From Streptococcus constellatus subsp. constellatus (GTDB taxonomy: Bacteria > Bacillota > Bacilli > Lactobacillales > Streptococcaceae): 64,000 nucleotides of DNA. The DNA is taken from contig NZ_AP014647.1 of NCBI RefSeq assembly GCF_023167545.1, positions 992,001 to 1,056,000 of the forward strand, written 5' to 3'. The translations under genes and the position numbers were made by a program. A model generated the notes under the pieces. The model made no database searches. It was given only the letters and a program-made list of their open reading frames with translations, and was not told where the DNA came from. Positions 1 through 64,000 of the stretch are shown here, one piece after another. Position 1 is the stretch's first letter. Each line of letters opens with the position of its first letter.

Positions 1-84
1 AATTTCAGGATAATCTACTAAGGCTAAATGGTAAATCCCCTGCCATTGAAGACTAAAATCATTTTTACAAATTTTTAATTTCAT
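1..84 (-). CDS. N-terminus of an unidentified protein, cut by the window edge
   Basis: A reading frame opens at an ATG (complement of 82-84) and runs without a stop for 28 codons to the window edge, beginning MKLKICKNDFSLQW. An AAAAGG ribosome site lies about 7 bases upstream, and a TATAAT (complement of 119-124) lies in a sensible position for its promoter. The fragment is too short to assign to a family. The start is supported by the ribosome site and the promoter-like sequence, not by homology. Confidence 0.45.
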   Translation of the reverse strand, partial: MKLKICKNDFSLQWQGIYHLALVDYPEI

Positions 85-391
85 AGAATACCTTTTCACA
101 TTTATAATTGCTATGCTTATTATACATCTATATACTAAAAAATTGATAAGATATTTGATTCAATGATTGAAAAACTCATTTTATATCGTAAAATACTAAA
201 ATAGAATATGTGTAAATTTTTTCTCAATTGAATGCAAAAATACTTACTTAAAATGAGACAAACCTACTAAAATAGCGCCCTTTTAACCTCAATGACTCCA
301 AACGATACTCATAACGCCCCTTTTCTTTAAAATCTTAGTTGACAAGCCCTTTCCTTGTATGGTAATTTTAAAAAACAGAGGAGAATCGTTT
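85..391. other. AT-rich divergent intergenic region
   Basis: About 300 bases without a convincing gene, between the leftward partial gene and the rightward Mga-type regulator. It holds the leftward TATAAT at 119-124 and a TTGACA at 339-344 with only a weak -10 downstream, which may serve the regulator. I see no repeat, tRNA or riboswitch in it. Confidence 0.4.
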
Positions 392-1906
392 ATGTTAGAT
401 AAATATTTGGAAGAATCAATTTTAAATAAAGCAACCATTTTACAAATCATTCTAGAATTTCAAACGATTGATATTGAGCAACTAGCACAACTCACTGAAT
501 TTAGTGAAAAAATCATCTATCAACATCTAGCAGAATTGAAAGAGGAATTCAATGATTTATTTTATCTGAAAGTTTTTGCGAACACAGTTCACTTAGACCT
601 GATTACAAAAATCAATCCTTCCATCTGTTTTCATCGGATTTATCAAAGTTCAACCTTTCTCCACCTTTTGCGCTACTTCTTACAAGAAGAAAAAGAGAGT
701 TTCATTTGCTTTATCCAAAAAGAGTACATATCCCGTGCAACTGGCTATCGAATACGTGATAAGTGTTTGGACTTTTTGAAAGAAGTTGGGTTATCTTTAG
801 ACAGATACCAAGTCATTGGACCAGAATACCGTATTCGTTTCCTTATCGCTTTGCTGGAATATAAATTTGGCATTCATCTGTATGAAATTAAAGAAAAAGA
901 GTTAAAACTCGTTTATCAATGGATTCGTTCTTCCAATGCCCACATCTCACAAGAAGCCTTCGAAGCAGCTACAGAAGAAAGTCGATTCTTTTCTATTCTC
1001 GTGGTGCTAATGTGGAAACGAAAGAATTTTCCTATGGTTCTACCTGCCTCACAAGAGCTAGAAAAACTAAAAACGCTCCTTGTCTATCCAAAACTGATAA
1101 CCTTAACCAAGAAAATTTTGGAACCTGCCCTACAAGTGATGTTTACACCGACAGACTACGATTATCTATTTTTAGCCTATTGTACTACCCCTAATCCTTT
1201 CTCTAGAGACAAATGGTTGGAACACGATCGCGATACAGCTCTTGATATTATCATGAAACAAGGAATGTTACTGCCGCTCATTCAAAAATTTCGCTTATTA
1301 TTTGGAGATGAGCTGATCAATTCTCAACCATTTAGGATTGTCATGCTCTTCTTTATGAAGCCTTTTATCTGCAATTTACAAAGTTTGGTTCCCAATTCTT
1401 ACATTTTCCAATATGACCACCGCGGATTGTTTGACCCCCTCTATCTCCTCTTGAGCCCACTTGTCAAAGAATGGATGAAAGAGGTGGGATTGACAGGTGA
1501 AGTATACAAGTACCACATTTATCATGTGACCATTCAACTAAGGGAGTTGATTTATGCCAATATGGCACCTATTTCTTTGTATATTTTTGCAAGTAATAAT
1601 GCCGACGTAACGACTTTAAAGAATGCTTTTTCAAGAAATATTCCTCCTTCTATTACTCGGATTGTGGTAATTGACTTTTTGAATAGTTCGCTCCATTTAC
1701 AGGATCACGAAGAAACAAATATAATTGTAGCAGACCAACATATTTCAACTTATATCAAGAGCTTATTTCCAGATAAGGAACACATTCTTATCAATTTCTC
1801 GATGAATTTTTATGATATTCATTACCAGCATATCTATGAAGCTATTTATAAGTTGAGAAAAGAACGCTATCAGGAATATATCAATGGGTTGAAAAAGTTA
1901 CTTTAA
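392..1906 (+). CDS. Mga/RofA-like stand-alone transcriptional regulator
   Basis: A protein of about 504 residues with the layout of the Mga/RofA (RALP) regulators of streptococci. It has an N-terminal Mga-type helix-turn-helix (about residues 10-60), a second winged-helix segment (about 65-150, including a YISRATGYR-like recognition stretch), and a long C-terminal region that resembles the PRD/EIIB-like part of Mga. Members control surface protein and virulence genes in response to growth state. I start it at 392 and not at the in-frame ATG at 359, because an AGAGGAG ribosome site sits 8 bases before 392. No obvious target operon lies beside it, since the next gene is convergent. Family assignment is from remembered sequence character, so the exact subfamily is uncertain. 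Confidence 0.75.
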   Translation: MLDKYLEESILNKATILQIILEFQTIDIEQLAQLTEFSEKIIYQHLAELKEEFNDLFYLKVFANTVHLDLITKINPSICFHRIYQSSTFLHLLRYFLQEEKESFICFIQKEYISRATGYRIRDKCLDFLKEVGLSLDRYQVIGPEYRIRFLIALLEYKFGIHLYEIKEKELKLVYQWIRSSNAHISQEAFEAATEESRFFSILVVLMWKRKNFPMVLPASQELEKLKTLLVYPKLITLTKKILEPALQVMFTPTDYDYLFLAYCTTPNPFSRDKWLEHDRDTALDIIMKQGMLLPLIQKFRLLFGDELINSQPFRIVMLFFMKPFICNLQSLVPNSYIFQYDHRGLFDPLYLLLSPLVKEWMKEVGLTGEVYKYHIYHVTIQLRELIYANMAPISLYIFASNNADVTTLKNAFSRNIPPSITRIVVIDFLNSSLHLQDHEETNIIVADQHISTYIKSLFPDKEHILINFSMNFYDIHYQHIYEAIYKLRKERYQEYINGLKKLL

Positions 1907-2006
1907 TCATCATTAGATGGAAACAGAGTAATGGTGTTTACTTTATGAACTGTCCTCAACAAAATGAAGAGCTTAATTTTTCAGCGCCAGTAGTAATTAA
2001 AGCAAG

Positions 2007-2047
2007 AAAAAACCTGAAGAAAACGTTCAAAAAAAGTTTTTTTCAGG
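2007..2047 (-). terminator. Intrinsic terminator after the Pr6Pr membrane protein
   Basis: CCTGAA (2013-2018) pairs with TTCAGG (2042-2047) around an A/T-rich inner stem. Read leftward, the hairpin is followed by a T run. It ends the leftward gene whose stop is at 2078. Confidence 0.6.
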
Positions 2048-2077
2048 CAAGTAGACAAATTTTGCTGTTTCAAGTAT

Positions 2078-2713
2078 TTAAGAAGACCCTTTCCTATGTG
2101 AGGATAGGGACATAACTCCGTAAAGCAGAAAGCTCGCAAGCAAATAACCAATAAAAATTTTGATTGACCACTGTAAGACATAAGACCAGCCATATTTTGG
2201 GATATTTAGAAAGAAGTAAGCAAATGGACTGTCTTTAGCACCTGGAATAGGCCACTTGAGAACCAAACCATTAAACAGGGCAAAAGCCATGTAAAGTAGA
2301 GGCACACTAGTCCAAGCAATGGGATCAAACCAGCGATATTGCAAACGTTTATCAAAAAGCACAGTATCCGCTAAAAACCATAACGGTACAATGTAATGAC
2401 ATAGGAAATTTTCCAGTCGATAAAAATCAGTCGCTAACGGAGCAAGCAGAACATGATAGATGACACAGGTAATCATGATACACATAGTGACACCGCCTTT
2501 AATCCGAAATAGTGTCTTCGTTTGCCAGCGACTTTCAGAACGCGCCATTAGATACAGCAAATAAGCTGTGAAAGCTGTTACGATAATGTTGGACAAAACA
2601 GTATAATACATAAGCATGCCAAGACCGCCATGCTTTGTAATTTCAAGATATACTCCCACAAACCCTAAGATAAACAATATCATGCGGCTATAAAAAATTA
2701 CATTTCGTTTCAT
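2078..2713 (-). CDS. Pr6Pr family integral membrane protein
   Basis: A protein of 211 residues with about six hydrophobic segments and the composition of the Pr6Pr/FAR-17a-like membrane family (six-helix proteins of unknown function common in streptococci). Conserved-looking His and Trp residues sit at membrane borders (VIYHVLLAP, LCHYIVPLW, KWPIPGAKDSPFAYFFLN). It lies just downstream of the PhnA-like gene on the same strand with 8 bases between them, so the two are probably co-transcribed. Function is unknown. A small overlapping leftward frame at 1981-2193 looks like a shadow. Confidence 0.65.
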   Translation of the reverse strand: MKRNVIFYSRMILFILGFVGVYLEITKHGGLGMLMYYTVLSNIIVTAFTAYLLYLMARSESRWQTKTLFRIKGGVTMCIMITCVIYHVLLAPLATDFYRLENFLCHYIVPLWFLADTVLFDKRLQYRWFDPIAWTSVPLLYMAFALFNGLVLKWPIPGAKDSPFAYFFLNIPKYGWSYVLQWSIKIFIGYLLASFLLYGVMSLSSHRKGSS

Positions 2714-2721
2714 TACTGACC

Positions 2722-3060
2722 TCAGATTTTCTTAACAAATTCTGACTTAAGTTTCATCGCACCAAAACCATCAATCTTGCAATCAATATTATGGTCGCCT
2801 TCTACAATCCGAATATTTTTCACGCGCGTTCCTTGTTTCAAATCCTTTGGAGCACCCTTGACTTTTAAATCCTTGATGAGAGTAACAGTATCTCCGTCCA
2901 CAAGTTGATTGCCATTTGCATCAATCGCTTTGATGCCATCATCTTCTTCATCGACTTCAGCCGGATTCCACTCATAAGCACACTCTGGACAAACTAATAG
3001 TAACCCATCTTCGTAAACATATTCTGACTGGCATTTTGGACAATTTGGTAATTGATTCAT
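2722..3060 (-). CDS. PhnA/YjdM-type zinc ribbon protein
   Basis: A protein of 112 residues matching the PhnA-domain family in size and layout. An N-terminal zinc ribbon has the pairs CPKC and CPEC (residues 7-27), followed by an acidic linker and a C-terminal PhnA domain with the [23 protein letters not shown] signature in parts. Despite the name, the family is not part of the C-P lyase, and its role is not known. The start has good spacing to an AGGAGA ribosome site. It is first in a two-gene leftward unit with the Pr6Pr membrane protein. Confidence 0.85.
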
Positions 3061-3199
3061 CTTCTCTCCTTGCTAATACTTAGAATTTATGACGCCTTCC
3101 CATTTTACTATAAAATAAAAAATTTGACAAATAAGAGAAAATGACTAATTTTTAAAAGAAATCTACTATCATGAGTTTACATATTTTCTTACTCTAATC

Positions 3200-4096
3200 T
3201 CATTTCAGTCCTTTTCTCAATGTAGCTAATGTTTCTTGGAAAACGATCGGCACTTCTGCTGTAAATTCCATGACTTCTGCCGTCTTAGGATGAGTAAATC
3301 CAAGCGTTCTGGCATGTAAAAATTGACCGTGCCCTTTTAGCGTTTTACGTGGTCCATATACTTCATCACCTGCCACTGGGTGACCAATATAAGCCATGTG
3401 CACACGAATTTGATGTGTACGACCTGTTTCCAGTTGCAACTCCACCAGCGTATAATTGCCAAAACGTTCTAAAACATGGAAACGTGTAACAGCTGACTTT
3501 CCTTTTGCCGTTACAGCTTGTTTTTTTCTATCTTTTTCATTGCGTCCAATCGGTGCTTCAATAACGCCTCTGTCATTCGGCAGATTACCATGCACAATAG
3601 CCCAATACTTCCGCAGGGATTTTTTATCTTTTAATTCATCAGCCAGCTTGATATGCGCATCATCGTTCTTGGCAATCATCAACAATCCTGATGTATCTTT
3701 GTCAATCCGATGGACAATTCCAGGGCGCAAAACACCATTGATACCGGACAAATCCTTGATGTGGTACATCAGCGCATTGACCAGTGTTCCACTCGTATGC
3801 CCTGCACTTGGATGCACCACCATACCTTGAGCCTTGTTCACCACTGCGACATCTTCATCCTGATAAACAATATCCAGTGGCAGATCTTCTGCAACGTATT
3901 CCATCGCTTCAGGTTCGGGCAATTCGTAAGTAATCACATCACCTGCCTTGACAGCATATTTTGCTTTCTTGACTTGCCCGTTGACTAAGATTTGCCCATT
4001 TTTGATTTGTTCATTGGCATGGCTGCGGGATAATGGTGTCAAATCAGCAAGCGCCTTGTCCAACCGTACACCGCCAATCTCTACTTTAACTTGCAT
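3200..4096 (-). CDS. rluD: 23S rRNA pseudouridine synthase, RluD-type
   Basis: A protein of 298 residues of the RluA/RluD family, which converts specific uridines of 23S rRNA to pseudouridine. An N-terminal S4 RNA-binding domain (about residues 10-65) precedes the synthase domain. The catalytic motif [16 protein letters not shown] contains the nucleophilic Asp, and GRTHQIRVH and GDEVYG motifs follow. The start overlaps the end of lspA by 11 bases, with a GGAAGAGG ribosome site inside lspA, so it is translationally coupled to it. The LysR-lspA-rluD order is conserved in streptococci. Confidence 0.93.
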
Positions 4097-4547
4097 TGCC
4101 CTCTTCCTTTAACATCATCACTATCAGTACAAGCACACCAATCGTCAGATAACTATCCGCAACATTAAAAATTGCAAAATTGATAAAATCAAGCTGAAAC
4201 ATATCCACAACAAAACCTTGGCGCATGCGGTCAATAAAATTTCCAATTCCACCTGCAATAATTAAACTCAAAGCAGACAGCAGCCAGACAGAACCTTTGA
4301 TGTGCTTGCTCAAATACCAGATAGCAGCGCCAATCACCACTAAAGTAATTACCGCAAACAACCATTGCTGGTTCTCCAGAATTGAAAATGCCGCTCCTGT
4401 ATTTCGCAAATAAGTCAAACTCAAAATCTTTGGAAGGAAGGGTTTTACTTCACCTAATTGAATGTTTTTGACAATTTCAAATTTTACCCATTGATCCAAA
4501 GCAATTAAGGCTACAATCACAATTGGCACCATCACTTTTCGTTTCAT
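4086..4547 (-). CDS. lspA: Lipoprotein signal peptidase (signal peptidase II)
   Basis: A protein of 153 residues that cleaves the signal peptide of prolipoproteins after Lgt adds diacylglycerol (lgt lies at 62904-63677 in this window). Four membrane helices are visible. The two catalytic-Asp boxes are [14 protein letters not shown] and [11 protein letters not shown]. The start shares an ATGA overlap with the stop of the upstream LysR gene, and the 3' end overlaps rluD, so the three genes form one tight operon. Length and motifs are normal for the family. Confidence 0.95.
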
Positions 4548-5452
4548 TTTTTACCTCTTTTTGCAAAATATTTTTCCATAACAGCAACAAAAGCTGCACC
4601 AATTGGTGAAAGCTCTACTTCTTCACGTTTAACATAAACCATGCGATTTTCCAAGTTGTCTTGTAATCGAATCACCGTAATGCCGTTTACGCTATTACTA
4701 TCCAAAAATCCAGATCCTGTTGCATAAGCATCTGTCCGCTCTAAAATACCATTCAAAGTGGCACGATCAGTTACATTAAACATCTGAGAACTGGCACTAG
4801 TATCCACAAAATTCTCTGAATAATAGAGATATTCATCCTTTTCCTGCGTAAAACGAACTGTCGGCAGATCTGCCAAATCTTCCATAGTAAGCTCCTCTTT
4901 CCCAGCTAAGGGGTGATCTGCCCGTAGATAGATATGCGTCTGAAAAGGAATCAAATCTATCACTTCTAGTCCCAATTTATCAATCCGCTGCATCATTCCT
5001 TTAGTATTTTGATTGTTCAGATAGATAATGCCAATCTCACTGTGCCCCTGCGCCACTTCATCTAAAATCTGCACTGTTGTGGATTCAAAAATTCGGAAAT
5101 TCTTATCTTTTGGATAGCGTTTAGCAAATTCCGTTATCAGAGGCGGTAAGAAATCATAGTGCTGGCTAGCAATGGAAAATTCTGCTTTTTCTTCCTCTGG
5201 ATTGGCGTATTGATTTTGAAATACATCAAATCCCTTGACCAATTCTTGGGCTTTTTCGTAAAATTCCATCCCTCGACGTGTCAGAAATGTGCCACTGCTC
5301 GTTCTATGAAATATTTTAAAGCCCAACTCTTTTTCTAAATCTCGAACTGCAATGGACAAGCTCGGCTGGCTGACATACATTTTCTCAGCTGCTTCACGAA
5401 AAGTGCCACTGTTGGCAATCGCTACAACATAACGCAGTTGTTGAATATTCAT
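4544..5452 (-). CDS. LysR-family regulator, MtaR-like
   Basis: A protein of about 302 residues with a LysR N-terminal winged helix ([18 protein letters not shown], helix-turn-helix about residues 18-37) and a periplasmic-binding-like effector domain. I start at 5452, where an AGAGGA ribosome site sits 8 bases upstream. An in-frame ATG at 5497 would add 15 residues with no ribosome site. Its position directly upstream of lspA and its sequence resemble streptococcal MtaR/CpsY regulators, which are linked to methionine uptake and metabolic control. That assignment is from memory and not certain. Confidence 0.85.
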
Positions 5453-5588
5453 GCTTTTATCCTCTTTTAAATGTTTTATCATTATACCATAAATCAAGGC
5501 ATAACTAAACCGTCATACACTAAGGATTCAATAAAGGCGTTCTCCTACTTTCCCTAGAATAACATTCTTGACACATGTTTGCCTCCTC

Positions 5589-6458
5589 TTACTTACCGAC
5601 ATAGACAACTTCTGTCATCACTTGAAACCCTAATCGTTGGTAAAGTTTGTAAGCACCTGTATTTTCCTTGTCTACTACAATTTGGAAATTTAAATCATTC
5701 CGCTCATACATGTCATTCATTATTGCCGACATAAGATAAGAGCCTAGTCCTTGTCCCTGTAGCTCTTTTTTCACTGCTAGACCAAAGAAGAAATTGAAAT
5801 CTGTGCTCATATCAACAGAGCAAGATGCAATAATTTTCCCATCTTTTTTCAATACAAACAAAAGAGTGTTATTATCTAAGATAGCTTCACGTGCATAAGT
5901 GCGGCTGCTTTCTAAAGGATTTCCAAACGCTTCTGCTTGGAAAGTTGCAATCTCTTCGACCAAGTCCAAATCTGCCAAAACAACTTCTAAACCCGCTCTC
6001 TTTTCTAAAGCAAATTGTCTGCGCGGCTGCTCCAGCCACAACTCAGCATCTGTTATGTGAAATTGAAAATGCTCTAAAAAATTCGGGTGTTTGGTCAAAA
6101 AAGCTGTTTCTGTCACATAGTCAACTTCGGATAAATTGTATTGTGTCGCTACATTTGCAAATTCGCTTAGCAAGGTACGAGCAATTCCTTTGCGCCGATA
6201 AGCAGGTATCACATAGAGCGAAACTTCAGCTTCTTTCGGTTCATCAGCATAAACGAATAAATAACCTACTAACTTAGCGGCTTCATAGGCTAAGAAAAAA
6301 GCAGGCATATCTTTATCTACGTTGTAAGTCGTATCAAGATAGGGGGTACGATAAGTTCCATCTAGCTGATGACAATCTCTCGTAATTGCTAACAGTTGTT
6401 GGCGTTCTTTTTCTGTTACATTATTTCTTTTGATAAATTGCAAGAATAAGTGCAACAT
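5589..6458 (-). CDS. Double-GNAT acetyltransferase, 5' end replaced by IS30 sequence
   Basis: A protein of about 289 residues with two GNAT acetyl-CoA-binding domains. The first contains VIPAYRRKGIARTLL, the second VKKELQGQGLGSYLM and NTGAYKLYQRLGF. The substrate is unknown. The first ten codons (MLHLFLQFIK) are encoded by the terminal repeat of the IS30 element; gene-derived sequence begins at about RNNVTEKE. The ATG at 6458 abuts the transposase stop (GAGTAAATG), so translation could occur by re-initiation behind the transposase. The original promoter, ribosome site and start lie on the far side of the element at 7502-7532. The body of the gene is intact. Confidence 0.8.
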   Translation of the reverse strand: MLHLFLQFIKRNNVTEKERQQLLAITRDCHQLDGTYRTPYLDTTYNVDKDMPAFFLAYEAAKLVGYLFVYADEPKEAEVSLYVIPAYRRKGIARTLLSEFANVATQYNLSEVDYVTETAFLTKHPNFLEHFQFHITDAELWLEQPRRQFALEKRAGLEVVLADLDLVEEIATFQAEAFGNPLESSRTYAREAILDNNTLLFVLKKDGKIIASCSVDMSTDFNFFFGLAVKKELQGQGLGSYLMSAIMNDMYERNDLNFQIVVDKENTGAYKLYQRLGFQVMTEVVYVGK

Positions 6459-7488
6459 TTACTCTAACTCATCCACTAGAGCTTCATAAGCCGTTCTGTA
6501 AGCTAAACATTTTCGTGGTCGGTGATTGATATCATATAAGGCCTTGTTCAAAGCCTCATCAGAGATAGCAGCTAAATCTGTTTTCTTTGGGAAATATTCT
6601 CTTAGTAAGCCATTTGCGTTTTCATTACTTCCTCTCTGCCAAGATGAATAGGCGTCCGCAAAGAAAAAGGAAATTCCTAAATTCTCTACTAGAGGATAGC
6701 AGGCGAACTCTTTTCCCCTGTCTGAAGTGAAGGTTTTAAGAGTCTCTTTTGGAAATAGCCTACAAAGTTGTTCGATGGCTGAAAACATGGCTTTGGCTGT
6801 TCTATCTGGTATCTTGAAAGCTAAGTAAAAACGAGTTTTTCGCTCTAGAAAAGTCGCTAAACACCCCTTGCTTTTGCCTCTGGAAGACACTACAGTATCA
6901 AGCTCCCAGTGGCCAAAAGTTTCACGATTCCGAACCTCTTTAGGACGTTTGGCAATCGGCGTGCCAATCCTAAATGTCCCACGTGTTTCTTTGGGTTGTC
7001 GAGTTCTTCCTTTACGACGGAGGACGCTTAAATCCAGATCAATCAAACCAGCATAGAGCCAGTTATAGATGGTTTTAAAAGCTACCATTGGCTTTTGTTC
7101 AAGCTGATAGCGCCCACAAATCTGTTCAGGCGACCAGGAGGATTTTAAACCGTTCTCAATTTCCTTTTTCAACTTTGGTGTTAAACAAGACTTCCGACCT
7201 TTTTGCTTAGCCCTGTGGTCGTACTGTTCCTGTGCTAAGACTGCGGAATAACCATTTTGACATCGTCTTAACTCTCTTGAAATGGTAGACTTATGGACGC
7301 CAAGTTTACTTGCAATTTGGCAAGGTTTTAAACCTAATTCCAAGTAGGTTTCTATCTTTATTCGGTCGGTTATGGTAAGATGGGAGTAGCTCATAGTTTT
7401 TCCTCGGGTTCTGTTTGTGTGGTTACTTACAGTTTACACCAATGAAACGCTATGAGTTTTTTGGTTGAACTATATTTTACAATTTATC
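6432..7488 (-). mobile_element. IS30-family insertion sequence, complete
   Basis: An element of about 1,057 bp holding one transposase. The ends are imperfect inverted repeats. The left end reads GATAAATTGCAAGAATAAG from 6432, and the right end, read inward from 7488, begins GATAAATTGTAAAATATAG. Similarity continues to about position 25. Flanking bases are T-runs, CTTTT to the left and TTTTT to the right, so the target duplication cannot be sized exactly. Removing one TTTT copy restores an open frame for the disrupted GNAT gene, which supports a 4-base duplication. The repeats resemble IS1239-type IS30 elements of streptococci. Confidence 0.9.
6459..7394 (-). CDS. IS30-family transposase
   Basis: A protein of 311 residues. 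The N-terminal IS30 helix-turn-helix (LTITDRIKIETYLELG and KLGVHKSTISRELRR) is followed by an rve-type DDE catalytic domain. The three acidic positions are visible in the motifs GHWELDTV, FTSDRGKEF and NENANGLLREYFPK. A GAGG ribosome site precedes the ATG. Length and all motifs are intact, so the element may still be active. Its TAA stop is directly followed by the ATG now used by the interrupted GNAT gene. Confidence 0.95.
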   Translation of the reverse strand: MSYSHLTITDRIKIETYLELGLKPCQIASKLGVHKSTISRELRRCQNGYSAVLAQEQYDHRAKQKGRKSCLTPKLKKEIENGLKSSWSPEQICGRYQLEQKPMVAFKTIYNWLYAGLIDLDLSVLRRKGRTRQPKETRGTFRIGTPIAKRPKEVRNRETFGHWELDTVVSSRGKSKGCLATFLERKTRFYLAFKIPDRTAKAMFSAIEQLCRLFPKETLKTFTSDRGKEFACYPLVENLGISFFFADAYSSWQRGSNENANGLLREYFPKKTDLAAISDEALNKALYDINHRPRKCLAYRTAYEALVDELE

Positions 7489-7501
7489 TTTTTAAAATAT
7501 T

Positions 7502-7532
7502 CATCACTTTTCTCCTTAACTCTTTCATTATA
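7502..7532 (-). promoter_or_regulatory. Orphaned promoter, ribosome site and start of the GNAT gene
   Basis: Read leftward, this segment holds an extended -10 (TGGTATAAT, the TATAAT at 7527-7532), a TTAAGGAGA ribosome site (7511-7519) and an ATG at 7504 that encodes MNILKR before hitting a stop inside the IS30 end. Joined to the far side of the element it would read MNILKRNNVTEK, the natural start of the GNAT protein. The promoter now points into the IS element. Confidence 0.75.
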
Positions 7533-7554
7533 CCACAAAGAAAAAGCGGCTACT

Positions 7555-7583
7555 TTGACAAAGGAGACTATTCAAGATATAAT
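7555..7583 (+). promoter_or_regulatory. Consensus sigma-A promoter for the CstR-like gene
   Basis: TTGACA (7555-7560), a 17-base spacer and TATAAT (7578-7583) lie 28 bases before the ATG at 7611. This is a perfect consensus housekeeping promoter. I see no copy of the CsoR/CstR-type palindrome here, so the regulator is probably expressed constitutively. Confidence 0.85.
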
Positions 7584-7610
7584 GTAAAAAAATACACAGA
7601 GGACAAGAAC

Positions 7611-7868
7611 ATGACAAACTCAAAGCTTATTACGCGACTAAAACGCTCCGAGGGACAATTACGTGGCATTCAAAAAATGATAGAGGAAGAACGCGATTGT
7701 GCAGACGTTATCACCCAATTAACCGCTGTTCGCTCTAGTGTCGAGCGTGTCATTGAGTTGATGATTACCGAAAATCTCACCGAATGCCTCAACCATCCTT
7801 TGGACGATCCTAAAGCTCAAAAAGAGCGGCTAGAAAAAGCTGTCCAATACTTTATCAAACGAAAATAA
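7611..7868 (+). CDS. cstR: CstR-like persulfide-sensing repressor (CsoR family)
   Basis: An all-helical protein of 85 residues of the CsoR/RcnR/FrmR family. Of the copper-binding C-H-C triad of CsoR, the two cysteines are present (Cys30 and Cys59), but the histidine position is Asn55 (sequence ITENLTEC). This matches the CstR subgroup, which senses persulfides through a Cys-Cys sulfur link instead of Cu(I). The genes around it handle sulfane sulfur, as in the cst systems of Staphylococcus and Enterococcus. I start at 7611, behind an AGAGG ribosome site. The longer in-frame opening at 7452 reads into the IS element and is rejected. Confidence 0.87.
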   Translation: MTNSKLITRLKRSEGQLRGIQKMIEEERDCADVITQLTAVRSSVERVIELMITENLTECLNHPLDDPKAQKERLEKAVQYFIKRK

Positions 7869-7869
7869 T

Positions 7870-7903
7870 CTCAGTAGTTTTCTTCGCTTGCTGAGGTTTT
7901 TTT
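7870..7903 (+). terminator. Intrinsic terminator after cstR
   Basis: CTCAG (from 7870) pairs with CTGAG (7891-7895) and is followed by a run of seven to eight T residues. It directly follows the stop of the CstR-like gene. Confidence 0.7.
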
Positions 7904-7944
7904 ATTGACGTTGCACAGTAAAAGCGTTATTCTAACTATCACTT

Positions 7945-8242
7945 CTTTTTTTAAAAATAGAATTGATCTATTGAGCACAGGGAGCGTCCGCCCGGCTGAT
8001 GGACGAAACTCGTTTCTAGGTAGACTGTCCGCCCGGCGGAAAAAGTCAACTTGTTGTCAGGCAACGTTTCAGCCCGGCTGACAGAATAAACTGATTTCTA
8101 GGGAAGCCGTCTGCCCGGCGGACAGGGCAAATCTGTTTTTAGGCAAGTCGTCAGCCTGGCTGATGAACGAAACTCGTTTTCAGACAAGTTATCGACCAAG
8201 TTGATGAAGTGAACTGCTTTTGGTGCAGATTGTCGCCCATTG
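7945..8242. repeat. Degenerate tandem array with an exact 41-bp period (array 1)
   Basis: Units begin at 7986, 8027, 8068, 8109, 8150 and 8191, with a partial unit at 8232 and a decayed one at 7945; every step is exactly 41 bases. Each unit opens with a dyad of the form TCnGCC-n-GGCnGA and closes with a tail like AAACTnGTTTCTAGGnAAG. Dyad arms differ between units but still pair: TCCGCC/GGCGGA at 8027, TCAGCC/GGCTGA at 8068 and 8150, ATCGAC/GTTGAT at 8191. The units are richer in GC than the flanks. A period of 41 excludes a repeated coding motif. I do not recognise this element. Confidence 0.85.
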
Positions 8243-8268
8243 AAAAATACACCTCACTATTGTATAAT
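8240..8268 (+). promoter_or_regulatory. Promoter of the YbaK-type editing gene
   Basis: TTGAAA (8240-8245), a 17-base spacer and TATAAT (8263-8268) lie directly after the last partial unit of the 41-bp array. The AAAGGAGG ribosome site of the next gene follows. Confidence 0.75.
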
Positions 8269-8303
8269 AAAAGTAATAAAACAACCCAAAGGAGGCAAGT
8301 AAA

Positions 8304-8792
8304 ATGGACTTATACACAAAAGTGGAAGAAACCCTAAACAAACTAAACATTCCATTTGAAATCGTAGAGCACGAACCAGCGCTTACAACCGAGCAAGCCG
8401 ACAGCTTCATCAAAGGCATCGAGGGTGTCCGCACCAAAACCATGTTTCTTACTAATAAAAAGAAGACTGCCTACTATTTACTCATTATGGACGACAAAAA
8501 ACGCTTGGACATGGACTTGTTTAAAGAACTGGTCGGAGCCAATAAAATCCGCATGGCATCATCTGATAGTCTATTTGAAAAAATGATGTTGCCAGCAGGT
8601 GTTGTTTCTCCTTTTGGATTGTTAAACAATGTAGACAAAGATATTCAAGTCTATTTTGACAAAGAAATCATGTCGGAAAAACGAATGAGTTTTCACCCCA
8701 ATACCAATGAAAAAACACTCTTTTTAGACACAACGGACTTACTCAAATTCCTAGAAGCTATTGGTTATGAGCCACATATTATTGAGTTATAG
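8304..8792 (+). CDS. Prolyl-tRNA editing protein, YbaK/ProX-type deacylase
   Basis: A protein of 162 residues of the YbaK/EbsC editing superfamily, closest in character to the ProX/PrdX group, which hydrolyses mischarged aminoacyl-tRNA(Pro) in trans. Visible features are the N-terminal FEIVEHEPALTTEQAD segment, GVRTKTMFLTNKKKTAYYLLIM with the conserved Lys, and GVVSPFGLLNN near the C-terminus. An AAAGGAGG ribosome site precedes the ATG. It is monocistronic, with its own promoter and a strong bidirectional terminator downstream. Confidence 0.85.
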   Translation: MDLYTKVEETLNKLNIPFEIVEHEPALTTEQADSFIKGIEGVRTKTMFLTNKKKTAYYLLIMDDKKRLDMDLFKELVGANKIRMASSDSLFEKMMLPAGVVSPFGLLNNVDKDIQVYFDKEIMSEKRMSFHPNTNEKTLFLDTTDLLKFLEAIGYEPHIIEL

Positions 8793-8838
8793 GTTAGGCA
8801 AAAACTCAATTTCTAGTCAAAATGAAGCAATGAACAAG

Positions 8839-8885
8839 AAAAAGCTTAAAATCAACGTTTTTGATAACTTGATTTTAAGCTTTTT
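8839..8885. terminator. Bidirectional intrinsic terminator
   Basis: A perfect 17-bp inverted repeat (8839-8855 against 8869-8885) starts with five A and ends with five T, so it works on both strands. It separates the rightward YbaK-type gene from the leftward rhodanese operon. Confidence 0.9.
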
Positions 8886-8927
8886 ACTATTTTTGGAAGG
8901 TTTTTATTCAGTTCCTTTTCTCTTTCC

Positions 8928-9224
8928 TTATTCCACCTCGCCATGCCAGAAATTCATGCCCCCAGCTACATTGGTTACATCAAATCCTTGCGCACTTAAA
9001 AACTGACACGCAGCCGCAGAACGTGCGCCAGATTGGCAGATGACATAGTATTTCTCCTGCTGGCTGAGTTGTTTGTAGCCCGTCTCAAAAGTGCTTAATG
9101 GCAGATTTTTTGCCGTCGGCACGTGTCCCATTTGAAACTCATAATCTTCTCGCACATCAAGAATGGATAAGATTTCTGTCTGATATTTTTTATAAAATTC
9201 AGGCATGCTGATGCTAGTTTCCAT
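8928..9224 (-). CDS. Single-domain rhodanese-like sulfurtransferase
   Basis: A rhodanese domain of 98 residues with the active-site loop CQSGARS (Cys63) and the upstream DVREDYEF motif. Such proteins carry persulfide sulfur on the catalytic cysteine and pass it to partners. The ATG lies inside the end of the CoA-disulfide-reductase gene (11-base overlap), so the two are translationally coupled. It is the last gene of the three-gene sulfane-sulfur operon and ends at a bidirectional terminator. Confidence 0.9.
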   Translation of the reverse strand: METSISMPEFYKKYQTEILSILDVREDYEFQMGHVPTAKNLPLSTFETGYKQLSQQEKYYVICQSGARSAAACQFLSAQGFDVTNVAGGMNFWHGEVE

Positions 9225-10869
9225 ATTCTACCCCCTCTGGTTTTACCATTTTGTACAAGGCAAAGGCGCCGTCTAGATTTTGAACAGAAAATCCTGCTTG
9301 TTTGAGAATGCGCTCGGCAATATAGCTACGAAGTCCACTATGACAGCTCACGATATAATCCTGCGACTTGTCTAACTCTCCTAAACGCTCACGCAATTCA
9401 TTTAAAGGAATGTGAACCGTATCCACTTTCAAACGACCTTGTTGAAGCTCACTGGCCGTCCGCACATCTAGGAACTTCTTACCGGCAGCTAGTTCATCTT
9501 CCAATTCATACCACTGGATATTGTCGCTCAAACCTTCTACCAAGTTTAAGGCTGCATATCCCAGCATATTGACCGGATCTTTAGCAGAGCCAAACGGTGG
9601 CGCATAGGTAAATTCCAACTCTGGCAAATCAAAAATGGTTAGATTACCTTTAATAGCCGTTGCCAAAATATCAATCCGCTTATCAACGCCTTTTTTCCCA
9701 ACACCTTGTGCACCGTAAATTTTGCCACTTGTTGGCTCAAAGAGGAGTTTCAAGGTCACATCAGTCGCACCCGGATAGTAGCCAGCATGATCCTTACCAC
9801 TGACATGAATAACTTGATAAGGCAGGCCATTCATACGAAGAATGCGCTCGCTCAGCCCTGTTGAAGCTGCCGTCATGTCAAATGCCCGAACAATAGCTGT
9901 ACCAATGCTGCCTTTATTCTTTCGAGCTACTCCAGCAATCACATCCGCAACTTGGCGACCTTGACGATTAGCAGGCGAAGCCAATGAAATCAGTGCATCT
10001 TCTCCTGTAACTTCTTGCTTGACAACAATCGCATCGCCGACCGCATAAATATCAGGTTGACTGGTTTCATAACGCTCATTGACTAAGATACCGCCACGCA
10101 ATCCCAGCTCAATACCTGCTACCTGTGCTAAAGCATTCTCTGGTTGCACCCCGACAGATAAAATGGTCACATCAGAAGCAATTTTTTGCCCATTCTCCAG
10201 CACAATGACCTTTCCCTTGTCCTCAAACCGCGTAGCAGACTGAGAAGTAACTACTTGAATGCCGTTTTTCAACAATTCAGCCTGAACAAAAGCAGCCATT
10301 TCTTCATCAAGCGGTGGCAAAACATGCGGTGCTTTCTCAACAATTGTCACATTCAAACCACGCTTGCGAAGATTTTCTGCCATTTCAAGTCCAATGAATC
10401 CAGCCCCAATCACCACAGCTTCTTTTGGTTCTTTCTCCAAAGCTAACATAATCTCATCTAGGTCAGGAACATTACGTAAAGTATAGGTATTTTCAGCTGT
10501 TTCCAAACCTTCAATTGGAGGCACAAAAGGCTTTGCCCCCGGCGATAAAATCAACTTATCGTAACTCTCTGTAAATTCCTTTCCGTCATGCCGAACCGTC
10601 ACCATATGTTGATCTGGTGAGATAGCCGTCACTTCATGGAAAGGTCTCACATCTAAACGAAAGCGTGCCTTTAAACTCTCAGGCGTTTGCACTAACAAGT
10701 CTTCCCGCTCAGCAATTTCTCCAGAAACATAGTAAGGCAGACCACAGTTTGCAAAGGAAACGAATGGCCCCTTTTCAAAAATAATAATCTCAGCGTCTTC
10801 TTTTAGCCGTCTTAAACGCGTCGCTGCAGACATTCCACCTGCAACTCCACCAACAATGATAATTTTCAT
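9214..10869 (-). CDS. CoA-disulfide/persulfide reductase with C-terminal rhodanese domain
   Basis: A flavoprotein of 551 residues. An N-terminal FAD motif (IIIVGGVAGGMSAATRLRR) is followed by the single redox cysteine typical of CoADR (SFANCGLPYY, Cys42), an NAD(P)H motif (VVIGAGFIGLEMAENL) and a dimerisation domain. A C-terminal rhodanese domain has the active loop CHSGLRS (Cys509). The fusion form (CoADR-Rhd or CoAPR) reduces CoA-disulfide or CoA-persulfide and clears sulfane sulfur. It lies between two stand-alone rhodaneses under the CstR-type operator at 11211-11229. Which substrate is preferred cannot be read from sequence. Confidence 0.92.
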   Translation of the reverse strand: MKIIIVGGVAGGMSAATRLRRLKEDAEIIIFEKGPFVSFANCGLPYYVSGEIAEREDLLVQTPESLKARFRLDVRPFHEVTAISPDQHMVTVRHDGKEFTESYDKLILSPGAKPFVPPIEGLETAENTYTLRNVPDLDEIMLALEKEPKEAVVIGAGFIGLEMAENLRKRGLNVTIVEKAPHVLPPLDEEMAAFVQAELLKNGIQVVTSQSATRFEDKGKVIVLENGQKIASDVTILSVGVQPENALAQVAGIELGLRGGILVNERYETSQPDIYAVGDAIVVKQEVTGEDALISLASPANRQGRQVADVIAGVARKNKGSIGTAIVRAFDMTAASTGLSERILRMNGLPYQVIHVSGKDHAGYYPGATDVTLKLLFEPTSGKIYGAQGVGKKGVDKRIDILATAIKGNLTIFDLPELEFTYAPPFGSAKDPVNMLGYAALNLVEGLSDNIQWYELEDELAAGKKFLDVRTASELQQGRLKVDTVHIPLNELRERLGELDKSQDYIVSCHSGLRSYIAERILKQAGFSVQNLDGAFALYKMVKPEGVEYGN

Positions 10870-10891
10870 TCAACTTCCTCCTTTATCACTT

Positions 10892-11197
10892 TTAAACAAC
10901 TTTTCCGGTCCAAGCACTCATACCGCCTTGAACATTGACAACATCGTAGCCTTTTTTCTTTAGCTTTTTGGCTGCCATTTTGCTCCGCACACCGGAATGG
11001 CAAATGACATACAGTGTTTCATTTGTTGCTGGCGTGTATCTTGAGATTTCATTGAGTGGGACATTCTTCGCACCCTGAATATGACCATTTCGATATTCAG
11101 ACGGTGTTCGTACATCTAGCAGTTGAATTTTCTTTTTTAATTTTTGTTCCAATTCACTTGTAGAAATACTATCTATTTTCGTAAATAAGTGAAACAT
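10892..11197 (-). CDS. Single-domain rhodanese-like protein, first gene of the sulfur operon
   Basis: A protein of about 101 residues with the rhodanese motifs LLDVRTPSEYRNGHI and CHSGVRS (Cys66). I start at 11197 because GGAGG lies 5 bases before that ATG. The in-frame ATG at 11209 overlaps the ribosome site itself. It is the promoter-proximal gene of the operon, directly behind the CstR-type operator. Probably a persulfide carrier working with the reductase downstream. Confidence 0.9.
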   Translation of the reverse strand: MFHLFTKIDSISTSELEQKLKKKIQLLDVRTPSEYRNGHIQGAKNVPLNEISRYTPATNETLYVICHSGVRSKMAAKKLKKKGYDVVNVQGGMSAWTGKVV

Positions 11198-11210
11198 AAG
11201 CACCTCCATT

Positions 11211-11257
11211 TATACCCTTATGGGGTATATTAAACCATGAAGCCTTTCTTTTGTCAA
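11211..11257 (-). promoter_or_regulatory. Promoter with CsoR/CstR-type operator of the rhodanese-CoADR operon
   Basis: Read leftward: TTGACA (complement of 11252-11257), a 17-base spacer and TTTAAT (complement of 11229-11234). Immediately downstream is the palindrome TATACCCTTATGGGGTATA at 11211-11229, two perfect 7-base arms around 5 bases. It has the ATACCC-n4/5-GGGTAT shape known for CsoR and CstR sites. It overlaps the end of the -10 and the likely start site, so a bound repressor would block transcription. The obvious regulator is the CstR-like protein at 7611-7868. Confidence 0.87.
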
Positions 11258-11280
11258 GCATATTGTTTCAATCTTTTAAC

Positions 11281-11332
11281 AAAAAAAGGAAGCTTCACAA
11301 ATCAACTATGCCAAGTTGCTTGTAAAGCTTAT
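11281..11332 (-). terminator. Terminator after the wall-anchored adhesin
   Basis: An extended hairpin with AAGCTT at both ends (11290-11295 and 11325-11330) and partly paired inner arms. Read leftward it is followed by CC and a run of T (complement of 11281-11287). It lies below the stop of the leftward adhesin gene and before the promoter of the rhodanese operon. Confidence 0.65.
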
Positions 11333-11389
11333 CCTTTCTATCGAATGATTCAACCTTTAGTTTACTTTTATATGTTTATAAAAGGTTCA

Positions 11390-14284
11390 TCAATCCTCTT
11401 TTTTACAACGACCAACTAAACCTAAAGCTGATAAAAGTAAACTTACGCCCGTCAGCTTTGCAAGCATTGGACCAACTTGAGAATCACCTGTGCTTGGCAA
11501 GATTTCTGTTTTCGTTGGAGTTGCTTTTGTAGGAGTCGTTGGTACAACTGTCGGAGTCGTTGGCTTGTCCGGCGTTGACGGAACTACTGGAGGAGTTGGT
11601 TTATCTGAAGTTACTGGGATCGCAGTATAATAAACATCTTTAACCATATCCTCTTGAGTGACTGTTTCTGCCGAAACAGTTGCCACATCTACTGTGTAGC
11701 CTGGAATGACTGGAGATGGAACAGCGTCATAGGTTGCCTTGTCAGCTACCCAATCCGTAGTCTTCACAGCATCTCCCGTTACCTTATCTTTCGTCACCGT
11801 CCGTGTCCACGTTGCTGTTTGTACATTATTAGCTGGCGTTTGACTACCTGCTCCATGATAACGAACTATCAAACTCACTTTCTGGGTTTCTTGGATATCA
11901 GTTGTGCCATGCTTCAAGTGAACCGTCACATTTTGATCATGACTGCTATCAAGATCGAACTTAGCTGGAAGCTGCTCTTTTGAAACCAATTCATAGCCTT
12001 GGGCCAGATAACCTGATACAACCGTATCGTATTTCCTTTGCGCTGCTGCTGGAAGAGCTGCATCCGACTCACCAGTCGTTAATTCCACTTGGTTTTCTAA
12101 AGTCGTACCAGTTGTGTCATCAATAACTGTATAAGTCACTTTTTGTTTATTTAACCCCAACACTTCCTTATAAACGTACGTCACTTGGGTCGTCCCTTCA
12201 ATGACCTTCCCTTTTTCGTTGCTTGGAAGTTGGGAAGCCACTAATCGATAGGTCTTCCCGTCAGAAGTGACTATCGTCGTTTTGCGATGTTCTTCCGTAT
12301 CATAAGGCGTATTGGTGGAGGCTCCGGAAAGGGCTGTGACATCGTCTTGCAGCTGGTGACCGGACTCATCTTGGTAATGAACCGTCACATTTCCCAACAC
12401 TTCCTTATAAACGTACGTCACTTGGGTCGTCCCTTCAATGACCTTCCCTTTTTCGTTGCTTGGAAGTTGGGAAGCCACTAATCGATAGGTCTTCCCGTCA
12501 GAAGTGACTATCGTCGTTTTGCGATGTTCTTCCGTATTGTAATCGGTATCAATAGAAGCATTAGAAGTATCTTCAACACTCTCTTTAATCGTTTCGCCAG
12601 CTTGATTTCTATAATTTACGATAACATTTCCAGTCACTTCAACGTAAGAATTATATACATTGGTTATTCCTAATTTTACTGTACCTGTTATATTATCAGA
12701 TGACGATACATATTTATAAACTTTACCATTGAATGTTATTCGGTCTTCATGCGTTCCTGTATAACTTTCACCTATAAGTGTGCCTTTAGGTTTGACAGTT
12801 TGTGTTTCTGTCAACTTAGTAGTTGTACCTTGAATATAATTGTCAAGTAATACAGTCCCTGCTTTATTATAGCTAAAGAATTTATAACTTAAATTAGGCT
12901 TAGTCAAAACAAATGGTGAAGGTAACTTACTTGTAATAGCTAACCAATACCCTTTATCAAACTCTGAATCCCTACGCATAGTAAAAGAGATGACATCACC
13001 ACTTCCTGATACACCAGCGATACTAGTCTTATAAAAATTAGGGTCACTAAAACTATCTGGAATATTTTGTGTCGGACTACTTGCAGCTAAACGGTTATCG
13101 GACTGTTTTTCAACAAAGGATCCCGTTATTTTTACTGGTTTGAAGTTATAATCTGTTATCCCTTCCTCATGCTTCTTTCCATTAAGTATTGTTTTTGACA
13201 AACTTGTTAGGGACAATATAGCTGGATTCTCTTGCTTGAATTGAATGATGTTACCATCCTCATCATAAAAACGAATTTTTACTTCATATCTAGAAGGTGC
13301 TGTTAAATTATAAAAAGTATAAATTCCTTTTGTTGGATCTTTTTCCGCAAAACCGATGATACCTGTTCCACTATTTAAATTTGTTACTTCATACACGACT
13401 TTAGCAATTTTTTTACCATTATAGCTTGAATTTTGTAAATTTGTGTAAGTAGCTGTTATAGTCTGACCTTTGTCAATCTTTGGAATAACAAAATTTCCTG
13501 ATAAAGTCGTTTTGTATGCAGCAACTGGATTATTAGCAAACGTCCTGCCACTGCTCACATATTCTTCATATGAATATGCTTTAGGTGTATCTTGCTGACC
13601 AAATTCAGTTGTACCTGTAATTGATAAATGAGCATTAGGCTCACTTTCAAATTTTAATCCTTGAGTTACAACTTTACTAAGATATCCTGGCTTAGTTGTA
13701 TTGGCCTGCGCTACTGCAAGATCGTTTTTGTATTTCTCTATCGCTTCTTTGATACGTTTTGCTTGTTCTTTTTCACGCGCATTAGCTTCTGCTTCTAGAG
13801 TAGCGACTTCTGCTTCAGTATTCGCAGTTCCAATATTTTCTGTCGCCTCTTGCTTTGCTTCAATCCCATTATTCTTGGCTTCTGTTACAGCGTCTTTTAA
13901 TTCTTGATTTTCAACTGTTACATTTGGATTTTGATTTTCTGTCTGTGCAGTAGATAGCATTGCTTGAGAGGCGGCTGCAGTAGGTGCTGTTGCAGCTGCT
14001 CTACTAGTTGAACTCATAGTAGTAGCTGAATCAGCCTTTGTAGTTGTCAGAGTAGTATTATCTTCTTGTCTAGCCATTTGTGATTGTACAACAAGACTTG
14101 TATCTGACGCTTCAGCTATAGGTATAGGTGCTGTTGTTTTAGGACTTTCAATATCATCAGCCGCCACACTCTTGTGTAAACTAAACATTGCGATTATTCC
14201 AAATATAATAACACCAACAGTCCCATAAATTTTATTTTTACGAATTGAGCCATGACCTTGAAGTTCATTATTTTTTCTAAACAT
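11390..14284 (-). CDS. LPXTG-anchored adhesin with GbpC/Spa domain and MucBP repeats
   Basis: A surface protein of 964 residues. The signal peptide has an SIRK-like motif (GSIRKNKIYGTVGV) and is predicted to end near SVAADD. A Ser/Thr/Ala-rich stretch and a helical segment rich in Ala, Glu and Lys (about 115-205) follow. Next is a domain resembling the antigen I/II V-region or GbpC domain (TATYTNLQNSSYNGKK and IRFYDEDGNII), then three MucBP-type modules and a Pro/Thr-rich wall-spanning part. The end is LPSTG, a hydrophobic helix and a charged tail. It should be attached to peptidoglycan by sortase A and bind glycans or mucin. The helix-tail junction contains a cysteine (VGRCKKED), which is unusual. 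Confidence 0.87.
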   Translation of the reverse strand: MFRKNNELQGHGSIRKNKIYGTVGVIIFGIIAMFSLHKSVAADDIESPKTTAPIPIAEASDTSLVVQSQMARQEDNTTLTTTKADSATTMSSTSRAAATAPTAAASQAMLSTAQTENQNPNVTVENQELKDAVTEAKNNGIEAKQEATENIGTANTEAEVATLEAEANAREKEQAKRIKEAIEKYKNDLAVAQANTTKPGYLSKVVTQGLKFESEPNAHLSITGTTEFGQQDTPKAYSYEEYVSSGRTFANNPVAAYKTTLSGNFVIPKIDKGQTITATYTNLQNSSYNGKKIAKVVYEVTNLNSGTGIIGFAEKDPTKGIYTFYNLTAPSRYEVKIRFYDEDGNIIQFKQENPAILSLTSLSKTILNGKKHEEGITDYNFKPVKITGSFVEKQSDNRLAASSPTQNIPDSFSDPNFYKTSIAGVSGSGDVISFTMRRDSEFDKGYWLAITSKLPSPFVLTKPNLSYKFFSYNKAGTVLLDNYIQGTTTKLTETQTVKPKGTLIGESYTGTHEDRITFNGKVYKYVSSSDNITGTVKLGITNVYNSYVEVTGNVIVNYRNQAGETIKESVEDTSNASIDTDYNTEEHRKTTIVTSDGKTYRLVASQLPSNEKGKVIEGTTQVTYVYKEVLGNVTVHYQDESGHQLQDDVTALSGASTNTPYDTEEHRKTTIVTSDGKTYRLVASQLPSNEKGKVIEGTTQVTYVYKEVLGLNKQKVTYTVIDDTTGTTLENQVELTTGESDAALPAAAQRKYDTVVSGYLAQGYELVSKEQLPAKFDLDSSHDQNVTVHLKHGTTDIQETQKVSLIVRYHGAGSQTPANNVQTATWTRTVTKDKVTGDAVKTTDWVADKATYDAVPSPVIPGYTVDVATVSAETVTQEDMVKDVYYTAIPVTSDKPTPPVVPSTPDKPTTPTVVPTTPTKATPTKTEILPSTGDSQVGPMLAKLTGVSLLLSALGLVGRCKKED
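12156..12537. repeat. 145-bp identical direct repeat inside the adhesin gene
   Basis: The segment 12156-12300 recurs base for base at 12393-12537, a spacing of 237 bases or 79 codons. It encodes the second half of two MucBP-type modules (from TEEHRKTTIV to YVYKEV). The first halves of the two modules differ, so identity is confined to part of each module. This suggests recent gene conversion or a recombinational hot spot. Confidence 0.95.
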
Positions 14285-14415
14285 GCTAGTATCCTTTTTA
14301 TAAATTATTTATCTTATCTATTCCTGAAGGTATAACTATATATGGAAATAGAAGAATTTCATTACTAATTACAACTATATTATTACTTGTAATCACGTTA
14401 AAGATGTCATTATAC

Positions 14416-14444
14416 ATTATACTTTGATAGCTGGAATAATTCAA
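14416..14444 (-). promoter_or_regulatory. Promoter of the adhesin gene
   Basis: Read leftward: TTGAAT (complement of 14439-14444), a 17-base spacer and TATAAT (complement of 14416-14421). A second TATAAT-like hexamer lies a few bases downstream. The predicted leader before the ATG at 14284 is about 125 bases and strongly AT-rich. Confidence 0.65.
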
Positions 14445-14496
14445 CTAATATGATACTAAAATACATAAAAAACACATGTAAAATGTACTTAAAATA

Positions 14497-14540
14497 AAGA
14501 TAGCTGCAAAGTTGTTCACAGCTATCTTATAATGAGATGA
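14497..14540 (-). terminator. Hairpin below the L21-Prp-L27 operon
   Basis: AAGATAGCTG (14497-14506) pairs with CAGCTATCTT (14519-14528). Read leftward, it is followed by TATTTTAAG, a short T-rich tract. It probably ends transcripts from the ribosomal protein operon before the adhesin promoter. Confidence 0.5.
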
Positions 14541-14632
14541 AGATTGTTCGTTTTATCTACATTTCTTTTGTTGTTTTCAAATTATCATTTTCAAAAGAAA
14601 GACCCGTACCATGAGGTAGGGACTTTCAATTC

Positions 14633-14926
14633 TTATTTCGCAATTGGGTAAACAGAAACTTGTTTTTTATCGCGACCTTTGCGTTCAAAGCGTACAACGC
14701 CTTCAACTTTTGCAAACAAAGTGTCATCTCCACCACGTCCAACGTTGATACCTGGATAAATGTGAGTACCGCGTTGACGATAAAGAATTGATCCACCAGT
14801 TACAGTTTGTCCGTCAGCCGCTTTAGCTCCAAGACGTTTTGCTTGTGAATCGCGTCCGTTAGATGTAGAACCTCCACCTTTTTTATGGGCGAAAAGTTGC
14901 AGATTAGCAAGATTCATTTTCAACAT
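14633..14926 (-). CDS. rpmA: 50S ribosomal protein L27 with cleavable N-terminus
   Basis: A protein of 97 residues with the L27 core ([21 protein letters not shown] and [10 protein letters not shown]). The first 13 residues, ending LQLFA, form the extension found in Firmicutes, which must be removed after the Phe-Ala pair by the protease Prp, encoded directly upstream. GGAGG lies 9 bases before the ATG at 14926; an internal ATG three codons later is less well placed. L27 reaches the peptidyl transferase centre, so cleavage is needed for function in species where it was studied. Confidence 0.95.
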
Positions 14927-14943
14927 AATGTTTTTCCTCCGTG

Positions 14944-15297
<354 letters not shown>

Positions 15298-15304
15298 TTA
15301 AAAA

Positions 15305-15619
15305 TTAAGCGTTGATTGCATTGATGACAACCTTAGTATATGGTTGACGGTGACCTTGTTTACGATGGCTACCTTTTTTAGGTTTGTACTTGTAAGTAAC
15401 AACCTTCTTTTGTTTTCCTTGTTTTTCAACAGTTCCAACAACAGTAGCTCCAGAAACAAGCGGAGTTCCGACAACAGTGTTTTCACCACCAACAAGAACA
15501 ACTTCGTCAAATGTTACATCTTGACCAGCTTCAACGTCTAATTTTTCAACGTAGATTGCTTGACCAACTTCAACTTTAACTTGTTTGCCGCCAGTTTTAA
15601 TGATTGCGTATGTGCTCAT
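15305..15619 (-). CDS. rplU: 50S ribosomal protein L21
   Basis: A protein of 104 residues with the L21 motifs [16 protein letters not shown] and [15 protein letters not shown]. The ORF opens further upstream at 15772, but the true start is the ATG at 15619, which follows a GGAGGTG ribosome site and gives the standard length. The extra upstream codons fall in the structured L21 leader. It is the first gene of the rplU-prp-rpmA operon. Confidence 0.97.
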
Positions 15620-15772
15620 TATGCACCTCCTATGAATTTTACGGGTTCCCCCTAATTTTGTGAAGACTCGCCTAGCATCGTGGGACGAACCACTTATGAC
15701 GATGTTCGAGCGGTTGCACAGGCTGTGCATAGTCAACTCTCTAAGTATAGCATTTCTAGAATTATTTGACAA
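15620..15772 (-). promoter_or_regulatory. rplU promoter and L21 leader RNA
   Basis: Read leftward, TTGTCA (complement of 15767-15772), a 17-base spacer and TATACT (complement of 15744-15749) give a start near 15737. The transcript then carries about 118 bases of leader with a TGCACAG/CTGTGCA-type hairpin, a second stem around CATCGT/ACGATG, and a purine-rich stretch before the ribosome site. Size, position and structure fit the Firmicutes L21 leader, an autoregulatory element that probably binds L21. The assignment to that Rfam family is from memory. Confidence 0.75.
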
Positions 15773-15850
15773 GTATTTTTTATCAAAAGACTAACTGAGT
15801 AGCTTTTAGTAATTTCCCAGAATAACTTCCAATCTCAAAATCCGTTCTTA

Positions 15851-17065
15851 TTACAACAATCCTTCAATCATCTCATCCACTTCGTCTGTTTCTGCTTCTG
15901 GTGTGATTTCAGTAATGATGATATCAGCAACAGCACGTTCCACTAATCCTTCCACATCCATACGTGTTTCGTATTGCTCTGCATTTTTTATCTTTGGATT
16001 GGTTTTCGGACGATCTGGGGCAAAAATGGTACAGCAATCTTCAAAGGGCTGAATTGAGATATTAAAGGTATCAATCTTTTCAGCAATGTCAATGATTTCC
16101 AGCTTATCCATAGTCACAACTGGGCGAATAATTGGAGTGTTAGTGACAGCATTGATTGCTTGCATGCTTTCTAGCGTTTGGCTAGCAACTTGACCAAGGC
16201 TTTCTCCGTTGATGATAACGAGCCCACCACGTTCTTCACGAATGCGATCTGTAATGCGCATCATAAAGCGTCGAGTTAGGGTCATCAGATAAGCTTCTGG
16301 TGCTTTCGCTTTAATTTCTTCTTGAATTTCTGTAAATGGCACTTCAATAAATTGAATATTGCCACCAAATTTGGTTAATTTGCGCGTCAAATCTTGCGCC
16401 TTTTTGAGAGCACCGGGACTTGTATAAGGGGGGCTAGCAAAGTGCACCGCTTCAATATCCACCCCGCGTTTTAGAGCTAGATAGCCTGCAACGGGTGAAT
16501 CAATCCCGCCTGACATCATCAGCATACCTTTTCCAGATGTTCCGACAGGAAGACCGCCTGCTCCACGAATCGTTTCATAGGACAGATAGGCTGCTTCTTC
16601 GCGGATTTCTACTTGCAGTGTAATATCTGGTGCTTTCATCTTGACTTGAACATGTGGAATCGCATCAAAGACTGCATTTCCCAAGGTCTGGTTCAATTCA
16701 CGACTATCCAATTCAAAATTGTGGTCACTGCGTTTGCTGGCAATCTTGAAAGTCATCCCCTCTTTATAAATCTTTTTCATAATTGTCTGCACCGCTTCAA
16801 CTAAAGCTGGTACTGATTTTTCAATCTTATAAGACGGAGAGAAATTTTGAATCCCAAAAATCTGTTTGAGCGATTCTGCAACTGGTTGATAAGCCGTTCC
16901 ATGAAGATAGACATGTGCACGATCTCGGTCTGCTTTCACATGCACATCTGGGTAGATAGAGAGGACTGCTTGCATATTGCGTTTCAATTTGTTAATAAAA
17001 CGCATGCGATTTTTTCCTTTAGTTGAAAGCTCGCCGTAGCGAACCATAATTTCTGAATATTGCAT
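15851..17065 (-). CDS. thiI: tRNA 4-thiouridine synthetase ThiI (short form)
   Basis: A protein of 404 residues. An N-terminal ferredoxin-like and THUMP region is followed by an adenylating PP-loop domain with MMSGGIDSP and a C-terminal [15 protein letters not shown] segment. The rhodanese domain of the E. coli protein is absent, as in other Firmicutes. ThiI transfers sulfur from a cysteine desulfurase to U8 of tRNA. The desulfurase gene lies 3 bases upstream, an operon arrangement that fits direct sulfur transfer. Confidence 0.95.
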
Positions 17066-17068
17066 TGC

Positions 17069-18211
17069 TTACCTTACTTTTCTAGTTTTTTCATAAATGA
17101 GTTTAAACGTTGTCAGGAATTGCTCCATCTGACTCATATCATTATCGACATCCAGACTAATTCGCACAGCCGTTTGAGCTAAGGATTTGTCAACACCCAT
17201 GGCTATCAAAGTTCCAGCTGGTTTGCCAGCTTTAGAGGAACAAGCACTCGTAGTAGAGATATAAATGTCATACTCTTCAAAAGCATGAACCACTACTTCA
17301 CCTCGTACGCCTTTAATCCCAAAAGTCAGGATATGGGGCGCAAACTCTTCTATTCCTGAAAAAATCGTCACATCAGGGTATTTCGCTAGCTCTTCTAAGA
17401 TAACCTCTTTCATCTTGGTCGTTCGTGTGATGAAGACTTCCAAATTTTCCATAGACATGCGCAAGGCTTTTGCAGTTGCTGCAATGCCCGCCAAATTTTC
17501 AGTTGTAGAACGCTTGTCTGATTCTTGACCGCCACCATTCAACAGCGGACTGATTTTCTTACCAGACTTGATATAGACAAAACCAACACCTCGTAAACCA
17601 TGAAATTTATGGCTAGAAAACGTCGCAAGGTCCACGCGATCAGTTAAATAATTTTCCGTTGGAATCTTGGCTATGGCTTGAACCGCATCCACATGAAAAG
17701 AAACTGTTGGCCTATCCACTAAAAGCTTTGAAATAGCTTTAATCGGCTGAACAGAACCGATTTCATTGTTGATAGCCATGACAGAAACTAGAGTAGTATC
17801 TGGTCGGATAAGGTCTGCTAATTTTTCAACCTCTACAAAACCTTTGTTATCGATAGGTGCAAAGTCTATTTCAAATCCTTGCTCTTTCAGCCAGAGTGCG
17901 GATTCTTTCACTGCTGGATGCTCAATAGCAGATACAATGAGATGCTTGCCATAGCGTGCTTTTTCAAAAGCCACACCCTTGATAACCCAATTATCTCCTT
18001 CTGTCCCTCCAGACGTAAAAAAAATCTCCTGAGAAGATTTACCTAAAAGACCTGCAATCTGCTTGCGTGATGCATCTAACAAGCGCGTTGCTTGACTACC
18101 CAAACTATGAAGACTGGAAGGGTTCCCCCAGATTTTTGAAGCAACTTCTGTATAAGTAGCCAAAGCCTCTGGGTAAGGCTTTGTAGTTGCCGAATTATCT
18201 AAATAAATCAT
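17069..18211 (-). CDS. Cysteine desulfurase partnered with ThiI
   Basis: A protein of 380 residues of the IscS/NifS PLP family. Motifs are YLDNSATTKPYPE near the N-terminus, the cofactor-binding SSHKFHG lysine, and the active-site cysteine loop TTSACSSKAGKP. It releases sulfur from cysteine as enzyme persulfide. Placement directly before thiI indicates the tRNA thiolation branch (NifZ/IscS-like in Bacillus) and not Fe-S cluster assembly, although family membership alone does not settle this. Confidence 0.92.
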   Translation of the reverse strand: MIYLDNSATTKPYPEALATYTEVASKIWGNPSSLHSLGSQATRLLDASRKQIAGLLGKSSQEIFFTSGGTEGDNWVIKGVAFEKARYGKHLIVSAIEHPAVKESALWLKEQGFEIDFAPIDNKGFVEVEKLADLIRPDTTLVSVMAINNEIGSVQPIKAISKLLVDRPTVSFHVDAVQAIAKIPTENYLTDRVDLATFSSHKFHGLRGVGFVYIKSGKKISPLLNGGGQESDKRSTTENLAGIAATAKALRMSMENLEVFITRTTKMKEVILEELAKYPDVTIFSGIEEFAPHILTFGIKGVRGEVVVHAFEEYDIYISTTSACSSKAGKPAGTLIAMGVDKSLAQTAVRISLDVDNDMSQMEQFLTTFKLIYEKTRKVR

Positions 18212-18287
18212 CTTAAACCTCTATATTTCAATACCCTTATTGTAACATGAAAAAGAAATAGGAACAACAGAGAAAGTCGTAAATAAA

Positions 18288-18316
18288 AGCTCTCTAAGCG
18301 GAAAACTTAGAGAGAT
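18288..18316 (-). terminator. Terminator of the ccpN-pdrP-fbp unit
   Basis: CTCTCTAAG (18290-18298) pairs exactly with CTTAGAGAG (18306-18314) over a 7-base loop. Read leftward it is followed by CTTTTATTT. It lies 20 bases beyond the fbp stop. Confidence 0.8.
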
Positions 18317-18334
18317 GACAACTATATTATTTTC

Positions 18335-20257
18335 TTAATAGTCATAAAATTCATGTAAAAGAACAGATAATTCCTGTTGCTGCTCAATGAGAATTTTTCC
18401 GATTGTCGTTGATTTTATCAAGGTTCGTTCGCGAACGTGCTCAATTACTCTCTTCAAGGAAGATAAATCTAAAGCTTCCTCAATCATTTTTTGGACGTTT
18501 TGGAAAGGTTGATGCGTCACAATTTGGAAACCATAAGAATTATTAAGCAAGGAATAGCCAGCAATTCCTGTTTTCTTTTGATAAGCTTCGCACAAACCAC
18601 CATCAATAACGAACAGCATTCCTTCACCTCGAATCGGCGATTCTCCCTTCAGCGTTTTCACAGGTGTATGCCCATTTACAATCCTAGAATGTTCTGAAAA
18701 AAGCCCAAATTCTTCTAAAATTAACTTGCATATATTGGCAGAATTCCGATAAGAAAAATAAGGATTTTCTTTTTCAACGTGCGTCTGTTTATCCTCGATA
18801 AAATAACGTTCTAGAGTTGTCATTTTGTCTTTACCAAACAAAGGAGACAACTTCCCATTCCAACAGTACCAGATAAGATCAGTTGAGAAATCGTTCTGAA
18901 TTTCTGGATTTTTAGAACTTTCTCGAATATGGTATTCAAAAAAGTCGAGCAATTCTTTACCAGCATAGCGGATTTGATTGATTTGCAAAGGTTGAAAGTC
19001 TCCTGATGTCTCTAGAGGGATACAGCCATGAAACAGGAGATGATTGTTATAAATCTTATACATGGAACCCTTGTTCATCAAAAAAGAAATCTGGTTCTTG
19101 AGCTGAATAGAATGCTGGAATGAATCCAGCAAAGTAGCAACCACTTCTTCTTCCACATCCGTTAATTCCTCTGGCTTTTGGGGATTAATCGTTTGAAAAC
19201 AAGTATTAGCTAAGAAATGCTTCTTCTCTTCTATCATGACACTCTCTTCCCAGTAATCAATCTTATCCAGAGTAAGGTGTTGAGACATATTAAATTCTGG
19301 TCGTCTTTTGATGAGCTGATTTTCCAATTTAAACTGGATAATCGCTAAAGCTTGGTGAATCTTCTCCAACTGAAGAATTTCCTCAGGAGAATAATCGTCA
19401 CTTCTTTTTCCTAACTTAGGTTTGAATTTTGCATTTTCCGAATAAGTCTTTTCAGCAAAGAGGACGAGTGGTCTTAGATTAAGACCATAAGCACGCTCAA
19501 TATCGTAAAGATACCCGTACCTAGCAGCTATTCGTAAGAGAATGAGTAGACATTCTTTTGAGCCGAAGAAAGCCCCCATCCAGATAATGTCGTGGTTGCC
19601 CCACTGAATATCAACAGAATGATAAGCCATGAGTTCATTCATTACTTTATCCGCTGCTGCTCCGCGATCAAAAATATCACCAACTATGTGAAGATGATCA
19701 ATGATTAATTGCCGAATGACCGTTGATAATGCCGAAATAAATTGACTTGCTTCACCTAAATCAATCAAATAGTTCTGAATCGTTTCAAAATAAATATTGC
19801 TATCCGGCAGATTTCTATCAGTGTAAAGCAATTCCTCAATAATGTAAGCATATTGTGGCGGCAAGGCTTTCCTTACTTTAGAGCGTGTGTATTTGGCTGC
19901 TACAAAAGCTAGCAAAGTCAACAGATTTTGAATGATTTCTCCATACCAACTTTTATCTTTCAAAGGATAAAGGAACCCATCGCTCAAAACTTCCTGAGGA
20001 TACGCAATTAGTAAGGTCAGCTTGTCTTTTTCCTCTTTTGATAATTTCTCTCCAAAGCAATCATTGATTTTTTCGTTCAGGTTTCCTGCACAGGTTCTCA
20101 AGATATAGTCAAAAGCCTCAAACTCACCATGAATATCACTAAGGTACAACTCGGTTCCCTTTGGTAAATTTAAAATGGCTTCCAGATTGATTAACTCTGT
20201 GATGACCTTTTGCTTAGAATCAAACTCTTTTAATAGAATTCGTTTGTATTGCTCCAT
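18335..20257 (-). CDS. fbp: Fructose-1,6-bisphosphatase, class III
   Basis: A protein of 640 residues, the usual length for the Firmicutes-type (class III) enzyme, which hydrolyses fructose-1,6-bisphosphate to fructose-6-phosphate, the committed gluconeogenic step. Metallophosphoesterase motifs are visible: YLSDIHGEFEAFD, HIVGDIFDRGA, WGNHDIIWMGA and VNGHTPVKTLKGE. It is the last gene of the ccpN-pdrP-fbp unit, opposite ppdK, so phosphoenolpyruvate synthesis and the downstream phosphatase share one control region. Confidence 0.95.
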   Translation of the reverse strand: MEQYKRILLKEFDSKQKVITELINLEAILNLPKGTELYLSDIHGEFEAFDYILRTCAGNLNEKINDCFGEKLSKEEKDKLTLLIAYPQEVLSDGFLYPLKDKSWYGEIIQNLLTLLAFVAAKYTRSKVRKALPPQYAYIIEELLYTDRNLPDSNIYFETIQNYLIDLGEASQFISALSTVIRQLIIDHLHIVGDIFDRGAAADKVMNELMAYHSVDIQWGNHDIIWMGAFFGSKECLLILLRIAARYGYLYDIERAYGLNLRPLVLFAEKTYSENAKFKPKLGKRSDDYSPEEILQLEKIHQALAIIQFKLENQLIKRRPEFNMSQHLTLDKIDYWEESVMIEEKKHFLANTCFQTINPQKPEELTDVEEEVVATLLDSFQHSIQLKNQISFLMNKGSMYKIYNNHLLFHGCIPLETSGDFQPLQINQIRYAGKELLDFFEYHIRESSKNPEIQNDFSTDLIWYCWNGKLSPLFGKDKMTTLERYFIEDKQTHVEKENPYFSYRNSANICKLILEEFGLFSEHSRIVNGHTPVKTLKGESPIRGEGMLFVIDGGLCEAYQKKTGIAGYSLLNNSYGFQIVTHQPFQNVQKMIEEALDLSSLKRVIEHVRERTLIKSTTIGKILIEQQQELSVLLHEFYDY

Positions 20258-20288
20258 TCGTTCACCTCATTTCAATACAATACTATAT

Positions 20289-21113
20289 TTAATACTTATT
20301 TGAAGACAGAGATTTCAAATGTTCTTCAATAATGCAAGCCGTTTCTTCAATAGATTTATCGGTAATATTGATGATATAAGCCTGATGCTTTTGAAAAACT
20401 TTCTTGGAATAATCTAGTTCTTCATAAATTTTTTCTACATCTGTATAGCTTGTAGCTTGTGTCAAACCGAGCGCATCCAAGCGATTGCTTCTCACTTTAG
20501 CCAATTTATCCGGATCACAGACCAACCCAATCATTCTTCTTTTATCTACTTTATCTAAAACTTGTGGTAGTGGAACTTCAGGGATCAAGGGAAGATTTGA
20601 TACTTTATAACCTTTATTAGCTAAATAGATACTGAGTGGAGTCTTGGAAGTTCGAGAAACTCCCAGAATCACAAGGTCTGACTCCAAAAATCCTTGCGGG
20701 TTCTTGCCGTCATCATATTTAACAGCAAATTCAATCGCAGATATTTTGTTGAAATATTCCGTATCCAAACGATGTAGAACACCTGGAACTTCAATAGGTT
20801 GAGTATCCGTTTTTTCCTTGATGATTTCAAAGAATGGATTCATCAAATCTAGATAGGATAAATGATTGACTCTACTAAATTCTCTAGCTGCTGCTGCTAA
20901 ATGGCTATCTACCAAAGTGCTGATAACAACTGCATCATCTTTGATAGCATCTTGCAAAATATCTAACAATTCAGATTCCTTATTAATAAATGGGAATCGA
21001 TAACTATTATTGAAAATCAAATCTGGATATTGAGCCATGACGGCTGATAATAATTTTTGGGATGTTCCTCCCAAAGAATCAGAAATAGTATAAATAGTAA
21101 TCTCTTTTTTCAT
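20289..21113 (-). CDS. Pyruvate phosphate dikinase regulatory protein
   Basis: A protein of 274 residues of the DUF299/PSRP family (PdrP or YqfL). It is a bifunctional kinase and phosphorylase that inactivates PPDK by ADP-dependent phosphorylation of a threonine next to the catalytic histidine and reverses this with phosphate. The P-loop-like segment LGVSRTSKTPLSIYLANKG is characteristic. The target (ppdK, with Thr450 and His452) is the divergent neighbour. It lies 13 bases below the CcpN-like gene and is surely co-transcribed with it. Confidence 0.93.
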   Translation of the reverse strand: MKKEITIYTISDSLGGTSQKLLSAVMAQYPDLIFNNSYRFPFINKESELLDILQDAIKDDAVVISTLVDSHLAAAAREFSRVNHLSYLDLMNPFFEIIKEKTDTQPIEVPGVLHRLDTEYFNKISAIEFAVKYDDGKNPQGFLESDLVILGVSRTSKTPLSIYLANKGYKVSNLPLIPEVPLPQVLDKVDKRRMIGLVCDPDKLAKVRSNRLDALGLTQATSYTDVEKIYEELDYSKKVFQKHQAYIINITDKSIEETACIIEEHLKSLSSNKY

Positions 21114-21126
21114 GAAAACTCCTTTT

Positions 21127-21756
21127 TTAGCGATTTACTTCAGCATTTCTTGCTTCTTGGATAATAAAGTTCAGCAAAGCCGACTTAGTAATTGTTCCTA
21201 TAATGTGAGGTTCATTTTGCTCCTCCACAACAGGCAATGAATCAATGGCGAAGTCCTGCAAAAGTGCAGCTGCTTCAAGAATATTCAAATCCTTATGACA
21301 AGTCTTAATATGTGGCATTCTGGTCATGCAAACGGCTACTGGGGTCACATCAATATTGGCATTGAGGGCAGCCCTTAACAAATCCTTTCGTGATAAAATG
21401 CCTAGCAGCTGCTTCTTTTCATCTATCACATAGAGAACATCTGCATCATACATAAATAATGTGATAATAGCATCTTGAATAAAAGAATCATGTGTTACTA
21501 ATACGGGGGAGGTCATCACATCCTCTACTTTCTTCTGAAAAGTATCAAAGAAAAAGAGAGTTTCCAAATCTGAACCAGAATAAGTGTAGCCAACTTTCGG
21601 GCTTGCTTTTAAAATCCCTACTAAGGTTAGAAAGGATAGATCTGAGCGTAAGGTCGCCCTAGATACATCTAACAGCTCTGATATTTTTTCCCCACTGACT
21701 GGCTGATCCTTTTTCACAATTTCTACAATTTCTTTTTGTCGCTTTGTTAATTTCAA
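21127..21756 (-). CDS. ccpN: CcpN-like repressor of gluconeogenesis (HTH plus two CBS domains)
   Basis: A protein of 209 residues. An N-terminal winged helix (TKRQKEIVEIVKKDQPVSGEKI, recognition part ISELLDVSRATLRSDL) is followed by two CBS domains (about 75-130 and 140-200). This is the architecture of Bacillus CcpN, which represses gapB and pckA during glycolysis and senses ATP/ADP through its CBS pair. In Bacillus ccpN also precedes the pdrP homologue. Here it is divergent from ppdK, and matches to the CcpN consensus lie in both promoters, so autoregulation and ppdK repression are likely. Confidence 0.9.
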   Translation of the reverse strand: MKLTKRQKEIVEIVKKDQPVSGEKISELLDVSRATLRSDLSFLTLVGILKASPKVGYTYSGSDLETLFFFDTFQKKVEDVMTSPVLVTHDSFIQDAIITLFMYDADVLYVIDEKKQLLGILSRKDLLRAALNANIDVTPVAVCMTRMPHIKTCHKDLNILEAAALLQDFAIDSLPVVEEQNEPHIIGTITKSALLNFIIQEARNAEVNR

Positions 21757-21796
21757 CTGTTACTCCTTTTAAAAACTTCAATCTTTAATAATCATC

Positions 21797-21918
21797 ATTA
21801 TGTGTCATATTATAACAAATAAATTCTGATTGTCAATGATTTATGACTGATTCTTTTCTGTTGACAAATATATATGCTATATATTACAATGTATCTGTCG
21901 TTTAATATGACGCATATT
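21797..21918. promoter_or_regulatory. Divergent ccpN/ppdK promoters with CcpN-like operators
   Basis: Rightward (ppdK): TTGACA at 21861-21866, 18-base spacer, TACAAT at 21885-21890. Leftward (ccpN): TTGACA (complement of 21831-21836), 16-base spacer, TATAAT (complement of 21809-21814). The CcpN consensus as I recall it, TRTGHYATAYW, is matched exactly by TGTGTCATATT at 21801-21811 (over the ccpN -10 and start) and by TATGCTATATA at 21873-21883 (in the ppdK spacer). A one-mismatch copy lies on the other strand at 21904-21914, within the palindrome AATATGACGCATATT (21904-21918) just after the ppdK start. Confidence 0.75.
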
Positions 21919-21937
21919 TAATCAATCGGAGGCAAAA

Positions 21938-24547
21938 ATGGATAAATGGATTTATTTTTTTGATGAAGGACGTGCTAGTGATAAAGCCTTATTAGGTGGT
22001 AAAGGGGCTAATTTGGCAGAAATGACTCATTTAGGGCTCCCAGTGCCAGAAGGCTTTACCATTACAACTCAAAGTTGTCTACGTTATTTAGAAACTCCTT
22101 CTTTTTTTGAATCTATTTTAAAAGAGGAAGTTTTGAAAGCGATTACGAACTTAGAAAGCAAGACAAATAAATTTTTTATGGGCAATGAGTCCTCGCTACT
22201 GCTAGTTTCCGTTCGTAGCGGTGCAAAAATTTCTATGCCTGGTATGATGGACACCATTCTCAATCTTGGTTTAAATGACTTACGTGTTCAGACTTTAGCG
22301 GACGTAACAAATGCTAATTTCGCTTATAATTGCTATCGCCGTTTGTTGCAGATGTTTGCAGATGTCGTCTACGGCATTCCAAAAGAGGAATTTGATCGAT
22401 GCTTAGAAAAAACCGAAAAGCAATTGAATAAAACAATCAATGATTTTTCAAAAGAAGAGCACCAATCACTTATCCAACGATATAAAGAAATTTATCAAGA
22501 GCACTACCAAAATTTCCCACAGAGTCCCAAAGAGCAACTCTACGCTGCTATCAAGGCTGTGTTCAAATCATGGAACAATCCACGCGCTAAAGTTTACCGC
22601 GAATTGAATCAAATTCCTCACGATTTAGGAACGGCTGTCAATGTTCAAAGCATGGTGTTTGGAAATAGCGACCAAAAAAGCGGCACAGGCGTTGTTTTCA
22701 CAAGAAATCCTGCCACTGGTGAACATCATCTGTTTGGGGAATTTCTACTCAATGCTCAAGGGGAAGATGTCGTAGCTGGTATTCGAACTCCAGAACCGAT
22801 TGACTCTCTTAAACGAATCTTACCACAGGCCTATGAAAACTTTTGTAACTATGCCAAGATTCTTGAAAAACATTACAAAGATATGCAGGATATTGAATTT
22901 ACCATTGAAAAGGAGAAATTGTACATCCTGCAAACTCGAAATGGGAAGCGTACTGCTAAAGCAAGCTTAAAAATCGCTTTGGATCTAGTCGATGAAAAAA
23001 TGATTTCAAAAGAAGAAGCTCTCCTACGAGTCAGTCCTTCTGCTATTAACCAACTGATTCACCCTATTTTTGAAGAATCTGCTTTGAAATCAGCTCATTA
23101 TTTGACTCAAGGACTTCCTGCTAGTCCAGGCGCAGCAACAGGAGAAATTGTCTTTACCGCCGAGCGGGCTAAAGAACTTCATGCACTAGGAAAAAACGTT
23201 ATTTTGGTTCGCCAAGAAACTTCTCCCGAGGATATTGAAGGAATGGTGGTCAGTCAAGCAATTGTGACTAGTCATGGCGGAATGACTTCTCATGCTGCCG
23301 TTGTAGCACGTGGCATGGGCACTTGTTGTGTCGCAGGATGTGGCGAATTGTCTATCAATGAATACGATAAAACAATTGTATGCGACAAAGTGACTCTAAG
23401 AGAGGGAGACATCCTTTCTGTAGATGGCACTTCCGGCAAGCTCTACACGGGCAATATTCCAACTACTATGATTGACAATAACGACGAATTACAGTTGTTC
23501 CTTTCTTGGGCAGACGAAGTGGCTCAACTGAGCGTTCGTGCAAATGCAGAAACGATTCAAGACTTAAAAACAGCCATGCAATTTGGTGCTAAAGGAATTG
23601 GCCTTGCTCGTACAGAGCACATGTTCTTTGGTGAAAAACGAATTTTAGAAATGCGGAGATTGATTTTATCAAACGACGAAGTAGAAACAAATTCCGCTTT
23701 AAAGAAACTCTTGGCTTTCCAAGAAGAGGATTTCTATCAAATGTTTCAAACAATTCAGGATAAGCCGATGATTGTCCGTTTATTGGATCCGCCTATGCAT
23801 GAATTTTTACCAAAAAATAAACCAGAAATTGAGCAGTTGGCTGAAAAACTACAAATCTCTGCTGAGACATTAACACAGAAAATTGCCTCCCTGCAAGAAA
23901 CAAATCCAATGTTAGGACATCGTGGTTGTCGTTTAGGAATTACACAGCCTCAAATTTATAAAATGCAGGTAGAAGCTATTTTTAACAGTGCCATTAGACT
24001 GGCAAAAGAAGGCATGGTCATTAAGCCAGAAATCATGATTCCGCTGATTGCTGAAAAATCAGAACTCGTTTATCTCAAAAAGCTACTGGTTGAGTACATT
24101 GGAACTATCTTCAACAAGCATCATATTGAACCTTTCCCTTATGAAATTGGCACCATGATTGAACTGCCGCGCGCCTGCTTTATTGCAGACCAACTGGCTG
24201 AAGAAGCAGATTTCTTTAGTTTCGGTACCAATGACTTAACGCAAATGACCTATGGCTTTTCTCGTGATGATATTGGAAAATTTATCCAGCATTACAAAGA
24301 CAAAGAAATTATGTCGTTTGACCCTTTCCAAACTATTGACCAGACTGGAGTTGGGGAACTCATGAAAATAGCCATTTCAAAGGCTCTCCAAGTGAATCCC
24401 AATCTTCCAATTGGAGTTTGTGGTGAAGTCGGAGGAGATCCTACTTCTATTCCTTTCTTCCAAGACATTGGCATTACTTATGTTTCTTGCTCCCCTTATC
24501 GTGTCCCTGCTGCACGATTAGCTGTTGCACAAGCAAATCTTTCCTAG
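21938..24547 (+). CDS. ppdK: Pyruvate, phosphate dikinase
   Basis: A protein of 869 residues that interconverts pyruvate, ATP and phosphate with phosphoenolpyruvate, AMP and pyrophosphate. The order is the N-terminal nucleotide-binding domain (GGKGANLAEM, VRSGAKISMPGMMDTILNLG), the central phosphohistidine domain with GGMTSHAAV (catalytic His452, regulatory Thr450), and the C-terminal PEP/pyruvate barrel (GTNDLTQMTYGFSRDD, GVCGEVGGDP). CGGAGG precedes the ATG. With PdrP and CcpN across the promoter it gives both transcriptional and post-translational control of phosphoenolpyruvate formation. Confidence 0.97.
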   Translation: MDKWIYFFDEGRASDKALLGGKGANLAEMTHLGLPVPEGFTITTQSCLRYLETPSFFESILKEEVLKAITNLESKTNKFFMGNESSLLLVSVRSGAKISMPGMMDTILNLGLNDLRVQTLADVTNANFAYNCYRRLLQMFADVVYGIPKEEFDRCLEKTEKQLNKTINDFSKEEHQSLIQRYKEIYQEHYQNFPQSPKEQLYAAIKAVFKSWNNPRAKVYRELNQIPHDLGTAVNVQSMVFGNSDQKSGTGVVFTRNPATGEHHLFGEFLLNAQGEDVVAGIRTPEPIDSLKRILPQAYENFCNYAKILEKHYKDMQDIEFTIEKEKLYILQTRNGKRTAKASLKIALDLVDEKMISKEEALLRVSPSAINQLIHPIFEESALKSAHYLTQGLPASPGAATGEIVFTAERAKELHALGKNVILVRQETSPEDIEGMVVSQAIVTSHGGMTSHAAVVARGMGTCCVAGCGELSINEYDKTIVCDKVTLREGDILSVDGTSGKLYTGNIPTTMIDNNDELQLFLSWADEVAQLSVRANAETIQDLKTAMQFGAKGIGLARTEHMFFGEKRILEMRRLILSNDEVETNSALKKLLAFQEEDFYQMFQTIQDKPMIVRLLDPPMHEFLPKNKPEIEQLAEKLQISAETLTQKIASLQETNPMLGHRGCRLGITQPQIYKMQVEAIFNSAIRLAKEGMVIKPEIMIPLIAEKSELVYLKKLLVEYIGTIFNKHHIEPFPYEIGTMIELPRACFIADQLAEEADFFSFGTNDLTQMTYGFSRDDIGKFIQHYKDKEIMSFDPFQTIDQTGVGELMKIAISKALQVNPNLPIGVCGEVGGDPTSIPFFQDIGITYVSCSPYRVPAARLAVAQANLS

Positions 24548-24565
24548 TCCTTCCTTATAATCACA

Positions 24566-24619
24566 CCAGCTCTTTTCATCTGTCAACAAGGGCAGACAAG
24601 AATTGAGCTGATTTTTTAG
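24566..24619 (+). terminator. Terminator after ppdK
   Basis: CAGCTC (24567-24572) pairs with GAGCTG (24605-24610), with partial pairing inside the loop. ATTTTTTAG follows the stem. It lies 20 bases after the ppdK stop. Confidence 0.65.
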
Positions 24620-24689
24620 TCCTTATAGTAGAAAACCACATTCTCTTTCGATTAATTTACATGAAATTTTCAATGTTTTAAATTTTTTT

Positions 24690-24718
24690 AAGACAATTTT
24701 AAACAAAGAGGGTATAAT
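24690..24718 (+). promoter_or_regulatory. Promoter of the DUF6556 gene
   Basis: AAGACA (24690-24695), a 17-base spacer and TATAAT (24713-24718) lie about 30 bases before the ATG at 24749. The -10 is perfect and the -35 is a partial match. Confidence 0.55.
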
Positions 24719-24748
24719 GAAGATGAGAAAAGAGATTATCAACTGACA

Positions 24749-25171
24749 ATGGAAAATTATTCTCGAAAAAATAAAACTTCAACTACTAAAGAAGAAAAAA
24801 CACCTACTCGTCATCATATCAAAAAAGGTCTCTCAGCTTTTCAGAAGACCCTTGCTACGATTGGGAGTATCCTTGGGATTATCACTGCAACGATTACCAT
24901 CATGACTTTCATGAATAACAATAAATCTGATAACAAAACAAAAACTAGTCAGACGACACAAACAACCATTATCAAAGAAATTCAGAAAGAAACAACGACT
25001 GAGGCCCCTAGCTCTAACAACACAACTGCTACTAGTCAAGGCGAAACAGAAACAAGTAGCGCTAGCTCTAACACTACGCAGTCTAGCAATACATCAAGCG
25101 ATACTAGCTCTAGCCAAACAAGTAACGACAGTGCTGATAAGGATACAACATCATCAAGCTCTAGCAATTAA
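24749..25171 (+). CDS. DUF6556-type membrane-anchored Ser/Thr-rich protein
   Basis: A protein of 140 residues. A charged cytoplasmic N-terminus (about 1-30, with RHHIKKG) is followed by one membrane segment (about 33-55, LATIGSILGIITATITIMTF). The extracellular tail of about 85 residues is low-complexity and rich in Ser, Thr, Asn and Gln. No LPXTG motif or lipobox is present. It resembles the streptococcal DUF6556 family, whose function is unknown. The Ser/Thr-rich stalk could be glycosylated, but nothing here proves it. Only a weak ribosome site is visible. Confidence 0.65.
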   Translation: MENYSRKNKTSTTKEEKTPTRHHIKKGLSAFQKTLATIGSILGIITATITIMTFMNNNKSDNKTKTSQTTQTTIIKEIQKETTTEAPSSNNTTATSQGETETSSASSNTTQSSNTSSDTSSSQTSNDSADKDTTSSSSSN

Positions 25172-25176
25172 AAAAT

Positions 25177-25237
25177 AACGGAAGCAAGACTACTCATCAG
25201 ACCAATGTCCGATAGTTGTTCAACTTCCGTTTTTTAT
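25177..25237 (+). terminator. Terminator after the DUF6556 gene
   Basis: AACGGAAG (25177-25184) pairs with CTTCCGTT (25224-25231), followed by a T run. The loop is long and may hold further pairing. Confidence 0.65.
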
Positions 25238-25247
25238 ATCTAATTTT

Positions 25248-25433
25248 ATACTCAATGAAAATCACAAAACAAACTAAGACAAGTCGTAGATAAATCGAAA
25301 GTTCCCGTAGAGCTTTTGAGATTGGAGATGAAACGTCCGTGAGGATGTGTCAACAGTACAGCTTTGAGTAGCGGATAGAACTTGCGAAGTAAGTATCAAG
25401 ACGATTCGCTTGTCTATCTCGAAAGAGTACTTC
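25248..25433. repeat. BOX-like intergenic repeat
   Basis: The segment opens with TACTCAATGAAAATC and continues with CAAACTAAG. It later has TTTGAGTAG, GATAGAACTTGCGAAGTAAG and CTCGAAAGAGTA. These match the pneumococcal BOX element read from boxC through boxB to boxA, as I remember it, with much divergence. The remainder up to 25577 contains a short imperfect duplication (CACCTTTCAC at about 25460, CAACCTTTCA at 25516) and no gene. BOX elements are non-autonomous dispersed repeats of streptococci. Confidence 0.6.
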
Positions 25434-25577
25434 TGACGAAAACTTCGTTTTTTATCGCCACCTTTCACAATTCCCTAGATTGTTAAGAAAGCACTCACTG
25501 CATTCACTTTATCTGCAACCTTTCATAGTTCTCGGGCTGTCAAAGCTAACGAAGTTTGAAAAGATTTTTACAGAGTA

Positions 25578-26648
25578 TCATTTCCGATACATTTTCACCT
25601 GAAGATATAAATCATTGTAAATTCCCAGCCATTTCGCCCCTAATTGCTGATAGACTTCCAAATGCTTCATCGTTTCTTCATCTGGATAAAAGGCTCTATC
25701 TTCCTGCACTTCTTTAGGAAGCATTGCTTTGGCTAGTACATTCGGGGTAGAATAACCAACATACAAGGCATTTTTATAGGCATTTTCAGGTTTTAACATA
25801 AAGTTAATGAATTGATAGGCAGCCTTTTTATTTTTGACCGTCTTAGGAATGACAATATTATCAAACCAAAGATTGCTAGCTTCTGGCGGTACGACATAAC
25901 GCAATTTCGGATTTTTATCCAGCATCTGCCGCGCCTCTCCAGAGAAACTAACACCAATAGCAGCATTATTTTGAATCATATAGCCTTTCATCTCATCAGC
26001 AACAATAGCTTTGATGTTTGGTGTTAACGTATAGAGCTTATCAACCGCCTCTTGCAATTGCTTGGTATTCTTTGAATTTAAGCTATATCCTAATGCATTC
26101 AATCCAACGCCCATTACTTCACGCGCTCCATCAATCATCATGATAGAGTTTTTATACTCAGGTCGCCACAAGTCACTCCAATGCTTAGGTGCTGTTTTGA
26201 CCAATTCCGTGTTGTAAACAATGCCTAGCGTTCCCCAAAAGTATGGAATAGAGTATTGATTGCGGGGATCAAATGATTGATTTAAAAATCGTTTTCCAAT
26301 ATTTTCTAAGCCTTTAATCTGAGAATGATCCAACTTTTCTAGTAAGTGTTCCGACATCATTTTTGAAATCATGTATTCACTGGGAATAGCAATATCATAG
26401 GTTGTCCCGCCCTGCTTAATCTTCGTGTACATGGATTCGTTAGAATCAAAGGTTTCATATTGAACTTGGATACCGGTTTCTTTTGTAAATTTCGTCAATA
26501 ATTCTGGATCAATGTAATCTCCCCAATTATAGATGACTAATTTGTCACCAGAACCGATTTTTGTCCGACTTTCAATGTGATGGCTCAAGCCCCAGAGGAT
26601 AAGGATAATAGCAACAATGCCCATTAAAAATGAATAAAGCTTTTTCAT
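25578..26648 (-). CDS. potD: Spermidine/putrescine-binding protein PotD
   Basis: A protein of 356 residues, the extracytoplasmic binding component of the polyamine importer. An N-terminal hydrophobic anchor (about 4-25) lacks a lipobox cysteine, as I recall for pneumococcal PotD, so it is probably an uncleaved anchor. Motifs of the family are VIYNWGDYIDPELL, YDIAIPSEYMI, SIPYFWGTLGIVYN and WFDNIVIPKT. It is the last gene of murB-potABCD and overlaps potC by 4 bases. Confidence 0.95.
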   Translation of the reverse strand: MKKLYSFLMGIVAIILILWGLSHHIESRTKIGSGDKLVIYNWGDYIDPELLTKFTKETGIQVQYETFDSNESMYTKIKQGGTTYDIAIPSEYMISKMMSEHLLEKLDHSQIKGLENIGKRFLNQSFDPRNQYSIPYFWGTLGIVYNTELVKTAPKHWSDLWRPEYKNSIMMIDGAREVMGVGLNALGYSLNSKNTKQLQEAVDKLYTLTPNIKAIVADEMKGYMIQNNAAIGVSFSGEARQMLDKNPKLRYVVPPEASNLWFDNIVIPKTVKNKKAAYQFINFMLKPENAYKNALYVGYSTPNVLAKAMLPKEVQEDRAFYPDEETMKHLEVYQQLGAKWLGIYNDLYLQVKMYRK

Positions 26649-27418
26649 GCCGCATCCTCCTTCTCACGAGAAATAAAATAATAACCAATCACCAAAAGAA
26701 TACTGAAAAGAAATACCAAAGCAGAGAGAGCATTGATTTCTAGAGAAATTCCTTGACGAGCACGCGAGTAAATCTCAACCGACAAGGTTGAAAAACCATT
26801 TCCTGTCACAAAGAACGTCACAGCAAAGTCATCTAGAGAGTAGGTGAAAGCCATAAAGTAACCGGCAATGATAGCTGGTGTCAGATAAGGCAGCATGATT
26901 TCCTTGAGCATCTGAACTTGGCTTGCTCCTAAATCATAGGCCGCCTTAATCATGTCATCATTCATCTCTTTTAACCGTGGCAATATCATCAAGACTACGA
27001 TAGGAATTGAAAAAGCAATATGACTGGCTAAGACTGATAGAAAACCTAATTGAAATTTGATAGTTGTAAAAAGAATTAAGAAACTAGCCCCAATCATGAC
27101 ATCTGGCGCTACCATAAGGATATTATTAACCGATAAAAAGGCATCTTGGTATTTCTTTTTAGCTTGATAAATATAAATGGCACCAAACGTTCCGATTGCT
27201 GTTGCAATCAAAGAAGATAGAAATGCTAAGAAAAAGGTCTGCGCTAAAATGAGCATCAAGCGAGTATCACTGAACATATTTTGAAAATGCGTCAGACTAA
27301 AGCCTGTAAACTTGTTCATATCATCGCCAGCATTGAACGCATAGCCAATCAAATAAAAAATCGGCAAATAAAGAATTAAGAAGATGACTGTTAAATAAAT
27401 ACTAGCAGTTTTTTTCAT
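26645..27418 (-). CDS. potC: Polyamine ABC transporter permease PotC
   Basis: A protein of about 257 residues with six membrane helices and the permease EAA loop (AAYDLGASQVQMLKEIMLPYLTP). I start at 27418 (MKKTASIYL); the longer opening at 27502 reads back into potB. The start overlaps the end of potB by 4 bases. With PotB it forms the membrane channel of the spermidine/putrescine importer powered by PotA. Confidence 0.94.
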   Translation of the reverse strand: MKKTASIYLTVIFLILYLPIFYLIGYAFNAGDDMNKFTGFSLTHFQNMFSDTRLMLILAQTFFLAFLSSLIATAIGTFGAIYIYQAKKKYQDAFLSVNNILMVAPDVMIGASFLILFTTIKFQLGFLSVLASHIAFSIPIVVLMILPRLKEMNDDMIKAAYDLGASQVQMLKEIMLPYLTPAIIAGYFMAFTYSLDDFAVTFFVTGNGFSTLSVEIYSRARQGISLEINALSALVFLFSILLVIGYYFISREKEDAA

Positions 27419-28221
27419 CGCTCTCCCCCTTCTTTCGTTGCCCACATGATAACGAGCATGGCTACAATCAAGACAACACCAATGGTTGAGCCCATTCCCC
27501 AATTTTGTGTAGTCAGAAAATGCTGCTCAATGGCTGTACCTAGCGTAATAACGCGATTGCCACCGATCAAACGCGTCAGCATAAAAAGACTGAGACTAGG
27601 GATAAAGACTGACTGCACACCACTTCTCACGCCATTCATAGATAGAGGGAAAACAACACGACGGAAAGTTTCCCAACGATTGGCACCAAGGTCATAGCTG
27701 GCATTGATCAGATTTTGATCCATGTCCTCTAAAACATTAAAAATCGGCAATATCATAAAGGGCAGCTCAATATAACTGGCTACAAAAATAAAAGAGAAAT
27801 CTGTAAACAGGATTTGCTGAGGACCAATCCCGATAAAACTTAAAAACTGATTGACCGAACCATTTTGTCCAAAAATCCCGATAAAAGCGTAAGCTTTGAG
27901 AAGTAGATTGACCCATGTTGGCAAAATAATGAGCATCAACCAAAGCTGTCTATGCTTTAATTGTGTCAATAAAAATGCAGTTGGATAACTGATTACTAAA
28001 GTGACAACTGTGATAATCCCCGCATATAAAACAGAGTTTAAACTCATTTTGAGATAAGTCAGATTTTGCGAAGCGAAGTAAGTCTTATAATTTTCAAGAG
28101 TAAAGTGACCTTCGATATTGAAAAACGACTGCCAAACAATCATGGCAACAGGCGCTAATACAAACAATAGAACCCAAAGAATATAAGGAGCAACAAAAAG
28201 ATTAGAGGTTGTTTTCTTCAT
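27415..28221 (-). CDS. potB: Polyamine ABC transporter permease PotB
   Basis: A protein of about 268 residues with six membrane helices and the EAA motif ([21 protein letters not shown]). I use the ATG at 28221 ([15 protein letters not shown]), which has a GAGG ribosome site inside the end of potA. The gene overlaps potA by 20 bases and potC by 4. It pairs with PotC as the transporter channel. Confidence 0.94.
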
Positions 28222-29359
28222 CGCGCTCCTCCTCAATAGCATTGATTAAGCCTGCTTCCTGCTCTTCCATTTCGACATATTCTTCAATCCGAGCATCAAA
28301 CTCTTCCTCTGTTTCATTAAGCCGCATGATATGAATATCTTCTGGTTCAAACTGCAGTCCGATCTCTTCTCCGACAATGGCCTTGCGAGTCGAATGAATC
28401 ATCCATTCATTGCCCAATTCATCATAAGCGATAATCTCATAATGCACGCCACGGAAAAGCTGCGTATCAACCTTAACTTGCAGTTTTCCTTCTTCCGGAA
28501 GTGTAATCCGCAAATCTTCTGGACGAATGACGACTTCCACCTGCTCATTAGGACGCATTCCTCCGTCGACAGCTTCAAATCGCTTGCCATTAAATTCAAC
28601 CAAATAGTCCTCAATCATCTTTCCTGGAAGAATATTAGATTCGCCGATAAAGGTCGCTACAAAGTGATTAATAGGTTCGTCATATATATCAACAGGTGTT
28701 CCCGACTGGACAATCTCTCCCTCATTCATAACAAAAATCCAGTCACTCATGGCCAGAGCTTCTTCTTGGTCGTGGGTGACAAAGACAAAAGTAATCCCTA
28801 GACGCTGCTGCAATTCACGTAATTCATACTGCATGTCTGTTCGCAACTTCAAATCCAGTGCAGATAAAGGCTCATCCAGCAAAACAACCCGCGGTTCATT
28901 GACAATAGCACGCGCAATAGCCACTCGTTGGCGTTGTCCACCGGACAATTTGCGAATAGAGCGTTTCTCAAAACCATCCAAACGCACCATTTTCAGGACT
29001 TCTGCAACTCGTCGCTCTATTTCCTGTTTTTCAACTTTACGCAAACGCAACGGAAATGCCACATTTTCAAAAACAGTCATGTGCGGAAAAAGGGCATAGG
29101 ACTGAAACACCGTATGCACATCACGTTTGTTGGTTGGAATATCGTTGATTCGGACGCCGTCAAGAAAAACATCACCGCTGGACGCATCCAACAAGCCAGC
29201 GATGATATTTAGAATGGTTGATTTTCCTGATCCAGAAGCACCTAAAAGAGTGTAAAACTTCCCTTCTTCTAATTCAAAATTGATGTCTTTTAAGACGACT
29301 GTATTATTATCTTCAAAAACTTTTGATACGTTTTTAAATTCAATTATTGGTTTGTTCAA
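28202..29359 (-). CDS. potA: Polyamine ABC transporter ATPase PotA, TTG start
   Basis: A protein of 385 residues. The ATPase domain has Walker [11 protein letters not shown], signature LSGGQRQR and Walker [13 protein letters not shown], and a C-terminal TOBE-like domain follows (about 290-350). The family's N-terminus ([13 protein letters not shown]) requires a TTG start at 29359, since no ATG or GTG lies in frame nearby. The ribosome site AAGGA is 11 bases away but only 4 bases from an out-of-frame ATG at 29366. It energises PotBC. Confidence 0.95.
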
Positions 29360-29375
29360 TTGCCATAAATTCCTT
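29340..29375 (-). promoter_or_regulatory. Short upstream ORF overlapping the potA TTG start
   Basis: Read leftward, AAGGA (complement of 29371-29375) is 4 bases before an ATG at 29366. That ATG opens an eight-residue frame (MAIEQTNN, stop at 29340) running across the potA TTG in another frame. A ribosome on this site would pass the potA start and could re-initiate, or compete with it. This is what the bases show; a regulatory role is inference. Confidence 0.4.
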
Positions 29376-29455
29376 CTTTTTCATAGATTGACAAATTAAA
29401 GTCTTGTCCTGACTGATTTTCTTGGAGAATGTCATCGAAAAATACCAAGATATTA

Positions 29456-30358
29456 TCACTTCTCGCCAATAATTCGGACTTCTCTTTCCAAAGTCACACC
29501 TGAATGAGCTTTGACTGTCTCAATCACATGTGCAATCAAATTTTCATAATCAGCTGCTGTTCCATTATCAACATTGACCATAAAACCTGCATGCTTTGTC
29601 GAAACTTCTACCCCACCAATGCGGTGCCCTTTTAAATTTGCTTCACTAATCAATTGCCCTGCGAAATGCCCCACCGGACGTTTAAAAACAGAGCCACAAG
29701 AAGGATACTCTAAAGGCTGCTTCAATTGACGAAGGTGGGTCAAACGTTCCATTTCTTGACGAATCACACGGTGCATTCCTGGTGCTAAGGCAAACTTGGC
29801 AGAGATTACCACATCGCCTGTCTGTTGAACGTAAGAACGGCGATAGCCAAATTTCATGTCTTGAGCACTGATATTTTTGATTTCTCCATCTCGTGTCAGC
29901 ACCTTACAAGAAAGTAAAATATGCGAAATTTCACCACCATAAGCACCAGCATTCATAAAGACAGCTCCGCCAATACTCCCTGGAATCCCGCAAGCAAACT
30001 CAAAACCTGTCAGACTGTGATAAAGCGCAACATGGGTCGTCTCAATCAGATTGGCACCTGCTTCTGCTTCAATGGTGTAGCCGTCTACTGCAACACCGTT
30101 TAACTTATCAAACATAATAACAAAACCGCGAATACCACCGTCGCGAACGATGATATTGCTAGCATTCCCTAGTACCATCCAAGGAATCTGCTCCCGATTA
30201 GCAAATTTCACCACTCGTGCTAATTCATAACGATTTCGCGGAAAAACCAGATAATCGGCAGCTCCACCTACTTTTGTGTAAGTATATTGTTTTAAAGGTT
30301 CATCAAAACGGATATCAATTCCGTTCAATTCAGATTTTAACGTTTCTAAAGTTGACAT
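29456..30358 (-). CDS. murB: UDP-N-acetylenolpyruvoylglucosamine reductase MurB
   Basis: A protein of about 300 residues with the FAD-binding MurB motifs [51 protein letters not shown] and the active-site [11 protein letters not shown]. It reduces enolpyruvyl-UDP-GlcNAc in peptidoglycan synthesis. I prefer the ATG at 30358 (MSTLETLK), which is 7 bases from GAGAGA, over 30379. An extended -10 (TGATATAAT, TATAAT complement of 30390-30395) lies upstream. Leading the pot operon is the usual streptococcal order. Confidence 0.95.
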
Positions 30359-30495
30359 TTTCATTTCTCTCTTAAACAAAATTCAATCTATTATATCAAA
30401 TTTAGGGCACATTTACGATAGAATAAAGAAAAATATTTCCCTTACAAATCCGAAAAATGCTTGTACGATCTTATTCGTGATTTATATGAGCTACG

Positions 30496-30550
30496 AAAAA
30501 AGAGCGGGGAAGCTGTCATTGCATAGAAACCAACTTCTTCTCACTCTTTT
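30496..30550 (-). terminator. Terminator after the lipoprotein gene
   Basis: Read leftward, AAAAGAGTGAGAAG is followed after a loop by CTTCCCCGCTCTTTTTT. The arms pair with one or two mismatches and the structure ends in a T run. It ends the leftward lipoprotein transcript before murB. Confidence 0.6.
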
Positions 30551-30605
30551 CAATTTAAGTTTGAATATCACATTCTCTCAGTTCTTAAAGTTCTCTTTAA
30601 ACTTT

Positions 30606-31235
30606 CTATTTACGTAAACTCCATGTCTTTTCAATATAAGGAGGAAGCTTTATTAGAGTTTCTCGATTGCCTTCAAGTGCAATAAGATAAACTTTCTCGT
30701 CCTTTTTGAAAATCCAACTAACCAGATACTGCCCTGATTTCATGATAACATTTACTTGATAGGCTTCGTTACCTGCAACCGCTCCTTTTGAGCCCCAAAC
30801 CCTATTTACATTTTTATTGTTTTGCCAATTATAATAAATACGATTGGCAATTGTCTGAGCTGTAAACTCTTCTCTTTCTTGAATCTTAGCTTTTTCTTTC
30901 GTGTAAGCATTCATAGTTACAATATTGTAGCCAGAACCATCCGTATACTGAATACTGTCACCACCATCGACATCCCTAAATTTCAACCAATTTTTTGGAA
31001 TGTCAATATAGCCATAATCATCCGAGCCTACACGTTGTGTTTCTTCCGTCTTCACATCGTTTTTCTTAGTAGCTGACGAACTCAAACTACCATTTGCTTT
31101 TTCTGATACTTTGCTTGAAGACGAAATTTGGCTTGATGATTTTGATTTGCTGTTTCCACTTGAATTACATGCTCCAAGACCAACACTAACTAAAATGACT
31201 AAAAATAAAAGAGGATATTTCTTTTTATGATTCAT
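30606..31235 (-). CDS. Streptococcal lipoprotein of unknown function
   Basis: A protein of 209 residues. A lipoprotein signal peptide ends in the lipobox LGAC (Cys23), followed by a Ser/Lys-rich linker (about 24-65) and a globular domain of about 140 residues starting QRVGSDDYGYIDIPKNWLKF. That domain has the look of the PsbP-like or similar small extracytoplasmic domains, but I cannot assign it. AGGAGG precedes the ATG. It is monocistronic, with an IS1182-type element inserted about 75 bases upstream of its start, close to where its promoter should lie. Confidence 0.75.
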   Translation of the reverse strand: MNHKKKYPLLFLVILVSVGLGACNSSGNSKSKSSSQISSSSKVSEKANGSLSSSATKKNDVKTEETQRVGSDDYGYIDIPKNWLKFRDVDGGDSIQYTDGSGYNIVTMNAYTKEKAKIQEREEFTAQTIANRIYYNWQNNKNVNRVWGSKGAVAGNEAYQVNVIMKSGQYLVSWIFKKDEKVYLIALEGNRETLIKLPPYIEKTWSLRK

Positions 31236-31337
31236 AACGACATCTCCTCCTTGCTTTATTTTAGCATATTTTTTAGTAGCAGGAAAGCGTTATTTGTATT
31301 ATTTAAAATGAGTCTGGGACAATAGTCCCTTTGCTAC

Positions 31338-31368
31338 AAAAAAAGCAACGGATTTGCCGTTGCTTTTT
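31338..31368. terminator. Hairpin terminator inside the left end of the IS1182 element
   Basis: AAAAAGCAACGG (to 31351) pairs with CCGTTGCTTTTT (31357-31368) over a 5-base loop, with A and T runs at the two sides. It would stop read-through transcription into the transposase gene. Confidence 0.75.
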
Positions 31369-31431
31369 GCATGGTTGCGATAGTCTTGGTAAAATAGAAT
31401 TGCCCAATAAACCATTTAGAAAGGCTATCCC

Positions 31432-32958
31432 ATGCATATTCACTATAACACAAATCAAACAACTTTACCACTAGAAATCAGTTCTTTCTTGCCACAAGAC
31501 CATCTCGTCTTTACTATTGAAAAAGTGGTGAATGCCTTGGAGGATCGTCACTTCCACACGTTCTATCATAACTTTGGTCGCCCGTCTTATCACCCTAAAA
31601 TGCTTTTAGCCGCTCTACTATTTGCCTACTCGCAAGGGATTTTCTCTGGACGAAAAATCGAAAAAATGATGATTGAAAATCTGGCTATGCAGTACCTAAC
31701 AGGACAGTTGGTTGTCAGCTACCGCACTATCAATCGATTTCGAGTCGCTAAAGGGATGGAAGACCTCATTCGTGATCTTTTCATTGACCTCAATCTTCGT
31801 TTAAAAATGGAAGAGTTAGTGACCTTAGATTGTCTGTTTATTGACGGGACTAAGATTGAAGCCAACGCTAACAAGTATAGTTTCGTGTGGAAAAAGGCCA
31901 CAGACAAGTTTTCCGTCAAACTTCAAGAACAGATACAGGTCTATTTTCAAGAAGAAATCACTCCCCTTATCCATCAGGCCATTAGGCTGGACGAAGAAGA
32001 ACCGATTGCTTCAGAGCAGTTGATTGAATTCGCTCAAGTCCTCGAAGAAGAATTGGAAAAACTGAACCAAGACATTGAGGAGACACCCGTTAAAGGAAAG
32101 GATGAACGTAAAACTCAACGTCGGAAACTCAAGAAAGTCCTGCGTAAAGTCAAGGATGATTTTTCAGTACGTGCTGAAAAATATGAAGGCTACCAAGAGA
32201 CATTTGAAGGGCGTAACAGCTTTTCCAAAACAGATACAGATGCCACTTTTATGCGGATGAAAGAAGACCACATGAAGAATGGTCAACTCAAGGCTGCTTA
32301 CAATCTTCAAATCGCTACTGAAAATCAATTTGTTCTTCATTATGATGTCTTCTCAAATCCGACAGATACCAAGACTCTCCTGCCATTCCTTGAAACTTAT
32401 CCACATGACTTGAAGACCGTTGTCGCAGATGCCGGCTATGGAAGTGAAGAGAACCTCCTTCGTTTAGATGAAAATGAGGTGAACCATCTGATTAAATATG
32501 CCATGTTTGATCAGGAACAGAAGAAAGGGTATAAACAGTCGGCTAGAAACTTAGCGAATTGGTACTATGATGACAAGGAGGATAGCTACACTCATCCTGA
32601 TGGCTGGTGCTATCGTTTTCATCATATCAAACATCAGAAAACACAGACGGACTTTCAACAGGAAATCAAGGTTTACTACGCTGATGAACCTAAATCAGCC
32701 CCTCAAAAGGGACTATATATCAACGAACGTTATCAACACTTAAAAGCTAAAGAATGCCAAGCGCTTTTCTCTCCCGAAGGTAGACAGATTTTCAATCAAC
32801 GTAAGATTGATGTGGAACCTGTCTTTGGGCAGATAAAGGCTTATTTGGGTTACAAGAGATGTAACCTAAGAGGCAAGCGTCAGGTGAAAATTGACATGGG
32901 TTTAGTGCTCATGGCCAATAATCTCCTTAAATACAATAAGAGAACGACTCAAACTTAA
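31432..32958 (+). CDS. IS1182-family transposase
   Basis: A protein of 508 residues with the DDE transposase layout of the IS1182 family. The N-terminal DUF772-like region (GRPSYHPKMLLAALLFAYSQG) is followed by LDCLFIDGTKIEANANKYSF (first acidic site), TVVADAGYGSEENL (second) and RKIDVEPVFGQIKAYLGYKRC (third). The frame is unbroken and starts behind an AAAGG site. The C-terminus (LVLMANNLLKYNK) is typical. Confidence 0.93.
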   Translation: MHIHYNTNQTTLPLEISSFLPQDHLVFTIEKVVNALEDRHFHTFYHNFGRPSYHPKMLLAALLFAYSQGIFSGRKIEKMMIENLAMQYLTGQLVVSYRTINRFRVAKGMEDLIRDLFIDLNLRLKMEELVTLDCLFIDGTKIEANANKYSFVWKKATDKFSVKLQEQIQVYFQEEITPLIHQAIRLDEEEPIASEQLIEFAQVLEEELEKLNQDIEETPVKGKDERKTQRRKLKKVLRKVKDDFSVRAEKYEGYQETFEGRNSFSKTDTDATFMRMKEDHMKNGQLKAAYNLQIATENQFVLHYDVFSNPTDTKTLLPFLETYPHDLKTVVADAGYGSEENLLRLDENEVNHLIKYAMFDQEQKKGYKQSARNLANWYYDDKEDSYTHPDGWCYRFHHIKHQKTQTDFQQEIKVYYADEPKSAPQKGLYINERYQHLKAKECQALFSPEGRQIFNQRKIDVEPVFGQIKAYLGYKRCNLRGKRQVKIDMGLVLMANNLLKYNKRTTQT

Positions 32959-32997
32959 AAAGCTAGAGTTCCATAATTGGGAATCTCTAGCTTTTTT
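32957..32997. terminator. Hairpin terminator inside the right end of the IS1182 element
   Basis: AAAAAGCTAGAG with TTCC pairs with GGAATCTCTAGCTTTTTT over a short loop, one base bulged. It follows the transposase stop directly and works in both directions. Confidence 0.75.
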
Positions 32998-33124
32998 GTG
33001 ACTGAGAACTATTTTGTCTCAGACTCTGAAAGACTCAAACTACCACTGTTCTCTTCATTTCTTACACAGCCAACTTTAAATCCGAAAACTTTTGTATCAG
33101 CTTCTTACGCACTTTGTTAAAAAA

Positions 33125-34948
33125 TTATTCATCATCCATGCTGAGAACGCTGAGGAAGGCTTCTTGTGGAACTTCGACAGATCCGATAGCTTTCATCCGT
33201 TTTTTACCGGCTTTTTGTTTTTCTAGGAGTTTGCGCTTCCGGGAAACGTCACCACCATAACACTTAGCCAAGACATTTTTACGCAGAGCCTTGATGTCTG
33301 TCCGAGCCACGATTTTCTGTCCGATAGCGGCTTGAATTGGCACTTCAAATTGCTGGCGTGGGATAATTTTCTTTAATTTTTCGACAATCAATTTCCCACG
33401 TTCATAAGCAAATTCCTTGTGAACAATAAAGCTGAGAGCATCAACCTTGTCACCATTGAGGAGAATATCCATCTTGACAAGATTAGACTTGCGATATTCT
33501 GAAATTTCATAGTCAAAACTAGCATAGCCACGAGTAGAGGACTTGAGCTTGTCAAAGAAGTCAAAGACGATTTCCGCCAGCGGGATTTGATAGATGACAT
33601 TGACCCGATTTTCATCAATATAGTCCATAGTAACAAAATCACCACGCTTGCGCTGAGCTAATTCCATCACCGCTCCAACAAACTCCTGCGGCACCATAAT
33701 CTGCGCCTTGACATAAGGCTCTTCAATGGAATCAATCTTAGTCGGATCCGGAAACTCGCTCGGATTGGACACATCAAGCGAGGCACCATCTGTCATATTG
33801 ACCTTATAAATAACAGAAGGTGCTGTCATAATCAGATCAATATTAAACTCGCGCTCCAAGCGCTCCTGAATGACATCCATGTGCAGCAAGCCTAAAAAAC
33901 CACAACGGAAACCAAAACCTAGTGCTTGAGATGTCTCTGGTTCAAACTGCAAACTGGCATCATTTAGCTGAAGCTTTTCCAGAGCCTCACGTAAGTCATT
34001 GTACTTATTGGACTCAATTGGGTAGAGACCGGCAAAAACCATCGGGTTCATCTGCTTGTAGCCATGAAGCGGTTCATCTGCTGAATAATCCGCCAAAGTC
34101 ACTGTGTCACCAACCCGAGTATCTTGAACAGTCTTAATAGAAGCTGCAATATAACCAACATCCCCTGTTGCAAGAAAATCTCGTCCAACAGCTTTTGGAG
34201 TAAAAATACCCACTTCAGTTACATCAAAAGTCTTGCCATTACTCATCAACTGAATGGTATCTCCTGGCTTGACCACACCGTCCATAACCCGTACTTGCAG
34301 GATTACCCCACGATAGGCATCGTAAACCGAATCAAAAATGAGAGCCTTGAGCGGCGCTGCCACATTGCCTGTCGGTGCAGGAACTTTCTCCACGATTTGC
34401 TCCAAGATTTCTTCAATCCCAATACCAGCTTTAGCCGAAGCCAACACAGCTTCGCTTGCATCCAAACCAATGACATCTTCAATCTCTGTTCGAACTCGCT
34501 CTGGATCAGCAGCTGGAAGGTCAATTTTATTGATAACTGGTAAGATTTCCAAATCATTATCTAAGGCAAGATAAACATTGGCTAAAGTTTGTGCTTCAAT
34601 ACCTTGTGCTGCATCGACCACCAGAATAGCCCCTTCACAGGCTGCCAATGACCGTGATACCTCATAAGTAAAGTCCACGTGTCCCGGCGTGTCAATCAAG
34701 TGGAAGATATAGGTCTCCCCGTCCTTGGCGGTATAATTGAGCTCGATAGCATTGAGCTTGATGGTGATACCGCGCTCCCGCTCCAAGTCCATGCTGTCCA
34801 AGAGTTGAGCCTGCATTTCTCGGCTGGATACAGTATCCGTTGCTTCCAAAATTCGATCTGCCAAGGTTGACTTACCGTGGTCAATGTGAGCAATGATGGA
34901 GAAATTCCGAATCCGCTCCTGCCGCTTTTTTAATTCATCTACATTCAT
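33125..34948 (-). CDS. lepA: Elongation factor 4 (LepA)
   Basis: A protein of 607 residues, the normal LepA length. GTPase motifs are [14 protein letters not shown] (G1), RERGITIK (G2), DTPGHVDF (G3) and NKIDLP (G4). EF-G-like domains and the LepA-specific C-terminal domain ([23 protein letters not shown]) follow. LepA is a ribosome-associated GTPase that acts on back-translocation or initiation. It is a single leftward gene. Confidence 0.97.
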
Positions 34949-35084
34949 TTTTCTCTTCCTTTTCGGGTATTCTATTTATTATAACATAAGAAAGGTGACT
35001 TTTACCAGTCTTGAAAAGGCATGCCATATTCCGTTTCATTTGTGCTATAATAAAAATAAATACATTTACAGAAACGAGAATGCT

Positions 35085-35900
35085 ATGATTAAACTAATCG
35101 CATTAGACATGGACGGTACGCTTTTAAATAGTCAAAAAGAAATTCCCCAAGCACATATTCAAGCCATTCATCAAGCTGTCGAACATGGAGTAAAGCTGGT
35201 TCTTTGTACAGGCCGCCCTCTAGTCGGAGTGAAACCTTATTATGAACAATTAGGACTGAGTGGAGATAATGAATATGTCATTATCAATAACGGCTGCTCC
35301 ACTCATCAAACAAAGGATTGGAAGCTTGTTGATTGGAAAGAGCTAAGTTCGGAGGATATGCTTTATCTGGATAGAATCGCCAAGCAAACTCCTGCCCAAC
35401 TAACTCTTTTTGACGAAGAACGCTATTTAGTAGTTGACGAAGAGCCAACCGACCTAGTCACCTATGACGCTAGCCTTGTCTTTACAACCCCAACAGAAAT
35501 CAGTCTCGAAGAAGCTATCAGCGGTAAAAATATTATATTTCAAGCTATGTTTTTAGCCCAGCCTGATGAGTTAGATACCTTTGAAAAACAATTTGGTCCG
35601 CAGATTTCTCAACGTTTCAGCGGTGTTCGCTCACAACCGGTCATTTACGAAGCCATGCCAAAGGGCACTACTAAAGCAACAGCTCTTAAGCAATTAGCTC
35701 AACATTTAGAGATTAAACCTCAAGAAATTATGGCACTTGGTGATGCTAACAACGACATTGAAATGATCCAATTTGCAGGTCTTGGCGTGGCTATGGGCAA
35801 TTCTAGCGACTATGTTAAAAAACTAGCCAATTATGTGACAGATACCAATGATGAGAACGGTGTCGCCACAGCTATTGAAAAATTTATTTTTAATAACTGA
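35085..35900 (+). CDS. HAD-superfamily Cof-type sugar phosphatase
   Basis: A protein of 271 residues with HAD motifs: LIALDMDGTLLNS (nucleophile Asp and acid Asp), LCTGRP, the conserved Lys region and MALGDANNDIEMIQ. The cap between motifs is the C2 type of the Cof/YidA group, phosphatases for sugar phosphates and related compounds. I start at 35085; the longer opening at 34893 runs back into lepA. An extended -10 (TGCTATAAT) lies about 35 bases upstream. Substrate cannot be predicted. Confidence 0.9.
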   Translation: MIKLIALDMDGTLLNSQKEIPQAHIQAIHQAVEHGVKLVLCTGRPLVGVKPYYEQLGLSGDNEYVIINNGCSTHQTKDWKLVDWKELSSEDMLYLDRIAKQTPAQLTLFDEERYLVVDEEPTDLVTYDASLVFTTPTEISLEEAISGKNIIFQAMFLAQPDELDTFEKQFGPQISQRFSGVRSQPVIYEAMPKGTTKATALKQLAQHLEIKPQEIMALGDANNDIEMIQFAGLGVAMGNSSDYVKKLANYVTDTNDENGVATAIEKFIFNN

Positions 35901-35907
35901 TAGAATG

Positions 35908-35941
35908 AATCATGAGCTTCCTTTCAAGTTCATGATTTTTA
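35908..35941 (+). terminator. Terminator after the HAD gene
   Basis: AATCATGAGCTT (35908-35919) pairs with AAGTTCATGATT (35926-35937) with one mismatch, followed by TTTT. It lies 8 bases after the stop codon. Confidence 0.75.
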
Positions 35942-36036
35942 TTAAAATATATTGTCATCCGACTTTCATTATTCGTACATAGCCTTCCCTCCCAAAATAT
36001 GATACACTAGTTACATCTATGCAAAAAGGAGAGCTT

Positions 36037-37260
36037 ATGAAATACCCTAATCTTTTAAACCGTTTTCTGACTTATGTTAAAGTCAATACACGCTCAGACG
36101 AGACCTCCACTACTACTCCTAGCACCCAGAGTCAGGTGGACTTTGCGACTAATATCCTTATCCCTGAGATGAAGCGGGTCGGCTTGGAAAATGTCTACTA
36201 CTTACCTAACGGCTACGCCATCGGTACTCTTCCTGCAAATGACCCAAGTTTCACGCGCAAAATCGGTCTCATTTCTCACATGGACACCGCAGATTTCAAC
36301 GCAGAAGGTGTCAATCCACAAATTATTGAAAATTATAATGGTGAAGTGATTCCGCTTGGGCAGTCTGGTTTTAATCTTGACCCTGCTGATTTTGCTAGTT
36401 TGAAAAAATACAAAGGACAAACCTTAATTACAACCGATGGAACGACTCTTCTTGGATCTGATGATAAATCAGGTATTGCTGAAATTATGACAGCAATTGA
36501 ATATCTAGCAGGTCACCCAGAAATCAAACACGGCGAAATTCGAGTTGGTTTTGGTCCAGATGAAGAAATTGGTATCGGAGCTGACAAGTTTGATGCGATA
36601 GATTTCGATGTAGATTTCGCTTATACGGTTGACGGTGGACCTCTCGGAGAACTTCAATTTGAAACTTTCTCTGCAGCTAGTGCAGAAATCACTTTCCAAG
36701 GACGCAATGTCCATCCCGGAACAGCAAAAGGACAAATGATCAATGCTCTGCAATTAGCTATTGACTTTCATAATCAATTACCAAATAGTGACCGCCCTGA
36801 ACTAACAGATGGCTACGAAGGCTTCTATCATCTTATGAATGTAGAAGGAACTGTTGAGGAAGCAAAAGCAAGTTATATCATTCGTGACTTTGATGCAGTA
36901 ACCTTTGAAAAACGCAAAGAACTCATGCGCTCCATTACTAATAAGATGAATGAAAAACATGGTGAACGGGTTCATTTAGAACTGAAAGATCAATACTACA
37001 ATATGCGCCAAGTCATTGAAAAAGACATGACACCTATCAATATTGCAAAGGCTGTTATGGAAAAACTTGACATCAAACCGATTATCGATCCTATTCGTGG
37101 CGGAACAGACGGCTCAAAGATTTCCTTTATGGGTATTCCGACACCAAATATCTTTGCCGGCGGCGAAAACATGCATGGACGCTTTGAATACGTCAGTCTG
37201 CAAACAATGGAACGTGCCGTTGATACTATTATTGGTATTGTTTCCTACAGAGACGAGTAG
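36037..37260 (+). CDS. pepT: Peptidase T (tripeptide aminopeptidase)
   Basis: A protein of 407 residues, the standard PepT length. It is an M20 dinuclear zinc aminopeptidase releasing N-terminal residues from tripeptides. Metal-site motifs are [35 protein letters not shown] and the C-terminal [10 protein letters not shown]. An AAGGAGAG site precedes the ATG at 36037; the in-frame ATG at 36019 lies before the ribosome site and is not the start. It serves nutrition from oligopeptides in the cytoplasm. Confidence 0.96.
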
Positions 37261-37275
37261 CTCCCAGTCAAATAG

Positions 37276-37315
37276 AAAAAACTTTAGCTCTCATTATGTA
37301 GAGCTAAAGTTTTTT
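37276..37315. terminator. Bidirectional terminator between pepT and the DUF1275 gene
   Basis: A perfect 16-bp inverted repeat (37276-37291 against 37300-37315) with A6 and T6 borders. The right arm overlaps the stop codon of the convergent DUF1275 gene, so it serves both. Confidence 0.9.
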
Positions 37316-37994
37316 ATCTTCTGCGAATGTATTGCACCATTCTAAAGTTCAAAAATGCTAGCAAAATAATAGCCACGAGCCAGATTGTTTTCAACAAATA
37401 AAATTGTATCAAATAAGTAGAAATAATCGCTCCTATCACAAAACTTCCTAATAAAGCCACGAAGAAAATGCCTTCCGTTAAGCAAGTTTTTTCTTTTGTA
37501 CGCACATAAGTACCAAAAGCTACCATTGTTTTTTTGATATTGCCCGTCATAAAGGAATTATTGTAGACAATGCCATCCACTTCACCAAAAGCCGTTGCCA
37601 CCAACCCCATACAAAAACCAATCGGCGGAACAATGAAAAGATTAGACACGGTTGCTGGTAGAAATCCTGTAAGCCCACAAAACAAAATCAGTGGGAGAAT
37701 GCTGGACAAGCGCCATAAAGAATTTTCAAAGCTATTTTTGAAAATGGTTAACACAAAAATGCCTAACATAAAAGCCAGCATCGTTGCCAACTTCACTTCT
37801 ATTTCTCCTGTCTCATGATGAATCAACTCAACTGACAAGAACACAACGTTTCCTGTTTGACCCGCAACCAATGTCCCGCCTCTTTCAATAAATGTATAAG
37901 CGTCAATAAATCCCGCACAAAAAGTCAGCAGACAGGCAAAAAATTTCGAGCGCGAATGAAACTTCCTTTTCCTTTTTATACTTTTTATCATCAT
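37314..37994 (-). CDS. DUF1275/YoaK-family membrane protein
   Basis: A protein of 226 residues with about six membrane segments. The DUF1275 signature is visible near the N-terminus (FCAGFIDAYTFIERGGTLVAGQTGNVVF) and centrally (NNSFMTGNIKKT). The basic N-terminus (MIKSIKRKRKFHSRSK) fits the positive-inside rule. The family is widespread and uncharacterised, possibly a transporter. It ends within a bidirectional terminator shared with pepT. Confidence 0.85.
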   Translation of the reverse strand: MMIKSIKRKRKFHSRSKFFACLLTFCAGFIDAYTFIERGGTLVAGQTGNVVFLSVELIHHETGEIEVKLATMLAFMLGIFVLTIFKNSFENSLWRLSSILPLILFCGLTGFLPATVSNLFIVPPIGFCMGLVATAFGEVDGIVYNNSFMTGNIKKTMVAFGTYVRTKEKTCLTEGIFFVALLGSFVIGAIISTYLIQFYLLKTIWLVAIILLAFLNFRMVQYIRRR

Positions 37995-38033
37995 TATCTA
38001 AAAAGTCTAGCACTTCCTCACTAGACTTCCTTT

Positions 38034-38669
38034 CTATGACTCTCTTGCTTCCTGCAAGATTTTTTCAATTTTCGTTGTAATCAGATCAATCGCCACTGTG
38101 TTAGAAGCTCCTTCTGGAATAATTACATCCGCATAGCGCTTGGTAGGCTCGATAAATTGATGATACATAGGCTTTACCACACCTAAATATTGCTCAATGA
38201 CACTATCTAAACTACGACCACGTTCATCCATATCTCGCTTAATCCTGCGAATGATCCGAACATCATCATCTGTATCCACAAAAATCTTAATGTCCATTAA
38301 ATCACGTAAGCGTTTGTCCTCTAAAACCAGAATCCCTTCTACAATGAAGACATCTTGCGGATCTTGACGATACGTTCTATCACTACGCGTATGAGCTGTA
38401 TAATCATAAGTCGGAATATCTACTGGACGCCCTGCCAACAACTCCTTGATTTGCGCAATCATCAAATCTGTATCAAAAGCAAAAGGATGGTCATAGTTGG
38501 TTTTGATTCGTTCTTCAAATGTCAAATGAGATTGGTCCTTATAATAAGAATCATGCTCAATCATAGCAATCTTTTCATTTGGAAAATTTGATAGAATAGC
38601 TCTCGAAACACTCGTCTTACCACCACCAGATCCACCAGTCACGCCAATAATAATCGGTCTATTTTGCAT
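38034..38669 (-). CDS. udk: Uridine kinase
   Basis: A protein of 211 residues with the P-loop [17 protein letters not shown], the [12 protein letters not shown] motif, and [13 protein letters not shown]. It phosphorylates uridine and cytidine in pyrimidine salvage. Length is normal. It is a single leftward gene, divergent from the Gfo/Idh/MocA gene. Confidence 0.95.
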
Positions 38670-38773
38670 TATTCACTCCATTTTTTATCATCTTATCTAT
38701 TTTACAACAAATCATGATATAATGAAAGAGGTAAATCAAAATAAATGACAAAATAAAAAATAAGGAGAAAACG

Positions 38774-39763
38774 ATGTTAAAACTCGGAACGATTGGAACT
38801 GGAGACATTGTTCACCAATTTGTCAAGGCTGCTCATTCGACAAAAGACTATCAACTGACTGCGGTATATTCACGGACGATACATGCTGCTCAAGCATTTG
38901 CCAGTTATTACAAAAATGTAGATTGCTACACAGATATGGCTAATTTTTTAACTAATGATATAGACATTGTCTATATTGCAAGCCCTAATTCTCTGCATTT
39001 CCCACAAGCAAAAGCTGCTATTTCAGCAAGCAAACATGTAATTGTAGAAAAACCTGCTGTCTCACGCCCAGAAGAATGGGCTGAATTGGTAACATTAGCT
39101 CAAGAACAGCATGTATACATTTTTGAAGCAGCTCGTAACTATCATGAGCAATCATTTGATGTCATTTCAGATTTTCTCAAAAACAAAACGATTCTTGGGG
39201 CACATTTCACCTATGCGAAGTATTCTTCCAAAATGCCAGCTCTGTTAGCTGGACAAGAGCCAAACGTCTTTTCTGCTAAGTTTTCAGGCGGTGCTCTAAT
39301 GGACTTAGGCATTTATCCTGTCTATGCAGCCATACGACTTTTTGGAGCACCAGAAAATGCCTATTACACCGCTCAGCAATTACCAAGTACTGTCGATCTA
39401 AATGGAGTAGGAAGCTTAATCTATCCAGAATTTCAAGTGACTATCCAAACCGGAAAAAATATCAATAGTTTTTTCCCTGCTGAAATTTATACAACAGACG
39501 GTACACTGACCTTAAATTCGATTGAATTCATTACTTCGGCTGTTTTTCAAGATTTAAATAAAGAGAAAAAGACTCTTGAAATTGTGCGCTCTTCTCACAC
39601 CATGGCAGAAGAAGCCAAACGATTCGCTCAAGTATTGAGCGGTGAGATAAAACAAGAAATTTACCAAAACTGGCTAGACGCTGCTGCTGCCGTGCATAAA
39701 ACTCTGTTTAGCATGCGACAAGATGCTGGTATTAGATTTGAGGCTGATCATGACAACAACTAA
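38774..39763 (+). CDS. Gfo/Idh/MocA-family oxidoreductase
   Basis: A protein of 329 residues. An N-terminal Rossmann fold (LGTIGTGDIVHQFVKA) is followed by the family EKP motif (KHVIVEKPAVSRPEEW) and a C-terminal substrate domain with SGGALMDLGIYPVY. Members oxidise or reduce sugars and related compounds with NAD(P). An extended -10 (TGATATAAT, 38715-38723) and a TAAGGAG site precede the ATG. The stop overlaps the start of the helicase gene by 14 bases, so the two are coupled. Substrate is unknown. Confidence 0.9.
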   Translation: MLKLGTIGTGDIVHQFVKAAHSTKDYQLTAVYSRTIHAAQAFASYYKNVDCYTDMANFLTNDIDIVYIASPNSLHFPQAKAAISASKHVIVEKPAVSRPEEWAELVTLAQEQHVYIFEAARNYHEQSFDVISDFLKNKTILGAHFTYAKYSSKMPALLAGQEPNVFSAKFSGGALMDLGIYPVYAAIRLFGAPENAYYTAQQLPSTVDLNGVGSLIYPEFQVTIQTGKNINSFFPAEIYTTDGTLTLNSIEFITSAVFQDLNKEKKTLEIVRSSHTMAEEAKRFAQVLSGEIKQEIYQNWLDAAAAVHKTLFSMRQDAGIRFEADHDNN

Positions 39764-40835
39764 TTTCCCTCAAAGTTGGCAAGACCAACTTACCAAACTT
39801 GGCTTTGAGTATTTAACTCCCATTCAAGAACAACTCTTTCAACCTATTACAGAGGGTGAAAATGTCCTTGGAATAAGCCCTACCGGAACTGGAAAAACAC
39901 TTGCCTACCTTTTTCCTAGTCTTCTAAAACTAAAGCCTAAGAAATCCCAGCAATTACTTATCTTGGCTCCCAATACTGAGCTAGCTGGACAAATTTTCGA
40001 CGTCACCAAAACATGGGCTGAACTACTTGGCTTAACAGCTCAGCTCTTTCTATCTGGCTCCAGCCAAAAACGACAAATTGAACGGTTAAAAAAAGGCCCT
40101 GAAATTCTCATCGGGACGCCAGGACGCATTTTTGAACTGATTAAACTAAAAAAAATCAAAATGATGACTGTCGATACAATCATTCTGGATGAATTTGATC
40201 AATTGCTTAGTGATTCACAATATCACTTTGTTGACAAAATTATTCACTATGTACCTCGTGAACATCAATTGATTTATATGAGTGCTACTGCTAAATTTGA
40301 GCAGGATAAAATTGTTGAAAATACAATCCAAATCAAAACAGAAAATCAACAACTTGATAATATTCGTCATTTTTATATGCAAGTTAAACAGCGCGACAAA
40401 GTTGAATGCTTGCGAAAGCTAGCTCAAGTTTCAGAATTTCGTGCGCTTATCTTTTTCAATGCCCTCTCGGACTTAGGAAGTGCTGAGGAAAAGTTGCAAT
40501 ACCGTCATATTCAGGCTGTGTCCTTGGCTAGTGATATCAACATAAAATTCCGCAAGATTATCTTGGAGCAATTTAAAGACAACGAACTTACACTCTTACT
40601 CGCCACTGACTTGGTAGCTAGAGGAATTGACATTGATTCTCTTGAGTACGTCATCAACTATGATCTACCTCGCGATCTTGAAACCTATACACACCGTGCT
40701 GGACGAACTGGACGAATGGGCAAAAAAGGATCTGTCATTACATTCATCAGCCACCCAGAAGAATTAAAAACACTTAAAAAATATGCTCACATCCAAGAAA
40801 TTATCTTAAAAGATCGTGAACTCTATGTGAAATAG
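39750..40835 (+). CDS. DEAD-box-family RNA helicase with DEFD motif
   Basis: A protein of about 361 residues containing only the two RecA-like domains, without a C-terminal RNA-binding extension. Motifs are the Q motif with TPIQEQLF, motif I SPTGTGKT, GTPGRIFEL (Ib), motif II LDEFD (Phe in place of Ala), SATAKFE (III), and HRAGRTGRMG (VI). I start at 39750 (MTTTNFPQSW), 8 bases from GAGG and inside the end of the upstream gene. A longer opening at 39723 is less likely. Pneumococcal homologues of this minimal type exist, but the role is not known. Confidence 0.9.
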   Translation: MTTTNFPQSWQDQLTKLGFEYLTPIQEQLFQPITEGENVLGISPTGTGKTLAYLFPSLLKLKPKKSQQLLILAPNTELAGQIFDVTKTWAELLGLTAQLFLSGSSQKRQIERLKKGPEILIGTPGRIFELIKLKKIKMMTVDTIILDEFDQLLSDSQYHFVDKIIHYVPREHQLIYMSATAKFEQDKIVENTIQIKTENQQLDNIRHFYMQVKQRDKVECLRKLAQVSEFRALIFFNALSDLGSAEEKLQYRHIQAVSLASDINIKFRKIILEQFKDNELTLLLATDLVARGIDIDSLEYVINYDLPRDLETYTHRAGRTGRMGKKGSVITFISHPEELKTLKKYAHIQEIILKDRELYVK

Positions 40836-40880
40836 AAAACTGGTTTAGAACTAAAAAATATTAAATCTTTTAGTTCATTT

Positions 40881-40934
40881 GAACTGCACCCCAAAAGTTA
40901 GACATAAAAAATTAACTTTTGGGGTGCAGTGTTC
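40881..40934. repeat. Inverted repeat resembling fused IS3-type ends, likely terminator
   Basis: GAACTGCACCCCAAAAGTTA (40881-40900) faces the complementary TAACTTTTGGGGTGCAGTGTTC (40913-40934), arms of 18 perfect base pairs over a 12-base loop. The sequence resembles termini of streptococcal IS3-family elements. It could be two IS ends left after deletion of the interior, or a tiny mobile repeat. It follows the helicase gene and could act as its terminator, though no long T run follows. Confidence 0.6.
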
Positions 40935-41309
40935 ATTATCCCAGTTTTTTATTATTTATAACATTAAAATACTTGAAAATTTTTAAATCAATCTACAATA
41001 CTTATCAATGTTTTTAATAAATCACATCCTGTTTTTCCATTATCTAAACTCTCCTGCCAATCTCTTATCTGTTTTCGTTATCAGAATAGGTGACTAATAC
41101 TTTTGACAATGTTACTCCTTGACGGCACTTAAACGAATCTACTGTTTATTAATTTCTTCATTGTCTTTCCTTTCATAAGACCATCATGATTTTTTATTGC
41201 TCAATCTTTGGTTGATTCCATATATTATTTTTTCTCCATTATCAAATCTAATTTCCACACCACAACACTATATTAAAAAGCTGGGATAAATATCTCAGCT
41301 TTTTAATTA
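40935..41309. other. AT-rich gap with decayed coding traces
   Basis: About 375 bases without an intact gene. Read leftward, short open fragments such as VEIRFDNGEKIIYGINQRL (around 41250-41190) and RQGVTLSKVLVTYSDNENR (around 41135-41080) look like pieces of once-coding sequence interrupted by stops. I cannot name a parent protein. The terminator of the rplT operon lies at 41275-41304. Confidence 0.35.
41275..41304 (-). terminator. Terminator of the infC-rpmI-rplT operon
   Basis: AAAAAGCTGGGA (41275-41286) pairs with TCTCAGCTTTTT (41293-41304) with one wobble and a T run on the leftward strand. It lies 6 bases beyond the rplT stop. Confidence 0.85.
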
Positions 41310-41669
41310 TTATTTACCTAACTTTGCTTTAGCTGCATCTGCAAGCGCTGTGAAAGCTGCTGCATCGTTAACTGCTAAATCAGCCAACATTTTACGGTTT
41401 ACTTCGATTTCAGCCAATTTCAAACCATGCATCAATTGTGAATATGAAAGTCCGTTGAGACGAGCTGCCGCATTGATACGTGTAATCCACAATTTACGGA
41501 AATCGCGTTTCTTTTGACGACGGTCACGGTATGCATAGTAGTAAGAGTTCATTACTTGTTCTTTTGCTGTGCGGAACAAGATATGTTTTGCACCATAGTA
41601 ACCTTTAGCTAATTTTAAAATACGTTTACGACGTTTGCGTGATACAACGCCACCTTTAACACGTGCCAT
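41310..41669 (-). CDS. rplT: 50S ribosomal protein L20
   Basis: A protein of 119 residues with the highly basic L20 N-terminus ([26 protein letters not shown]) and [23 protein letters not shown]. It is an early assembly protein of the large subunit and in some bacteria represses its own operon. Last gene of infC-rpmI-rplT. Confidence 0.98.
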
Positions 41670-41715
41670 TTATATTTCCTCCAATATTTCCTAGAATAAT
41701 CTACTGCAAAATCTC

Positions 41716-41916
41716 TTATTTAAGACCTGTCAGCATTGCTTTGATACGTTTGAAATCTCCTGAATGCACCATTGCTGCTTTACGAAGATGACGACGTTGT
41801 TTTTTAGTTTTTCCGTGGAAACGGTGAGAAGTGTAAGCACGGAAACGTTTCAAGCCACCAGAACCTGTACGTTTGAAACGTTTAGCTGATGCGCGGTGTG
41901 TTTTTTGTTTTGGCAT
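41716..41916 (-). CDS. rpmI: 50S ribosomal protein L35
   Basis: A protein of 66 residues, basic throughout, with the L35 pattern [18 protein letters not shown] and [16 protein letters not shown]. Middle gene of the infC operon with a good ribosome site (AAAGGAG). Confidence 0.98.
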
Positions 41917-41949
41917 GATATTTTTCTCCTTTTTTTAACTTCTAACAGA

Positions 41950-42471
41950 TTACTTTTTGTCAGGGATTGGTGCTAACTGCATGAACATTTGACGTCCATC
42001 CATCTTAGCTCTTTGTTCAATAATCGCAATATCCTGCGTTGCTTGAGCAAAGTCGGCTAATACTTTCGCTCCGATTTCTTTGTGAGTAATCATCCGCCCT
42101 TTAAAGCGAATAGAAACCTTCACTTTATTTCCTTTTTCAAGGAACTTGCGTGCATTACGAAGTTTTGTATCAAAGTCACCTTTGTCAATAGTTGGACTAA
42201 GACGAACTTCTTTCACAGTAACAACACTTTGTTTTTTGCGTTGCTCTTTTTGTTTTTTCTGATACTCAAACTTGAACTTTCCATAGTCCATAATTTTTGC
42301 AACAGGCGGTTTAGCTTGTGGTTGAATCAGAACAAGATCCACATTTGCATCGTCAGCAATCGCTTGCGCTTCGCTAAGTGGTTTAATGCCCAATTGCTCA
42401 CCATCAAGACCGATCAAACGAACTTCACGTACACGAATTTCATCATTGATGAATAAGTCTTGTTTTGCTAT
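41950..42471 (-). CDS. infC: Translation initiation factor IF-3, probable AUA start
   Basis: IF-3 controls start codon selection and subunit dissociation. The N domain has [14 protein letters not shown], the linker is basic and the C domain contains [16 protein letters not shown]. Annotation from an upstream TTG at 42507 would give 185 residues. That TTG lies in the T tract of an attenuator hairpin. A strong site, AGAGGTG (complement of 42478-42484), lies 6 bases before ATA at 42471, giving (M)[12 protein letters not shown], which aligns with the Bacillus IF-3 N-terminus. Rare AUU/AUA/AUC starts are the rule for infC and let IF-3 repress itself. Confidence 0.8.
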
Positions 42472-42506
42472 GGTTTTCACCTCTTTTTTATTTTTAGAGA
42501 AAAACA

Positions 42507-42662
42507 AGAGCGGACTTGCTAACGCAAGTCCGCTCTACATGATAGTATTTCATTCCTGAAACTTAATCCGTAGAGCCAGACAACGTTAGTCGCAAGGCGA
42601 GAAGTTCTCACTTCTGCTTTTCTCAACTTTTATATAATATCAAGTTTTGGATTATTTGTCAA
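42507..42662 (-). promoter_or_regulatory. infC operon promoter, leader and attenuator hairpin
   Basis: Read leftward: TTGACA (complement of 42657-42662, overlapping the cmk stop), 17-base spacer, TATTAT (complement of 42634-42639). A leader of about 120 bases follows with a GAGAACTTCTC hairpin, then a 13-bp perfect stem (AGAGCGGACTTGC, complement of 42536-42524, with 42519-42507) and TTGTTTTTC. The last is an intrinsic terminator placed before the infC ribosome site. This is the form of an attenuation leader like those of L20/IF-3 operons in Firmicutes. Confidence 0.7.
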
Positions 42663-43329
42663 GGATTTTTTTAGCTTTTTCTTCGATAAAATTCACAACT
42701 TCCACAATTCCGACACCCGTCGTATCAAAATGAATAGCATCATCTGCCGGTTTTAAAGGAGAAACTGAACGGTGACTGTCCTTATAATCACGATCTGAAA
42801 TTTCTTTTTGGAGGGTTTCCAAATCAGTTGGAATACCTTTTTCAAGATTTTCTTTATAACGGCGTTGAGCTCTTTCCTCAACTGAGGCTACAAGAAAAAT
42901 TTTTAACTCTGCATGAGGCAAAACAACTGTTCCAATGTCACGCCCATCCATAACAATACCACCTTGAGTAGCAATTTCTCGTTGTAAATCAACCAACTTT
43001 TCTCGTACTTCTGGAATTGCAGACACCCAAGAAACATTGTTAGTTACTTCATTTTCTCGAATCGGATGCGTCACATCTACATCTCCAACAAAAACGAGTT
43101 GCTCTCCATCTTTACCACGTCCAAAACTAACAGGATAAGTATCTAATAGCGCAACAATTTCAGACCACTTTTCCGCCGATAAATCATTTTGTAAAGCTAA
43201 GTAAGTCGCTGCACGATACATCGCACCTGTATCCAAGTAAGTGTAATCGAAATCTTTTGCAATAATTTTTGCAACTGTTGACTTTCCACTTGAAGCTGGT
43301 CCATCAATAGCAATTTGAATCTGTTTCAT
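42652..43329 (-). CDS. cmk: Cytidylate kinase
   Basis: A protein of 225 residues with the P-loop [27 protein letters not shown], and [20 protein letters not shown]. It phosphorylates CMP and dCMP. It lies 9 bases below the LysM protein gene, and the infC promoter starts inside its 3' end. Confidence 0.96.
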
Positions 43330-43338
43330 TCGGCACTC

Positions 43339-43791
43339 CTATCGAATTTTTACTACATCACCTGGATTAGCGTACCACGCACCTGTTGTCATGTGAGATG
43401 GATTTAAACGCTCTAATTCCGCAATTGAAATCCCCGCACGCGCGGCAATGGCAGCTTCTCCTTCTCCAGCCTGAACGGTAATCGTTCCTTCAGATGATTG
43501 CGGCTGACTGCTATCACTTGCTGCTTTAGAAGAAGCGGGAGCACTAGAACTTTCACTTGATTTACTAGTAGTTTTTGCAGCATTATAAAAGCCCTCCGTT
43601 GCTGCCTTCTTACTACTTCCACCAGTAGATAAATAAATCATCATTCCTACCATTACAATCGCTATAACGAAAAAAATAACAGCTAAAATCGTCAACACAC
43701 GATTAGCTACTACACCGTTCGTTTTTTTGCTTCTCGCCAATTCTTTTTCTCCCTTGTCATAAATATCTTCTTCCCATGGTTCCTTTGCCAT
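43339..43791 (-). CDS. Membrane-anchored LysM protein (SAG1386/EF1546 type)
   Basis: A protein of about 150 residues. An acidic/basic cytoplasmic N-terminus (MAKEPWEEDIYDKGEKEL) is followed by one membrane segment (about 38-60), a Ser/Ala-rich linker and a C-terminal LysM domain (TVQAGEGEAAIAARAGISIAELERLNP). LysM binds peptidoglycan N-acetylglucosamine. The family is described in streptococci and enterococci beside cmk, as here. I start at 43791 behind AAGGAGG; the ORF opens further upstream at 43887 without support. Confidence 0.88.
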   Translation of the reverse strand: MAKEPWEEDIYDKGEKELARSKKTNGVVANRVLTILAVIFFVIAIVMVGMMIYLSTGGSSKKAATEGFYNAAKTTSKSSESSSAPASSKAASDSSQPQSSEGTITVQAGEGEAAIAARAGISIAELERLNPSHMTTGAWYANPGDVVKIR

Positions 43792-43830
43792 GACTTCCTC
43801 CTTGTATTTTTTCCAAATTCCGATTACAAT

Positions 43831-44034
43831 ATGAGTATGAAAGTTACACTCATTCCTGAACGATGCATTGCTTGTGGTCTTTGTCAAACCTATTCTGACC
43901 TATTTGATTACCATGATAATGGCATTGTCAAATTTTATCAAGATGATGAGCTTCTGGAAAAGGAAGTTCCCGAAACACCTGATATTATTGAAGCGATCAA
44001 AAACTGTCCTACAAAAGCTCTTATGAAAGAGTAG
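43831..44034 (+). CDS. fer: Ferredoxin
   Basis: A protein of 67 residues of the single-cluster ferredoxin type. CIACGLC supplies three cysteines, and a later CP (NCPTKAL) gives a fourth, so a [4Fe-4S] or [3Fe-4S] cluster fits. It is divergent from the LysM gene with about 40 bases between the two starts. Its 3' end overlaps the convergent EbsA gene by 14 bases. The partner enzyme is unknown. Confidence 0.9.
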   Translation: MSMKVTLIPERCIACGLCQTYSDLFDYHDNGIVKFYQDDELLEKEVPETPDIIEAIKNCPTKALMKE

Positions 44035-44515
44035 TCTTTTTAGGTTGAGCATAATATAGTTCAAAATAGTCTACATGGGTTAAATTATCCACTAATTCAA
44101 CTTCCCCTTTAAAATGGTCATTCAAAGCCAAAGCATTTACAAAATACTTCTTAGGCCACTTGCGCATACAAAACGTACGGCCTTTTTCTTTGCCATCAAA
44201 GAAGAGAGTAATAGAGGTCTTTGTTACCTCTATCTTACGAATCGTTGAAATTTCTATCTTTGAAGGTGTAAATGGATTTGCTGTAGTAATCCTTAAAATC
44301 CCGTCGTCATATATCGTAAAATATCGATGTATGCCAATTCCCAACAATACCATGAACAAAAAGAAAGAGAAAAGGACTAAAAACGGAACTTCTGAACTCT
44401 CAAATAAAAATGCAAAACCTATAAAAATCGGAATGACCGATAAAGACCAATAGATGATTAGAAGAGAAAGATCTGGTTGCCAATGATAACGCAACTGACC
44501 AAAAATCTTTATCAT
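44021..44515 (-). CDS. EbsA-family membrane protein
   Basis: A protein of 164 residues. Two membrane helices in the first half (about 18-40 and 45-65) precede a soluble domain with a PH-like pattern (FTIYDDGILRITTANPFTPSKI). It resembles EbsA of Enterococcus, named as a pore-forming protein, for which I know of no firm function. GAGGAGG precedes the ATG. The gene is convergent with, and overlaps, the ferredoxin gene. Confidence 0.7.
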   Translation of the reverse strand: MIKIFGQLRYHWQPDLSLLIIYWSLSVIPIFIGFAFLFESSEVPFLVLFSFFLFMVLLGIGIHRYFTIYDDGILRITTANPFTPSKIEISTIRKIEVTKTSITLFFDGKEKGRTFCMRKWPKKYFVNALALNDHFKGEVELVDNLTHVDYFELYYAQPKKTTLS

Positions 44516-44702
44516 GCTTGCACCTCCTCTTCTACTAGTTTATCATAAAAAAAAGAAAAATGGGAGTGAGATTGGATAACAAAGAAAAAAATTAGGAAAT
44601 CAAGATATCGTTCTATACAAACCTCTACTTTTGCAATAATTTTTATACTTTTCAAGCAAGTCATCTGCATCATCTTTCCGATTTTCAGAAAAAAATTAAA
44701 TA

Positions 44703-45815
44703 TCATATTTTCATTCTCAATAAATTTCCGATATTTTGTGCTGTTCGGACGAGGTTTTCTTCTGCCCTATCTAAAGTAATAATTAAAGGTTCGACTTGAG
44801 AAATGATTGGAAAAGCAGCCTGAATATTCTCTACTGGGAAATCCGGTAAATCATTCCTTAGACTACCACAAATAGCAATTACAGGAATATTGATTGGCGT
44901 TCTCCTTGCTACTCCAATAGGGGCTTTACCTGACAGACTTTGCTGATCCATTCGACCTTCACCCACAATCACTAAATCAGCCTTTTTGACACGATTATCA
45001 AAATCGAGCAAGTTGAGACAAGTATCAATTCCTGATACAATTTTTCCATGTGCAAATGTCACCAGCCCTGCGGCCATACCTCCTCCAGCACCGGCACCAG
45101 CCAATGAAAAGATTGTTGGATTCGCCTGTTTATAAAACGTTGCCATAGCTTGATCTACTTGAGAAAATAACAAATCAGGCAAGCCTTTTTGACCTCCAAA
45201 AACGTATGTAGCTCCGTTTTCACCACAGAGAGGATTCATAACATCTGTCAGAATCTGAATATCCAAATTTCCTAAAATTTCAGGAACTTTATCCGCTGAA
45301 ATGCGAGCCACACGGTCTAAAGACGAACCCTTTGCTTGGAGCAAGTGATTATCCTTATCAAAAAATTTATAGCCCAATCCAGCTGCCATTCCAATTCCAC
45401 CATCATTGGTAGCCGAACCACCTACGCCAATATAAATTTGCCTCACACCTTCTTTGGCGAGATACAAAATTAACTCTCCTAATCCTCTGGTATCAAGAGT
45501 CAAAGGGTTTCTTTTTTCTGACGGGATATTCGCCAACCCAACCAAATCAGCCATTTCAAAGAGAGCTATATCGCCTTTTTGAGCATATTTCATCGTAACC
45601 GGCTCGCCGAATGGTCCGGTTACTGTCCTTTCATATTCGGATAATTTCATTGAGGCGGCTAAAGCAGCAACTGTTCCTTCACCACCATCTCCAATGGGTA
45701 GCAAGTCAAATGTTGCTTCCGGGAGCGCCTTGGAAAAACCTGCTTTTATAGCCTCTGCAACGCTTTGAGCTGATAAACTTTCTTTAAAAGAGTCCGGTGC
45801 AATTAAAATATGCAT
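44703..45815 (-). CDS. glxK: Glycerate 2-kinase
   Basis: A protein of 370 residues of the GarK/GlxK family that phosphorylates glycerate. Signatures are IAPDSFKESLSAQSVAEAI at the start, GDGGEGTVAAL, the GGSATNDGGIGMAAGLGY loop and the GIDTCLNLLDF region. It starts 4 bases after the serB stop, so the pair is an operon. Serine and glycerate metabolism share 3-phosphoglycerate, which may explain the link. Confidence 0.92.
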   Translation of the reverse strand: MHILIAPDSFKESLSAQSVAEAIKAGFSKALPEATFDLLPIGDGGEGTVAALAASMKLSEYERTVTGPFGEPVTMKYAQKGDIALFEMADLVGLANIPSEKRNPLTLDTRGLGELILYLAKEGVRQIYIGVGGSATNDGGIGMAAGLGYKFFDKDNHLLQAKGSSLDRVARISADKVPEILGNLDIQILTDVMNPLCGENGATYVFGGQKGLPDLLFSQVDQAMATFYKQANPTIFSLAGAGAGGGMAAGLVTFAHGKIVSGIDTCLNLLDFDNRVKKADLVIVGEGRMDQQSLSGKAPIGVARRTPINIPVIAICGSLRNDLPDFPVENIQAAFPIISQVEPLIITLDRAEENLVRTAQNIGNLLRMKI

Positions 45816-45818
45816 GAC

Positions 45819-46469
45819 CTAGTCCTCACTTTCTATCTTTTCTAAAAGGCTTACAACTTGATATAAGTCAGCTTGATCGATTTGATAAGGTGCTTGCTCT
45901 CTCACAATAGGCTTGGCATTAAAAGCAATCCCAATTCCTGCTGTTAATATCATTGGAAGGTCATTAGCACCATCTCCTACAGCAATGGTTTGAGCAAGAG
46001 TCAAGTTGTTTTCCTCTGCCCATTGCTTTAGCATTGCTTTTTTGACTTCTTTTGTGACAACTGTCCCTAAAACCCTACCTGTCAGCTGGCCATCTTTTAC
46101 TTCCAAGTGATTAGCTTTTACATAATCTATGTCCAACTTCGCTGCTAATTCATCTACTATTTCATGAAATCCACCTGATACAATACCAACCTTATAACCA
46201 CGCTGATGCATTTCTTCTATCAACTGTCGAGCCCCTTTAGTAAAATGAATTTTCTTAGAAACTTGTTTAAAAATGGCCTCAGGGAGTCCTTTAAGCAGGG
46301 TCACACGCTCTAGCAGAGCCGCTTCAAAATCATATTTTCCTTGCATGGCACATTTTGTAATAGCTGCAACCTGCTCACCAACTCCTACTTCAGCCCCTAG
46401 TAAATCAATTACTTCTTCTTTCACCAAAGTACTATCCACATCCATTACCAATAATCCTGTGGCTCTCAT
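45819..46469 (-). CDS. serB: Phosphoserine phosphatase
   Basis: A protein of 216 residues with HAD motif I MDVDSTLV (Asp10 and Asp12), the VGIVSGGFHEIVDE motif II, and AVGDGANDLPMI motif III. It removes phosphate from phosphoserine in the last step of serine synthesis. It lacks the N-terminal ACT domain of longer forms. A GAGGGAAT ribosome site precedes the ATG. First gene of the serB-glxK pair. Confidence 0.92.
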   Translation of the reverse strand: MRATGLLVMDVDSTLVKEEVIDLLGAEVGVGEQVAAITKCAMQGKYDFEAALLERVTLLKGLPEAIFKQVSKKIHFTKGARQLIEEMHQRGYKVGIVSGGFHEIVDELAAKLDIDYVKANHLEVKDGQLTGRVLGTVVTKEVKKAMLKQWAEENNLTLAQTIAVGDGANDLPMILTAGIGIAFNAKPIVREQAPYQIDQADLYQVVSLLEKIESED

Positions 46470-46530
46470 ATTATTCCCTCATACATTTTTGAATATATAA
46501 AAATTTGCTTGACAAAACAAACTACAATAT

Positions 46531-46577
46531 AAAGTAAAAAATCTCTGCCTATATAATAAACAGAGATTTTTTACTTT
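46531..46577. terminator. Terminator below glmM
   Basis: A perfect 17-bp inverted repeat (46531-46547 against 46561-46577) with A/T borders. The right arm overlaps the glmM stop, so it ends the cdaA-cdaR-glmM transcript and insulates serB. Confidence 0.88.
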
Positions 46578-47928
46578 ATTCAATACCAATTTCAGCGCGT
46601 ACAATATCTGCAATTGTATTAACGTAATAATCGACTTCCTCATGACTTGGTGCTTCCGCCATGACTCGTAAAAGAGGCTCTGTTCCGCTTGGACGAACAA
46701 GAATGCGACCATTTCCAGCCATTTCTTCTTCCATTTTTTCAATCACAGCTTTAATAGCAGGAACTTCCACGGCCTTGTCCTTCATAGTATTTTCAACACG
46801 GATATTAACCAATTTTTGCGGATAAATAGTCACTTCTGAAGCTAATTCAGATAAAGTTTTACCTGTTTCTCTCATTACTTTTGTCAATTGAACGGCTGTC
46901 AGCTGACCGTCACCCGTCGTATTATAATCCATGATAATGACATGCCCTGATTGCTCACCACCAAGATTGTAACCCGATTTGCGCATTTCTTCTACGACAT
47001 AACGGTCACCAACAGCTGTAATCACTTTATTAATACCTTCACGATCCAAAGCTTTATGGAAACCTAGGTTTGACATAACAGTTGTTACGATTGTATTTTG
47101 GGCTAGTAAACCTTTTCCAGAGAGATATTTCCCAATGATGTACATGATTTTATCACCATCAACAATCTCACCATTTTCATCTACCGCAATCAAGCGATCA
47201 CTATCTCCATCAAATGCCAAACCAAGTGCTGAGCCTGATTCACGAACTGTTTCTTGCAATTTTTCAGGATGTGTAGAACCTACATTTAAATTGATATTCA
47301 ACCCATCTGGATTTTCTCCGATGACTGTCAATCTAGCTCCCAAATCGGCAAACACCTGGCGAGCACTTGTTGAAGCGGCACCGTTCGCTGTATCCAGAGC
47401 AACTTTCATTCCGTCTAAATCAAGACCAGTCGATACGAGATACTGCTGATATTTGCGTAGCCCTTCTGGATAATCCATCAGGGTCCCTAATCCTTCCGCA
47501 CTTGGACGTGGTAAATTGTCTTCTTTAGCATCAAGAAGTGCTTCAATTTCTAACTCGCGATCATCATCTAGCTTATAACCATCTCCGCCGAAAAATTTAA
47601 TACCGTTGTCAAGTGCAGGATTATGGCTAGCTGAAATCATGACCCCAGCACTTGCTTTTTCTGACTTCACCAGATAAGCCACACCTGGTGTTGCGATAAC
47701 CCCAAGCTTGTAAACACGGATTCCAACCGATAAAAGTCCTGCTATTAATGCACTTTCCAGCATTTCTCCTGAAATACGTGTGTCACGTCCTACAAAGACG
47801 CGCGGCACATCTTTCTCATGTTGGCTCAATACATAGCCACCAAATCGCCCTAATTTAAACGCCAATTCTGGCGTTAATTCCACATTTGCTTCTCCACGAA
47901 CTCCGTCCGTTCCGAAATATTTTCCCAT
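46576..47928 (-). CDS. glmM: Phosphoglucosamine mutase
   Basis: A protein of 450 residues, the standard GlmM length. It converts glucosamine-6-phosphate to glucosamine-1-phosphate for UDP-GlcNAc. Motifs are [12 protein letters not shown], the catalytic phosphoserine loop [15 protein letters not shown], metal loop FDGDSDR, GGEQSGH and [11 protein letters not shown]. It is the third gene of the conserved cdaA-cdaR-glmM operon, in which GlmM also restrains CdaA activity in studied species. Confidence 0.97.
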
Positions 47929-47952
47929 TTTTTTAAAATCCTTTCAATACTT

Positions 47953-48681
47953 TTATTTGGATGAGCTCGTCGAACTTGAAGACGAGCTTGATGATTTTAC
48001 TGTAATTTTTATCGTTGTCTCATAAGGGGTAATCACACTCGGCAATACTGTTCCGCTAGCATCAACCGCTTGCAAAGGCACAGTTCCGGTATAATTGTTC
48101 GAAATTTTTTCACTTGTGGGAAGAGCTGCTTCTACATGATCAACTTTTTCTAAAGTATCTTCATCACTTGTGACTGTTACTTTATTATCAGCAATACTTA
48201 CCCGATCAACCGTTGAACCATCTGCCAACTGAGCAGAACTAATCGTTGTTTTAACTTCAAATGTTTTACTTGCCTTCTTACCGATCTTCACCGTAATCTT
48301 AGCCGGTGTAACAGTCGCAGTCAACCCACTTGGTAAATTTTTAATAGCTAAAGGTACCTCTCTTGTTCCTTCCGTAGCTTTTGTTAAATCCGCTACAACT
48401 TTAAACTTTCGAGTACTTTCTTGCATCTCACTAGCAAGTGTCACACGATTGGAACCCGTTAACACTACTGATACTTCGGACGCAAAACCACTAATAAAAT
48501 ACTTTTCACTATTGTATTTAATATCAATTGGGACACTAGGCAAGGCATTCGTGTACGTTTCAGACGTAGTTTGTCTAGCACTTGAGTTATTTTGGTAATT
48601 TGTCGTTGTTGCATAAATAAATAAAACAGCAGCAAAAAAGATGGAAGAAACGATATACCAAATCTGCTTACGATTTTTCAT
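47953..48681 (-). CDS. cdaR: CdaR (YbbR-domain regulator of CdaA)
   Basis: A protein of 242 residues. One N-terminal membrane helix (about 8-25) is followed by two YbbR domains (about 45-130 and 135-225) and a Ser-rich tail. CdaR sits outside the membrane and modulates the diadenylate cyclase CdaA. Bacillus CdaR has more YbbR repeats; the short form is usual in streptococci. The start lies inside the 3' end of cdaA (14-base overlap). Confidence 0.92.
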   Translation of the reverse strand: MKNRKQIWYIVSSIFFAAVLFIYATTTNYQNNSSARQTTSETYTNALPSVPIDIKYNSEKYFISGFASEVSVVLTGSNRVTLASEMQESTRKFKVVADLTKATEGTREVPLAIKNLPSGLTATVTPAKITVKIGKKASKTFEVKTTISSAQLADGSTVDRVSIADNKVTVTSDEDTLEKVDHVEAALPTSEKISNNYTGTVPLQAVDASGTVLPSVITPYETTIKITVKSSSSSSSSTSSSK

Positions 48682-49525
48682 GTTTCCAACCTCCTAGCAC
48701 ACGATTTTTAAATGGTGATTTTGGTTGTTCATCTGAAATCAGCACTTTCCGCAATTCTGCTTCAAATTCTTCTAAGGTCAGATCGTGTTTAAAAACTCCG
48801 TTATGTGTGATTGAAATACCTCCCGTTTCCTCCGAAACTACAAAAGTAAGGGCATCTGACACTTCTGAAAGACCGATTGCAGCACGGTGGCGCGTTCCAA
48901 ATTCCTTAGAAATTCCTGTGTTTTCTGTAAGCGGAAGATAAGCACAAGAAACGGCTATTTTATTATCTCTTACAATAACAGCTCCGTCATGCAACGGTGT
49001 ATTCGGAATGAAAATATTGATTAACAACTCACCTGACACATCAGCATCCAAAGGAATCCCTGTTGCGATATATTCTTGTAAGGTTCTGCTTCCTTGGATA
49101 GCAACGAGAGCCCCAATTTTCCGAGGACTCATATAATTCACTGCTTTGACAAATGCCTGCACCATTTTTTCCTCTGAGCTAATCGGTGCTGTCGAAAACA
49201 AATCTGTTGCACGCCCCAGCCTTTCCAGACCTGTACGAATCTCAGGTGTAAAAATCACAACAGCCGCAATAACTCCATAGGTAATGACTTGATTGATTAA
49301 CCAAGAAACCGTTGTTAAACCAATTGCATTGGCAAGAATCTGAGCCAGTACAAAAATCAAAACCCCTCGAACGAGAATCATAATCTTAGTGCCAGCGATT
49401 GCTTTTGTAAAATAAAATAAAATCCAAGCAACCAGTGCAATATCGATGATATTGATGACAATACTCCAAGGACTAGAAAATAAACTAGACCAATATTGGA
49501 GATTGGACAATTGCTGAAAATTCAT
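48668..49525 (-). CDS. cdaA: Diadenylate cyclase CdaA
   Basis: A protein of 285 residues. Three N-terminal membrane helices (about 20-95) precede the DAC domain, which makes cyclic-di-AMP from two ATP. The catalytic DGA (PLHDGAVIV) and RHR (FGTRHRAAIG) motifs are intact. It is the first gene of cdaA-cdaR-glmM, divergent from murT. Cyclic-di-AMP controls potassium and osmolyte balance and wall metabolism. Confidence 0.97.
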   Translation of the reverse strand: MNFQQLSNLQYWSSLFSSPWSIVINIIDIALVAWILFYFTKAIAGTKIMILVRGVLIFVLAQILANAIGLTTVSWLINQVITYGVIAAVVIFTPEIRTGLERLGRATDLFSTAPISSEEKMVQAFVKAVNYMSPRKIGALVAIQGSRTLQEYIATGIPLDADVSGELLINIFIPNTPLHDGAVIVRDNKIAVSCAYLPLTENTGISKEFGTRHRAAIGLSEVSDALTFVVSEETGGISITHNGVFKHDLTLEEFEAELRKVLISDEQPKSPFKNRVLGGWKHEKS

Positions 49526-49618
49526 TTCCAGTGTCCTCTCTTTCTCAACCTAAAAACATTCTTAATTATTATATCACTTTTCAAGATATTTTTCTGTAAC
49601 CTTCTTTACTTTTTATGA

Positions 49619-49632
49619 TAAAATATTTCTTA
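49619..49632 (+). promoter_or_regulatory. Extended -10 almost abutting the murT start
   Basis: TGATAAAAT (TAAAAT at 49619-49624) ends 7 bases before the murT ATG at 49632, with no ribosome site between. Normal spacing places the transcript start at or next to the A of the ATG, so the mRNA is predicted to be leaderless or nearly so. Confidence 0.5.
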
Positions 49633-50975
49633 TGAAGATAAATACATTATTTGGCAAACTTGCAGGGAAATCCTCCCACTTTGTTTTAAGTAAATTGGGG
49701 CGCGGATCGACCTTACCCGGAAAGCTTGCTCTAAAATTTGACAACGACATTTTAAATACACTAGCTCGTGATTACGAAGTGGTGGTGATTACAGGGACAA
49801 ATGGTAAAACTCTGACCACTGCTCTTACAGTTGGAATCCTCAAAGAGGCTTTTGGCGAGGTTGTGACCAATCCCAGCGGAGCCAATATGATTAGTGGAAT
49901 TGCGACAACTTTCTTGACTGCAAAAAAAGGGAAATCTGGCAAAAATATCGCTGTGCTGGAAATTGATGAAGCTAGCCTCTCCCACATCTGTGATTATATC
50001 AGACCGAGCCTTTTCGTCTTTACCAATATTTTCCGTGACCAGATGGACCGCTATGGTGAGATCTACACGACCTACCAGATGATTCTGGATGCAGCGGCCA
50101 AGGTACCTGAAGCTACTGTACTGATGAATGGTGATAGCCCACTCTTTAACTCGGTCAGCTTGAAAAATCCTGTCCGCTACTATGGATTTGACACCAAAAA
50201 AGGGCAAGCTGAGTTAGCTCATTATAATACCGAGGGCATCCTCTGTCCCACGTGTCAGCATATTTTAAAATACAAGCTCAATACTTATGCCAATCTAGGC
50301 GATTATATTTGCGAGCACTGCGATTTTAAACGTCCTGAATTAGACTATAAACTGACCCAATTGACTAGCCTCCAACACAACAGTTCAGAATTTGTCATTG
50401 ACGGTCAAAGTTACCACATCAACATTGGTGGTCTTTACAATATCTACAACGCTTTAGCTGCAGTTTCTGTTGCTCAGTTCTTTGGAGTTGAATCGGCTAC
50501 TACCAAGGCTGGTTTTGACAAAAGTAGAGCCGTTTTCGGACGTCAGGAAACTTTCAAAATTGGCGACAAAGAATGCACGCTAGTTCTGATTAAAAATCCC
50601 GTTGGAACTACGCAAGCTCTAGAAATGATCAAGCTTGCTCCTTATTCATTCAGTTTGTCAGTTCTCCTCAACGCCAACTACGCAGACGGCATTGATACTA
50701 GCTGGATTTGGGACGCTGATTTTGAGAAAATTTTAGACATGGATATCTCGCATATCATTGCTGGTGGTGTTCGTCATTCTGAAATTGCTCGGCGCTTGCG
50801 AGTTACTGGTTATGATGCCAAGCGAATCAATGAAGTAGCTAGTTTGAGTCAAGTCTTTGAAGAAATTAAACATCAAAAAACCAGACATGCCTATATCTTA
50901 GCAACCTACACCGCCATGTTAGAATTTCGTGAATTACTTGCTTCTCATCAGGTTGTCAGAAAGGAGATGAACTAA
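49632..50975 (+). CDS. murT: Lipid II isoglutaminyl synthase subunit MurT
   Basis: A protein of 447 residues. A Mur-ligase ATPase core ([38 protein letters not shown]) carries an inserted zinc ribbon with two Cys pairs (CPTC and CEHC, about residues 205-235). A C-terminal DUF1727 domain follows ([15 protein letters not shown]). With GatD it amidates the glutamate of lipid II to isoglutamine, needed for cross-linking in streptococci. The stop and the gatD start overlap (ATGG/TAATGG). No ribosome site is seen before its ATG. Confidence 0.96.
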
Positions 50976-51760
50976 TGGTTTATACATCCCTTACTTCTCC
51001 CGAAAATCGGGATTATACTTATTATTTAAAAATTGCCCATCTCTATGGCAATCTCATGAATACCTATGGTGATAATGGTAATATTCTCATGCTCAAATAT
51101 GTAGCTGAAAAGCTAGGCGCTCGCGTTCAGATTGATATTGTATCACTTGAAGATGAGTTTGATAATGATTACTATGATTTGGCATTTTTCGGCGGAGGGC
51201 AAGATTACGAGCAGACCATTGTGGCACGAGACCTGCCAACAAAAAAAGAGAGTTTGGAAGAATTTATCAATCATGACGGCGTGGTGTTAGCTATCTGTGG
51301 TGGCTTTCAGCTTCTAGGGCAATATTACATCGAAGCTTCTGGTCGGCGGATTGAGGGACTTGGAATTATGGGCCATTATACTCTCAATCAAAAAAATAAC
51401 CGCTACATCGGCGACATTAAGATTCATAACGAAGAATTCAATGAGACCTACTACGGCTTTGAAAATCACCAAGGACGGACCTTCCTCTCCGATGATGAAA
51501 AACCACTGGGCAAAGTCGTCTATGGAAATGGCAACAATCAAGAAGACGGCAATGAGGGCGTCCACTATAAGAATGTCTTTGGCTCCTACTTCCACGGTCC
51601 CATCTTGTCCCGCAATGCGAACTTGGCCTACCGTCTGGTGACCACCGCTCTGAAAAACAAATATGGCTCAGATATTGAACTAGCCGCTTATGAAGATATC
51701 CTAGCCCAAGAAATCCCAGAAGAATATGGAGATGTCAAAAGCAAGGCAGAGTTTGAATAG
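50975..51760 (+). CDS. gatD: Lipid II isoglutaminyl synthase glutaminase subunit GatD
   Basis: A protein of 261 residues with a class I-type glutamine amidotransferase fold. The nucleophile loop is [12 protein letters not shown] (catalytic Cys) and the histidine is in GSYFHGPIL. It supplies ammonia to MurT. The gene begins within the murT stop, so the two subunits are translationally coupled. Confidence 0.96.
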
Positions 51761-51777
51761 ATAATAGGAGAATCACT

Positions 51778-52035
51778 ATGAAAGAAAAATTACACTATAT
51801 CCTGCTTTTAATTACCATTTTATTGGTGGCCAGTATTTCCTTGGCCAATATGCAGAGTGTCAATGTTAGCTTTATCCTATTTAGCTTCAAACTGCCCTTA
51901 ATCATCTTGATTTTGGTCTCAGTGCTCCTAGGCTCTGTCACGACCTTTCTCATCAGCATGCTAAAAAACTTCTCGCTGAAGAAAGAGCTTAAGAAAACCA
52001 AAGAAGCACTTAAAAATTCCCATACAGAAAACTAG
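51778..52035 (+). CDS. LapA/DUF1049-domain small membrane protein
   Basis: A protein of 85 residues with two membrane helices (about 7-27 and 37-60) and a charged helical tail (LKKELKKTKEALKNSHTEN). It resembles the lipopolysaccharide-assembly-protein-A domain family (DUF1049), which in Gram-positives has no known role. It lies 17 bases below gatD, behind AATAGGAGAATC, and ends at a strong terminator. Confidence 0.8.
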   Translation: MKEKLHYILLLITILLVASISLANMQSVNVSFILFSFKLPLIILILVSVLLGSVTTFLISMLKNFSLKKELKKTKEALKNSHTEN

Positions 52036-52063
52036 GCTGGAATCACTCCAGCCTAGTTTTTTT
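52031..52063 (+). terminator. Terminator of the murT-gatD-lapA operon
   Basis: ACTAGGCTGGA (52031-52041) pairs with TCCAGCCTAGT (52047-52057) over five bases, followed by seven T. It overlaps the stop codons of both the LapA-like gene and the leftward MFS remnant. Confidence 0.92.
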
Positions 52064-52262
52064 GTATTCTCTTTTGACAGATATAGGAAAGAAAAGCCAG
52101 TCCCATCACACCCAGACCAATCAAAAGAAAGGAAAGGGTGTGGACACTCGGCAGGAGAATCATCAGAAAAGTCGCAGGAGGCATGAAAAGAATTGCCAGC
52201 GTGTAGATCGTTGAGAAAACTCGGCCAACCGCTCTTTCAAAACTACCTTCCAGCCCCTTTGT
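52053..52262 (-). pseudogene. C-terminal remnant of an MFS-type permease
   Basis: Read leftward, an open frame without a start ends at TAG (complement of 52053-52055). It encodes about 68 residues beginning KGLEGSFERAVGRVF, then two hydrophobic segments (STIYTLAILFMPPATFLMIL and TLSFLLIGLGVMGLAFLSY) and a basic tail (CQKRIQKN). This is the last two helices of a 12-helix major facilitator protein. The rest of the gene is absent, and the homology stops where the second 41-bp array begins. Confidence 0.7.
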
Positions 52263-52264
52263 TC

Positions 52265-52715
52265 GGATTCTACTTTCGGACGAGCCTCATTTCGTCAAAA
52301 TCTTATCGGCTGAAAATCGGAAAAGGCAAATTCCACAAAAAGAACTCGTCCGAAAATAGAAAGTTCGGGATTTGCTCTCAGACTAACCGTCCGAAAATCT
52401 GACAGAGTCATTTTGCTCCAAAATAGCTTTTCAGAAAATCTGACGGGCTGACTTTTCTTTAAAAGAACCTAGTTTGCATGAAGAATGCTTTCTTTTCCTC
52501 GAAAAAATCTCAGAACATATGTAAAAGTTCGCCTTTTGCTCTCAGGGAAACAATTCTTCATGAAGGATTTATCTTTTTGTCACAGAATCAGAGATTTCAC
52601 ATATAAAAATTCGGGTTTTGCTCTTTTAGGACTGATTTCACATGTGAAATTAAGTATTTTGATCTCTGGGAAGCTCATTTCTCACAGAAACTAGGCATTC
52701 TTACACAGGTTCTTT
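52265..52715. repeat. Second degenerate tandem array with a 41-bp period (array 2)
   Basis: Units lie at 52265, 52306, 52347, 52388, 52429, 52470, 52511, 52552, 52593, 52634 and 52675, 41 bases apart. CGTCCGAAAAT recurs at 52347 and 52388. AGTTCGGG/CC-TTTGCTCT recurs at 52362, 52526 and 52608 (spacings 164 and 82, multiples of 41). Several units hold a dyad near unit position 9: TTTCACATGTGAAA (52634 unit), CTTCATGAAG (52552), ACATATGT (52511). Tails such as TCTCTGGGAAGC resemble those of array 1 (TCTAGGGAAGCC). No ORF of note. Function unknown. Confidence 0.75.
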
Positions 52716-52722
52716 TTCCTTC

Positions 52723-54618
52723 TCACACCTTCTCCGCCAGTTCTTCCCATTCTAGCATGGCTTCTTCTTGGGCGGCGGTCAACTGGTCGATTTGCTGCTG
52801 GCTCTCCATGAGTTCACTGGCATCATTAGTAGCCTGCATAGCTTCCTGAAGCTGACTGATCTGACTATCCAAGTCCTCGATTTGCGCTTCCAATTGCTCT
52901 AGGCGACGGGCCAGCCGGCGCTGTTCTTTCTGGTTTTCCTTTTGGAGCTGATAGTCATTGGCAGGGGCAGGTTTGTCAGGACTAGCCTGCTCTGACTCCT
53001 CACGCAAGGCTTCCTGCTCTGCCTTTTTCTCCAGATAGTAGTCATAATCACCCAGATAAAGGGTGGAGCCTGTCTCAGAAAGCTCGATGATCTGGGTGGC
53101 CACGCGATTGATAAAGTAACGGTCGTGGCTGACAAAGAGTAGGGTGCCGTCAAAGTCAATCAGGGCATTTTCCAGCACTTCCTTGCTGTCAATGTCCAGG
53201 TGGTTGGTCGGCTCGTCTAGGATGAGGAAGTTGTTGTTTTCCATTGACAACTTTGCTAGAATCAGCCGCGCCCGCTCTCCACCCGATAGCATGCCGATCG
53301 ACTTCTTGACATCATCACCCGAGAAGAGGAAAGCGCCTAAGCGATTGCGAATCTCGACCTCTGGCGTCAGCTTGAAGTCATTCCATAGCTCATCGAGAAC
53401 CGTATTGCTGGGAGTCAGTTTGCTCTGAGTCTGGTCATAGTAGCCCACTTCCACATTAGCCCCCAACTGCTCCTTGCCTCTGATGAAGGGCACTTGACCG
53501 ATTAGTGATTTAATCAAGGTCGTCTTCCCAATCCCATTTGGCCCGACAATAGCTACCGCATTGAACTTGCGAATGTCAAGGTTAATCGGCTCTGACAGGA
53601 CTTCCTTTCCGTAGCCAATAGCTGCGTCTTCCAAGGTCAGCACAACATTGCCCGAAACCTTATCAGATCTGAAGGTCATATTAGCCGAGCGGCCGCCGGT
53701 TTCTGGTCTGTCCAAACGCTCCATCTTTTCCAGCTGCTTACGGCGAGACTGAGCCCGCTTGGTAGTAGAGGCCCGAACTAGATTGCGATTGACAAAGTCC
53801 TCTAGCGCAGCAATTTCTTTCTGTTGCTTTTCGTAATTCTTAGCTTCAGTGGCTAACTTCTGCTCCTTTTGGACCACAAAACTGGAGTAATTGCCTACAT
53901 AGCGATCCAAGGAATGCTTGGTCAAATCCAGCATGATAGTCGCAACCTTGTCTAGGAAATAGCGGTCATGACTAACGATGATCAAGGCACCGCTGTAGTT
54001 GATTAAGTAATTCTCCAACCAGGCAATGGTTTCGATATCCAAGTGGTTGGTCGGCTCGTCCAAGACCAGCAGTTCTGGCTTCTCCAACAGCATCTTAGCC
54101 AGAGCCAGACGGGTGTTCTGCCCGCCTGACAGCTCAGAAATCTTCATCTGCCACATGGACTGGTCAAACTTGAAGCCATTCAAAATAGCTCGAATATCAG
54201 CTTCATAGGTAAAACCACCCTTTTGTCGAAATTCCTCTGACAGCTGGTCATACTGGGTCATGAGAGCCGTCAGCTCTTCCCCTGACAATTCTCCCATTTG
54301 CAGCTCCATCTGCCGCAACCTCTTCTCTTGCTGACGCAGACTATCAAAGACCAGCAGCATCTCGTCGTAGATAGTATTCTCCGACTCAAAGCGGCTGTCC
54401 TGAGCCAGATAGGACAGGGAAAGATCTCGTTTTTTATTAATCTGACCAGAAGTAGGCTCTTCCTCGCCCACCAAAATCTTGAGCAGGGTTGACTTCCCAG
54501 CTCCATTTTTACCAACGAGGGCAATCCGATCACCCTCATCCACCTGCAGGTTAATATTGTTAAAAAGAAGCTCCCCTGCAAAAGAGCGTTCAATCTTATT
54601 TGCTTGTAAAATAATCAT
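52723..54618 (-). CDS. ABC-F family ATPase (Uup-like)
   Basis: A protein of 631 residues with two ATPase domains and no membrane part. Domain 1 has GKNGAGKSTLLKIL and LSGGQNTRLALAKML. Domain 2 has GPNGIGKTTLIKSL and LSGGERARLILAKL. They are joined by a linker of about 80 residues (the P-site interaction motif region), and a C-terminal coiled coil rich in Gln and Glu (about 550-631) follows. ABC-F proteins bind the ribosomal E site and rescue or regulate translation; some give antibiotic resistance. The coiled-coil tail places it near Uup/YfmR rather than a known resistance type. Confidence 0.93.
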   Translation of the reverse strand: MIILQANKIERSFAGELLFNNINLQVDEGDRIALVGKNGAGKSTLLKILVGEEEPTSGQINKKRDLSLSYLAQDSRFESENTIYDEMLLVFDSLRQQEKRLRQMELQMGELSGEELTALMTQYDQLSEEFRQKGGFTYEADIRAILNGFKFDQSMWQMKISELSGGQNTRLALAKMLLEKPELLVLDEPTNHLDIETIAWLENYLINYSGALIIVSHDRYFLDKVATIMLDLTKHSLDRYVGNYSSFVVQKEQKLATEAKNYEKQQKEIAALEDFVNRNLVRASTTKRAQSRRKQLEKMERLDRPETGGRSANMTFRSDKVSGNVVLTLEDAAIGYGKEVLSEPINLDIRKFNAVAIVGPNGIGKTTLIKSLIGQVPFIRGKEQLGANVEVGYYDQTQSKLTPSNTVLDELWNDFKLTPEVEIRNRLGAFLFSGDDVKKSIGMLSGGERARLILAKLSMENNNFLILDEPTNHLDIDSKEVLENALIDFDGTLLFVSHDRYFINRVATQIIELSETGSTLYLGDYDYYLEKKAEQEALREESEQASPDKPAPANDYQLQKENQKEQRRLARRLEQLEAQIEDLDSQISQLQEAMQATNDASELMESQQQIDQLTAAQEEAMLEWEELAEKV

Positions 54619-54691
54619 AAACCTATTATAGCAAATTCATGGCTCAACTACCATTCTAGAAAATAAAAATACGGTCAAGATAAACCGCATT

Positions 54692-55057
54692 TCATCTAAA
54701 AGTATGTAAAATTTCTTGATTTTGTATCACGAGGTAAACACCTAATAGAACAATCAAAGCAAAAAGTACTAATTTGATGATTCCTTTTACAAAACGAATC
54801 ACCCAAAGGATCATCATAGAACCAATCAACCACATAACGGCTGAATGATTGAAAAAGCCTTGAACTGCCTGACTGTTTTCGCCAAAAAAACTTTGGATAG
54901 GAGCTGGAATATGTTCTCGCCATGCAGCTGTCACTCCAATACGATTTGCAATATCAGAGCCACTTTTCCATAACCATGCAAAAATACTAGAATTAAAGAG
55001 AAACAAAAAAACTTGCTCTGGGAAATATCTAATGACTTTAAATATATTTTTTAACAT
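54692..55057 (-). CDS. Small membrane protein next to the matrixin protease
   Basis: A protein of 121 residues I do not recognise. Predicted hydrophobic segments lie at about 14-30 and 72-112, the latter probably two helices. Between them is an amphipathic stretch (AAWREHIPAPIQSFFGENSQAVQGFF). It begins one base after the stop of the matrixin gene, so the two are certainly co-transcribed and probably coupled. It could be a membrane partner or immunity-like factor of the protease, which is inference only. Confidence 0.7.
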   Translation of the reverse strand: MLKNIFKVIRYFPEQVFLFLFNSSIFAWLWKSGSDIANRIGVTAAWREHIPAPIQSFFGENSQAVQGFFNHSAVMWLIGSMMILWVIRFVKGIIKLVLFALIVLLGVYLVIQNQEILHTFR

Positions 55058-55058
55058 T

Positions 55059-55763
55059 TTATGATTGATACAACTCCTTTACTGTTTGAACGTCCACTGC
55101 TTGAATACTATAAAATGAACCAGAGGATTGCATGACAGATTTTTCTTCATTGTGTTCTAATCCAATCGCATGTCCCAATTCATGTTCTGCTGTGTTTACG
55201 ATTCGCTCATAAGAGTAGCCATATTGACTGTTTAATAGATAATAACGATTTAGTCGAACAGTTACATTTGTAAAACGCTTGGTCAGCAAATTGGTTTTGG
55301 ATTCTGCTTCGCCTGCCGCACTGACAGTGCTATTATTCATCTCTGTAGCTACAATATTGGCTTGATTTTTATCAGTTACAATCTGGAAAGTAAAGGCACC
55401 CGTTTGATTCCAAGCACGAATAGCTTCCTGATAAGCTGAGCGAAATGTTTCGTCTTGTGTCTCTATATAAACCGTAGCGCTTGCTTTATCCCACCGAACA
55501 CCAGATGCCTGATGAACATGATCGTCCGATAACCGCTTGGTTAGGTCTTTCACATTTTGCCTGACACCTAGCTGACTATCTTGTCCACTTACGTATCGAT
55601 AAATTTGGTTCACATCTTGCTGAAGCCCTGTCGCAAAATTGCTTTTAGAAGGACTCACGATATACAAGCTTCCTACAAAAAGAAGTGCTGTCGATGCAAC
55701 TGTGTAAACCAATCGCCAGAGCAGTCGAAATAACCTTGAAATCAATCGAAACAAAAATCTCAT
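55059..55763 (-). CDS. Matrixin-family (M10) zinc metalloprotease, membrane-anchored
   Basis: A protein of 234 residues. An N-terminal arginine-rich stretch and one hydrophobic helix (about 17-35) act as signal or anchor. The C-terminal catalytic domain has HELGHAIGLEH (zinc ligands His194, His198, His204 and catalytic Glu195) followed by a methionine turn (SVMQSSG). Prokaryotic matrixins are extracytoplasmic proteases with few known substrates. No propeptide cysteine switch is visible. Followed directly by an unknown membrane protein gene. Confidence 0.88.
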   Translation of the reverse strand: MRFLFRLISRLFRLLWRLVYTVASTALLFVGSLYIVSPSKSNFATGLQQDVNQIYRYVSGQDSQLGVRQNVKDLTKRLSDDHVHQASGVRWDKASATVYIETQDETFRSAYQEAIRAWNQTGAFTFQIVTDKNQANIVATEMNNSTVSAAGEAESKTNLLTKRFTNVTVRLNRYYLLNSQYGYSYERIVNTAEHELGHAIGLEHNEEKSVMQSSGSFYSIQAVDVQTVKELYQS

Positions 55764-55907
55764 ACTCTCCTCCTAATCTAAAAGATAAAAAGTAAGTATA
55801 ATGAGATTCACTTAAAAAATTCTTAAAATAAACGGTTGTAAAAGAAATGACAAATCTCTAAAAATCATTCCCTGTTAGATATAAGAACCAAAGATACCAC
55901 CACACAC

Positions 55908-56699
55908 TTAGGATAGGCGTTCCTCTACTTCAAAACCAATTGGCAACCATTTAAGAAATTCTTCTAACTGCTTTTCCCAATAATACCACTCGTGTTTCCC
56001 TGGAGCATGATGATACGTAATATCTAAACCACACTCGCGTAATTTTTTGACGGCTATTTCATTTGCTTGATAGAGAAAATCTTGCTCTCCACACCAAGTA
56101 TAGAATTTAGTTCTTTTATCTGACTTCTTTGCCATCGTTGTTAAGAAATGCTTCTCAACACCAGCTGCTTTCAAATCACCAAACACACCTTGCCAATAGC
56201 TGAGGTTCCCACCAGGTAATTCTTCCATATCTATATCATCAAGGCCTATCCCGATTGCCCCAGAAAATGACCCCGCATAAGAGAATCGATCCGTCATCAA
56301 AGCAATTTTATAAGCCCCGTAACCTCCCATAGATAAGCCAGCAATAAATGTTTTTTCACGTTTCCGGCTCATATTTGGAAAGAACCGTTGCATGATTTCA
56401 GGTAATTCTTTTGCTAATGCATCGTAATAGTTCAAACCATAAGCAGTATTAATGTACCAGGCAAGATCTGTTGACGGCATAATGACAATTAAATTTGTAT
56501 GGCGCAATAAACGCTCAATATTGGTCCGCTTTCGCCACGAATTTTCATTGCCGCCCATTCCATGCAAAAGGTAAAGAACGGGAATATCAGTGTCTGTCAC
56601 CTGATTAGGAGCTACTGCATCTGCATCAGGATAGATGACATTGACACGACGCTCCATTTCTAGTACTGTTGAGTGATACTCTATTTCAAAAAATGCCAT
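55908..56699 (-). CDS. estA: Esterase of the EstA/esterase D-like family
   Basis: A protein of 263 residues with an alpha/beta hydrolase fold. [13 protein letters not shown] forms the oxyanion region, GLSMGGYGA holds the nucleophile (Ser123), and the catalytic histidine is probably in PGKHEWYYW. It resembles streptococcal tributyrin esterase EstA, which cleaves short-chain acyl esters. It lies about 95 bases below the RNase J2 gene, as I recall for the pneumococcal genome. Confidence 0.87.
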
Positions 56700-56729
56700 T
56701 TTATCTCCTTTTCCTATAAATGTAAGAAA

Positions 56730-56765
56730 GGGGCTGGAACATGTGTCCTGACCCCATTATTTTTT
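56730..56765 (-). terminator. Possible hairpin between RNase J2 and estA
   Basis: GGGG (56730-56733) pairs with CCCC (56752-56755), with further partial pairing (GGA/TCC) inside. Read leftward it is followed by TTTCTT only, a weak tract, so it may be partial or act as an RNA stabiliser. Confidence 0.35.
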
Positions 56766-56794
56766 GCTATATAAAATGTACTAATTTAGCCAGC

Positions 56795-58456
56795 TTAACG
56801 TACTTCCATTACAACGGGTAAAATGGCTGGACGACGTTTGGTTTGCTCAAAGAGGTATTTCGCAAGACTGTCACGTACAGCCCCCTTCAATTCACCCCAG
56901 TCAAAATTATCTTTCGCAAGGTAATCTTCAACTGTATTATTGATTAAATCAGCACTTTCACGTAAAATATCACGACTTTTCTTGACATAAACAAATCCAC
57001 GCGTGTGAACTTTTGCTTTTGAAATAATCTTCTTGTCACGACGGTTCACTGTAATAGCTACGATAAAGATACCATCTTCAGACAGAACTTTGCGGTCACG
57101 AAGAACGATATTCCCTACATCACCAATCGCATTTCCGTCAATCATGACATCGCCAGCAGGGACTGCACCAGCAAGCAAGAAATCTCCTTTTTCATATTCC
57201 ATAATGCTACCGCGTTTTGGAATAAAAATGTTTTCTGGCAGCATTCCAACAGCCATTGCAGCTTTAGCATGCGCTGCTAATTCACGATATTCTCCTTGAA
57301 TTGGGAACAAGAATTTTGGTTGCAAGAGATTTAACATCAGTTGCAAATCGCGCTCATTTCCATGACCAGACACCCGCAAATCTTGCGTAATCAATTTAAC
57401 AACACCACCAGCTTGATAAATCATATTTTCTACGCGCGCTACCAAGGCCTCTTTTGCGATAGACGGTGTTGTAACAATGTAAATCAAATCACCTTCTTTG
57501 ATTTCTACATAGCGGTGACGACCAATAGACATTTTGCGCAAGCCATTGATAGGCTCACCCATTCGACCAGTTTCCAAAATGATCAATTCATGATCTTCAA
57601 ATTTAGACATTTCTTTAGGTTTAATCAGCAAACGCTCATCTACAAGCGATAATTTCTTCAAGCGAATAGCCGTCCGAACGATATTTTCAATGTCAAACCC
57701 AGTCAGCACAACACGACGACCTGTCTTAGCAGCGGCTTCAAAAACCTGTTGAATACGCGAGAGATTACTTGCAACTGCTGCAACTATGACGCGTCCATTC
57801 CAATCACCAATCGTATCGGTGATTTCTTTGCCGACTTCACTTTCACTTGCCACTTGAATACTACTATCTGCATTTGCAGAATCACTAAGAAGAGCTAGAA
57901 CGCCTTCTCGACCAATTTCTGCTAAACGCGCAAAATCTGTTGCATAAGACTGACTAGCCGTTTGGTCAAACTTAAAATCACCCGTATAAACAATATTTCC
58001 TTCAGACGTTTTTAAGACAATCCCTAGACTCTCTGGAATGGAGTGCGTTGTTTTAAAGAAAGATACAATGGTACCTCCAAAGTCAATCTCTGTATCTTCA
58101 TCAATCACATGAAAATCATTGAATTTTTTAACCGTATCATTTCCTTTGACAAATAGCTTAGCCAGTTCAATCGTTAATTCCGATCCAAACACAGGTACCT
58201 TTGTTTCCGCCAACAAATAAGGCAGAGCACCAATCGCATCTGCATGTCCGTGTGTCAAAAAGACCCCTGCAATGCGGTCCTTATTTTCAAATAAATAGTC
58301 CATATTTGGAATGACAAAGTCCACACCAAGCTGTTCATTTTCCGGATACTTTAGTCCGACATCAAGGATAAAAATAGATTCATCCACTTCAGCGATGTAA
58401 AGATTTTTTCCATTTTCACGTACACCGCCCAAAGCAATCAATTTAATATTGCTCAT
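56795..58456 (-). CDS. rnjB: Ribonuclease J2
   Basis: A protein of 553 residues of the beta-CASP metallo-beta-lactamase family. The metal motif reads HGHADA (His69, His71, Asp73) where RNase J1 has HxHxDH, so the last histidine is an alanine. Such decay of motif II is typical of the J2 paralogue, which has weak activity and works with J1 in mRNA decay. Other motifs are YTGDFKFDQT, LLSDSANADSS, SGHGNERDLQLML and IQGEYREL. Start MSNIKLIALGGVRENGKN has a good ribosome site (AAGGAGAA). Confidence 0.93.
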   Translation of the reverse strand: MSNIKLIALGGVRENGKNLYIAEVDESIFILDVGLKYPENEQLGVDFVIPNMDYLFENKDRIAGVFLTHGHADAIGALPYLLAETKVPVFGSELTIELAKLFVKGNDTVKKFNDFHVIDEDTEIDFGGTIVSFFKTTHSIPESLGIVLKTSEGNIVYTGDFKFDQTASQSYATDFARLAEIGREGVLALLSDSANADSSIQVASESEVGKEITDTIGDWNGRVIVAAVASNLSRIQQVFEAAAKTGRRVVLTGFDIENIVRTAIRLKKLSLVDERLLIKPKEMSKFEDHELIILETGRMGEPINGLRKMSIGRHRYVEIKEGDLIYIVTTPSIAKEALVARVENMIYQAGGVVKLITQDLRVSGHGNERDLQLMLNLLQPKFLFPIQGEYRELAAHAKAAMAVGMLPENIFIPKRGSIMEYEKGDFLLAGAVPAGDVMIDGNAIGDVGNIVLRDRKVLSEDGIFIVAITVNRRDKKIISKAKVHTRGFVYVKKSRDILRESADLINNTVEDYLAKDNFDWGELKGAVRDSLAKYLFEQTKRRPAILPVVMEVR

Positions 58457-58589
58457 TGATTCTCCTTTTCATATTTTTCTTACTAACGGCCCTTGGCTTC
58501 CCAAGTCGAATTACAGTTTTGCAAATATTTTGCATATTTTATTTATTATACTACTTTTCATGATTTTTTTCAAAGAGGAGAACATACAA

Positions 58590-59069
58590 AAAAGCTCCTA
58601 GTTACTGTATTTCTACAGAAAGCTAGGAGCCGTCTCTATTTGCTAATAAGTGATAGATAGACTTTCAGAAAATAACTTTCTGAAAAGAGATTCTTATGAT
58701 GATTCCATCGTTATTTTATTAAAGAATGATTTTCTTGTCCACAATATATCAAAAACAAGTTTATTCATCTAAAACAATAGTGGTTTTTTACCAAAGCGTG
58801 AAAATCATTAAAAAGCTTTTATCGACTACATCAAATAATATTCTTCTTTATTCTTTCACTGCGTTCTCGATACGCGATGCAGTTCTACAAACCACTACAT
58901 GCTATCTTCAGAAATATTATCAAATACCTCCAATTAAGAAAAACAATTAGCAAATAGAAACTAATACATCATAAACGATTTAAAATATGAACGTTCTGAT
59001 ACCCATTGGAATCAGTCCTTTCTTATCTTTCTTTAATTATATTGTACACCTTCTTTTTTGAAAAAGCAA
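58590..59069 (-). ncRNA. Candidate small RNA or decayed transcription unit
   Basis: The gap between rnjB and the U32 gene is about 700 bases with no good gene. Read leftward, TTGCTT (complement of 59064-59069), a 17-base spacer and TACAAT (complement of 59041-59046) form a promoter, and a strong terminator lies at 58594-58630, giving a unit of about 440 bases. Inside are only tiny frames, such as MGIRTFIF behind AAAGGA near 59010, and a GGAGGTATTTG site near 58930 leading to a frame of about 12 residues. It may be a small RNA or a dead gene. Confidence 0.4.
58594..58630 (-). terminator. Strong intrinsic terminator, leftward
   Basis: GCTCCTAG (58594-58601) pairs with CTAGGAGC (58623-58630). 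A smaller inner stem (CTGTA/TACAG) and a leftward TTTTTTGTATG tail complete it. It does not directly follow a known gene. Confidence 0.85.
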
Positions 59070-59108
59070 GCGTTTACATTAAGATTTTTAAAATATTTTT
59101 TACAAATG

Positions 59109-59142
59109 AAAAGAGGTAGAAATATAATTCCAACCTCTTTTT
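59109..59142. terminator. Terminator below the U32 gene
   Basis: AAAAGAGGT (59109-59117) pairs with ACCTCTTTTT (59133-59142). It lies 12 bases past the stop of the leftward U32 gene and can act on both strands. Confidence 0.8.
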
Positions 59143-59153
59143 CAAAGTGAATT

Positions 59154-60440
59154 TTATGCCCGAACCGTGACACTTGTTCCGTCCTCTTTGTAAAGATTTA
59201 TCAGCCCCTCCTTACGACTACGTACCATGTCTCCTGGATAAACTGGATGTGGCAAGGAAATCGTCAATAGTTCCATCGGATTAGGAGCTCGATCAATTTT
59301 ATTTCCATCTGAATCGTGTAAATCTGTAATTACTGCATCAAAATGCCGGAAACCAGGACCATAAAATTCGACTAGGTCACCCTCGTTGATGACATTTCGT
59401 TGTCGAATAGTCGCTGTTTGTGTGGTAGAGTCATAAGCCACTACTTCTGCTACAAATTTATATTGCGGAATTTTACGACGTGCTCCAAAAAGCTGTTCAT
59501 TTTCAGTTGGCGTATGATAATAAAATCCTGTCGCCAATTCACGCTGCGCCACTTTCCACATCTCATCGACCAAGTCTTGCTTGATTGCTTCAAACTTTTC
59601 TGGACTTTCAAGATAAGCATCAACTGCAGCTTTATAACAATTTGAAACAGTGGATACATAGTGAATAGACTTCATACGCCCTTCAATTTTCAGACTATCC
59701 ACACCATTTTTAATCATATCAGGAATATGATCAATCATGGACATATCGACAGCCGACATGGAAAATTCTTCTGGAATTTCACCTTTTAAACTCTTGCGCT
59801 CTTGTCCAAACGGCATATCATACAAATCATATTTCCAACGGCAAGACTGAGAACAGCCCCCACGATTGGCGTCGCGCATGCTCATGTGATTTGACAAGGT
59901 ACAACGTCCTGAGTAAGAAATGCACATAGCTCCATGAACAAAAGCTTCAATCTCAACATCAGTATGCTTGCGGATTTCTGCTAATTCTTCCATGGAAACT
60001 TCACGTGCCAAAACCACACGCGTTAAACCTAAATCTTTCCAAAATTCTAGCGTTTCATAGTTTGTCGCGCTAGCTTGTGTTGACAAGTGCACTTCCAAAC
60101 CTGGCGCTTCTGTGCAAGCAATGGCAATCAAAGCTGGGTCTGACACGATAACGGCAGAAATTCCAATATCACGTAAAGTGCGGAACCATTCTCCAGCTCC
60201 TTCTTCATTTCCTTCATGTGTTACCATGTTCGCAGCTACATAGACTTTAGCGCCATACTCGCGAGCAAATTGAACGCCCTCTTCCATTTCTTCAAATGTA
60301 AAGTTTCCTGCACGACTACGCAAACCATAGGCTTGTCCGCCAATATAAACAGCATCCGCTCCATAACGAATGGCAACTTTCAGTTTTTCCAACGTTCCAG
60401 CAGGCGCCAGAACTTCTGGTCTTTTCAAAGTTTTTGTCAT
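59154..60440 (-). CDS. U32-family protein, tRNA hydroxylation (TrhP)-like
   Basis: A protein of 428 residues. The U32 signature (EAFVHGAMCISYSGRCTLSNHMSMRDANRGGCSQSCRWKY, in parts) contains the conserved cysteines that may hold an Fe-S cluster. The N-terminus (RPEVLAPAGTLEKLKVAIRYGADAVYIGG) is typical. Members were named collagenase-like peptidases (PrtC), but several act in tRNA U34 hydroxylation (TrhP/YegQ group) or related RNA modification. A second, shorter U32 gene lies upstream on the same strand, a pairing common in streptococci. Confidence 0.92.
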   Translation of the reverse strand: MTKTLKRPEVLAPAGTLEKLKVAIRYGADAVYIGGQAYGLRSRAGNFTFEEMEEGVQFAREYGAKVYVAANMVTHEGNEEGAGEWFRTLRDIGISAVIVSDPALIAIACTEAPGLEVHLSTQASATNYETLEFWKDLGLTRVVLAREVSMEELAEIRKHTDVEIEAFVHGAMCISYSGRCTLSNHMSMRDANRGGCSQSCRWKYDLYDMPFGQERKSLKGEIPEEFSMSAVDMSMIDHIPDMIKNGVDSLKIEGRMKSIHYVSTVSNCYKAAVDAYLESPEKFEAIKQDLVDEMWKVAQRELATGFYYHTPTENEQLFGARRKIPQYKFVAEVVAYDSTTQTATIRQRNVINEGDLVEFYGPGFRHFDAVITDLHDSDGNKIDRAPNPMELLTISLPHPVYPGDMVRSRKEGLINLYKEDGTSVTVRA

Positions 60441-60568
60441 ATTCTCTCTTTTCTAAATTCTAGTACTTAGCTTTTTCACTTTATAGTAAAAAGGGCTTGA
60501 AATCAAGCTAAAGGTGATAGATTGTGAAAGACAAACAAGCAATCACAACTCGCAACCACCTGTCTTCT

Positions 60569-61498
60569 TTATTTCACCTGATCTGGATCATACTCATAAA
60601 ATCCTGTATCTAGAAAACGATTCTCGGGGTGCAATTGATGAACTTGCTCATCTAATAGGAAAGCCTGATCATGTGTCAATTGATTGGTTTCAATCAATTC
60701 ACGCGCTTGCACAAAGAGTTTGGCAATTTCAACAAAATTGTGTCCCGGTGTATAAATCCCTTCAAGCTTCCAATGTGTGAAGCCATATTCTACCAATTCT
60801 CCAAGTTTCGTCATCATATCCAAATCATTATTCGCAAAAATATGCGTCCCATGATTGTCCTCAAAAATAGAATAATGGCTATTCGGATCACTCGGCTCTG
60901 CCAAGAATAAGTCACGCTCACGACTCTTTTCGTCATCAATATGAGTGAAATTGTAATAATTCTGCAAAAGCGGTCGCTTAGAATGATGAATGACGCTAGC
61001 ACCATAGACTAGTATCTCAACAGGAATTTCTAACACTTCCTGCATTTTAAACAATTCTGCCGATGGAATTTCCCGTGCTAAAACCGCCTCAGAAGCGCCT
61101 GCTTTCTGTCCCCAGAAGTTCACCTGACGACTGCTGGCAACCATAGTCGAGGCATCATAAATCGTCTTAAACGGATAACCGTCACGTTTTAACACATAAA
61201 ACACACCAGCATCTCCCACAGTAATATAATCTGCCTGAATATCCACTAAAAAATCAAGAAAAGGCTTGATATGATTCATCATTTCCTGATGCATTAACGC
61301 ATTGACAGCTACTGTCAGCTTTTTACCAGCTTTATGAACCAAATCTGCAATCTGGTGTAATTCCTCATAAGAAAAAGCATGGGGTAGACGAAGTCCATAC
61401 TCTTTTTCACCAACATATATGCGATCTATACCTACTTCTAAAAGCTCTTTTACTTGTTCAATACTCTCAGCAGTTGCTGTAATGATTATCTTTTCCAT
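60569..61498 (-). CDS. Second U32-family protein, probably partner of the first
   Basis: A protein of about 309 residues with the U32 fold (IIITATAESIEQVKELLEVGIDRIYVGEKEYGLRLPHAFS). The cysteine cluster of the longer protein is missing; the central motif is VYGASVIHHSKRPLLQNYY. I start at 61498 (MEKIIIT). An in-frame ATG at 61528 lies upstream of the TATAAT at 61505-61510. Because that -10 ends 6 bases before the ATG, the mRNA is predicted to be leaderless. Role is likely in the same tRNA modification step. Confidence 0.88.
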   Translation of the reverse strand: MEKIIITATAESIEQVKELLEVGIDRIYVGEKEYGLRLPHAFSYEELHQIADLVHKAGKKLTVAVNALMHQEMMNHIKPFLDFLVDIQADYITVGDAGVFYVLKRDGYPFKTIYDASTMVASSRQVNFWGQKAGASEAVLAREIPSAELFKMQEVLEIPVEILVYGASVIHHSKRPLLQNYYNFTHIDDEKSRERDLFLAEPSDPNSHYSIFEDNHGTHIFANNDLDMMTKLGELVEYGFTHWKLEGIYTPGHNFVEIAKLFVQARELIETNQLTHDQAFLLDEQVHQLHPENRFLDTGFYEYDPDQVK

Positions 61499-61504
61499 GT
61501 TAAA

Positions 61505-61513
61505 ATTATACCA
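61505..61513 (-). promoter_or_regulatory. Extended -10 directly before the U32 start
   Basis: TGGTATAAT read leftward (TATAAT complement of 61505-61510) with no ribosome site between it and the ATG at 61498. Normal spacing puts the transcript start at the ATG itself. Confidence 0.6.
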
Positions 61514-61636
61514 CATTTTTGATTTCACTTCTATTTTTTAAATTGAAAAGCATTTTTAGCCGTTTTGTAATCGTTATGTAATATTTATCTAATTGAAATC
61601 ATGGTAAAATAAGAGAGTACTGTAAGGAGAGAGAAC

Positions 61637-61924
61637 ATGACCGCAAGAAAATATCAGTCCTATCAAGAGGACTACACTTATCTAGAACAAGAACAATATC
61701 CCCTTTATCAAGATTATATTCCTAAAGCAAAAACGAATCCAAACCTGAAAGAATTGTTGTTTTTCGTGAATATTGCGACATTCTGTATCTTGACAGCTTT
61801 GTTTAGCTTTTTGTTTTTGTCAATTAAAGTAAATACATTTCTAGCCTTTACTTTAGCAATCGCTGTTAGCTTAGTGTGTATCAAAGTGCAGCAAGCATTT
61901 ATTCGTCGAAAAAGAAATAAATAG
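61637..61924 (+). CDS. DUF3270 family small membrane protein
   Basis: A protein of 95 residues with a tyrosine-rich cytoplasmic N-terminus (YQSYQEDYTYLEQEQYPLYQDY), two membrane helices (about 38-60 and 63-83) and a basic tail (RRKRNK). It matches the streptococcal DUF3270 family, whose role is unknown. An extended -10 (TGGTAAAAT) and a GGAGAG ribosome site precede it. It ends at its own terminator. Confidence 0.82.
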   Translation: MTARKYQSYQEDYTYLEQEQYPLYQDYIPKAKTNPNLKELLFFVNIATFCILTALFSFLFLSIKVNTFLAFTLAIAVSLVCIKVQQAFIRRKRNK

Positions 61925-61936
61925 TTTTGGGATTGA

Positions 61937-61966
61937 AGTGCCTGCTTTTTCAAAGGCACTGTTTTT
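61937..61966 (+). terminator. Terminator after the DUF3270 gene
   Basis: AGTGCCT (61937-61943) pairs with AGGCACT (61954-61960), followed by GTTTTT. Confidence 0.8.
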
Positions 61967-61999
61967 ATTGTGATGCAAATCGATTCAGTTAAACAGATA

Positions 62000-62030
62000 A
62001 AAAAATTGAGGTATTAATCCTCAATTTTTT
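62000..62030. terminator. Bidirectional terminator at the YtxH gene end
   Basis: AAAAAATTGAGG (62000-62011) pairs with CCTCAATTTTTT (62019-62030). The right arm overlaps the last codons of the leftward YtxH-domain gene, so it ends the hprK-lgt transcript. Confidence 0.88.
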
Positions 62031-62487
62031 TATCTTCGTTTTCCATTTCTGTTTCCTCAGTTTCTGTCAAATCAATGACAATGTCCTCAGGAGAATCTTC
62101 TTTTTCTGCTGATTCTGGAGCTGTTTTTTTTAATTCTTCTGGTGAAATCCCTTCTGGCGCCATTTTTTCTCGCCATTCTTGAAATTTCTCTTGTGAAAAT
62201 TCAACTACTTGTGTCGTCGCTTCTTTAACAGAGCCAAGAATTGTTTCACCTGTAATTTCTCCACTCTCAACCTTTTCTTTAGCTTGATTGACTGCTTCTA
62301 CAGCCTGATTAGAGAAATGATTGGCTTTTTGTACTACTTGATCTTTAACATTCTCTGGATTTTCTTTGACTTCATTCATGAAATCTGAAACCTTAGCCGT
62401 CACTTCTTTTCCTTTTTTACTAGTGAGAAATACTGCTGCAGCTGCTCCAGAGAGTGTTCCTAAAAGGATTGATGAAAATTTACCCAT
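62014..62487 (-). CDS. YtxH domain protein
   Basis: A protein of 157 residues. A hydrophobic glycine/alanine-rich N-terminal segment (SSILLGTLSGAAAAVFLTSKKGKEV) typical of YtxH proteins precedes a long amphipathic helix region (about 30-115) and a very acidic C-terminus. The family is linked to general stress in Bacillus. It lies 15 bases below the DUF948 gene, its usual partner. Confidence 0.85.
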   Translation of the reverse strand: MGKFSSILLGTLSGAAAAVFLTSKKGKEVTAKVSDFMNEVKENPENVKDQVVQKANHFSNQAVEAVNQAKEKVESGEITGETILGSVKEATTQVVEFSQEKFQEWREKMAPEGISPEELKKTAPESAEKEDSPEDIVIDLTETEETEMENEDKKIED

Positions 62488-62502
62488 AATAAACCTTCTT
62501 TC

Positions 62503-62886
62503 TTATTTTTTAAATAGTTTTGTAATCATCCGTAAGACCGATAAAGTTGCGCCAGCTTTTACACTATTTTTACCTGCTGTAGCAGCTTTTTTACTCAAAT
62601 GACGAGCAGAATCATTTAAATCTGAAACTGACTCTGACAAATCTGCAACTGCAGTGAAAAGTGGATTAATTGTTGTCATTTTCCCGTTAATATCATCTGC
62701 TAAAACATTCACTTTGGTTAACAATTCATTTGTCTGATAGAGTGTCACATTGACATCCGTTGTCAATACCTGAATTGTTTTTTCTGTTTCATCAACGACA
62801 GTTGAGATTTTCCTGACTAAGAAAATCGTATAAACAATCAAAGCAATCAAAGCAAGGGCCACTAAACTATAAGCAATTTCAAGCAT
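62503..62886 (-). CDS. DUF948 domain protein
   Basis: A protein of 127 residues with one N-terminal membrane helix (about 3-24) and a helical region with heptad-like spacing (VDETEKTIQVLTTDVNVTLYQTNELLTKVN). The DUF948 family is usually encoded beside YtxH, as here. Function unknown. It lies 17 bases below lgt. Confidence 0.87.
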   Translation of the reverse strand: MLEIAYSLVALALIALIVYTIFLVRKISTVVDETEKTIQVLTTDVNVTLYQTNELLTKVNVLADDINGKMTTINPLFTAVADLSESVSDLNDSARHLSKKAATAGKNSVKAGATLSVLRMITKLFKK

Positions 62887-62903
62887 CTTTTTCTCCTAAC
62901 TTT

Positions 62904-63677
62904 TTAATAATAAGGGGTATCTACTTTTTTTCTTTGGTAAATGATAAGAATAATTCCTGCGACCACTAGAACAGCAGACAACCATTGTGACACACGCAAG
63001 CCCGCAAACATGAGACTATCTGTTCGCATACCTTCAATCACCATGCGACCTATTCCATACCAAATAAGATAAAATCCAGTCATTTCTCCACGTTTGAGGA
63101 AATTTTTCTTTCTTCTCGCAACCATCACTAAAGCAAATCCTAACAAATTCCAAACCGACTCATAAAGGAAAGTTGGTTGCCGATAATGCCCATCAATATA
63201 CATTTGGTTGCGCATAAAACTTGGCAAGTAATCCAAACGTTTAACAATCGCTCCGTAAGCCTCTTGATTGAAGAAATTGCCCCATCGCCCAAGACTTTGA
63301 GCAATCATTACACCTGGAACAGCAATATCTAAAAAGTCTAGTGTGTTAATGAATTTTTGTTGGGAGAAGAAATATAAGACAATCGCTCCAGTAATTAAAC
63401 CACCATAAATAGCAATTCCCCCGTGCCAAATAGCAAAAATCTCAGCAGGATTTTTAGCATAATAGTTCCAGTCAAAAATGACATAGTAAATGCGAGCCCC
63501 AACGATCGACAGAGGAAATGCAACAAGAATAAAATCAAGAATGTCATCTGGAATAATCTTTTTCCTTGGTGCTTCTTTCATAGCTAGATAGACAGCTAAA
63601 ATCAAACCTGTCACAATACAAATCGCATACCAACGAATACTAAAAGGCCCTATCTTAAATGCAATTGGATTAATCAT
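62904..63677 (-). CDS. lgt: Prolipoprotein diacylglyceryl transferase
   Basis: A protein of about 257 residues with seven membrane segments. The Lgt signature ([13 protein letters not shown] and [18 protein letters not shown]) is complete. It transfers diacylglycerol to the lipobox cysteine, the step before LspA. I start at 63677 ([10 protein letters not shown]), 5 bases from GAGGTGG and overlapping the hprK stop by 8 bases; an in-frame ATG at 63689 lies before the ribosome site. Confidence 0.96.
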
Positions 63678-64000
63678 GAGCCACCTCATTTTTACTAATA
63701 AGATTGGTTAAGCGTTCCTCAAATGTCTTCGTTGCATCAAAGCCCATTTCTTTTGCGCGGTAATTCATCGCTGCCGATTCAATCACTACCGAAATATTGC
63801 GACCCGTTTTCACAGGAATGCGGATTCTTGGAATAGCCACACCTGATACTTCAAACTCCTCACCATTGTTTCCCAAACGATCAAATGTTTTATTGACATC
63901 ATAATTTTCCAGATAAACAGCCAACTGAACCTGGGATGAATCTTTTACAGCACTTGCCCCGTAAAGGCTCATAACATCAATAATCCCGACACCACGAATC
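63670..64000 (-). CDS. hprK: HPr kinase/phosphorylase, C-terminal part (cut by window edge)
   Basis: The last 109 or so residues of HprK, with [18 protein letters not shown] and the C-terminal region [26 protein letters not shown]. HprK phosphorylates HPr on Ser46 and controls carbon catabolite repression with CcpA. The P-loop lies beyond the window. The frame is open to base 64000; an internal ATG at 63972 is not the start. The stop overlaps the lgt start, giving the conserved hprK-lgt order. Confidence 0.95.

Follow-up and report, generated by a model that had tools for sequence, protein, structure and literature searches.

Two unlinked intergenic loci of a streptococcal chromosome share tandem units of the same unusual length, built around palindromes of different sequence, and the question they raise is what such arrays belong to. 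The loci, called array 1 and array 2, lie 44 kb apart in the window, a stretch of 64,000 nucleotides from Streptococcus constellatus subsp. constellatus (contig NZ_AP014647.1, positions 992,001 to 1,056,000). A reading of the letters alone had proposed that they belong to a dispersed system with a constant layout and a variable palindrome. The analysis described here suggests that array 2 is probably a dispersed and partly decayed palindromic array of the DUF6261 family (PF19775), part of a chromosomal protein-plus-array system that would act on DNA through binding by the protein.

Period, palindromes and surroundings of array 2

The claimed 41-bp period is borne out, with a lag-41 identity of 0.45 over positions 52240–52720, and the autocorrelation proposed as a check peaks at both loci and is missing at neither. 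Lag 41 is the top one among lags 2–169 at array 2 and likewise at array 1, where the identity is 0.588 over 7980–8260, and a sliding scan in 200-bp segments ranks arrays 1 and then 2 as the two top lag-41 loci of the window. Dinucleotide shuffles of array 2 give a mean of 0.264 and a maximum of 0.341 at this lag (2000 trials), and a maximum of 0.357 across lags 25–80 (500 trials). Array 1 is picked up by Tandem Repeats Finder at score 30 and array 2 is not; the latter is therefore taken to be a degenerate, worn member.

The repeated words and dyads described for array 2 are present, with one exception. The word CGTCCGAAAAT stands at 52347 and 52388, and AGTTCG..TTTGCTC at 52362 and 52526, while its supposed third copy at 52608 reads AATTCG, one mismatch away. 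Three dyads occupy the places given for them (ACATATGT centred on 52518.5, CTTCATGAAG on 52560.5 and ATTTCACATGTGAAAT on 52642.5), and two further ones on the left of the array, GTCCGAAAATCTGAC and TTCAGAAAATCTGAC, bring the number in register with the period to five (table 1).

A covariance model built without array 2, R2, finds two of its units in exact register, a weak match of 23.8 bits (E 3.7e-5 in a 2-kb search), and its best matches in three S. sanguinis loci (L046, L047 and L048) fall at the orthologous place, with 25.6–26 bits (E 3–4e-4 over 60.8 kb). The idea that arrays 1 and 2 form a single simple sequence family was rejected: the model R1, made of GC-type units alone, misses array 2, and the stem-aware R2 sees it weakly. 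Searches against Rfam at the gathering threshold gave no match at the arrays; elsewhere in the window they report the SpF25 sRNA (31334–31435) and the L20 (42496–42625) and L21 (15654–15725) leaders.

Array 2 adjoins a gene that we take, from its sequence, to encode an ABC-F type ATPase, and on its other side a truncated gene, presumably for an MFS transporter, which is mostly deleted in the host and has its full spacing in S. sanguinis L047 and L048. A small protein adjoining the array is 98–99% identical to four S. sanguinis records, which points to the sanguinis group, and the orthologues of the array were found in S. sanguinis (L046–L048) and in G009, an S. sanguinis-like genome in which this orthologue is the one 41-bp array of a 400-kb sample from one contig. 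The array is not a fixed part of its flanking genes, an outcome that would have counted against the sequence-only reading, since no period is seen in S. gordonii L055, which has a different sequence at this place, and the array is missing from the genome G174.

Table 1. Coordinates of the features in the window (dot, no strand assigned; home arrays, arrays upstream of DUF6261 genes).
Feature	Positions	Strand	Evidence
Array 1, six 41-bp units with dyads of the type GTCCGCC C GGCGGAC, flanked by a PF02583 (metal-sensing repressor) gene and a PF04073 (tRNA_edit) gene	7985..8230	+	
3′ remnant of the presumed MFS transporter gene	52041..52226	-	Aligns with L047 10265-10450; window 52230 onward resumes at L047 12447
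Array 2, about nine degenerate 41-bp units, from the 3′ end of the presumed ABC-F gene to the truncated, presumed MFS gene	52265..52690	.	Lag-41 identity, shuffles, orthologues
Left half of array 2, like CAGATTTTCTG-type home arrays of NEF-type genes	52310..52455	-	L179 8.6e-15, L178 2.5e-14; also L186 and others
Two units with dyad layout TC-NNN-nnn-NNN-GA (CGA-AAA-TCT, AGA-AAA-TCT)	52388..52469	+	Covariance model R2
Dyad GTCCGAAAATCTGAC	52389..52403	.	Sequence
Dyad TTCAGAAAATCTGAC	52430..52444	.	Sequence
Right half of array 2, like CACATGTG-type home arrays of NEF-type genes	52490..52660	-	L194 6e-13, L180 5e-12, host L188 4e-10; also L198
Dyad ACATATGT	52515..52522	.	Sequence
Roughly two units (82 bp, boundaries ambiguous), in the window and S. 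sanguinis KO16 (L047), missing in L046, L048 and G009	52529..52610	.	BLAST breaks
Dyad CTTCATGAAG	52556..52565	.	Sequence
Dyad ATTTCACATGTGAAAT, perfect, 16 bp	52635..52650	.	Sequence
Presumed ABC-F type ATPase gene, 631 aa, adjoining array 2	52723..54618	-	Open reading frame; name presumed from sequence

Palindromic arrays and DUF6261 genes

Palindrome arrays are strongly associated with the DNA upstream of DUF6261 genes. Among 284 Streptococcus genomes, DUF6261 has matches in 90 (88 above the curated cut-off) and in 10 of the 11 in which R2 has matches; these 10 have one array directly upstream of a DUF6261 gene, and in the five with such a gene and a single R2 place (G006, G048, G232, G235 and G237) that place is the one upstream of it. 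From 143 DUF6261 matches, 98 distinct genes were examined, selected by rank and choice and not at random (99 ORFs among 102 loci; L227, L235 and L239 gave no ORF, and L167 and L189 are the same gene). Among the 97 upstream regions counted, L219 having too little upstream sequence, the best period at lags 25–80 is 41 or 42 in 77 (41 in 41 regions and 42 in 36), and a score of at least 0.5 is reached by 59, all at 41 (34) or 42 (25). The same score is reached by 3 of 188 regions upstream of control ORFs at the same loci, at 42, 56 and 57, these controls being ORFs of at least 150 aa, some of which may not be genes. It is also reached by 2 of 95 regions downstream of DUF6261, at 52 and 63 and none at 41 or 42; the best lag downstream is 42 in six regions and 41 in none.

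In G307, a genome of another genus of the order, six of seven DUF6261 genes have 41- or 42-bp arrays of quite different sequence. The period is clustered on the DUF6261 protein tree, with 15 changes against 31.7 in shuffles (reached by 0 of 500), and the palindromes differ between gene lineages; short motif rules sort the ORFs into the sub-family types TIRPL (35), NEF (31), LRH (13) and other (20). At the TIRPL-type gene of the host, the home 42-bp array lies 1.4 kb off, with an ORF presumed to encode an IS30-like transposase in between (L092:3597-4529, about 323.6–324.5 kb), and was not counted as a match. A 75-aa frame, seen in both L013:1607-1834 and L015:1483-1710, runs through the home array antisense to DUF6261 and is probably a by-product of the repeat.

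Arrays 1 and 2 match the home arrays of different sub-families. Compared by BLAST with the regions upstream of the 99 DUF6261 ORFs, array 2 gives 24 matches at E<=1e-4, 22 of them NEF and two untyped (L200 and L202, whose ORFs were read too short to carry the motif), and the best of these reaches 71.4 bits, compared with a maximum of 34.3 bits for shuffled array 2 (60 trials); array 1 matches six upstream regions, belonging to five genes, all LRH. The two halves of array 2 resemble home arrays of two different types (table 1), and the CACATGTG type includes that of the host NEF gene at 914 kb. By these alignments array 2 is classed as a putative dispersed composite array of the NEF sub-family, and it shows the 41- or 42-bp period, the in-register dyads and the match to a DUF6261 upstream array by which home and dispersed members of the family, as defined here, are recognized. 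The proposal of a dispersed system is supported, with the correction that arrays 1 and 2 represent two sister sub-families, LRH and NEF, and not a single one.

The host genome (1.9 Mb, single contig) carries at least eight palindrome arrays, and 6 to 10 were seen in each of three relatives. They include a 41-bp home array at 914 kb and a 42-bp one at 323 kb in the host, and the genome-wide search that had been suggested turned up further 41-bp arrays near 224, 616, 950 and 1858 kb, by pattern search, BLAST with array 1 and model search on sampled stretches. Across five genomes, 52 sampled 20-kb stretches show period 41 more often than any other, in 25 of the 93 rows scoring at least 0.46, a tally that differs from a density estimate because many of these stretches were picked via model matches; the other frequent periods (21, 63, 66, 78 and 15) are multiples of three, like those of coding repeats. 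A comparison of array content between relatives finds many loci with arrays in G000, G062, G121 and G288 alike and unit numbers that differ.

The arrays that were placed are intergenic, small ORFs (61–87 aa) overlapping some of them having been set aside as spurious, and according to simple ORF calls the 11 placeable dispersed loci, array 2 included, lie between convergent genes in six cases, between genes of the same direction in five and between divergent genes in none. Array orientation was dropped as a clue to transcription, the units being near-symmetric and the strand calls flipping within arrays. Short dispersed matches to array 1 were likewise rejected as family members, being copies of a repeated element and chance matches. 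The sequence at about 31471–31489 of the window, a chance match to array 1, recurs nine or more times elsewhere in the genome, with identical surroundings at the places shown; these repeats are probably insertion sequence copies.

The fate of arrays was followed in G174, a close relative with flanks 91–94% identical and without a DUF6261 match. In its counterpart of the 950-kb array, 52 of 93 aligned letters are retained and 153 of 246 are missing, between flanks that retain 300/330 and 283/302, whereas G288, which has DUF6261, keeps 166 of 175 letters with 71 deleted, between flanks of 301/330 and 296/302. At array 1 a worn remnant is left in G174, and at array 2 the outermost bases alone remain. 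Two cases run counter to this: in G008, where DUF6261 likewise has no match, the final units of array 2 survive and include a perfect dyad, and G174 itself keeps one degenerate array. Empty sites with target duplications were looked for and none was found, G174 showing remnants and not clean empty sites; at the array 1 locus, a search of 98 genomes gave no clean empty site among the matches listed.

Covarying stems and possible modes of action

Pooling 146 distinct units from four genomes reveals a common anatomy around a 15-bp dyad. TC at positions -6,-5 and GA at +5,+6 are 98–99% constant, AA at +14,+15 is 97–99% constant, and three inner stem positions vary. Watson–Crick pairing at distances 2, 3 and 4 amounts to 97%, 86% and 56%, against 52%, 64% and 37% in shuffles. 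The stem covariation score is 0.309 against 0.134 shuffled, and 0 of 500 shuffles reached it; 58 cells are changed on both sides of the stem against 24.5 shuffled (48 unit pairs). These numbers overstate the evidence, given the relatedness of the units. Covariation was no better than in shuffles among the 22 units taken first, most of which share one stem type, and it appears on pooling the arrays of several genomes. The stem types number at least six (CGC, CGA, GAC, GCT, AGA and AGC), several of them mixed in single arrays (L115, L120, L129 and L130); a second dyad sought in the linker pairs about as often as shuffled sequence, or less. The idea of a dispersed system with a constant layout and a variable palindrome is thereby supported, as the units keep the outer TC...GA and the A-rich linker and the inner stem letters change jointly.

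Two loci illustrate how arrays differ. One locus upstream of DUF6261 is occupied by a run of CGC-type palindromes in L108 and by GAC-type ones in related species (L128 and L137). In L255, from the genome G066, which has 12 DUF6261 matches, 42-bp units hold two unlike palindromes spaced by about 21 bp, a variant of the layout with half the step.

The DUF6261 protein has about 250 aa and is basic (median pI 9.06, with 91 of 99 ORFs above 8). The predicted model of a metagenomic relative, P0001, which is not the host protein, is all-helical with a mean pLDDT of 84.8; a fold search with it gave no confident structural match and no family stood out. A sequence search of solved structures returned nothing credible, a Pfam scan no other domain above the cut-off, and PADLOC and NCBIfam weak matches alone, of 12–17 bits; phage and plasmid collections (one query, P0048) and viral contigs (alignment A4) gave no match. 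By database names, the relatives among the matches listed come from Capnocytophaga, Chryseobacterium, Bergeyella, Aerococcaceae, S. suis and S. massiliensis.

DNA binding by DUF6261 ranks as the likeliest mode of action, ahead of a REPtron-like activity and of an RNA leader. We infer that the protein binds the arrays as DNA, with one dimer or oligomer unit per palindrome, so that a home array would serve autoregulation and dispersed arrays would be additional loading sites. The step of 41–42 bp corresponds to four turns of B-DNA, which would place all bound units on the same side of the helix and therefore favours proteins lined up on duplex DNA. Because the inner letters vary yet stay paired, even within one array, recognition would be of symmetry or fold rather than of stem sequence, and DUF6261 probably reads a symmetric or folded shape together with the constant edges (TC...GA and the A-rich linker). 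A broader proposal, which we hold tentatively and rate as possible but not probable, is that DUF6261 together with its arrays represents a kind of chromosomal gene-plus-repeat system not described before, in which the protein would read the palindrome shape and keep, copy or move the units, each gene lineage having private palindromes and no known transposase.

The same gene with its dispersed related palindromes could also be a mobile or self-maintaining system of the REPtron kind, in which DUF6261 would act on single-stranded DNA hairpins and copy, move or repair units, thereby spreading the arrays and keeping the palindromes perfect. Stems that are paired but free in sequence, with different types within one array, would fit such an activity, as would the variation of unit numbers among relatives and the replacement of whole unit runs between species (L108 compared with L128 and L137). 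We nevertheless consider it unlikely: most array loci are common to four array-rich genomes, hence any movement would be old or rare, and the searches found no transposase, nuclease or HuH domain in DUF6261, no match to it in phage or plasmid collections or viral contigs with the queries used, and no target-site duplications.

The position of the home array upstream of the gene raises the further, distinctly doubtful, reading that it is transcribed ahead of the gene and that the repeats are regulatory or antitoxin-like RNA, as in type III toxin–antitoxin systems. An extended -10 element (TGnTATACT) lies just before the array in several LRH-type loci (L161, L137, L128, L167, L013, L015 and L170), and hairpin–T-run terminators were seen between array and gene in 21 of 30 42-bp loci against 6 of 34 41-bp loci, in a crude, noisy scan of stretches of unequal length. 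However, the non-Watson–Crick stem pairs of home arrays are evenly split between G.T (92) and A.C (98), and without an excess of G.U on the coding strand RNA hairpins are disfavoured as the selected form; in addition, dispersed arrays have no adjoining DUF6261 gene, and DUF6261 has no toxin-family match above the cut-off. That the arrays are ordinary minisatellites, shaped by slippage and unequal recombination and linked to DUF6261 by descent alone and without function, is very improbable: higher-order duplications (L116) and unit indels are visible, but a step of 41 or 42 bp is common to arrays that differ in sequence, in a second genus as well, the stems covary, and the array kept in G288 is worn in G174.

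Comparison with known systems

Several known kinds of repeat can be set beside the DUF6261 arrays. CRISPR arrays were rejected on repeat layout, as both dyad and linker repeat along the array, in place of identical repeats with unlike spacers. Plasmid iterons and parC-like operator arrays consist of helically phased sites near the gene of their binding protein. The DUF6261 arrays differ from them in being chromosomal, with a longer step, a free inner stem sequence and dispersed copies.

BOX elements of S. pneumoniae and S. suis (boxA-boxB(n)-boxC; RepSU1), which are reported to be near-absent from other streptococci, are likewise intergenic streptococcal repeats with a variable count of tandem inner modules; they are set apart by their description, having defined end modules and, in the portion of the report available to us, no named partner gene (PMC3049150). 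Type III toxin–antitoxin loci (ToxIN, CptIN and TenpIN), as far as the accessible part of the source describes them (PMC8860590), resemble DUF6261 loci in having tandem repeats ahead of a single gene, in some cases perhaps with an intervening terminator. DUF6261 is unlike ToxN, its repeats are palindromic and show no RNA-strand bias, and many arrays have no gene. No known type III toxin family was recognized in DUF6261, the Pfam scan giving only DUF6261 above the cut-off.

REP and BIME palindromes with RAYT (TnpA-REP) transposases constitute REPtrons, and CGTC-tagged REPs, for which the consulted sections name no known partner, have also been described (PMC8266576, PMC3733652). REPtrons, according to the same sections (PMC8266576, PMC3733652), resemble the DUF6261 system in that a chromosomal gene is accompanied by related palindromes, further copies of which are scattered over the genome. 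DUF6261 arrays differ in being head-to-tail with a step of 41 or 42 bp and in having CGTC, where it occurs, at the base of a paired stem. The tag itself, at the start of LRH units and of some NEF units, offers no more than a lead towards the CGTC-tagged REPs so described (PMC8266576, PMC3733652). In LRH-type units its TC pairs with GA in 96–97%, and the 42-bp dyads shown are without CGTC. Dispersed intergenic palindromes, one of the marks of a REPtron, are present; a HuH/Y1 transposase was not found beside home arrays, where the adjoining gene matches PF19775 alone at the curated cut-off.

The openly licensed PMC literature holds no description of a link between DUF6261 and arrays that we could find, and DUF6261 appears there in one row of a mutation table. 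The link would provide a first functional handle on a function-unknown family that a protein search also finds in Capnocytophaga and Chryseobacterium, among the matches listed, and would explain a class of intergenic repeats of oral streptococci. DUF6261 and its arrays resemble REPtrons and type III toxin–antitoxin systems in layout, and the partner protein of each was looked for and not found. The comparison points to an undescribed protein-plus-repeat system, whose fixed helical step and changing but paired stems are an unusual signature, and it raises the testable question of how a protein still recognizes a site whose core sequence keeps changing.
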